28,099 nucleotides of DNA from positions 1 to 28,099 of the IMG/VR virus record IMGVR_UViG_3300021961_000477; one strand, written 5' to 3'. Source of the stretch: a virus. A program made the position numbers and the translations under genes. Shown here one piece after another: positions 1 through 28,099 of this stretch (position 1 is the stretch's first letter; each line of letters opens with the position of its first letter). The notes below the pieces were generated by a model. That model saw only the letters and a list, made by a program, of their open reading frames with translations. It had not been told where the DNA came from and made no database searches.

Positions 1-544
1 GGGCTCCTGTTGAGGACATATCACCAACAGCTAATTGATTACCCGTAGATGAGACCGTGCCTGTCGAAGAAAGATTTGAAAATACACCTGACGTTGCGCT
101 TACATATCCGCTAGCATACATGCTACCATCAGATGAAAGCATTAGGTGAGTTTGAGCAGATCCATCGAGAATCAATGGACCAGTCATTGTATCACCTGTA
201 TTTTCGACGTACAGATTTAGATCTGGTCCACCGGGAAGATTGTAGTATGTAGTAGCACTAATTACGGTTGCACTAAATACTGGAGTTGTTAGTGAAGCAG
301 TAGCTCCTTCCGTTGTTGAGCTTGTATCACGAACAGTTAGTACGTCTCCATTTGTACCGTTAACCACAAGTCTCTTGTTTTCGCTAGCATTCTTACCAGT
401 TACTTTAAGAGTTGCGCTGCTTGCAATTTCTAATCTAACAGCATTAGCGTATGCTGAATCAAGAGTTGCTGGGGCTCCACCAGCGGCTGCGCTGGCATTA
501 AACTCAAGTACACCTGAGGTAGGGATAATTAAAACGTTCGTCAT
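1..544 (-). CDS. Tail-fibre-like protein, partial (open at left edge)
   Basis: An open frame runs from an ATG at 544 to the left edge without a stop, so only the N-terminal 181 residues are present. The product is rich in Ser, Thr, Ala and Gly. It contains the motif NTGDTMTGPL, typical of repeats in phage tail fibres, and several S-A-T-x-I/V-S segments like those in the gene at 2242-4926. A ribosome site (AAGGA, 7 bases upstream) supports the start, and the next gene upstream ends 10 bases away, so the fibre genes look co-transcribed. Tail-fibre role is inferred from motif and position; receptor specificity cannot be read. Confidence 0.75.
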   Translation of the reverse strand, partial: MTNVLIIPTSGVLEFNASAAAGGAPATLDSAYANAVRLEIASSATLKVTGKNASENKRLVVNGTNGDVLTVRDTSSTTEGATASLTTPVFSATVISATTYYNLPGGPDLNLYVENTGDTMTGPLILDGSAQTHLMLSSDGSMYASGYVSATSGVFSNLSSTGTVSSTGNQLAVGDMSSTGA

Positions 545-554
545 GATAAATTCC

Positions 555-1868
555 TTATAGCTCTACAATCAATTTAGGTACATCGCATCGTTCTGCCTGT
601 ACCAAATAATAACAATCTATCTTTATATAGTCAGTGAAACTTTCATAATCGAGATAGACTTTATTATTTTCTACCTTTTTTATGAATAACTTTTGATTAG
701 ATCCTATTGGAGTTATTTGCACGGTTATTGAATCCGGGTCAACTAACTTCCTCCAGTAATCCGGTAATTCTATTATATCGCTATTTATTAAGCGACCTCT
801 AACATAAACACCGTTTTCAGGGCCTTCCAGACAGGCGTATCTTAATAATTTCTTTAAAGGAAAGAATGGGTGTTTAATTAAAAAGGATTTAGTTACGGCA
901 GCTAAGTGAGCAAATACGGTTACATTACCGCTGAAACTGGCACCCGAAAGGTAAGCATAATCTCCGGCTGGCTGAAATAAGCTAGATGCTAATGGACTTA
1001 AACCAGTCCCATCCTCTCTAACATAAACTAACTTTCCAGCAGTAGAATCATCAATAAAGAATGCGTCAGTTAGTTGGCTAAATGAATTTACGCCTATAGA
1101 ACTGGTCGGAACCGCAGTTAAAGCAGTCCCAGAAGAGTTAACAACTACTGCAAATCCCGATACTCCAGAATATGTTGAGAAAGTATCATTTAATTGAGTG
1201 AAAGCTGTTACTGGTACAAATGGAGTTCCCGGACTATCACCTGTAAAATTGGGTGTTTGTCCGGGAGGATAAATTTGATCTGTAGTTATCCATGTATTTT
1301 GCCAACTAGTTCCGTTGTACTCTAAAAACTGACCACTAGCCAATAAATCAAAGTCTATAGAAACATCTTCAACAGTTGAATTTAAATAAATACCAGAATA
1401 ATTTATACCTCTTACAGTAGTAGCACTTAATGAAGGTAACGACAATGATCCTGTCATCGTGTCATTACCGGAGGCATTTACATAACGAGCATCAAGAATT
1501 GCGAAGTTTAATTCAATATCGGTTATCTTCCAACCGATGTTTTCAGTGTACTGTAACGTTTCTTTAGCTTGTAAAGTTTGCTTTTTCTTTATGCTAGTAA
1601 TACTAGCTGAGTTGTTTTTTACTTGAACAGTTACTGTTACAGCAGAAGTGTTAGGGTTGTATATCGTTAATTCTTGTATCTGTCTTTTTGTACCCTCATT
1701 GGGGGCTGGAACGACTGTAACTGGATTTATTCCGTTGCTTTGCCCACCTACAGAACTTAACGTAGTCCCGTTATTATGATCTACCCAACTTACTGCATAG
1801 CGTAATTCTGAAGCTACGCTAGAGCCAAGGTATAATTCTAATAGGTAATTTGGCGTGGATAAGATCAT
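555..1868 (-). CDS. Tail-fibre/adhesin protein with duplicated N-terminal domain
   Basis: 437 residues. Residues 1-115 form a beta-rich domain ending in KETLQYTENIGWKI, which matches the whole of the 116-residue neighbour at 1889-2239 (ending GQTLQYSAHKGWSLI). A central part carries the fibre motif NDTMTGSL and Ser/Thr/Ala-rich repeats. The last ~110 residues form a distinct C-terminal domain with the motif LEGPENGVYVRGRL followed by ELPDYW and VDPDSITV; I know this type from tail-fibre-like proteins of marine T4-type phages. Likely a distal tail or capsid-decorating adhesin. No clear ribosome site precedes the ATG. Confidence 0.75.
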   Translation of the reverse strand: MILSTPNYLLELYLGSSVASELRYAVSWVDHNNGTTLSSVGGQSNGINPVTVVPAPNEGTKRQIQELTIYNPNTSAVTVTVQVKNNSASITSIKKKQTLQAKETLQYTENIGWKITDIELNFAILDARYVNASGNDTMTGSLSLPSLSATTVRGINYSGIYLNSTVEDVSIDFDLLASGQFLEYNGTSWQNTWITTDQIYPPGQTPNFTGDSPGTPFVPVTAFTQLNDTFSTYSGVSGFAVVVNSSGTALTAVPTSSIGVNSFSQLTDAFFIDDSTAGKLVYVREDGTGLSPLASSLFQPAGDYAYLSGASFSGNVTVFAHLAAVTKSFLIKHPFFPLKKLLRYACLEGPENGVYVRGRLINSDIIELPDYWRKLVDPDSITVQITPIGSNQKLFIKKVENNKVYLDYESFTDYIKIDCYYLVQAERCDVPKLIVEL

Positions 1869-1888
1869 GTCTAAATGTATTTATCATT

Positions 1889-2239
1889 CTAAATCAGAGA
1901 CCAACCTTTATGTGCCGAGTATTGTAAAGTTTGCCCAGAGCTTAAAGACTCTCTTTTTCTTGTAATCTCTGTAGCTGAATATACTTGACTTATAATTAAA
2001 TTGTGATTAATATCGTCTGCGTTATATATTGAAATATTTTTAATATGTCTTTGATTTGGACTTGTTGCCGCGTTTAATACAGTTGTTCCTGTTGTACTAG
2101 AAATTAAAATAGAAGTATTACCTGCTACAGGAATTCTTGAAGTGTGGTCTGCATAATCAATATTGACATGGAGAGAACTAACGTTTATAGCTTCCTCTAA
2201 TGTTATTTTTAATGATTGATTAGTGTCAGATAAAAACAT
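1889..2239 (-). CDS. Small structural protein, stand-alone copy of a fibre N-terminal domain
   Basis: 116 residues. It aligns end to end with the first ~115 residues of the next gene downstream: both share the pattern I-x-x-L/I-S/T-I-Y-N and the tail TLQYSAHKGW, with a shared run of basic residues before it. It lies 2 bases from the fibre gene at 2242-4926 and is probably translated from the same message. The domain may be an attachment or trimerisation module; that is inference. No enzyme motif is visible. Confidence 0.65.
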   Translation of the reverse strand: MFLSDTNQSLKITLEEAINVSSLHVNIDYADHTSRIPVAGNTSILISSTTGTTVLNAATSPNQRHIKNISIYNADDINHNLIISQVYSATEITRKRESLSSGQTLQYSAHKGWSLI

Positions 2240-2241
2240 AA

Positions 2242-4926
2242 TTAACTCACAAACACTGTTAAATGCAATCTACTTATAGCACCACTTACAGACTTAAATA
2301 CAAGAACTATCCAGTCTTCAGAGAAAGAAACATTAATTGGATGAGTATTTCCTCCAGTTGTGCTGTCCGTTACTTCTGTATCATAAAGAACAGTGTTCCC
2401 AACATCGTCTGGGTTTGATACGTCGGCAGCTTGATAAATACTCCACGTTGCAGATGTTCCTCCAATAATAACAGAGTTAATTTGATTTATTGTATCTATA
2501 TAACCCTCTCCATAAAATAGAGGGATAATCATGTTAGCTGAGGGATTCTCTATGTTTATTGAAATTGGTCTTACTTGCTTTGGAATATTTTGATAAGTAG
2601 TTGCAGATACTGTTGTCGCACTTACAGTTCCTGTAAAATTACAACCGGATAATGTAGCATACTGAGTATGTGGATTACCTGTTGTCAATCCAGCAAGATC
2701 ATTGTGAGATCCGGGAGCATAGTAACCACCAGTATTATTCCAAACCAATACTTGGCCTGTAGCAGATGCAGGAGTTCTACTTACGTTGTGGAGTTCTTGA
2801 ATCTCGTAACCATGTTGAACTTGAGCTAATATTTTTCCAGTTGAAGAAGCACCTACAACTAATACAGTACCAACAATTTCAGGATGGTTTGGAGCGGATG
2901 CGTACAAATTTGTTATGCTTCCGGGAGTTATTCCTAAATATAGAACATCCCCAACTGAAAATAAACTTGTATCAATACCTGTTACTTCACCGTAAACTGC
3001 CATCAAACCACGATCACCGTTTACTAAAGTTTGTTTTAGGATACCCATTCCTTTGTGAGTAGTAGCTTCAGATGATGCTGTAGCTAATGCAATTGTAGGC
3101 ATATTTGACACATACCCACTAACATAAACAACTGTTCCTACATTTAGAGTTGTTCCTGTTTGATTCATAACTCTAAGAGAAACTTCTTGACCGAGTTTTA
3201 AATCTGTTTGATTTGCACTTCTGAGTATAAGTGTCTTTGTATCATCATTATAATACAGAAGACCTTCATCAATATCTAAACCTGATGTGGCTGAAGGATC
3301 TGTAGCAAAAAGAAAGCCTAATCCCTCTTCGACCTCAGGGGGTGGTTGCTCTGTAAAAACAGCAGTCCATTTAGAACCATCCCAACTTAAAATAGAGCCA
3401 TATTGGGGTGCTGCAGCAATATTAACATCACTTAAACCACTTAATGCTGATGCGCCGCCTGAGGAATTTTTTGGAATCCAAGCAGTGTTTTCCCAAGTTA
3501 ACACTTGCCCATTTGTCGGTGTTGTAGGATAGTTTATATCCTTTAATGCACTTGCATCTGTAGCTGATAGGATATTTAAACTCTTATCCCTTATTCCGGC
3601 CACCGACCAGTGACCTACTGTAGCGTCCCCTGTTGGATTATTATAATTTTCAACGTGAAGATACAACCATTTATCTAATTGTCTTAAATAAGTTGCTACT
3701 GGAACTTCTTGATTTGGAGTTGTATTATTATAATGATACCCTGAAAAACTCGTATTCGTTGCTATAAACGGAGCACTTACTCCTACTGTTTCATTTGTGT
3801 AAGATTTTATTTGTGCAGCACTTAAACCTTCAGTTGGACTGTAGAAAACTATTTTATTATTAGCTGATAATCCACCAAGGCCAGCTATATCTTCAAATTT
3901 AATTCCATAAGATCCATTAAATGTTAAAAACCCAGTCATCACATCCCCAGCAGAACTGACATAATTGTTTGCTATGGTTGTTGACAAATTAGTTATGTCA
4001 GTATCAGTGGCATATAAGGACAATTCAGAGCTACTTACATAAGTACTTGATATTAATGCTGATAAAGAATTTATACTATTTGTTAATTCAGTATCAGTAG
4101 CATAAGCTGCTAATTGTGATGCGCTTACATAAGTGGATGAAATTACTGTAGATAAAGCATTTATACTATTTGTTAATTCAATATCAGTGGCGTAATCAGC
4201 TAACTGTATGGAACTTACATAAGTGGAAGATATTACTGTAGATAAAGCATTTATACTATTTGTTAATTCAGTGTCGGTAGCAAGTGAATCTAGTTGAGAT
4301 CCACTCACATAAATTGAAGCGATTGTAGCTGATAAATTGGTAATATCAGCATCTGTGGCATAAGCTGTTAGCTCAGAGCTACTGACGTATACAGAAGCTA
4401 TTGTTGTTGATAAATTTGATATATCTGTGGTTGTTGCGAATCCCGTCAACTCTGAACTGCTAACATAAATAGATGCTATAGTAGCTGATAAGGCATCTAA
4501 GTCAGCCATAGATAATCCTACAGCAGGTTCAAATGAATATAATGGATTTATCCCATCATAATCAACAAATAAATAACCACTTGTAATAGGTAATGGAATA
4601 CTGCTTACAGCACTATCACCAGATCTAAAATAGATTGCACCAACAGATGCATCGGTAATAGACACTGCACCTCCTGCTACGGGAAGTCCAAGCCAATCTA
4701 TTGCAGAAATTGAAGATACTATAAGTTCTTGAATAGCGGATATATAGTTTACTTTTATAGTTGTAGCAGATATTGACGATACTACAAAGTCACCTGTAGC
4801 GGACAAAGATTCTACGATTATATCAGTAGCAGAAACCGAACTAGCTGATATAGTGTTGGATTCTTTTAATCCGTTAGGCTGACCTTCATCGTCATACCTT
4901 ACAACTAGAGGAAATTGATAGGGCAT
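2242..4926 (-). CDS. Large tail-fibre protein
   Basis: 894 residues. The N-terminus has several SISAT/SLSAT repeats. A central block (DNA 3958-4465) has six repeats of 26 or 30 residues with the core YATDTELTN...YVSS, followed by GDVMTGFLTF. Further on are three 'G-x-V/I-L-x-W' segments (GQVLTWENTAW, GSILSWDGSKW, GQVLVWNNTG), typical of phage fibre and tail-tip proteins, and a segment with KGMGI, QELHNV and HTQYATLSG motifs. The C-terminal ~110 residues look like a beta-sandwich head. The repeats suggest an elongated trimeric fibre. Function rests on motifs and context. Confidence 0.8.
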   Translation of the reverse strand: MPYQFPLVVRYDDEGQPNGLKESNTISASSVSATDIIVESLSATGDFVVSSISATTIKVNYISAIQELIVSSISAIDWLGLPVAGGAVSITDASVGAIYFRSGDSAVSSIPLPITSGYLFVDYDGINPLYSFEPAVGLSMADLDALSATIASIYVSSSELTGFATTTDISNLSTTIASVYVSSSELTAYATDADITNLSATIASIYVSGSQLDSLATDTELTNSINALSTVISSTYVSSIQLADYATDIELTNSINALSTVISSTYVSASQLAAYATDTELTNSINSLSALISSTYVSSSELSLYATDTDITNLSTTIANNYVSSAGDVMTGFLTFNGSYGIKFEDIAGLGGLSANNKIVFYSPTEGLSAAQIKSYTNETVGVSAPFIATNTSFSGYHYNNTTPNQEVPVATYLRQLDKWLYLHVENYNNPTGDATVGHWSVAGIRDKSLNILSATDASALKDINYPTTPTNGQVLTWENTAWIPKNSSGGASALSGLSDVNIAAAPQYGSILSWDGSKWTAVFTEQPPPEVEEGLGFLFATDPSATSGLDIDEGLLYYNDDTKTLILRSANQTDLKLGQEVSLRVMNQTGTTLNVGTVVYVSGYVSNMPTIALATASSEATTHKGMGILKQTLVNGDRGLMAVYGEVTGIDTSLFSVGDVLYLGITPGSITNLYASAPNHPEIVGTVLVVGASSTGKILAQVQHGYEIQELHNVSRTPASATGQVLVWNNTGGYYAPGSHNDLAGLTTGNPHTQYATLSGCNFTGTVSATTVSATTYQNIPKQVRPISINIENPSANMIIPLFYGEGYIDTINQINSVIIGGTSATWSIYQAADVSNPDDVGNTVLYDTEVTDSTTGGNTHPINVSFSEDWIVLVFKSVSGAISRLHLTVFVS
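3958..4465 (-). repeat. Six coding repeats of the tail-fibre shaft
   Basis: Six tandem coding units of 26 or 30 residues, each starting near SS-x-x-L-x-x-YATD and ending I-A/S-S-x-YV. The 30-residue units carry four extra residues (NSIN). At DNA level two neighbouring units share the stretch encoding LTNSINALSTVIS almost unchanged, pointing to recent unequal duplication. Confidence 0.8.
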
Positions 4927-4932
4927 CGTCTA

Positions 4933-7047
4933 TCACTTTTTACCCTTTTTCTTTTTACCACGAAGAAGTTTAAAATCTTCGGCATCTAGTTTTTTGTTTT
5001 TATTTACATCAATAAGATGTTGTTTACCTTTTAAACCTTTATGGCTTGATTCTTCTTGCTTATCTTCTTCTTCGTCCTCTTCTTCATCCTCTTCGCCTTC
5101 CTCCTCACCTTCTTCTTCATCTTTGTGGGAGTCGATATCGATGTGGACTTCATCATCATCGCTGTCGGAATCTGCATCATTATCAGCAGTATCAACATCA
5201 ATGTTGACATCTCCATCTCCTTCTTCGTTTTCTTCATTTTCTTCACCCATTTCATGATCTTCCATGGCTTCTTCTTCAGGTGTTTCCTCGCCACCAAAAG
5301 CTTCCGCTTGATCATCACCTTGCATATCCTCCACTCCTAAATCATTTTTAAGAGTAGCAATCATATCTTCTAATTCTTTTAGGTTGTTCAGAAGTTGGTC
5401 TTCTGGCATTTGATCGGATGGAGGCATCTCATCATCACTTCCTAAATCTTCTGGAGATGCTTCGCTTTCCATGCCTTCTTCGGGAGGCATTTCTTCTTGT
5501 GGCATATCATCTCCCATACCTTCTTCAGGCATCTCTTCTCCCATTTCCTCTTGAGGTAATTCACCTTCCATACCTTCTTCAGGCATTTCTTCTCCCATAC
5601 CTTCTTCTGGCATCTCTTCCTCTGGTTGAGCATCTATCTCTGCTCCATACTGATCATCGGACATTTGATCATCCTCTTGTCCCATGCCTTGAGTTAATCC
5701 TCCAATATCTGCTCCCATTAAGTCTGCACTGGCTCCTTGACCACCAGACATGTTGCCTTGGATCATCTTTAAAACTGAACCAATCTTACCTAAATCATCT
5801 GCAACTTTATTGAAGTCTAAATAATTTAATAAATTTGTTTCGTTTATAAATTTTGAGTACTGTGCTTTAGCAAAAACTTCATTTAAGAAATCAGCGACAT
5901 CAATAGTTTCCACACCGTTCTTTTTCTTAAGAACCGATGCCATCTCCGACAATACTCTTCTTAAATTAGATCCTTTTGGAGAAAGTATAGAAAGTGCTTC
6001 AAATATTAAAGCTTCTGTGTTAGCTAAACTTGCAAAAGTAGGAGTTTCAGTTAAGTTAGAAACGTTAATACCATACTTTTCGTTTAATAAATTAATTAAA
6101 TAATTTTTTACTGGCTTTTTAGACTCATAAACTAAAGAAACAAATTTCTTTAGTTGTATGTCGCTGTAATCTTGTTCTAATAAATTTAGAACGGTTCTAA
6201 AGGTTTCTACTAATTGTTTCTTTGTTGTTAAAGCAAAGTAAGGAACCTGATGAATTACCTGAGCTAGGCTTTCATAAATCTTAGAAGAATCCTGCTCATA
6301 TACCATCGCTGCTAAGTTAGCGACTAAATCATTATTAGACCAAATTGTGTTAAAACTATCTTTTGATTCATTTAACTCTTTATTTATAAGTTCAATCTTA
6401 GTTAAATGCTCGTAAAGATTTTGAGTTACTCTTCCGGGTATTCTGTAAGAGCCTTCATTTAAATTTTCATAGTTTACTTTAGGTAAGTTAAAACACTCAG
6501 AAATTGCTGTAGCTAGTTTTACTGCGCTTTTGATTTCAGATATACCAGAAATAACTTTTGAGTTCTTTTTTAAGAAAGATATTAAAGTATCTTTAACTTC
6601 TAATACTCTTTTAAACTCTTGAGAGTTAGTTATCTTAGAATCCTTAAATCTTTTGCTTCTTTCCACTAACTTCTTTTTTGTGTTAGTGAACTGCAATCTA
6701 AGCTCCCACAATTTTAATATGTCATCAAAATTGTCTTCAGCGTTTATTAAATCACTTTCAATTATATTTGATAAAAATGTAGATACTCTTTTGTCAACCA
6801 ACTGAGAGAATTTACTCTTTTCTTCAAATATAGAAGTATCTTCAACTTTTATGTTTTCCAAAACATAAGGTTTATTGGAATTGAATGTTCCTTTTATTAC
6901 TTTATCATTTTCAGTAATAAGAGTTACTTCATTACCATCTACAGAGAATACTTCAACATTTTCTCTTAATGATCTTCCGAGAAAATCTGCTAACTTTACT
7001 AAGTTAGTAAAATAACGGTTTCTATTTTCAAATACGTTGGTTAACAT
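4933..7047 (-). CDS. Large acidic structural protein, candidate prohead scaffold/core
   Basis: 704 residues in two parts. Residues 1 to ~450 are mostly helical, Lys/Glu/Asn-rich and without a motif I recognise. From ~460 on the protein is extremely acidic: a degenerate E-E-M-P-E-E-G-M repeat, then long Glu/Asp runs, then a very basic tail. Near the end DVNKNKKLDAED fits an EF-hand-type calcium loop (acidic or Asn residues at positions 1, 3, 5, 9 and 12). The start has a good ribosome site (AAGGTGA). Its place after the portal is where T4-type phages carry prohead core and protease genes, so a scaffold or core role is likely but unproven. Confidence 0.7.
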   Translation of the reverse strand: MLTNVFENRNRYFTNLVKLADFLGRSLRENVEVFSVDGNEVTLITENDKVIKGTFNSNKPYVLENIKVEDTSIFEEKSKFSQLVDKRVSTFLSNIIESDLINAEDNFDDILKLWELRLQFTNTKKKLVERSKRFKDSKITNSQEFKRVLEVKDTLISFLKKNSKVISGISEIKSAVKLATAISECFNLPKVNYENLNEGSYRIPGRVTQNLYEHLTKIELINKELNESKDSFNTIWSNNDLVANLAAMVYEQDSSKIYESLAQVIHQVPYFALTTKKQLVETFRTVLNLLEQDYSDIQLKKFVSLVYESKKPVKNYLINLLNEKYGINVSNLTETPTFASLANTEALIFEALSILSPKGSNLRRVLSEMASVLKKKNGVETIDVADFLNEVFAKAQYSKFINETNLLNYLDFNKVADDLGKIGSVLKMIQGNMSGGQGASADLMGADIGGLTQGMGQEDDQMSDDQYGAEIDAQPEEEMPEEGMGEEMPEEGMEGELPQEEMGEEMPEEGMGDDMPQEEMPPEEGMESEASPEDLGSDDEMPPSDQMPEDQLLNNLKELEDMIATLKNDLGVEDMQGDDQAEAFGGEETPEEEAMEDHEMGEENEENEEGDGDVNIDVDTADNDADSDSDDDEVHIDIDSHKDEEEGEEEGEEDEEEDEEEDKQEESSHKGLKGKQHLIDVNKNKKLDAEDFKLLRGKKKKGKK
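5470..5640 (-). repeat. Degenerate coding repeat for an acidic E-E-M-P-E-E-G-M block
   Basis: About seven imperfect copies of a 24-36-base unit. The coding-strand pattern GAAGAAGGTATGG and its relatives recur, giving the acidic Met/Pro/Glu block of the protein at 4933-7047. Repeats of this kind change length easily. Confidence 0.7.
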
Positions 7048-7089
7048 TAGTCACCTTAACTATCAAACTTATCTAGGGTTATTGATCTA

Positions 7090-8961
7090 TCAATTTTTAG
7101 TAATTTTATTCTTATAACTTAATAGTGATTGCATTGCTTCTAAAGCTTTTGGTGAACATCCATTGTTTTCCATCAGCTTAAGCAGTCCACTTAAATCAGA
7201 AGATTCCTTAGCGGTTGTTGGAGGCACGTTCTCTGCGGGCTCTTGTCCTCCAGCCTCTCCGGGTCCGGGACCAGCCATAGGGGCTCCTGCGGGCATTGGA
7301 GGCATACCAGCAACACCACCCATAGCCATGGGGTCTCCAGCAGATCCGGGTGGGGGCATACCAGTCTTTATACTAACTGCTATTGGGTCGTTTGCCTCAT
7401 CCTCTAAGTTTTTCATGAGTTGTTCAATCTCAGAGTCACTTAATTGATAATAATTTTTATAAATATACTCTAATGGGAATATACCCAGCATCTTAACTGC
7501 ACCTACGACTCTAGCTTTTTGTTCATCAATATCAAGTTGACGCTTTGCAGCCATGTCAGAAGGCTCAGGTAACTTAATTTTTACTTTATTTGTTACAAAA
7601 TAAGTAAATCCTCTAATTAAAAGATGTCTTTTTGCTATGGTTTCAAGACCAATTTCAATAGATCTCTGTATTCTTGCTACTACTCTAGCAAATTTAACAT
7701 CTAATTGAGCTAAGTTAGCTTTTCTTTCTGGGGATTGATCCTTTTCTACGATGTAATCTTTAGGAATCTTCAAAGCGGCGAGTAATTTGTCACGAAAATA
7801 CTTAACGTCATCTGTTTCACCAAGATTTTCAGCACCTTTTAGTGTTTCTATCTTAGTTCCAGTGCGATTTCCATTAACTGCTACGAAGAAATCCTCATCA
7901 GCAGACATTGGATTGTATCTTGCGTTGATATTTCCACTCCCATAATCGTAAAACTTTTCTTTTCTGAACTTTTGCTTCTGTTTCTCAAGAAACATTTCAG
8001 CTTTTGATGCTGGTAATTGACCTACATCCAAATAAAATATACGTCTTTCTGGAGCACGGCTTAATCTATAGATCAACATAGCATCTTCCATCAGCTTAAG
8101 TGATCTGTAAACTTGTCTAGCGGCTGCTGCAACGCTCTTTCCGTATGGATAATAATAAGGATCAGAAGTATGAAGACGGAAATGTACAATTTGATTTTTA
8201 TCAAGTGGTATCACTTGACGATTTTTCATTACATCTCCTTGAACACCGAAATTATCCCAGTCTTCTCTTAATGGAATTTCTTGTAAGAAATCTGTAGTGT
8301 GACCGTATTCATTCTCTACACGATAAAGATAGTTTGGATTTAGTATCTTTATACGTTGAATACCAGCCTTAATGTTGTTTAAGTCTGGAACTAACTCTAT
8401 AAAGCAATCTCCATACTTCACAACATTACGAACAACGTCCCAAAGAAATCTATCTAAATTAATTGTTTCAAATAATTCTTTTATTTCTTCTTTAGCTAGC
8501 TCATCATCAGTGATAATTTGCCACTCAGATCCGTCTAAATGAGTTTGTGTACAATCATCAGCATAAATATCAAACGCTGAACTGATTTCTGGGTAACTAT
8601 CCATATCTTCAAACTCTTTGTAACGACGTTTTCTGTCGTACTCAGATTGAGTTATGTTAATATGATCATTCTTACGATAAGGGGATACAACACCTCCAAG
8701 CATTGTATCTGCCATTAATACCGTGTCGCCAGCCAGAGGGTGTAAGTTAGGTTTTTGTTGCTGTGGTATTGGAGATAAATTATCTAAAGGCTGATTAAAT
8801 TTATCTGTTTGATATTGTTGAGCTATAGCTTCTGCGCCTTTGGTGCTAAAGAATTTAGCAAAAAACTTACCAATTTGGCCTATAGGAAACCAAGGCGATC
8901 CAAATGCTGGCGTTCCTGTCCCGAATTCTGTGTAACCTTCGTTTATCTTCCTAGTAGCCAT
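7090..8961 (-). CDS. Portal vertex protein (T4 gp20-like)
   Basis: 623 residues. Forms the dodecameric ring at the capsid vertex through which the terminase pumps DNA. Recognisable gp20-family landmarks are MDSYPEISSAFDIYADDC near residues 120-137, GDCFIELVPD at 184-193, LIYRLSRAPERRIFYLDVG at 296-314, the downstream FYDYGSGNI region and KYFRDKLLAALKIPKDYI at 387-404. The last ~110 residues are a Pro/Gly/Ala/Met-rich tail, probably disordered. A ribosome site (GAGGAAG) precedes the start. The gene begins inside the 3' end of the terminase gene (19-base overlap), so the two are probably translationally coupled. Confidence 0.93.
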   Translation of the reverse strand: MATRKINEGYTEFGTGTPAFGSPWFPIGQIGKFFAKFFSTKGAEAIAQQYQTDKFNQPLDNLSPIPQQQKPNLHPLAGDTVLMADTMLGGVVSPYRKNDHINITQSEYDRKRRYKEFEDMDSYPEISSAFDIYADDCTQTHLDGSEWQIITDDELAKEEIKELFETINLDRFLWDVVRNVVKYGDCFIELVPDLNNIKAGIQRIKILNPNYLYRVENEYGHTTDFLQEIPLREDWDNFGVQGDVMKNRQVIPLDKNQIVHFRLHTSDPYYYPYGKSVAAAARQVYRSLKLMEDAMLIYRLSRAPERRIFYLDVGQLPASKAEMFLEKQKQKFRKEKFYDYGSGNINARYNPMSADEDFFVAVNGNRTGTKIETLKGAENLGETDDVKYFRDKLLAALKIPKDYIVEKDQSPERKANLAQLDVKFARVVARIQRSIEIGLETIAKRHLLIRGFTYFVTNKVKIKLPEPSDMAAKRQLDIDEQKARVVGAVKMLGIFPLEYIYKNYYQLSDSEIEQLMKNLEDEANDPIAVSIKTGMPPPGSAGDPMAMGGVAGMPPMPAGAPMAGPGPGEAGGQEPAENVPPTTAKESSDLSGLLKLMENNGCSPKALEAMQSLLSYKNKITKN

Positions 8962-10493
8962 GAAATATCTTCCTCGGATATACCATTATATGATGTTTTA
9001 ACTGGAAATTTTCTAACATCCATTGGTAATGGATTCATCTTTTCCATGTCGTTGACTCTACGTTCAATAGGCGTAGTTCCAATTAAATTATTAAGGCAAT
9101 GACAAGTTAAAGCTAAAGACATTACTAAATCATCATGACAATTAGTATCTGCAATATATTTATTGCTCTCGTCGATAATAAAAGTTAAAAGTTCATTAAT
9201 AGTACGCTCTGAATTGAGTTTAATTTTAATAGAACGTATATTTTCGTCCATATTAACCAATATTTGCCTTCTTAAAGTATCAGTTAACTGTAATCCGACC
9301 TCTCTATGGTCATCTAAAAATAAATTTTCGTATTCTTCTACATCTTTTAAGAAATAAATTAAATTATGCCCTATTAAATTTCGTTCTGGGAGTATTTGAG
9401 CTAAGTTATAAATCTTACCCTCGGTAGCTAAAATCTTAGCAAAGTCATTTAAAGTTGTTCTATTACTATAAAATTCAGCTACTTGTTCACCGTTGTAAGA
9501 ATCAATAATATGGAATGCTGAGTAGTCTAAACCTCTACCCAAAGCGCAATCCGCTCCTATAACATACTCATGACTTGGATTAGGATCTTTCCATATCCTC
9601 ATTCGATTGTTATACTTAGTCCAGTATTGCTTATTAATGTTTTCTTGTAATTGTTTTAATATTTCGCCATCGATAAAAGTATTACCAGTTCCAAGAAATT
9701 CACACTCGTATTCTTGAAGCCATTGTTTATGGCTAAGGTTAGATCTGGTAATAGTTTCCCATTGATCCACGTTAATTGGTGGATCTTTTTGAAGCATTTG
9801 TTCATATAACCACTCATAACCCTCTTGTCTCCTATATTCTGGGTGATCTTTCCAGTTTATATCAATTGCATTGAACTCACTTTCTCCATTTTTAGCTTCT
9901 TCATAAGTCCTTGCAAACCAATTACCTATACCGTTAACTGTAGAGAGGGCTATAACTGAACCGCCCGTTGAAATTACTGGGTAAGCTGCTGCCCAAATTG
10001 TATCAATATATTCAATAAAAGCGGCTTCGTCAATAATCAATAAAGAAGCCGATAAAGAACGTCCTGATTGTTTAGATGATGGTCTAGATTTAATAACTGA
10101 TTGATTTGCAAATCTAATATTGTGTTTATTAATTTCAACCAGTTTAGGTTTTAACCAAACAGGTAACTCCTCATACATTACTCTAATTCTATCTAAAACT
10201 TCAGTAGACTCTGCATCACCCTTAGATAAAATTACAGTTGTAAAATGATCGTTAAATATACAAGAATGTAAAGCATAAGCAGCAGTTAAAGTTGTGCAAC
10301 CTGCTTGTCTAAACTTTCTAAGAATATTAAATCTGTGAGATTTAAACTCGCTTAAAAGTCGTTTTTGAAAAGGATAAAGATCAAAGTTTACAAGACCTCG
10401 TACCGGATGTGTAACTTTAACGTAATTACTTGCAAAATGTGATGGATCATTTTTACATTTTACAAATTCTTGTTTTATTTTCTGAACATCCAT
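8943..10493 (-). CDS. Terminase large subunit (T4 gp17-like)
   Basis: 516 residues; the DNA-packaging motor with ATPase and nuclease domains. ATPase: a deviant Walker A, RQAGCTT at 62-68, with Cys where Lys is usual and a Lys at 60; Walker B LLIIDE at 151-156; coupling motif STVNG at 184-188. Nuclease: IGADCALG with Asp315, a second acidic position near Glu370 (PERNLIGHN), and HDDLVMSLAL with Asp454/455. The length fits the family. The start lies only 16 bases from the divergent gene at 10510, so its promoter must overlap coding sequence. Confidence 0.95.
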   Translation of the reverse strand: MDVQKIKQEFVKCKNDPSHFASNYVKVTHPVRGLVNFDLYPFQKRLLSEFKSHRFNILRKFRQAGCTTLTAAYALHSCIFNDHFTTVILSKGDAESTEVLDRIRVMYEELPVWLKPKLVEINKHNIRFANQSVIKSRPSSKQSGRSLSASLLIIDEAAFIEYIDTIWAAAYPVISTGGSVIALSTVNGIGNWFARTYEEAKNGESEFNAIDINWKDHPEYRRQEGYEWLYEQMLQKDPPINVDQWETITRSNLSHKQWLQEYECEFLGTGNTFIDGEILKQLQENINKQYWTKYNNRMRIWKDPNPSHEYVIGADCALGRGLDYSAFHIIDSYNGEQVAEFYSNRTTLNDFAKILATEGKIYNLAQILPERNLIGHNLIYFLKDVEEYENLFLDDHREVGLQLTDTLRRQILVNMDENIRSIKIKLNSERTINELLTFIIDESNKYIADTNCHDDLVMSLALTCHCLNNLIGTTPIERRVNDMEKMNPLPMDVRKFPVKTSYNGISEEDISWLLGR

Positions 10494-10509
10494 GCTATGA
10501 TCCTTTTAT

Positions 10510-11202
10510 ATGATTCATACATTAATATGTAGTAGAAAGAATAAGCAACCTGAGTCCTTAGAGAGACTTAAAAGATACTTATTATTAAATAATCTACAAT
10601 CATATTTTATAGCTTATGACGCGCCTTCTATGTTTGAAGGCTACCAGCTTGGGTTTGATATCTTGAAACCTGCTGATGAAGATATTATAGTGATGTGTCA
10701 TGATGACATTGAAATTATCACTGATGGTAATGATTACACTAAATTACTAGAGGAATACCTTGCAGACCCTAAAGTTGGTTTTGTCGGAGTTGCAGGAACT
10801 ACTTATCTCGATAAAGATGCTGTTTGGTGGGACATGTCCAGACGGCAAAAAGGATTACATAGCGGTATGGTTTTTCAGGGCGTTCGTATGCGAGATAGCT
10901 ATCCTAACTGGTTTGGTCCTTGGCGTAACGTGGTTGCCCTTGATGGATGTTTTATTGCTACTAAAGCAAAAACTATGAAGAAGATTGGCTTCGCTAAACC
11001 GAAACAGTTCCCCGGCAATTGGGATTTCTATGATATTCATTATACAACTACAGCATATAATGAAGGATATACTAATAAAACTTTGCCTATAATAATATTA
11101 CACAATTCTTCTGGAGAACTTGTAGGCAGAGAAGGCTGGGAAGCTAACCGTAAGGAATTCCAGAAGATGCATCGTTTACCTATCTGGTGTCATAATGTCT
11201 GA
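10510..11202 (+). CDS. Glycosyltransferase, family-2-like (GT-A fold)
   Basis: 230 residues. The N-terminus MIHTLICSRK fits a first beta strand, and MCHDDIEI (HDD at 64-66) fits the nucleotide-sugar and metal-binding DxD-like motif. VGFVGVAGTTYL and ALDGCFIATK are typical of the Glyco_tranf_2_5/StrF-like subgroup, which matches in length. It could modify the phage's own glycan or DNA, or a host surface sugar; the sequence does not say which. It begins 16 bases from the divergent terminase gene and overlaps the next gene by 8 bases. Confidence 0.8.
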   Translation: MIHTLICSRKNKQPESLERLKRYLLLNNLQSYFIAYDAPSMFEGYQLGFDILKPADEDIIVMCHDDIEIITDGNDYTKLLEEYLADPKVGFVGVAGTTYLDKDAVWWDMSRRQKGLHSGMVFQGVRMRDSYPNWFGPWRNVVALDGCFIATKAKTMKKIGFAKPKQFPGNWDFYDIHYTTTAYNEGYTNKTLPIIILHNSSGELVGREGWEANRKEFQKMHRLPIWCHNV

Positions 11203-11572
11203 TTTAATTACATTACTTATTTGGTCAATCCCTGTTTTTAGTGCAGCGAATATTGTTGTTGTTTCTAAAATATTTTATAATTTTAGACTTTGGGCTACTT
11301 ACAGTAAATTAGAAAAAATAGAAAATGAAGATGGTTCTGTAAGATACGAAGGAACTCCAAGAAAGTTTTTAACACTTTCTAACTTAGTTCACTGTCACAT
11401 GTGCCTTGGATTTTGGGTTGGAGTATTTTTTGGTATTTTTGTTTTTAGTCCAACTCAATCAATACTTCTCGGAGATTATGAATTAGTTAATTACTTTAGT
11501 GATGGTCTTATGGGAAGTATTTTTTGTTGGGTTTATTACTTAGCTATAAAAAATCATCAAGGTGGTTCTTGA
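11195..11572 (+). CDS. Membrane protein with CxxC motif, DUF1360-like
   Basis: 125 residues. There are hydrophobic segments at about 5-24, 71-91 and 105-118. HCHMCLGFWVG places Cys67 and Cys70 just before the second membrane segment, the hallmark of DUF1360-like proteins common in phages. It overlaps the glycosyltransferase by 8 bases and is probably translated from the same message. The function of the family is unknown; a partner role at the membrane for the upstream enzyme is only a guess. Confidence 0.7.
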   Translation: MSDLITLLIWSIPVFSAANIVVVSKIFYNFRLWATYSKLEKIENEDGSVRYEGTPRKFLTLSNLVHCHMCLGFWVGVFFGIFVFSPTQSILLGDYELVNYFSDGLMGSIFCWVYYLAIKNHQGGS

Positions 11573-11587
11573 CACAGCTAAGGGTAG

Positions 11588-11683
11588 TCAACACCCGTTA
11601 GCACAGTGAGTTACACGGCGCAACATTCCACGTTTAGAAACCATAGGTATAACAACAGGTAAATTTTCCATAATAGGCACCAT
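11588..11683 (-). CDS. Possible 31-residue minus-strand peptide
   Basis: The gap between two plus-strand genes contains a minus-strand frame of 31 codons from ATG at 11683 to TGA at 11588. The peptide has a protein-like pattern, ENLPVVIPMVSKRGMLRRV, and ends with two Cys (HCANGC). There is no clear ribosome site, and it runs against its neighbours. I include it because the gap has no other content and the pattern is not random-looking, but it may be chance. Confidence 0.28.
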   Translation of the reverse strand: MVPIMENLPVVIPMVSKRGMLRRVTHCANGC

Positions 11684-11722
11684 TTACTTAACTAGATATC
11701 TAAAAGTATCTATGAGCCTTCC

Positions 11723-12328
11723 ATGGAGTATTACACAGAATTTGTAACAATATTAGCGACTCTTGTAGCTAACCTTATAATTTTTATAAGAGTGTTAAAT
11801 AAAAAGTTACAACCCATTAGGGAAAGTAGTGAAGCAACCAGACATCAAGTAGAGAAAAACGGCGGAAACTCAATAGCCGATGCTATAGGGAGGATTGAGG
11901 CCAACACTAATGAACTTAAAGGTTGGTTTCGTGGAATTCACCAGATAAATCCAAATCCAATTTATCAAACTGATCAAGCTGGTTATTATATTTGGGTTAA
12001 TCCAGCTTACACAAAATTAGTAGGCGCAACAGCTTCGGATCTTTTATTTAAATCTTGGCTGTCCGTAGTTTACTCGCAAGATAAAGCTAGAGTATTACAA
12101 GAGTGGGAAGCAGCAGTTGAAGCCAAGGCAACTTTTGATTGTAAATTTAAAATGGTTAACTTGTTAGATGATCATGTATTTGAGGTCAGATCAATAGCTT
12201 ACCCAGTATTTTCTAAGGATAACTTAATTGGTTATATTGGAACTATAACTTTAATGAACCCTTTATCTGGTTGTCCAATATTAAATAATGAAAATGTTAG
12301 AATAGTTAAGAATGATGGCAGTATATAA
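11723..12328 (+). CDS. Membrane-anchored PAS-domain protein with holin-like N-terminus
   Basis: 201 residues. Residues 4-25 form one membrane segment. Residues 27-67 are a charged helix with ESSEATRHQVEKNGGNSIADAIGRIE, which resembles the region after the membrane helix in DUF2746-like phage holins. Residues ~68-190 form a PAS domain: NPIYQTDQAGYYIWVNPAYTKL, then a D-x-x-R-V-x-x-x-W helix, then GYIGTITLMNP as the last strand. PAS domains bind small ligands or cofactors and act as sensors. A holin or membrane sensor fused to PAS is my inference. The start is chosen at the first ATG that keeps the membrane helix. Confidence 0.75.
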   Translation: MEYYTEFVTILATLVANLIIFIRVLNKKLQPIRESSEATRHQVEKNGGNSIADAIGRIEANTNELKGWFRGIHQINPNPIYQTDQAGYYIWVNPAYTKLVGATASDLLFKSWLSVVYSQDKARVLQEWEAAVEAKATFDCKFKMVNLLDDHVFEVRSIAYPVFSKDNLIGYIGTITLMNPLSGCPILNNENVRIVKNDGSI

Positions 12329-12340
12329 GTTAGGTGAATT

Positions 12341-12880
12341 ATGAGTCTTCGTAAAGTCTGTGAATCTCTTCGTAAACCAGTAAGAAAATTAAACATTTAT
12401 GAGAGTTTTGCTCATAAGTTAATTAAAACATTAATAAACGAAGAGTCGGATGATAACTTTTCATTTACTAGAGGTGATGCTAGTATATTTGTAAGACATG
12501 CAGAGCACGAAGCCAGCAAAGGAAGTGAACCTCATAAACAATTTCTTCATCAAATGGAACACTCACCAGAAAAAGTTCATTTAAAAAATTTCCGTGATAT
12601 AGTAGATCATCATAGAAATTTTATAAACTCAAAAGATGGTCAAGAATTCCATGCTACAGCACGCAAAGAATTAGTTGATAAATACGGACCCGGTAAGTTA
12701 AAAGCACAAAATGCTACTTCTGAGGGTCTTAATAGTTTACTTAAACAACATTCCGCAGGGGAAGAGCATGGTCACTCTCATAGAATAAATTCTAAAGGTG
12801 GGAAAGAGACAGTCCATATAATCCCAGCCGATAGAGCAAAAACTCGCGCATCCGCTCCAGAAATAAAACCAGCTAATTAA
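12341..12880 (+). CDS. Unrecognised His-rich protein, candidate capsid cargo
   Basis: 179 residues, no known domain seen. Residues ~18-38 (NIYESFAHKLIKTLINEES) form an amphipathic helix ending in I-N-E, like motifs in the genes at 14981, 16410 and 17402; this fits the T4 prohead-protease consensus [LI]-x-E. The rest is hydrophilic and His/Lys-rich (HAEHEASKGSEPHKQFLHQMEH). The start has a strong ribosome site (TTAGGTGAATT). The stop overlaps the next start by one base (TAATG), so the two genes are coupled. Confidence 0.65.
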   Translation: MSLRKVCESLRKPVRKLNIYESFAHKLIKTLINEESDDNFSFTRGDASIFVRHAEHEASKGSEPHKQFLHQMEHSPEKVHLKNFRDIVDHHRNFINSKDGQEFHATARKELVDKYGPGKLKAQNATSEGLNSLLKQHSAGEEHGHSHRINSKGGKETVHIIPADRAKTRASAPEIKPAN

Positions 12881-13062
12881 TGCAATCTCCTTGCACCCGT
12901 GATTGCCGCCTAGACGATAATGATTTATGTCTAGGCTGCTTTCGTTTAATAGACGAAATTTATGATTGGAAATCTTTCACAGAAGACGAGCAATTAAATA
13001 TAATTAATTTAATTTCTGAAAGAAAATCTGTGTGGGAAAAGGAAAATTGTCGTAAAACTTAA
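12880..13062 (+). CDS. DUF1289 family small Cys protein
   Basis: 60 residues with the full DUF1289 signature: C5-x3-C9-x7-C17-x2-C20, then R-x-I-D-E-I-x-x-W. The four Cys probably hold a metal. DUF1289 proteins are widespread in proteobacteria and of unknown role, so this suggests a proteobacterial host and gene capture. Start and upstream stop share a base. Confidence 0.8.
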   Translation: MQSPCTRDCRLDDNDLCLGCFRLIDEIYDWKSFTEDEQLNIINLISERKSVWEKENCRKT

Positions 13063-13064
13063 TT

Positions 13065-13259
13065 ATGCATTACATATTAGCATTGTTGATGACTTGTGGC
13101 TTCCTTGTTGCTCAAAGGCCACAAACTCATCGTCCATTCCCAAGAGAGCAACAAAGAATAGAGCACTCAGAAGTTAAACACAGAAGAGGACCTGTCGAAA
13201 GTCGGAGACATAGGCATCATCATTGTAGATGCCAATGCCACCGTCGCTTTAGAAGATAA
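13065..13259 (+). CDS. Small Arg/His-rich protein with signal peptide
   Basis: 64 residues. The first ~16 residues (HYILALLMTCGFLVAQ) look like a signal sequence. The mature part is almost entirely Arg, His, Pro and Glu and ends in a cluster with four His and two Cys (HRHHHCRCQC). A signal sequence of the same style starts the next gene. It could bind nucleic acid, metal or lipopolysaccharide; nothing decides this. The ribosome site is weak; it begins two bases after the previous stop. Confidence 0.5.
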   Translation: MHYILALLMTCGFLVAQRPQTHRPFPREQQRIEHSEVKHRRGPVESRRHRHHHCRCQCHRRFRR

Positions 13260-13276
13260 TTACTTCTGACAGTAAT

Positions 13277-13312
13277 ACGCATAGATACCTTTAGGTGATC
13301 TATGCGTTTTTT
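13277..13312 (+). terminator. Terminator-shaped hairpin covering the next gene's start codon
   Basis: ACGCATAGAT (13277-13286) pairs perfectly with ATCTATGCGT (13298-13307). The stem is extended inward by ACC/GGT with one bulged base and followed by six T. The ATG of the beta-helix gene (13302) is inside the 3' arm and its ribosome site (AGGTG) is in the upper stem. It may end the upstream transcript, hide the start of the next gene, or both. Confidence 0.7.
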
Positions 13313-14918
13313 AATTATATTCGTATTATTCTGTGTTTCTTTAGTCGGGCAAACCAAGCCCGCAATGCCTATCTTTGAAGAGGAACAGCGTCCTATTGAA
13401 TGGACGGAGTTAGTTCCAAGCCAAGATACGATCCAGTATTTCGTCGATAATGCCATAGGAGACGATTCTTTCAACGGTAGGTCACCTTGGGTGCTCGGCA
13501 ACGGTGTAGGGCCTAAAAGGACCATACAGGCTGGTTATAACGCACTCAGAGACGGATACCCAGATTTCCTGTTCATCAAGAGAGGTCAGACTTTTAACGA
13601 GAATATAGAATGGAATAAGTCTGGTAGATCTAACACAGAAAGAATGGTAATTAGTGCATACCAGAACGAACTGCACTTACCTAGACCAGTAATCGTCCCA
13701 ACCTACGCTGCAATCTTTCACTTTAGAAACTATAGAGGCTTCTCTAATGTGAACATAATGAGCTTGGACATAAAGAATCCAGCCTACGATCCAGTAACAA
13801 ACCCAAGTCTTTGTGGTTTTACTCTTTTAGGAACCTTCAACAACGTTCTTATTGAAGACGTAAGAACTACAGGCATGGGCGGCGGAATAAACATGTACGA
13901 TCCAGATGGAATCGTAAGCCAGCCCGGAACTAACGTAGTTCTAAGACGCTGTGTAATCGTAGATGCAAGCAAAAGACCTAACATAGGTCATTCACAAGGA
14001 ATGTTTACCACTGGGCACAGAATGGTAATTGAAGAGTGCTTATTTGATCACAACGGATGGATTGAGTCTGATCCAAGCACACAAACAATCTTCAATCATA
14101 ATCTTTATGTCAGTCATTCGGGTGTCGTTCCAATAACCTTTAGAAATAACATATCAGCTAGAGCATCTTCTCACGGGGGCCAATTTAGAACAGGTGGCAT
14201 CATCGAGAATAACTTGTTTTACCAGAATGCTTTAAGCATATTAATTGGATCTTCACAAAACGTAACTCAAGTTAATCCAAGTGTAGTGTCAAATAACGTC
14301 GTATTAGACGCTAAGGACATTTTTACAAATCCTAGAGGCAATGCACTAGACATTGTTGGTGGTAGCAATCACCTTGTTATCAACAACATATTTAAAGATC
14401 GCTTAACTGGGACAGGACAGCCTTGTGTCTCCATCAGTGGATCATTCTTTCCTGTCAGAAACTTAAATTTAACTAGAAACATCATTTCTAACTGGAGATC
14501 GCAATCATTTTACTTTAGTGGTGGTAACGGATCTATTAATCAAGTTATCTTTAGACAAAATGAGATCTACGAGCCAATATCACAATTAATTATGGATGGG
14601 CCTGCTTATCCACAAACAAGTTTATCACTCTACAACAAGTACTACAATCCAGCTACTCAACCATTCTTAATTAATGGTTCCTTTAGAACACCAACTCAAT
14701 ACTTTAGCATCGTTGGTGATATAGGGTCTACTTATTCTACAACTGTGCCAGTGTTACAAAGTGTTAACTTGGATACATACTACAATACACTTCGTAACAC
14801 CAATACCGGGGCAGTCGGATTTTTAACGGAGGCTAGAGAGAATCGTAAGGGTAATTGGGATCCAGCATTAACTGCCTCTGCTGTAAATAACTACATTAGA
14901 GCCGCTTATGGGCGATAA
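13302..14918 (+). CDS. Secreted right-handed parallel beta-helix protein
   Basis: 538 residues. A signal peptide covers about residues 1-17 (MRFLIIFVLFCVSLVGQ). The mature protein has the usual opening of parallel beta-helix proteins (DDSFNGRSPW, then K-R-T-I-Q-A-G-Y-N-A), followed by many short N/D-rich turns such as RNYRGFSNVNIMSLDIKN, NNVLIEDVRT, VLRRCVIVDAS, RNNISARAS and ENNLFYQN. This fold occurs in polysaccharide lyases and depolymerases, but no catalytic set can be assigned. A signal peptide is unusual for a phage protein. The start codon lies in a hairpin. Confidence 0.7.
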   Translation: MRFLIIFVLFCVSLVGQTKPAMPIFEEEQRPIEWTELVPSQDTIQYFVDNAIGDDSFNGRSPWVLGNGVGPKRTIQAGYNALRDGYPDFLFIKRGQTFNENIEWNKSGRSNTERMVISAYQNELHLPRPVIVPTYAAIFHFRNYRGFSNVNIMSLDIKNPAYDPVTNPSLCGFTLLGTFNNVLIEDVRTTGMGGGINMYDPDGIVSQPGTNVVLRRCVIVDASKRPNIGHSQGMFTTGHRMVIEECLFDHNGWIESDPSTQTIFNHNLYVSHSGVVPITFRNNISARASSHGGQFRTGGIIENNLFYQNALSILIGSSQNVTQVNPSVVSNNVVLDAKDIFTNPRGNALDIVGGSNHLVINNIFKDRLTGTGQPCVSISGSFFPVRNLNLTRNIISNWRSQSFYFSGGNGSINQVIFRQNEIYEPISQLIMDGPAYPQTSLSLYNKYYNPATQPFLINGSFRTPTQYFSIVGDIGSTYSTTVPVLQSVNLDTYYNTLRNTNTGAVGFLTEARENRKGNWDPALTASAVNNYIRAAYGR

Positions 14919-14923
14919 ATTTA

Positions 14924-14942
14924 GCTATAATTTAATTATAGC
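14924..14942 (+). other. Perfect hairpin between genes
   Basis: GCTATAAT-TTA-ATTATAGC, 8 bp with a 3-base loop, just after the beta-helix gene's stop. There is no T-run, so it is not a classic terminator; it may be an operator or an RNA stability element. The downstream gene has a ribosome site (GGGGA, 7 bases before its ATG). Confidence 0.45.
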
Positions 14943-14980
14943 GTAGTATATACAAATAGTATGCTAATTGGGGATTTGAA

Positions 14981-16399
14981 ATGAATTATCATTATTATAA
15001 TTATGTTTCTAAAGTAATATCAGAAGTTAATTACAGCAGATTTGATAGAGGTAGACATCAAAGAAGAGATGTAACTCCAGAAGAAATTGGAGCAAAAGAT
15101 CATCACTTTTTAGATACCAATGATCCTGCAAAGCATGTTGGAAAACTTGCAATTACTAGAGCTTTAGCTAACCCTCAGGCCACTGGAGGAAATCACCCTT
15201 ATGCTTCAGATATAGGAAAATTACACTCACTAGCCACTCATTATGAACGCAAAATGAGTGATGCTGAGATGTATTTAAACAATCACCCTTTAGCTAATAA
15301 AACACGTTACAAAAGTGCTGCACACGCAAGAAGTTCATTTAACAAATGGGCCGGACATTTACATGCATTACATAGCGATGTATTAAGAGCTTACCATCAT
15401 GCAAATCAACAAGGTCATGGGTTACCAAAAGATTTTAAGGGCCTTGATCAAAGCCATGTTGAGGATCACGCACAAAAGAGAGGCATAGACATTAGTCAAC
15501 CTTTTGATGCTGACGCATTTAAAGCAAAAGTCAGAGACTTTGCTAGACACGAAGTTTTAGTAGGAGATACTAGTCATCCATTATATCAAGGATGGAAAGC
15601 TCCTGCAAAAAGTCCAAAGGGCAACGCTGAAGAAGCAGCGAAGCAAGCTAGAATGCCAGAACCTCCAAAAAGAGAAGACGCTTCTAGAAATGAGAGTATT
15701 ACTATGAAAAACAATTCACAATATAGAAAAGATGTTAAGGCTTTATTTGAAGCTAATTTGAGAACTTATGACCAAAAAAGGGTAGATGAACTTCTAGGTA
15801 CATTAGCTTTAGGAGGGCTTGCTGGTTATGGTGCTGTGAAAGGTTACAATGCTTTAGCACCAAAAGCTAGAGAGCTTTATCAACAAGCACGCAAATCACC
15901 TTTTGCTCAAGATATTGTTAAGCCAACAATAGGAGCTATAAAAAAAGGTTGGAATAAGATTGGTGGTTGGAAAGGTATAAAAAAAGGTGTAAAAGATGTG
16001 TATGACAAATTCAAACCAAAAGAAAAGCCAGTAGCAACAATTCCTTATTCTAAAGATGTCAAATTTGAAAAAAAAGAAGAGAGTAGCAATCATTTCAGAA
16101 TCGGATTAAAAGCACTATTTGAAGCTGTTTTAGAAGAACAAGAGACCCCTGCTCAAAAAAGAGCAGGAGATATTCTTCAAAGTGACGCAGCAGATAAAGA
16201 AGTAGGTAATTTAAGCCCTGCTGAACTAAAAAAACTTCAAGGTGCTGTCAACATTAGAACAGCCATGATTAGAAATAAGGATAAAGGTGGCGACCCTAGT
16301 GGAAGAATGTCTGGTGATGGGCCTAGGCAACCCCCTGCTGCAAGCAGCGGTAATCCAAGACTAGGTAGTAGAGGGACAGACAGAAGAAGAGGCAGATAG
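14981..16399 (+). CDS. Unrecognised multi-module protein with repeated [LI]-x-E helices
   Basis: 472 residues, no known domain. Three copies of a Tyr-rich helical motif end in [LI]-x-E: residues 1-16 (YYNYVSKVISE), ~246-261 (QYRKDVKALFEAN) and ~365-380 (HFRIGLKALFEAV). The motif matches the T4 gp21 prohead-protease site, and such helices in T4 act as capsid-targeting tags. Between them are a His-rich region, a hydrophobic LGTLALGGLAGYGAVKGY segment and Lys-rich linkers. An internal in-frame ATG at 15704 has its own ribosome site (GAGAG). Capsid-internal cargo, possibly cut into pieces, is my inference. Confidence 0.65.
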   Translation: MNYHYYNYVSKVISEVNYSRFDRGRHQRRDVTPEEIGAKDHHFLDTNDPAKHVGKLAITRALANPQATGGNHPYASDIGKLHSLATHYERKMSDAEMYLNNHPLANKTRYKSAAHARSSFNKWAGHLHALHSDVLRAYHHANQQGHGLPKDFKGLDQSHVEDHAQKRGIDISQPFDADAFKAKVRDFARHEVLVGDTSHPLYQGWKAPAKSPKGNAEEAAKQARMPEPPKREDASRNESITMKNNSQYRKDVKALFEANLRTYDQKRVDELLGTLALGGLAGYGAVKGYNALAPKARELYQQARKSPFAQDIVKPTIGAIKKGWNKIGGWKGIKKGVKDVYDKFKPKEKPVATIPYSKDVKFEKKEESSNHFRIGLKALFEAVLEEQETPAQKRAGDILQSDAADKEVGNLSPAELKKLQGAVNIRTAMIRNKDKGGDPSGRMSGDGPRQPPAASSGNPRLGSRGTDRRRGR

Positions 16400-16409
16400 T
16401 TAATAGATT

Positions 16410-17321
16410 ATGCCTATTAATTATGATGAAATAGATTCTAACGAAGAATCTATTAATAATCTTTATAATCCTAATCATCCAGATGGTCAGGCTTATTTAA
16501 ACTCTGCCAAAACAAAATTAGACAATCATTTAAAATTAATAGGTCAAGATCCATACCATAAAATACATGCTCATCCTAGTAATTTAGCCAACACTTTAAA
16601 TCATTATTACGAAGTAATGGAAAGGCAAAATAACTTTAGATCAAATGGAGGAAAATTAACTCCAAAGCATTTACTTAATATCCAAAGATTAGCAATTAAT
16701 CATGCTGATCATCACATAAATAGAATCAGAGCACAAGGAATGAGAACCGAGGGTACAATGAATAAATCACAGCGTATTAGAGCCATCTTTGAAGGTAACG
16801 TCATAGCAATGTATTCTCCAGATGACGAGAGATACAAAGCTGCTGAAAAAGCTAATCGCAGGCGAGTGTCAATGCAGGCTCAAGCAAGAGCAGAACAAGC
16901 CAGAGGAAGCCACGTTACCGCAGGACAAAAAACTATCGATACTTTAGGTAAGAACCTTTCACCTGAAATGTTAAGAAAGGTTATGCAAAAAGATATCAAG
17001 GCTCATCACGAAAGAAGAAGAAAATCTGTGAACTCATCTACTGAATATTACAGAGCAGGGCTCAAAGCTTTGTTTGAAGAGCTAGGAGAAAGATTAGGAT
17101 TAAAATCTTTAAAGCCCGGAGTATCACCTATGGGTGTAAGTCATTCTGTTAAAGATTATCAAGGACACAGACAAAAAACAAGAGGCGCACCTGATAAAAC
17201 CCGTGGAGTTAGCGGAGATGTAGCAAACTTTCCTACGTCATATGCCAAAACAGTAGCTGGGAGAACTCCCGAAGGTAGTCCCGCTAACCTTCTTGCTAAA
17301 AGAATAGCCAAATTAAAATAA
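16410..17321 (+). CDS. Unrecognised protein with two [LI]-x-E helices, candidate capsid cargo
   Basis: 303 residues. Residues 1-110 are His/Asn-rich (HADHHINRIRAQ). Motif copies are NKSQRIRAIFEGN near 118-130 and YYRAGLKALFEEL near 212-224, like those in the gene upstream. The second part is basic (AHHERRRKSVNS). An in-frame ATG at 16758 just before the first motif has a GAGGG stretch four bases upstream, as if a separate gene had been fused. It starts 10 bases after the previous stop and ends before a strong terminator. Confidence 0.62.
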   Translation: MPINYDEIDSNEESINNLYNPNHPDGQAYLNSAKTKLDNHLKLIGQDPYHKIHAHPSNLANTLNHYYEVMERQNNFRSNGGKLTPKHLLNIQRLAINHADHHINRIRAQGMRTEGTMNKSQRIRAIFEGNVIAMYSPDDERYKAAEKANRRRVSMQAQARAEQARGSHVTAGQKTIDTLGKNLSPEMLRKVMQKDIKAHHERRRKSVNSSTEYYRAGLKALFEELGERLGLKSLKPGVSPMGVSHSVKDYQGHRQKTRGAPDKTRGVSGDVANFPTSYAKTVAGRTPEGSPANLLAKRIAKLK

Positions 17322-17351
17322 TAATCAAAAAATTTTTTAATTAACTTCACA

Positions 17352-17387
17352 TAACGGGTCCTAAAAGGGGACCCGTTACTTTTTTTA
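17352..17387 (+). terminator. Strong intrinsic terminator
   Basis: TAACGGGTCC (17352-17361) pairs perfectly with GGACCCGTTA (17369-17378), with a 7-base loop, followed by CTTTTTTT. It ends the plus-strand run of genes. Confidence 0.88.
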
Positions 17388-17400
17388 ATGTAAGTTTCTA
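17369..17400 (+). repeat. Direct repeat, copy 1 (3' half of terminator)
   Basis: 32 bases, from the 3' arm of the terminator through its T-run to TGTAAGTTTCTA. It recurs at 17955-17986 in the same orientation, flanking the minus-strand gene at 17402. Confidence 0.75.
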
Positions 17401-17401
17401 T

Positions 17402-17929
17402 TTATCCTGCGAAACCTTTTAAGTTTCTTATCATATCTGTAACTGCTTCTTGTGCCATAGCTCCAGCGCGAACTGAATGATGCCCGTCAGCCACAGCCTT
17501 TTCATAGGTGTCTCTATGAACATCTAATAACGCTGGCCCCATAGGATGATTATTTACTATATCTAATGCGCCTTTATGACCTCCATGAGCCTGTGCTACT
17601 ACTTCGTGAAAAGGTAGTTCGCCTCTAGCAGCAGCCAGTCCCTGTATGTGTGCTCGTACTGCCGCTGTTGGTTGTGGCTCACGCTTCCGTTTCGGTGGGG
17701 GAGGGACGGGTGGGATGTGAGTATCACTTGGTGGAGGAAATTGAGGTGGGGGTTGCCCTGCTTTTTTTGCGTCAGCGGCTGCTTTTAAGTGATCTGTGTA
17801 GGATTTATTGAGAACACTGCTCCATATCGGGTTATTCCTTTTTCCGAAATTTACTACAACACCTGCTTGTTTTTTTTCTATCTCTTCTAATACGCTTTCT
17901 AACAAATTTAAATAATAGTACTTGCCCAT
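17402..17929 (-). CDS. Unrecognised Pro-rich protein, candidate capsid cargo
   Basis: 175 residues. It starts GKYYYLNLLESVLEEIEKK, again a Tyr-rich helix with L-E-E, like the motifs in the genes at 12341-17321. The middle is a Pro-rich linker (PPPQFPPPSDTHIPPVPPPP, then basic KRKRE). The C-terminal half is a helical domain with GGHKGALDIVNNHPMGPALLD. It points against its neighbours and is enclosed by 32-base direct repeats, which suggests insertion. AAGGA lies 12 bases before the start. No function assigned. Confidence 0.62.
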   Translation of the reverse strand: MGKYYYLNLLESVLEEIEKKQAGVVVNFGKRNNPIWSSVLNKSYTDHLKAAADAKKAGQPPPQFPPPSDTHIPPVPPPPKRKREPQPTAAVRAHIQGLAAARGELPFHEVVAQAHGGHKGALDIVNNHPMGPALLDVHRDTYEKAVADGHHSVRAGAMAQEAVTDMIRNLKGFAG

Positions 17930-17954
17930 AACTTCAGTCCTTATCTTTATATAT

Positions 17955-17986
17955 GGTACCCGTTACTTTTTTTATGTAAGTTTCTA
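17955..17986 (+). repeat. Direct repeat, copy 2
   Basis: Near-identical to 17369-17400 (one substitution and a one-base shift in the T-run). A third, shorter relative (GGGGACCCGTCTTTTT) lies at 18000-18015. The matching 5' arm is absent from these copies, so they should not terminate. Confidence 0.75.
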
Positions 17987-18123
17987 TAAGTTTCAAATAG
18001 GGGACCCGTCTTTTTATAAACTTTAAATTAATTTTTAGATCTAATAATAATAGGACTATGTATATGGGGCTGAAATACGGTGGAACGGGAGTCCCTTCAA
18101 CGCGAGATTTTCCGGCAAGGCAC

Positions 18124-18151
18124 TTGCAATCTAGCCGCCGCCCTGTATAAT
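18124..18151 (+). promoter_or_regulatory. Leaderless promoter P1 (TTGCAA-16-TATAAT)
   Basis: -35 TTGCAA at 18124-18129, a 16-base spacer, -10 TATAAT at 18146-18151, then 6 bases to the ATG at 18158. Transcription should start at or next to the start codon. Confidence 0.8.
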
Positions 18152-18157
18152 ACCCAC

Positions 18158-18340
18158 ATGTACACCGCAGAACAAACTGCAGCCCTTCGCCTCTCCGAGT
18201 ACGTTGCCCTCTACACTAAGCTCTACGGTGAGGAGCCTGTCGAGACGCGCCGTCGCTGGTTCCTGTACGGCTTGGAGCCGGACCAGCAGACTTGCGAGAT
18301 CATGGACCTTGAGCAGGCCCTTGCCATCAAGCCTTCCTGA
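18158..18340 (+). CDS. Small hypothetical protein (YGxxP family)
   Basis: 60 residues, first gene of the GC-rich block. The start is fixed by the promoter: the -10 box ends 6 bases before this ATG, so earlier in-frame starts would lie upstream of transcription. The segment ALYTKLYGEEPVETRRRWFLYGLEPDQQTCEI aligns with residues ~17-51 of the gene at 19154 (F-S-D-L-F-K-D-A-H-G-Y-R-P...QQ-A-L-E-I), so the two are paralogues. Small phage proteins with an LYxxxYGxRPR pattern are common, role unknown. Confidence 0.72.
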   Translation: MYTAEQTAALRLSEYVALYTKLYGEEPVETRRRWFLYGLEPDQQTCEIMDLEQALAIKPS

Positions 18341-18351
18341 AAGGACACCCC

Positions 18352-18624
18352 ATGCACCCTGAAGTGACCCCATGCAACGACGTTGCATCTAGCAAGACCA
18401 ATACCCTCTACAGCACCAGCTATGATGAGATCGTAGCCGTACTCGGCAAGCCGAATATCGAGGACGATTTCTTCAAGGTGGAGCATTCGTGGGGCTTCAC
18501 CTACAAGGGCCACAAGATGGCGATTTGGGATTGGAAGGGTAGCTGGCTCTCCGGCCAGTGGTCCACTTTCGGTCCTACCGAACTCATCCGGGAGTTGTTC
18601 CCCAATAAGGATGTGCGGTGGTAA
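18352..18624 (+). CDS. Conserved-type phage hypothetical protein
   Basis: 90 residues, second gene of the unit. Unlike the first gene it has a ribosome site (AAGGA, 7 bases before ATG). The pattern GFTYKGHKMAIWDWKGSW...STFGPTELIRELF is compact and rich in aromatic residues. I recognise it only as a type seen in phage small genes. The stop codon overlaps the first arm of hairpin element 1. Confidence 0.7.
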   Translation: MHPEVTPCNDVASSKTNTLYSTSYDEIVAVLGKPNIEDDFFKVEHSWGFTYKGHKMAIWDWKGSWLSGQWSTFGPTELIRELFPNKDVRW

Positions 18625-18682
18625 CCCCTTGAAAGTAAAGGGGTTAGCCCCTGCGGGGCCGGGCCGCTTCGGCCCCACCGTA
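18623..18682 (+). repeat. GC hairpin element, copy 1
   Basis: Three tandem hairpins: AACCCCTT/AAGGGGTT; GCCCC-TGC-GGGGC; and GGGCCG-CTT-CGGCCC, ending CACCGTA. It starts at the stop codon of the upstream gene and precedes the next promoter. There is no T-run. Confidence 0.85.
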
Positions 18683-18709
18683 ATCGCCACTATTTCTCAA
18701 GTTCAATGT

Positions 18710-18738
18710 TTGCAAAGCCGATAGTTTTCAGGTACAAT
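18710..18738 (+). promoter_or_regulatory. Leaderless promoter P2 (TTGCAA-17-TACAAT)
   Basis: -35 TTGCAA at 18710-18715, a 17-base spacer, -10 TACAAT at 18733-18738, then 6 bases to ATG 18745. Confidence 0.8.
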
Positions 18739-18744
18739 ACCCCC

Positions 18745-19029
18745 ATGAGCACCACGCTCCCCAACGAAGTTCTCTCTCTCATCGCAACCCGTGAAGATGC
18801 TATCCTCAGCATCCTCGATCTGTGCGACCGTATCGTGTTGCTCGCGCCTACCGAGGCCGAGTTCGCTGCGATGACCACGGATGAAATCCTCAACTACGAA
18901 GCCGCCTTGCGCGTCGATCTGGAAGCGCAGGCCGATCTGGAAGAGGAGTGGTATGCGATGCGGATGGCGGACGAGCGTATCGATGAGGGCTTCGACCCTT
19001 ACATGGGGGGCTACACGAACGACTGCTGA
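18745..19029 (+). CDS. Small acidic hypothetical protein
   Basis: 94 residues. An in-frame ATG at 18706 exists, but the promoter lies inside that extension, so the start at 18745 is preferred. The protein is helical and acidic (VDLEAQADLEEEWYAMRMADERIDE) with a Gly/Tyr-rich end. No motif recognised. Confidence 0.7.
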   Translation: MSTTLPNEVLSLIATREDAILSILDLCDRIVLLAPTEAEFAAMTTDEILNYEAALRVDLEAQADLEEEWYAMRMADERIDEGFDPYMGGYTNDC

Positions 19030-19034
19030 GTCGT

Positions 19035-19094
19035 AAGCCCTTATGAAATAAGGGTTTGGCCCCTGCGGGGCCGGGCCGCTTCGGCTGCGCCGTA
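19035..19094 (+). repeat. GC hairpin element, copy 2
   Basis: The first hairpin is AAGCCCTTAT-GAA-ATAAGGGTTT (10 bp, one G-U). The GGCCCC-TGC-GGGGCC hairpin and a diverged third hairpin follow, ending GCCGTA. Confidence 0.85.
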
Positions 19095-19118
19095 TTTGCT
19101 AGATTTCAAGCCTAGTGC

Positions 19119-19147
19119 TTGCAGGCTGGCTAGCTTTCGAGTATACT
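19119..19147 (+). promoter_or_regulatory. Leaderless promoter P3 (TTGCAG-17-TATACT)
   Basis: -35 TTGCAG at 19119-19124, a 17-base spacer, -10 TATACT at 19142-19147, then 6 bases to ATG 19154. Confidence 0.75.
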
Positions 19148-19153
19148 ACCCGC

Positions 19154-19420
19154 ATGGACACCACCTCGATGGACATGGTCACTGAGAACAATCTGGCGGC
19201 TTTCTCGGATCTCTTCAAGGACGCACACGGGTATCGTCCCCGCACCCTTTTCGGGTGGTTCCGTGATCTCTCCCATGAGCAGCAGGCTCTGGAGATTGAG
19301 CGGGTGGCTGAGGCTGTCCGCGAGGCTATCGCCGCCGAAAAGGCGGAGGCTGAGGCTGAGGAGCCCATCGAGGATCTCGGCTTGGAGGATAGCTACGAGG
19401 ACGATTTCGAGTTCAGCTAA
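19154..19420 (+). CDS. Small hypothetical protein (YxPR family), paralogue of 18158
   Basis: 88 residues. It shares with the product of 18158 the pattern L-F/Y-K-D/x-x-x-G-x-x-P followed by W-F-x-x-L-x-x-x-Q-Q-A/T-x-E-I. The C-terminal third is a Glu/Ala-rich helix and an acidic tail. A GTG start upstream at 19115 overlaps the promoter and is rejected. The stop merges with hairpin element 3. Confidence 0.7.
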   Translation: MDTTSMDMVTENNLAAFSDLFKDAHGYRPRTLFGWFRDLSHEQQALEIERVAEAVREAIAAEKAEAEAEEPIEDLGLEDSYEDDFEFS

Positions 19421-19476
19421 CCCCTTGCAAAATAAGGACTTGGCCCCTGCGGGGCCGGGCCTTCGGCCCTACCGTA
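19419..19476 (+). repeat. GC hairpin element, copy 3
   Basis: AACCCCTT and a weaker partner AAGGACTT, then GGCCCC-TGC-GGGGCC and GGGCC-TTC-GGCCC, ending TACCGTA. Confidence 0.85.
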
Positions 19477-19509
19477 AAAGAAATCCGAGCCCTTTTCTAA
19501 AGTTCACAC

Positions 19510-19538
19510 TCGCATTCTGTCGATAGGTATGCTATCAT
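19510..19538 (+). promoter_or_regulatory. Divergent copy of the leaderless promoter (TCGCAT-17-TATCAT)
   Basis: -35 TCGCAT at 19510-19515, a 17-base spacer, TATCAT at 19533-19538, then 7 bases to ATG 19546. The match is weaker than the others, but position and spacing agree. Confidence 0.55.
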
Positions 19539-19545
19539 GCGAAAC

Positions 19546-20046
19546 ATGTTCGACAAGATCTTCTCTCTCCTCTTCACTGTCCTCGTCCTCATCATCCTCA
19601 CGTTCGGCTTTGCTTGTTGCCATGGTGTGGCTCAGGCACAGGGGCCTACGGCTAAGGCTGAGAAGGGGCCTAGCCTGATCCTCCTCGACCACTACAGGCG
19701 CACGCTCCGCCCTTTCCTCGATGCTGTCGCTGAGGTTGAAAGCGGGCACGATGATAAGGCTACGGGCGACGATGGAAAGGCAATCGGTCGCTACCAGATC
19801 TGGTCTATCTATTGGGACGATGCAAAGGCTTTCGCTCCCGCTATCAAGGGCGAATATTCGGACTGCCGCAACAAGGAATATGCCGAGCGCATCGTTGTGG
19901 CCTATCTGCTCAGGTATGCAAAGAACGCAGTCGAGGTCCGGGATTACCAGACTCTGGCCCGAATCCACAACGGTGGCCCTAAGGGTGCTCGCAAGCCCGC
20001 AACTCTAAAGTATTGGGAGAAGGTCGAGAAGATTCTTGCAAAGTAA
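19546..20046 (+). CDS. Lysozyme-like muralytic enzyme with signal-anchor
   Basis: 166 residues. Residues 5-28 form a hydrophobic signal or signal-anchor (FSLLFTVLVLIILTFGFACC). The rest resembles lysozyme-fold phage enzymes: AVAEVESGHDD with Glu65 as probable catalytic acid, GKAIGRYQIWSIYW at 77-90, and ALARIHNGGPKG near 137-147 as the substrate-cleft loop. It probably cleaves cell-wall glycan and could be the endolysin, exported by the host Sec system. The start at 19546 is preferred over 19537 because it fits the -10 spacing. Confidence 0.75.
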   Translation: MFDKIFSLLFTVLVLIILTFGFACCHGVAQAQGPTAKAEKGPSLILLDHYRRTLRPFLDAVAEVESGHDDKATGDDGKAIGRYQIWSIYWDDAKAFAPAIKGEYSDCRNKEYAERIVVAYLLRYAKNAVEVRDYQTLARIHNGGPKGARKPATLKYWEKVEKILAK

Positions 20047-20058
20047 CGGGTGGACTAT

Positions 20059-20307
20059 ATGATAGGAAGCATGGACACAAAGCAGTTCGTTCGGGATATG
20101 TTCCCCAGCATCGCTACCAAGTTCCCGGCGACTCACGCCGCGAGGGTTGAGAAGATTGCACGCTGGTGCGAAATCTACTTGCGGCTGGAAGGTAAGCTTC
20201 CATACGGTGGGGACATCCTTTGGATGTATGATCTGGAGTCCGTCGATGAGATGGACGAGTTCCTGCAAAAGTGGGAACGCCAACTCAGCGAGTACCTAAC
20301 CCACTGA
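20059..20307 (+). CDS. Small hypothetical protein, second gene after the lysozyme
   Basis: 82 residues. Alternative starts are GTG 20050 and ATG 20071; 20059 is chosen because GGTGG lies five bases upstream. It begins 12 bases after the lysozyme stop, with no promoter of its own, so it is co-transcribed. The product is helical with several Trp/Tyr. No motif recognised; a lysis accessory role would be a guess from position. Confidence 0.6.
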   Translation: MIGSMDTKQFVRDMFPSIATKFPATHAARVEKIARWCEIYLRLEGKLPYGGDILWMYDLESVDEMDEFLQKWERQLSEYLTH

Positions 20308-20355
20308 AAACAAAGGACTTAGCCCCTGCGGGGCCGGGCCTTCGGCCCTACCGTA
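20298..20355 (+). repeat. GC hairpin element, copy 4
   Basis: It starts in the last codons of the upstream gene (AACCCACTGA). The first hairpin is lost; AGCCCC-TGC-GGGGCC and GGGCC-TTC-GGCCC remain, ending TACCGTA. Confidence 0.82.
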
Positions 20356-20377
20356 ATAAAGATTCCAAAGTCTACGC

Positions 20378-20405
20378 TTGCAATCTACCGAGAACCCTGT
20401 ACAAT
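20378..20405 (+). promoter_or_regulatory. Leaderless promoter P5 (TTGCAA-16-TACAAT)
   Basis: -35 at 20378-20383, a 16-base spacer, -10 TACAAT at 20400-20405, then 6 bases to ATG 20412. Confidence 0.8.
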
Positions 20406-20411
20406 AGGCGC

Positions 20412-20660
20412 ATGAGCTACGACATCAACGAGTTCCCCGGTCTCAATGGTCAGGTCACTGGTTGCATCAAGCATGTCCATGATGCTTTGCAGCGTCACAT
20501 TACGGACGAGCGTGTGCGCGGGCATCTCCTCAATGTTCTGTCGGATGCTTTGGGCCTCAACGAGAGGGCCTTTGCTGTTGTGCAGGCGCATCGATACGGT
20601 GAGTTCATTCCTTACAATAAGAACGGCGCAGTCGCCTGCCACAATACCCTTGCAACCTAA
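20412..20660 (+). CDS. Small hypothetical protein
   Basis: 82 residues, start fixed by the promoter. Mostly helical (VTGCIKHVHDALQRHITDERVRGHLLNVLSDAL). No known motif. The last codons (CTT GCA ACC TAA) form the -35 box of the next promoter, so the end of this gene and the next promoter share sequence. Confidence 0.68.
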   Translation: MSYDINEFPGLNGQVTGCIKHVHDALQRHITDERVRGHLLNVLSDALGLNERAFAVVQAHRYGEFIPYNKNGAVACHNTLAT

Positions 20661-20677
20661 CGAGAAACCGATACAAT
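20650..20677 (+). promoter_or_regulatory. Leaderless promoter P6 inside the preceding gene's end
   Basis: -35 TTGCAA at 20650-20655 lies in the last codons of the preceding gene. A 16-base spacer, -10 TACAAT at 20672-20677, then 6 bases to ATG 20684. Confidence 0.8.
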
Positions 20678-20683
20678 AAGCAC

Positions 20684-20872
20684 ATGTACCCCGCCAAGGA
20701 ATACACCGTCAAGGAAGATCTCTACTTCAATCTGGAATGGTATGCGGCTCAGACTGGACGCGACCATCTAGTGAAGCCGATTCAATACTACGACATCCCC
20801 ACGTTGCGGATGCTTGTCGCTGATCTCAAGGAACTCGACCGTAAGATGAACGCTAAGAGTGAGGGCAGCTAA
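20684..20872 (+). CDS. Small hypothetical protein, first of a four-gene operon
   Basis: 62 residues. It resembles no domain I know; YYDIPTLRMLVADLKELDRKMN is a typical helix. The start is set by the leaderless promoter. The stop overlaps the next start by one base (TAATG), and four genes up to 21483 are chained by overlaps. Confidence 0.68.
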   Translation: MYPAKEYTVKEDLYFNLEWYAAQTGRDHLVKPIQYYDIPTLRMLVADLKELDRKMNAKSEGS

Positions 20873-21138
20873 TGGATAAGATAAAGAGCGCGAAGATTGT
20901 TATTCGGTGTGGTGCATGTCATCACACAGAAACCATTGTCCATCGATTTGCGCCACAACAGATTGGATTGGCAATGGAGCATAGGTGCAAGGGATGCAAG
21001 CGTCCTATGCACGTTCATTCTAACCGCGACGATCACCCAGAAAGCCTATGGCAAACCACAACGAAGTCCCTTATCATGGGCAAATGGGTAGCTAGTAACG
21101 AATGGAGCACACACATACCGAGGACAAATGAAATCTAA
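20872..21138 (+). CDS. Zinc-ribbon-like small protein
   Basis: 88 residues with two Cys pairs, CGAC (Cys13/16) and CKGC (Cys39/42), spaced as in zinc ribbons. His residues beside them (HH at 17-18; HVH at 47-49) may help bind metal. Probably a nucleic-acid or protein adaptor. Translation is coupled to the previous gene by a one-base overlap. Confidence 0.68.
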   Translation: MDKIKSAKIVIRCGACHHTETIVHRFAPQQIGLAMEHRCKGCKRPMHVHSNRDDHPESLWQTTTKSLIMGKWVASNEWSTHIPRTNEI

Positions 21139-21268
21139 GAGCGACGAATCATTTTTTGCGGGCTTTTATGTTTCTCGTCGAGAAAGGCTCGCATTCTTTG
21201 TTTTCTGGATTATCTACTTTTCAACGATAGCCCTTTGTGCTATCCTTCTCTACCTACTTTCCACATGA
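21128..21268 (+). CDS. 46-residue single-pass membrane peptide
   Basis: ATG at 21128, TGA at 21266. The peptide has a charged start (KSKSDES), then VSRRERLAFFVFW and a hydrophobic run to the end (IIYFSTIALCAILLYLLST). GAGG lies four bases before the start, which is inside the end of the zinc-ribbon gene. The stop overlaps the next start (ATGA). Overlaps on both sides make a real gene likely. It could act in lysis or as a small membrane regulator; nothing decides this. Confidence 0.7.
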   Translation: MKSKSDESFFAGFYVSRRERLAFFVFWIIYFSTIALCAILLYLLST

Positions 21269-21483
21269 AGAAGCCTAACCTACTCGATCTCGCCCTACAT
21301 GAAGCAAGCCTCGCAATCGCAAAGGCTTATGTGGGTGCATACAATACTCCGAGCACGGATATCACCACGCTCGATGATATCATGGAAGCCTTCCGTAATG
21401 TCCGCAGGCATATCACTAAGGATGAGGACGGCAACCGATTCGGGTCGCATGTGGCCCATAAGGCTATGCAAGGGGAAGCGTAA
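21265..21483 (+). CDS. Small hypothetical protein, last of the operon
   Basis: 72 residues. The start at 21265 overlaps the previous stop by four bases (ATGA), which decides it over an upstream TGC/GTG-type start. Helical, with LLDLALHEASLAIAKAYVGAYNTPSTD. Its stop lies in hairpin element 5. No motif recognised. Confidence 0.68.
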   Translation: MKKPNLLDLALHEASLAIAKAYVGAYNTPSTDITTLDDIMEAFRNVRRHITKDEDGNRFGSHVAHKAMQGEA

Positions 21484-21541
21484 CCCCTTGTGAAATAAGG
21501 ACTTGGCCCCTGCGGGGCCGGGCCGCTTCGGCCCTACCGTA
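21482..21541 (+). repeat. GC hairpin element, copy 5
   Basis: AACCCCTT...AAGGACTT, GGCCCC-TGC-GGGGCC, GGGCCG-CTT-CGGCCC, TACCGTA. This is the closest to a consensus copy. Confidence 0.87.
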
Positions 21542-21562
21542 TATCGGATTCGGGATTCACAC

Positions 21563-21591
21563 TTGCAATCTTTCGCACTTTGCGATACAAT
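21563..21591 (+). promoter_or_regulatory. Leaderless promoter P7 (TTGCAA-17-TACAAT)
   Basis: -35 at 21563-21568, a 17-base spacer, -10 at 21586-21591, then 6 bases to ATG 21598. Confidence 0.8.
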
Positions 21592-21597
21592 AGCCCC

Positions 21598-22290
21598 ATG
21601 CGCTTGAAGCCTACCAATCCCGCTCTCGCTGAGGCCCGCACCATCCACCCCAAGTCGGTGAAGGATCCAGCGGATCATATCGTCATCAAGTCCGTTGCCA
21701 ATAATAGCAAGCTCGGCAAGGGACATAACATAATCACCAAGGGACCGTGGCGCGGGATGCCGCTCTATTCTATCACGTTGCAGGAACGTGCCACCTGTCC
21801 TACCGATTGTCATCACTGGGCCGATTGTTATGGTAACAATATGGCCTTCGCTAATAGGTTTGAGCACGGTGCAGCCCTTGAAAATAAGATAATGGCTGAG
21901 GTGGATATGCTGTCCCGTCGTTATAGCCAGTTCGCTATCCGCCTGCATGTTCTCGGGGATTTCTATTCCACGGGATATGTTATGATGTGGAACGATATGC
22001 TGCGGAAGTATCCGGGCCTGCACATATATGGCTACACCGCTCGGCATCAGGGCGACATTGCGGCTTTTATCTATGCAATGAATAGCCAATATCCGCAGCG
22101 TTGCATCATTCGCACCAGTCGTAATGTTGAAGATAAGGGCGACCCGTGGCAACGTTATGCTGCAAATCATGAGTTCGGCGGGGATGCTATTACCTGTCCC
22201 GAGCAACTGGGCAAAACGGAATCCTGCCTAACTTGCGGGCTGTGCTTCCACCCTAAGGTAACCGCAACGATCAAGTTCCTCGCGCACTAG
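21598..22290 (+). CDS. GP88-like phage protein with Cys clusters
   Basis: 230 residues. It fits the 'gene product 88' family found in many phages: SKLGKGHNIITKGPWRGMP near 37-55, ERATCPTDCHHWADCYGNNM near 63-82, HVLGDFYS at 117-124, GYTAR at 145-149 and a C-terminal Cys set (Cys200, 210, 213, 216). Seven Cys in two clusters suggest iron-sulfur or zinc binding; the role of the family is unknown to me. The start is set by the promoter. Confidence 0.82.
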   Translation: MRLKPTNPALAEARTIHPKSVKDPADHIVIKSVANNSKLGKGHNIITKGPWRGMPLYSITLQERATCPTDCHHWADCYGNNMAFANRFEHGAALENKIMAEVDMLSRRYSQFAIRLHVLGDFYSTGYVMMWNDMLRKYPGLHIYGYTARHQGDIAAFIYAMNSQYPQRCIIRTSRNVEDKGDPWQRYAANHEFGGDAITCPEQLGKTESCLTCGLCFHPKVTATIKFLAH

Positions 22291-22294
22291 TCGC

Positions 22295-22348
22295 AAACCC
22301 TTGCAAAATAAGGACTTGGCCCCTGCGGGGCCGGGCCGCGCCCTAACG
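22295..22348 (+). repeat. GC hairpin element, copy 6 (shortened)
   Basis: The first two parts are kept (ACCCTTGCAAAATAAGGACTT; GGCCCC-TGC-GGGGCC). The third hairpin has lost its loop and 3' arm (GGGCCGCGCCCTAACGG). About 70 bases of AT-richer sequence without visible features follow before the next promoter. Confidence 0.78.
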
Positions 22349-22418
22349 GAACCCTAACACACAGAAAAGCAAGCACAATCTCAGAAATATTTTTCGATCC
22401 CTTTTCTAATGTTTACGC

Positions 22419-22446
22419 TCGCAATCTGCCGAAGTTAGTGTACAAT
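22419..22446 (+). promoter_or_regulatory. Leaderless promoter P8 (TCGCAA-16-TACAAT)
   Basis: -35 TCGCAA at 22419-22424, a 16-base spacer, -10 TACAAT at 22441-22446, then 7 bases to ATG 22454. Confidence 0.72.
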
Positions 22447-22453
22447 GACGCAC

Positions 22454-22888
22454 ATGCAACCAAGCTGGAAGCTCATCCCGTTCGTTTTCTCGATCAATCT
22501 CCGCGACACCCTCGTCAAGCTGATGGACACCTGTCCCAGTGCGTGCGAGAAGTCCCGCGAGTATTTCGAGTTTTGCACTTACCTTGTGGCGCATCATCTC
22601 CCCAGCAAGAGCCAGAAGGAAGCGCAGGAAGCCAACGTGCCGGAAAAGCACGCCAAGGTGGTGATCCGTGGCACCATCATGATGGCATTCCTTGCTAATG
22701 AGCACGGCATGAACGAAATCGGCAAGCTGCTTCTCGATATCGCCTTCTCCACGAATAACGACTTCGCCCTTGAAACCATGAGGGAAATGGAGAAGATTGC
22801 TGTCGCCCGTGGCGAAGATCCCATCGACATGAACTTCCTTCTCACCGCAAAGATCGAACCGGAGGACCGTAAGTATGAACTCAACTGA
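22454..22888 (+). CDS. Hypothetical helical protein
   Basis: 144 residues, start fixed by the promoter (an in-frame ATG at 22445 lies inside the -10 box). Almost wholly helical: LRDTLVKLMDTC, RGTIMMAFLANEHGMNEIGKLLLDIAF, ETMREMEKIAVARGED. No recognised motif. Overlaps the next gene by 14 bases. Confidence 0.68.
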   Translation: MQPSWKLIPFVFSINLRDTLVKLMDTCPSACEKSREYFEFCTYLVAHHLPSKSQKEAQEANVPEKHAKVVIRGTIMMAFLANEHGMNEIGKLLLDIAFSTNNDFALETMREMEKIAVARGEDPIDMNFLLTAKIEPEDRKYELN

Positions 22889-23006
22889 TCCCTTCCCGCA
22901 CAAGCGGGAACCAATCCCGCCCATTCGCCTCTACGCAATCGACTACTTCCTCATCATCTCGGTGGGGTTGTGCATTGGTGCGTGGCTGACGGTGGCTTTG
23001 TCCTAA
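22875..23006 (+). CDS. 43-residue single-pass membrane peptide
   Basis: ATG at 22875, TAA at 23004. The peptide has a Pro-rich soluble start (NSTDPFPHKREPIPPIR) and one membrane helix (YFLIISVGLCIGAWLTVALS). It overlaps the end of the preceding gene, as the small membrane gene at 21128 does, and ends three bases before hairpin element 7. Overlap and composition support a real gene. Confidence 0.62.
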   Translation: MNSTDPFPHKREPIPPIRLYAIDYFLIISVGLCIGAWLTVALS

Positions 23007-23008
23007 GT

Positions 23009-23066
23009 GCTTGCAAACAAAGGACTTAGCCCCTGCGGGGCCGGGCCCGCCGCTTCGCGGCGGGCA
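23009..23066 (+). repeat. GC hairpin element, copy 7 (rebuilt third hairpin)
   Basis: The first hairpin is weak and AGCCCC-TGC-GGGGCC is kept. The third hairpin is replaced by a longer one, GCCCGCCGC-TTC-GCGGCGGGC (9 bp), preserving structure with different bases. About 80 bases without features follow before the next promoter. Confidence 0.82.
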
Positions 23067-23147
23067 ATCCTATAGTATACCCGAAAACCCCTCCCCCGTC
23101 AAGTAAAATCCAAGAATCTTTCGCCCACTAAATCCGCAAGATCACGC

Positions 23148-23175
23148 TTGCAATCTTCCGATCTTTTGCTACAAT
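23148..23175 (+). promoter_or_regulatory. Promoter P9 with a 5' leader (TTGCAA-16-TACAAT)
   Basis: -35 at 23148-23153, a 16-base spacer, -10 at 23170-23175. The ATG is 28 bases after the -10, with AAAGG eight bases before it. This is the one unit of the GC block with a normal leader and ribosome site. Confidence 0.78.
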
Positions 23176-23203
23176 ACGCTCTCAACATTCCAAAGGTAAC
23201 CAA

Positions 23204-23968
23204 ATGAAGAACGAAGCATTCCTGCGCGAACGCGCTCCCGCCATCTTTGCAACCACGCCCGCCCCGCATACGTCGGCGGACTACAAGTTCCAGAGCACCC
23301 TTGAGATCATCGATGCATTCGAAGAGCAGGGCTGGTCTGTTGTCGATGCCCGCCAAGTGAAGGCCCGCAAGCGTTCAGGCGATCACGCCAAGCACATGGT
23401 TTCGCTCACGCACGACAGCATGGCCGTGCAGGCACGCGAGATCGGTTCGGTCATCCCTCGCATCAACCTCATCAACTCGCACGACTGGTCGAGCCGTTTC
23501 GAGCTGATCCTTGGCCTGTTCCGTCTTGTGTGTGGCAACGGGATGCAGGTGGCCGCAGGTACGTTCGGCGCGATCTCGATCCGCCACGATGCTCCCCTCG
23601 CAGATACGGTGGGCCGACTCACCTCCGAGTTCGGTGCGATGGGCAACCGTGTCATCGAGACGGCAGAGGCTTGGGATCGTATCTTCCTGAGCGATTCGCA
23701 GCAGCGTGAGTTTGCAGCCTACGCCCGCAACATCCGGTTCGGCGCGGAGTCCACGGTCGATCCCGTGTCGCTGCTGACGATGCGCCGCGAGGCGGATGCA
23801 GGCGATACCCTGTGGCGCACGTTCAACCGTATCCAAGAGAACAGCACCAAGGGCGGTCTCCGCTTCGCCGGGATGCGCCGTCGCTCCCGCGAAATCAAGA
23901 ACATTTCCAAGGATGTTGAGGTCAACCGCGCCCTGTGGGCGCACGCGGAGTCCCTCGCCCTCGCCTGA
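23204..23968 (+). CDS. DUF932 family protein
   Basis: 254 residues. DUF932 (phage/plasmid-like protein) features are an N-terminal SADYKFQSTLEIIDAFEEQGW, then RLVCGNGM near 107-114, and a C-terminal helical region. Members are common on phages and plasmids; their biochemical role is not known to me. It is preceded by a normal ribosome site, unlike its neighbours, possibly reflecting high or sustained expression. Confidence 0.85.
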   Translation: MKNEAFLRERAPAIFATTPAPHTSADYKFQSTLEIIDAFEEQGWSVVDARQVKARKRSGDHAKHMVSLTHDSMAVQAREIGSVIPRINLINSHDWSSRFELILGLFRLVCGNGMQVAAGTFGAISIRHDAPLADTVGRLTSEFGAMGNRVIETAEAWDRIFLSDSQQREFAAYARNIRFGAESTVDPVSLLTMRREADAGDTLWRTFNRIQENSTKGGLRFAGMRRRSREIKNISKDVEVNRALWAHAESLALA

Positions 23969-23989
23969 AAAGCAAGGGGATTCTTGAGA

Positions 23990-24064
23990 ATCCTGCAACG
24001 ACGCAAGTCGTTGCAGGATAAGGACTTGGCCCCTGCGGGGCCGGGCCGCTTCGGTCGCACCGTA
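23990..24064 (+). repeat. GC hairpin element, copy 8 with long first hairpin
   Basis: The first hairpin is a 13-bp perfect stem, ATCCTGCAACGAC-GCAA-GTCGTTGCAGGAT (23990-24019), preceded by an overlapping GGATTC-TTGA-GAATCC. Then GGCCCC-TGC-GGGGCC and a third hairpin with a G-U pair, ending ACCGTA. Confidence 0.85.
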
Positions 24065-24088
24065 ATCGCTAGATTTCTTTCCTTGTGC

Positions 24089-24116
24089 TTGCAATCTTAG
24101 CCCCCCATGATATAAT
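24089..24116 (+). promoter_or_regulatory. Leaderless promoter P10 (TTGCAA-16-TATAAT)
   Basis: -35 at 24089-24094, a 16-base spacer, -10 TATAAT at 24111-24116, then 6 bases to ATG 24123. Confidence 0.82.
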
Positions 24117-24122
24117 AATCAC

Positions 24123-24359
24123 ATGAGCAACGAACTCACTCCCGTCACCCTCACCCGTACCTCGATGTACTCGGATGTTACCCGCACGCGCACGCTCAAC
24201 CTGCGCGAGTCGGACTTGAAGGCTTACGAGGGCGGCAAGGTGCTTTTGCAGGATGCTTTCCCTTATCTCCCCCCATCGGATCGGGAGTGGATCAAGACGG
24301 GCATCACGGATGAGGAGTGGAAGGCTATGTTTGCCCATGTTGAGGACGAGGACGCATAA
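24123..24359 (+). CDS. Small hypothetical protein
   Basis: 78 residues, start set by the promoter. Thr/Arg-rich N-terminus, acidic C-terminus (EEWKAMFAHVEDEDA). No recognised motif. The stop codon is part of the first arm of hairpin element 9. Confidence 0.68.
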   Translation: MSNELTPVTLTRTSMYSDVTRTRTLNLRESDLKAYEGGKVLLQDAFPYLPPSDREWIKTGITDEEWKAMFAHVEDEDA

Positions 24360-24416
24360 CCCCTTATGTTTCAAGGGGTTAGGTCCTGCGGGGCCGGGCC
24401 GTTCGGCCCGACCGTA
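24358..24416 (+). repeat. GC hairpin element, copy 9 (last)
   Basis: AACCCCTT/AAGGGGTT stem overlapping the stop codon, then GGTCC-TGCG-GGGCC and GGGCC-GTTC-GGCCC, ending ACCGTA. It marks the end of the GC-rich block. Confidence 0.85.
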
Positions 24417-24421
24417 TATTG

Positions 24422-24450
24422 ATGCAACTCCGGTGCAAGTTTGATACAAT
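24422..24450 (+). promoter_or_regulatory. Weak promoter-like remnant (ATGCAA-17-TACAAT)
   Basis: A degenerate copy of the GC-block promoter with no start codon at the expected distance. It may be a decayed promoter at the join between the two cassette arrays. Confidence 0.4.
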
Positions 24451-24468
24451 CCCGGTACAAATAGACCT

Positions 24469-24496
24469 TTGAATACTTAGCTAAACCTGTTATAAT
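24469..24496 (+). promoter_or_regulatory. Promoter TTGAAT-16-TATAAT
   Basis: -35 at 24469-24474, a 16-base spacer, -10 TATAAT at 24491-24496, 11 bases to ATG 24508. The implied leader is about 4-5 bases, too short for a ribosome site. Confidence 0.7.
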
Positions 24497-24507
24497 AAGA
24501 CCTCAAG

Positions 24508-24735
24508 ATGACCACAGCAAACGAAAGATATCGTGCGTTGATGATGGCAAGTACATTCTTGCATGATCTAACGGATCCCAATACAACTAAGCGGGTCCCC
24601 AAAGAGATTAGGGCTAAGGCTCGCCGTATACTTAGGCACTATCCGTGGCCTGTGGATATAGATGCGATCACCAACCTAACTTTGAAGGCTGGAACCGAGT
24701 GGTTAGATAGAACAGCCCCTGAAGATAGGGCTTGA
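24508..24735 (+). CDS. BPSL0761 family-like protein
   Basis: 75 residues. MTTANERYRALMMASTFL, then RVPKEIRAKARRILRHYPWPVDI, matches the small BPSL0761-type family of proteobacteria and their phages (unknown role). Its stop codon TGA is part of the first CTTGACTTTT element. The C-terminus beyond the family core is acidic. Confidence 0.68.
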   Translation: MTTANERYRALMMASTFLHDLTDPNTTKRVPKEIRAKARRILRHYPWPVDIDAITNLTLKAGTEWLDRTAPEDRA

Positions 24736-24760
24736 CTTTTCTAGGTAGGTGGTGTATACT
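24732..24760 (+). promoter_or_regulatory. Promoter TTGACT-17-TATACT with palindromic operator-like site
   Basis: -35 at 24732-24737, -10 TATACT at 24755-24760. A perfect 14-base palindrome, CTTACCTAGGTAAG (24759-24772), starts in the -10 box, and the spacer carries CTAGGTAGGT, sharing its half-site. This looks like a repressor site. Confidence 0.65.
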
Positions 24761-24772
24761 TACCTAGGTAAG
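24759..24772. promoter_or_regulatory. 14-base palindrome, candidate operator
   Basis: CTTACCTAGGTAAG is its own reverse complement and covers the expected transcription start. Half-site AGGTA recurs twice in the spacer upstream. No repressor gene is recognised in the window. Confidence 0.55.
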
Positions 24773-24799
24773 CCTTGACTTTTCTACTACACTAATACC

Positions 24800-25003
24800 A
24801 TGCGCGAACCCAAGTACCCTAACATTCACGTTCAACTTAGTGGCAACGACGGCAATGCTTTCGGCATTCTTGGTAATGTTCTCCGTGCAATGAAGCGCGG
24901 GAAGGTTAGCCTTGAAGATCAGGAGCAGTTCCGTCAGGAAGCTACCAGTGGTGATTACGATAATCTTCTACAGACTTGCATGAAGTGGGTCGAGGTTAGC
25001 TAA
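24800..25003 (+). CDS. Conserved small phage/bacterial protein (QLxGxDGNAF family)
   Basis: 67 residues. The pattern VQLSGNDGNAFGILGNV...ATSGDYDNLLQTCMKWV is a widespread small-protein family I have seen in phages and bacteria, function unknown. The context ACACT-AATACC-ATG matches that of the gene at 25571, but the second TTGACT copy is only 7 bases from the -10-like TACACT, so this promoter looks damaged; the upstream one probably drives it. Confidence 0.78.
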   Translation: MREPKYPNIHVQLSGNDGNAFGILGNVLRAMKRGKVSLEDQEQFRQEATSGDYDNLLQTCMKWVEVS

Positions 25004-25008
25004 TAGCC

Positions 25009-25036
25009 TTGACTTTTCTTCCCCTACCTGTATAAT
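25009..25036 (+). promoter_or_regulatory. Promoter TTGACT-16-TATAAT for a leader RNA
   Basis: -35 at 25009-25014, a 16-base spacer, -10 TATAAT at 25031-25036. The expected start, 25043, is the first base of the long stem of the RNA at 25043-25130. Confidence 0.82.
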
Positions 25037-25042
25037 GTCCTT

Positions 25043-25130
25043 TGTGTGGGGTGTGGTCCTTTAGTAATAGAGGACCTCCACCGGATGCCTAGAGTGAGCT
25101 ATCCCAACTATCTCACCCCACACATTTTTT
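25043..25130 (+). ncRNA. Structured leader or small RNA with three helices and a T-run end
   Basis: The ends pair: TGTGTGGGGTG (25043-25053) with CACCCCACACA (25114-25124), 11 bp perfect, followed by six T. Inside, GGTCCT (25055-25060) pairs with AGGACC (25071-25076), extended by GTG/CAC, and GTGAG (25094-25098) pairs with CTCAC (25112-25116) plus TA/TA. The last helix competes with the end of the outer stem for 25114-25116. A 12-base single strand lies between the inner helices. It is an independent small RNA ending at the T-run, or a regulatory leader for the gene at 25137. I do not recognise a known class. Confidence 0.68.
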
Positions 25131-25136
25131 ACTACC

Positions 25137-25346
25137 ATGGCTAAGACGATAAACGTAAAAGTCGATCTAAAGATTAGAACGATCATTGCAATCGACCATC
25201 ATTCTTGGTACGATTTGGATGGATGTTCTATCTGTACCATCACCGAAGAAGATTACAATAAACTTGTAGGTGGTGCTAAGACTGTGGGTCAAATAACTCC
25301 GCTGTCTGAGATCAACCTTAGATCCTGTGTCCCAAGGGAGGCTTGA
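25137..25346 (+). CDS. Small hypothetical protein downstream of the leader RNA
   Basis: 69 residues, beta-rich start (KTINVKVDLKIRTIIAI), then a Trp/Tyr/Asp turn and a C-terminal half with two Cys. The ATG sits six bases after the T-run (context ACTACC-ATG), like the leaderless genes around it, and there is no ribosome site. The stop TGA is part of the next element. No motif recognised. Confidence 0.68.
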   Translation: MAKTINVKVDLKIRTIIAIDHHSWYDLDGCSICTITEEDYNKLVGGAKTVGQITPLSEINLRSCVPREA

Positions 25347-25351
25347 CTTTT
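25343..25351 (+). repeat. TTGACTTTT copy abutting a start codon
   Basis: The copy directly precedes ATG 25352 with no base between, has no -10 box, and carries the upstream gene's stop. Confidence 0.85.
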
Positions 25352-25540
25352 ATGCCTAAGTTCTTAGTAACTGTCACTGAGACCATAAATAAAGAGTGGC
25401 AAATAGAGGTGGAAGCCCCTACTGCCAAGGAAGCTAAGTTTCTGGTCAGTAGTGGTAAAGTAGATTACCTTGATGGTGAAGAACAGGACGAAGAGTCCGA
25501 GATTGAAATCCAGTACGTTGATGAACTAGAGGAGGCTTGA
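25352..25540 (+). CDS. Small phage protein, MPKxxVxV family
   Basis: 62 residues. PKFLVTVTETINKEWQIEVEAPTAKEA is the start of a beta-hairpin/helix family common in phages, with an acidic tail. It is a paralogue of the gene at 25790 (PKYKVYVKRYITKFYVQTIEA) and, less clearly, 25571. The start is taken as the ATG right after the element; the TTG in the element would add three residues. No ribosome site; probably translated by coupling to the previous gene, which ends 6 bases upstream. Confidence 0.7.
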   Translation: MPKFLVTVTETINKEWQIEVEAPTAKEAKFLVSSGKVDYLDGEEQDEESEIEIQYVDELEEA

Positions 25541-25564
25541 CTTTTCTAGGTCAGGCCCTATACT
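25537..25564 (+). promoter_or_regulatory. Leaderless promoter TTGACT-16-TATACT
   Basis: -35 at 25537-25542, a 16-base spacer, -10 TATACT at 25559-25564, then AATACC and ATG 25571. Confidence 0.82.
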
Positions 25565-25570
25565 AATACC

Positions 25571-25777
25571 ATGCAAGCATTCAAGTACGTTGTACTTACC
25601 AAGCAGACGATAGTCCAAACTTGGAGGTATGAGTTCCTTCATGAATACCCTGATCTTACTAAGGATCAGATTCAAGACTACATCTATAACTATGGTGTAG
25701 AAGGTAGCCATTTTGAACTGAAGGATAGTGTTCTTAGTGAGGACATTACCGAGACCTCGATTACCCCCGTACAATAA
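25571..25777 (+). CDS. Small phage protein, possible relative of MPKxxVxV proteins
   Basis: 68 residues. FKYVVLTKQTIVQTWRYEFLHEYP looks like a first beta-hairpin, then a helix (TKDQIQDYIYNYG) and an acidic tail. The general layout matches the small proteins at 25352 and 25790. Leaderless start. Confidence 0.66.
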   Translation: MQAFKYVVLTKQTIVQTWRYEFLHEYPDLTKDQIQDYIYNYGVEGSHFELKDSVLSEDITETSITPVQ

Positions 25778-25780
25778 GGC

Positions 25781-25789
25781 TTGACTTTT
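25781..25789 (+). repeat. TTGACTTTT copy abutting a start codon
   Basis: The same junction as at 25343: TTGACTTTT followed directly by ATGCCTAAG. No -10 box. Confidence 0.85.
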
Positions 25790-25972
25790 ATGCCTAAGTA
25801 TAAAGTGTATGTAAAGAGATACATCACTAAGTTCTATGTACAAACTATAGAGGCTGTTGACCAATACGAAGCAGCCGATAAAGTTTCGTTACAAGAAAGT
25901 GACATGCCGGGCCTTTACAAAGAAGAAGTAGAGGCTACAGTAATGACCAGTGTTCAAGAGACCCTAGACTAA
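25790..25972 (+). CDS. Small phage protein, MPKxxVxV family paralogue
   Basis: 60 residues. It shares with 25352 the junction with the element, the first codons and a beta-beta-alpha-like pattern (VYVKRYITKFYVQTIEAVDQYEAADKV). The two genes look duplicated together with their element. No ribosome site. Confidence 0.7.
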   Translation: MPKYKVYVKRYITKFYVQTIEAVDQYEAADKVSLQESDMPGLYKEEVEATVMTSVQETLD

Positions 25973-25974
25973 CC

Positions 25975-25983
25975 TTGACTTTT
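25975..25983 (+). repeat. TTGACTTTT copy three bases before a start codon
   Basis: TTGACTTTT-ACA-ATG. There is no spaced -10 box. Confidence 0.85.
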
Positions 25984-25986
25984 ACA

Positions 25987-26199
25987 ATGGAATCACAAAC
26001 TTACGAGTACATTGTTCTTAGTGATGATGACACTTATGACAGTGTCGATTACTGCTATGTTTACGTTCTTACCGAAGAAGGTAGTGACACCGTAACTGAT
26101 AGCGGTGGATTCAAGCGATTGGATCCTAAGCACATCGTTGAGAAGATTTCGATTGCAGACCTGTTGGACTGCTACTTTACCCACGAAACAAAGAACTAG
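25987..26199 (+). CDS. Small acidic hypothetical protein
   Basis: 70 residues. Asp/Tyr-rich N-terminus (YEYIVLSDDDTYDSVDYCYVYVL), then Gly turn and an amphipathic C-terminal helix. No recognised motif. The ATG follows an element without its own -10, so it is likely transcribed with the genes upstream. Confidence 0.66.
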   Translation: MESQTYEYIVLSDDDTYDSVDYCYVYVLTEEGSDTVTDSGGFKRLDPKHIVEKISIADLLDCYFTHETKN

Positions 26200-26202
26200 G
26201 GC

Positions 26203-26230
26203 TTGACTTTTCTGGGTCAAGCCCTACAAT
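26203..26230 (+). promoter_or_regulatory. Leaderless promoter TTGACT-16-TACAAT
   Basis: -35 at 26203-26208, a 16-base spacer, -10 TACAAT at 26225-26230, then ACTCCC and ATG 26237. Confidence 0.83.
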
Positions 26231-26236
26231 ACTCCC

Positions 26237-26767
26237 ATGCGAAACAAGCCTAACAATCCTGAGCTTGATCCTAACGTTAAGTATAGGGTCTACCGTAACT
26301 TGACGGACAAGACTCTGTCCATCATGGATACCCGCACTAAGAAGGTGGTGGGTCATACCAGTAAGATTCTTCTTAGAGAGGTTAAGTTCATTGTCTCTAA
26401 GCGTGGTGTGGAGCGCATTCGTGATTCCCGTAGAAAGCAAGTGGTAGCTTTCGCTGAAGGCTACTTTGTTAACTATTTCGGCTTGGGTGCTGAAGGTCCC
26501 ACTGAGTTTAAGGACTGGGAATCTAAGTACGCTGACAGCGAAGCTATCTACTTCAATCCTTACAAGTACGATACCTTCGTAAACGCTATCCAAGAGCCTA
26601 TCTTCTATAAGGAATACGTTCAGATTAGTGATGATGGCTGGATTTACGGCTGGAATAAGCCTGATTCTAACTTTCGAGTCTGGGCTAAGTACGAGCATCA
26701 GAAGGAGCTTGCAACCAAGCCTATTAAGCTTATGACGGGCTTTGCAATAGATACGGATAAGCCTTGA
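26237..26767 (+). CDS. Conserved-type phage hypothetical protein
   Basis: 176 residues. The N-terminal pattern VKYRVYRNLTDKTLSIMD...VVGHTSKILLREVKFIVSKRGVERIRDSRRKQVVAFAEG is a type I know from many phages (a YRVYRNL / RKxVxAFxxG family), role unknown. The rest is Tyr/Trp-rich. The stop TGA is inside the next element, so the final residues KP come from the junction. Confidence 0.74.
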   Translation: MRNKPNNPELDPNVKYRVYRNLTDKTLSIMDTRTKKVVGHTSKILLREVKFIVSKRGVERIRDSRRKQVVAFAEGYFVNYFGLGAEGPTEFKDWESKYADSEAIYFNPYKYDTFVNAIQEPIFYKEYVQISDDGWIYGWNKPDSNFRVWAKYEHQKELATKPIKLMTGFAIDTDKP

Positions 26768-26791
26768 CTTTTCTATGTATAGCCCTATAAT
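26764..26791 (+). promoter_or_regulatory. tRNA cluster promoter TTGACT-16-TATAAT
   Basis: -35 at 26764-26769, a 16-base spacer, -10 TATAAT at 26786-26791. Transcription should start near 26798, seven bases before tRNA-Leu. Confidence 0.85.
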
Positions 26792-26804
26792 GGGTTATAC
26801 ACAT

Positions 26805-26880
26805 GTCCCAGTAGCCCAACGGCAGAGGCAACAGACTTAAAATCTGTAAAGTGTGGGTTCGAATCCCACCCGGGACACCA
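26805..26880 (+). tRNA. tRNA-Leu(UAA)-like, short variable loop
   Basis: Cloverleaf with acceptor GTCCCAG/CCGGGAC (one A-C mismatch), D stem GCC/GGC, anticodon stem ACAGA/TCTGT, loop CTTAAAA (anticodon TAA at 26838-26840), T arm GTGGG-TTCGAAT-CCCAC, discriminator A and encoded CCA. The variable loop is only 5 bases, though bacterial Leu tRNAs have a long variable arm. Confidence 0.85.
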
Positions 26881-26938
26881 AAATCGTTCTTTTAGCCATC
26901 TGAGGACCTGAAAAAGGTGGCTTGTTCTGACCATGTAT
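26881..26938 (+). other. tRNA spacer with hairpin
   Basis: AGCCA and TGGCT can pair across the spacer. The sequence TCGTTCTTTT right after tRNA-Leu recurs after tRNA-Arg (27094-27103), perhaps as a 3' processing signal. Confidence 0.35.
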
Positions 26939-27014
26939 CCCCGAGTAGCTCATCGGTCAGAGCACGGTTCTTATAAAGCTGTGGTAGGTGGTTCAATTCC
27001 ACCCTCGGGGACCA
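26939..27014 (+). tRNA. tRNA-Ile(UAU)
   Basis: Acceptor CCCCGAG/CTCGGGG, D stem GCTC/GAGC, anticodon stem CGGTT/AGCTG with two G-U pairs, loop CTTATAA (anticodon TAT), T stem GGTGG/CCACC, discriminator A, encoded CCA. Reads AUA. Confidence 0.9.
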
Positions 27015-27015
27015 T

Positions 27016-27092
27016 GCCCTTGTAGCTCAACTGGATAGAGCATCAGATTTCTAATCTGAGGGTTCCAAGTTCAAGTCTTGGCAGGGGTGCCA
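27016..27092 (+). tRNA. tRNA-Arg(UCU)
   Basis: Acceptor GCCCTTG/CAGGGGT (G-U at the end), D stem GCTC/GAGC, anticodon stem TCAGA/TCTGA, loop TTTCTAA (anticodon TCT), T stem CCAAG/CTTGG, discriminator G, encoded CCA. One base separates it from tRNA-Ile. Reads AGA/AGG. Confidence 0.92.
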
Positions 27093-27149
27093 TTCGTTCT
27101 TTTGTTCAAGGTTGCACGATTAACCCTTCAAGTTAAAGTGAAATCAGCC

Positions 27150-27158
27150 TTGACTTTT
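27150..27158 (+). repeat. TTGACTTTT copy abutting tRNA-Lys
   Basis: The copy directly joins the first base of tRNA-Lys (27159). There is no -10 at a useful distance upstream of the tRNA; transcription probably continues from the cluster promoter. Confidence 0.85.
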
Positions 27159-27233
27159 GTGCCGCTAACTCAATGGTAGAGTAGATCCCTTTTAAGGATA
27201 AGGTTGTAGGTTCAAGTCCTACGCGGCGCACCA
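27159..27233 (+). tRNA. tRNA-Lys(UUU)
   Basis: Acceptor GTGCCGC/GCGGCGC (one U-G), D stem ACTC/GAGT, anticodon stem GATCC/GGATA (outer pair mismatched), loop CTTTTAA (anticodon TTT), T stem GTAGG/CCTAC, discriminator A, encoded CCA. Confidence 0.9.
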
Positions 27234-27234
27234 T

Positions 27235-27308
27235 GCGGGTATAGCATAATGGTAATGCAATAGCCTTCCAAGCTAAATATTAGGGTTCGATTCCCTATAC
27301 CCGCTCCA
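27235..27308 (+). tRNA. tRNA-Gly(UCC)
   Basis: Acceptor GCGGGTA/TACCCGC, D stem GCAT/ATGC, anticodon stem ATAGC/GCTAA (outer pair mismatched), loop CTTCCAA (anticodon TCC), T stem TAGGG/CCCTA, discriminator T, encoded CCA. One base after tRNA-Lys. Confidence 0.92.
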
Positions 27309-27312
27309 ATCT

Positions 27313-27388
27313 TCTCCCTTAGCTCAGTCGGTAGAGCAAATGACTGTTAATCATTTGGTCCTTGGTTCAAGTCCAAGAGGGAGAGCCA
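27313..27388 (+). tRNA. tRNA-Asn(GUU)
   Basis: Acceptor TCTCCCT/AGGGAGA, D stem GCTC/GAGC, anticodon stem AATGA/TCATT, loop CTGTTAA (anticodon GTT), T stem CTTGG/CCAAG, discriminator G, encoded CCA. Confidence 0.93.
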
Positions 27389-27396
27389 CTTTTACC

Positions 27397-27424
27397 TTGA
27401 CTTTTCTGGACAGGAGTATATAAC
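27397..27424 (+). promoter_or_regulatory. Leaderless promoter TTGACT-16-TATAAC
   Basis: -35 at 27397-27402, a 16-base spacer, -10 TATAAC at 27419-27424, then TATACC and ATG 27431. Confidence 0.78.
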
Positions 27425-27430
27425 TATACC

Positions 27431-27781
27431 ATGGATTTAGGTGAAGACGAATATTTCTTTCTCCCACATGAAAATTACGAGGAATTCTTTAGTACAATGC
27501 TAAAGACTAATCCTGCGGTTAATAAAGAGTACGCTGAAACCTTAGGTACAGAGCCCTTTATTAACGGTTTATCCAGCCTTGACTTTTGCAAGGCTTATGG
27601 TATACGTTATGTTGATGGTGGGGTAGCATTCAAACAGAATAATATGTTTGATTACATGGATGCTATCATCAGTAGAGAGTTAAATAATGATCTCAGGAAG
27701 CTTGTAGATATGGGACTAGTAGATTACTACTGGGATGATAGCAAACAAGACTTCATTTTCAAGCCCCTAACACAGGGCTAG
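27431..27781 (+). CDS. Hypothetical protein with an internal copy of the cassette element
   Basis: 116 residues, leaderless start. Acidic and aromatic (DLGEDEYFFLPHENYEEFFSTML). A copy of the element (27579-27587) is read in frame as S-L-D-F-C in the middle, so the gene may be a fusion of two cassettes. The C-terminal part (LRKLVDMGLVDYYWDDSKQDFIFKP) looks like a small independent domain. The stop TAG lies two bases before the next element. No function recognised. Confidence 0.66.
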   Translation: MDLGEDEYFFLPHENYEEFFSTMLKTNPAVNKEYAETLGTEPFINGLSSLDFCKAYGIRYVDGGVAFKQNNMFDYMDAIISRELNNDLRKLVDMGLVDYYWDDSKQDFIFKPLTQG

Positions 27782-27783
27782 CC

Positions 27784-27792
27784 TTGACTTTT
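27784..27792 (+). repeat. TTGACTTTT copy abutting the tRNA-like gene
   Basis: TTGACTTTTCT is directly followed by the first acceptor base at 27795, as at tRNA-Lys. A -10-like ATATAT would fall inside the RNA. Confidence 0.8.
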
Positions 27793-27794
27793 CT

Positions 27795-27899
27795 GGGTGG
27801 GTAGCATATATTGGTAATGCGTCCCTATTGATACCGTCATGTCGGCCTAAATACCTTAGGTTTTCAGGGAAGAAGGAGGTTCGATCCCTTCCCCGCCCA
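27795..27899 (+). tRNA. tRNA-like gene with a 39-nt anticodon loop (insertion or intron?)
   Basis: Acceptor GGGTGGG (27795-27801) pairs with CCCGCCC (27892-27898, one T-G); TA at 8-9; D arm GCAT-9 bases-ATGC (27804-27820) with GG; anticodon stem TCCCT (27822-27826) with AGGGA (27866-27870); T arm GGAGG-TTCGATC-CCTTC (27875-27891); discriminator A. Every tRNA part is in place, but the anticodon loop is 39 bases (27827-27865), 32 more than normal, and contains its own hairpin CCTAA-ATACC-TTAGG. CCA is not encoded, unlike the other six tRNAs. It may be intron-bearing, a decayed tRNA, or an RNA with another role. Confidence 0.6.
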
Positions 27900-28080
27900 C
27901 ATTTATTTCAATCCCATGCTTGGATAACATCAAATTTAGCTCCGAAATTTGATGAGAATCCCATCTCAACTCCTCGGATAATGTTTCGAGTAGAGTTTTT
28001 ACAAAAGTTTTATACTTTTGGGCTTGACTTTTCTGATAAGTAAGCTCTTTTTTTAAACTTTTAGGCTTATTTTTAGCCAT
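27856..28080 (-). CDS. Doubtful small basic helical protein
   Basis: 74 residues from ATG 28080. The N-terminal ~55 residues are a plausible Lys-rich helix (SLKKELTYQKSQAQKYKTFVK...LLETLSEEL). The end, GGEGIEPPSS, is antisense translation of the tRNA-like T arm, a well-known artefact signature, so the gene would overlap the tRNA by 44 bases. It also reads through one cassette element (as QKSQAQ) and two perfect hairpins. It may be real with a ragged 3' end, or spurious. Confidence 0.35.
   Translation of the reverse strand: MAKNKPKSLKKELTYQKSQAQKYKTFVKTLLETLSEELRWDSHQISELNLMLSKHGIEINVGGEGIEPPSSLKT
27928..27954 (+). other. Perfect 10-bp hairpin
   Basis: CATCAAATTT-AGCTCCG-AAATTTGATG. A second hairpin, CAAAAGT-TTTAT-ACTTTTG, lies at 28002-28020 just before the last element copy. 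Confidence 0.5.
28024..28032 (+). repeat. TTGACTTTT copy 14 (last)
   Basis: The last copy of the element, in AT-rich sequence, with CT after it and no -10 box. A run of seven T follows about 17 bases downstream. No plus-strand gene begins before the window ends. Confidence 0.8.
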
Positions 28081-28099
28081 AATTGTAACATTTTTGAAT

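Follow-up and report, generated by a model that had tools for sequence, protein, structure and literature searches.

Position of the element in the phage genome

What do the roughly 88 bases encode that separate a promoter from the start codon at position 25137 of the window, the whole stretch of 28,099 nucleotides analysed here? The source record is a 28-kb IMG/VR virus, an uncultured T4-like myovirus, in which the large terminase matched T4-type terminases and the portal matched PHROG 213. The right part of the window is an early-type region, which carries small orphan genes and six tRNAs. The features of the locus are as follows:

25009-25036, plus strand: sigma-70-type promoter of the RNA (TTGACT-N16-TATAAT), a member of the repeat family D4/D5/D6, which are promoters of the same region
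25043-25130, plus strand: predicted RNA gene of 88 nt (82-nt structured body plus U6), with a fold z of -5.0 and a covariance model match
25043-25050, plus strand: 5' strand of P1, pairing with 25117-25124; lineage-specific sequence with compensatory changes
25051-25053, plus strand: invariant GUG, partner either 25114-25116 (11-bp outer stem) or CAC 25079-25081 (base of P2, three-way junction)
25055-25076, plus strand: P2 hairpin of 9 bp (25055-25063/25068-25076) with the GNRA tetraloop GUAA at 25064-25067
25082-25093, plus strand: J2/3, CGGAUGCCUAGA, invariant in the alignment and mostly unpaired; 25083-25093 lie inside the 17-mer bait (25083-25099)
25094-25116, plus strand: P3, GUGAG 25094-25098/CUCAC 25112-25116, invariant, so that covariation neither supports nor refutes it
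25117-25124, plus strand: 3' strand of P1, from the stem search and covariation
25125-25130, plus strand: U6 tract adjoining the stem, an intrinsic terminator together with P1
25137-25346, plus strand: downstream orphan gene of 69 amino acids, starting 6 nt past the U tract

The promoter agrees with the sigma-70 consensus at 11 of 12 positions, which is the joint best value in the region. About nine other promoters have an ATG 6 nt behind the -10 element (eight at +6, plus the one at 27397-27424). Thus, the start codon is the expected transcription start and the cassette mRNAs look leaderless. At 25137 the distance between the -10 element and the ATG is 100 nt, which is the sum of 6 nt, the 88 nt of the element and another 6 nt (ACTACC), and the RNA therefore occupies the exact place of a leaderless gene start. 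These numbers confirm the initial annotation, which had recognized the usual ACTACC-ATG context and an insertion of about 88 bases relative to other cassettes. The tRNA cluster, too, has a promoter of this type in front of it (26764-26791), and thus RNA genes on these promoters are normal in the window. The gene at 25137 lacks a -10 element of its own and is therefore reached by terminator read-through; its product had no family match in Pfam or PHROGs.

The cassettes of this part of the window carry other repeats. Nine near-identical intergenic elements of about 68 nt (family D1, CCCCTGCGGGGCCGGGCC..TTCGG..CCGTA), which are G+C-rich hairpins, lie 3' of stop codons between 18621 and 24423. Most of them are followed by a TTGCAA-N16-TAYAAT promoter with the ATG 6 nt behind the -10 element. 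From 24728 on, a second promoter block (GCTTGACTTTT..TATAAT) replaces the first one and the leaderless spacing is unchanged. The genes at 25343, 25781 and 25975, which have no -10 element, carry the TTGACTTTT half of the promoter directly 5' of their ATG. This half overlaps or abuts the stop codon of the preceding gene (gaggcTTGACTTTTATG) and forms a common cassette joint.

Folding of the RNA

The element is predicted to form an unusually stable structure. For 25043-25136 a folding energy of -38.2 kcal/mol was calculated, compared with -21.8 ± 3.3 kcal/mol for shuffled sequences (z = -5.0), and none of 200 shuffles was as good. A perfect 11-bp stem (25043-25053/25114-25124) directly abuts T6 at 25125-25130. 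We counted stems with 10 bp or more, six or more GC pairs, a span of up to 160 and an abutting T5, and shuffled windows gave 0.07 such stems per window. The predicted transcription start at 25043 is indeed the first base of this stem, as had been noticed at the outset.

Two alternative folds can be drawn, and both share P1 (8 bp) and P2. In the first one, GUG 25051-25053 lengthens P1 to 11 bp. In the second one, the base of P2 consists of this GUG and CAC 25079-25081, and GUGAG pairs with CUCAC as P3, so that a three-way junction results. Both are built from invariant bases. The extended outer stem was 3-5 kcal/mol more stable than the junction fold in all four lineage sequences, as calculated with an energy model that omits tertiary contacts. 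Since P3 and the pairs at the P2 base show no variation in any of the four lineages, the three-way junction is unproven relative to the plain 11-bp outer stem. The P2 base is predicted to form first during transcription. P3 competes with only the innermost three of the 11 outer-stem pairs, and in the window at least 7-8 GC-rich P1 pairs stay beside U6 in either fold. Thus, a classical terminator/antiterminator switch is not formed. Two inner helices, one of them competing with the outer stem, had been part of the initial annotation; both helices were recovered, and the competition holds for these three pairs only.

Relatives in other phages

As bait for relatives we used the exact 17-mer of the core, GGATGCCTAGAGTGAGC (25083-25099), which was scanned over IMG/VR. 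Sixteen loci were found: eight carry the same RNA, seven a different conserved element and one is a chance match. The eight RNA contigs represent three further lineages, one formed by L161, L162, L168, L169, L170 and L173 and the other two by L164 and L172. At the locus, the RNA is the only DNA common to the four lineages. The window and L162 also share a phrog_2554 protein gene away from the locus, and L162 and L172 share a phrog_8676 gene; both shared genes are located hundreds of bases or kilobases from the RNA. The phrog_8676 protein, the function of which is unknown, is encoded at 5409-5633 in L162 and at 4512-4733 in L172, within about 1 kb of the RNA. When the whole records of eight isolate phages with phrog_8676 were searched with the RNA model, nothing credible was found.

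In the alignment of the four lineages, 55 of 84 columns are invariant and 38 of these lie outside the bait; the invariance of the core is exaggerated, partly by ascertainment, because the four lineages were found through the exact 17-mer. In P1, five of eight pairs were changed on both sides and pairing was retained at 100%. For P1 and P2 together, seven of 21 pairs were changed on both sides, and RNAalifold agrees with this pairing. Here, 98.8% of the cells were paired compared with 87.2% in shuffled alignments and 37-57% in slid controls, and none of 500 shuffles reached the covariation score, although shuffling four sequences is a modest control. Every P2 retains an A-GNRA-U cap (tetraloop GCAA or GUAA in the relatives) while its arms vary with compensation. 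The P3 loop contains an invariant motif (CCCAACUA, 25103-25110) followed by Y, and the family L3 reads CCCAACUAY. A leave-one-out covariance model built from the other three lineages found the element in the window at exactly 25043-25124 (86.7 bits, E = 3.9e-18). Among the six close relatives, the RNA is identical at 79 of 79 positions and the 300-nt flanks at 290-300 of 300, a difference which lends weak support to the RNA. Taken together, these data establish by computation a strongly conserved structured RNA family with covarying P1 and P2 in four otherwise unrelated phage contexts. The RNA proposed in the initial annotation thus withstood the comparison of homologues, and that observation was right and understated.

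The family is new in that it is not in Rfam 15 and has no counterpart in the literature searched, the large published lists of predicted phage RNAs lying outside this comparison. When the window and relative loci were scanned, no Rfam 15 family reached its gathering threshold on the RNA and none was credible at E-values up to 10. The core sequence did not occur in the full texts of the literature searched. By blastn, neither the RNA nor its relatives had a true match in phages, plasmids or E. coli genomes, and at this sensitivity the RNA is absent from about 50,700 deposited phage records. Neighbouring proteins used as bait in viral contigs yielded either nothing or unrelated contexts. No relative came from a scan for the promoter motif or from 141 loci examined for promoter-anchored stems, and the 17 loci found in genomes with the pattern of the outer-stem arms were all unrelated inverted repeats. 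The model R1 gave two weak matches (29-30 bits) in 1,476 bacterial genomes from four phyla other than Pseudomonadota; we judged both to be chance, because about this number is expected for so many genomes. Of these two, the one showing a P3-like hairpin is located within long open reading frames that overlap.

The seven other loci with the same exact 17-mer (L159 and six others) have a different fold, score 11.6 bits and are not members of the family. Their element is 64 nt long (L159 10756-10819; also L160, L163, L166, L167, L171 and L174), has the sequence ACATAACCCAGG(G)ACCGTTTGGTGTTATGAGGCGGCTGCTGCCTTGGAGGGATGCCTAGAGTGAGC and lies after a stop codon and before the following ATG, at several different genes. 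It shares the exact 17-mer, and often a 20-mer, with the RNA core, and no Rfam match was obtained for it at the loci scanned.

Genomic position in the four lineages

The surroundings of the RNA differ between the lineages. In the L162 lineage, about 2 nt separate the RNA from the stop codon that closes an operon, and the gene on its other side is convergent. In L164, it follows a stop codon at a distance of 7 nt and lacks a U tract, and the next gene is reached after about 125 nt. In L172, the distance to the preceding stop codon is about 8 nt, and the ATG of an orphan gene stands directly behind the stem and a U5 run; the protein encoded there had no family match. No recognizable promoter was found 5' of the RNA in L162, L164 or L172. 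The downstream gene differs in every lineage, with different orphans in the window and L172, and in three of the four (window, L162, L172) the neighbourhood is a region of replication genes or of small orphans. The hallmarks of a free-standing small RNA (a promoter of its own, a start at the base of the RNA, a terminal U tract) are present in the window only. Since in L162 a convergent gene faces the RNA and no gene lies behind it, a role as leader or riboswitch cannot be general. The positions across the lineages therefore favour a free-standing trans-acting RNA over a cis-acting role as the function of the family. Moreover, besides the window the RNA occurs in three or more unrelated phage lineages, which suggests that it probably does a job needed by many phages, one that goes beyond control of the next gene.

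Proposed function and alternative explanations

With a probability of roughly 0.55, we consider 25043-25130 to be a self-contained gene for a trans-acting phage non-coding RNA of about 88 nt that represents a new family, with the gene at 25137 as a passenger. Action in trans is suggested by the genomic positions described above. The RNA would be transcribed from its own sigma-70-type promoter, presumably early, and transcription would end at the outer stem and U6. P1 would close a three-way junction from which P2 extends as a GNRA-capped hairpin and P3 as a short hairpin. The invariant surface formed by J2/3 and the P3 loop is a putative binding site for a conserved partner, and P1 and P2 would serve as scaffold only. 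Candidate partners are a host protein, a host RNA or ribonucleoprotein, or a phage factor. In L162, L164 and L172, the lineages without an obvious promoter, the RNA may be released from the operon transcript, because it begins 2-8 nt past a stop codon. The gene at 25137 would be expressed as a passenger by read-through of the terminator.

Base pairing with ribosomal RNA does not appear to be the mode of action. The family core has no complementarity of at least 10 nt to E. coli rRNA, and we therefore rejected an rRNA antisense role. Complementarity of this length was also lacking between the unpaired segments and the rest of the carrier contigs. GGAUG in J2/3 presumably resembles part of the CsrA consensus; it is one site with a mismatch and constitutes no evidence.

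A more specific and quite tentative suggestion is a mobile device for host takeover: a rigid RNA that attaches through its invariant junction and loop surface to a conserved component of the bacterium (an RNase, for example, or else a translational regulator or defence ribonucleoprotein) and either inhibits or redirects it. Unrelated phages would trade this RNA effector as a gene that stands alone.

Besides a small RNA with an intrinsic terminator, the initial annotation had offered a switch that controls the gene at 25137. The first of these is well supported by the conserved, covarying family in unrelated phages; the second, a cis-acting attenuator or riboswitch-like leader, we regard as unlikely. 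Here, P1 and U6 would stop transcription before the gene at 25137, and a ligand or protein bound to the core would let the polymerase pass. The RNA does occupy exactly the interval from promoter to ATG, and other cassettes lack a leader there; the missing -10 element of the gene fits, the ATG in L172 likewise stands directly past a stem and U5, some pairs of the terminator stem face a competing helix, and a P1-last architecture is common in transcriptional riboswitches. However, the alternative fold of a riboswitch would destroy the terminator stem, and in our case the competing helix takes three of 11 pairs and eight GC-rich pairs are kept beside U6. Nor do the members precede genes of related function: the orphans of the window and L172 differ, the next gene of L164 is about 125 nt away and that of L162 is convergent, and L164 lacks the U tract altogether. 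The location 2-8 nt past stop codons in three lineages could also indicate a processing element or a self-cleaving ribozyme, with a catalytic core or a structure past stop codons that is recognized by an RNase and defines transcript ends. The compactness of the junction, its invariant residues and the GNRA loop would be in line with this, as would a scattered and mobile distribution among phages, which small ribozymes typically show. Nevertheless, we consider it improbable, since the local stretches matched no Rfam ribozyme family even at E 10, known small ribozymes need fewer invariant positions than this RNA has, and in the window the RNA starts at P1, behind a promoter of its own.

Three further explanations concern the nature of the element. 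An element acting at the DNA level (recombination or integration site, origin, mobile palindrome), the arms of which resemble an RNA stem by accident, would be common to unrelated phages, form an imperfect inverted repeat and be inserted at different places, as was found. Yet the arms vary with compensation and the loop tetramer stays GNRA, conservation is internal and not at the ends, and promoter and T6 frame the RNA exactly in the window, so that this explanation is quite improbable. Integron attC sites show the reverse pattern, conservation at the ends and not inside, and an attC-like site was rejected. Type III toxin-antitoxin loci have the order promoter, structured RNA, terminator and small downstream gene, and the locus in the window shares this ToxIN-like order, which would make the RNA an antitoxin or decoy; an RNA anti-CRISPR that mimics a CRISPR repeat is a related idea. 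We hold either to be very improbable. The RNA is a single copy without tandem repeats, the downstream proteins of the window and L172 lack a family match and are unlike each other, such a gene is absent in L162 and none is conserved with the RNA, and no CRISPR-repeat-like short hairpin is apparent. The type III assignment was rejected, as there are no tandem RNA repeats and no toxin of the ToxN/CptN/TenpN type, the gene at 25137 having no Pfam or PHROGs match. Finally, one reading frame crosses the core without a stop codon in each of the four lineages. It would encode a conserved short peptide, LHRMPRVS[K/Y]PNYLT, and two single-base changes of the core are synonymous in it. However, invariant bases occupy 11 of the 14 third codon positions, there is neither a Shine-Dalgarno sequence nor a leaderless start, the frame enters non-conserved P1 sequence, and P1 and P2 covary. 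Coding of this peptide is therefore hardly credible and was rejected.

Comparison with known systems

The Rfam 15 families of riboswitches, ribozymes and marine or cyanophage motifs include RNAs of similar size with a P1-closed multi-helix junction, but none of them matches our RNA. The PeSL elements of T4-type phages, known as mobile regulatory cassettes, are plain hairpin-promoter cassettes. The locus in the window resembles them in having a promoter and a stem-loop between small early genes of a T4-like phage. Unlike PeSLs, it carries a conserved multi-helix RNA 3' of the promoter, which recurs in unrelated phages without the promoter.

Few structured RNAs are conserved across phage lineages, and most of these have proved to have important jobs. 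The family described here adds to them an RNA of about 85 nt that has no Rfam 15 entry and presents a defined invariant surface. Synthesis of the RNA, pull-down against bacterial lysates and knock-out in a carrier phage make direct tests of its function feasible.

Known small RNAs of phages include IsrK of Gifsy-1 (PMC4825925) and the anti-sRNAs of EHEC phages (PMC4104026), and the subject has been reviewed (PMC12197685). In general, such RNAs and the RNA of the window are short, have their own promoter and an intrinsic terminator and probably act in trans. The known phage small RNAs act mostly by base pairing and are limited to closely related prophages and hosts, whereas in our RNA the fold covaries and the core is conserved between phages that are unrelated.

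Other structured elements

Two related stem elements of about 70 nt (GTGGGGTGRCAC...GYCACCCCACGCTTTTT) were seen on different contigs of the MAG nzgw343 (L150 1177-1253 and L151 6648-6724); they look like a repeated structured RNA or a mobile element. In the window, 27795-27902 forms a tRNA-like fold with a 7-bp acceptor stem (GGGTGGG/CCCGCCC), a D-arm and a T-arm (GGAGGTTCGATCCC). Neither ARAGORN nor Rfam called a tRNA at this position. The loop of its anticodon arm comprises about 38 nt, and the structure may be a tRNA interrupted by an insertion, or else a decoy.
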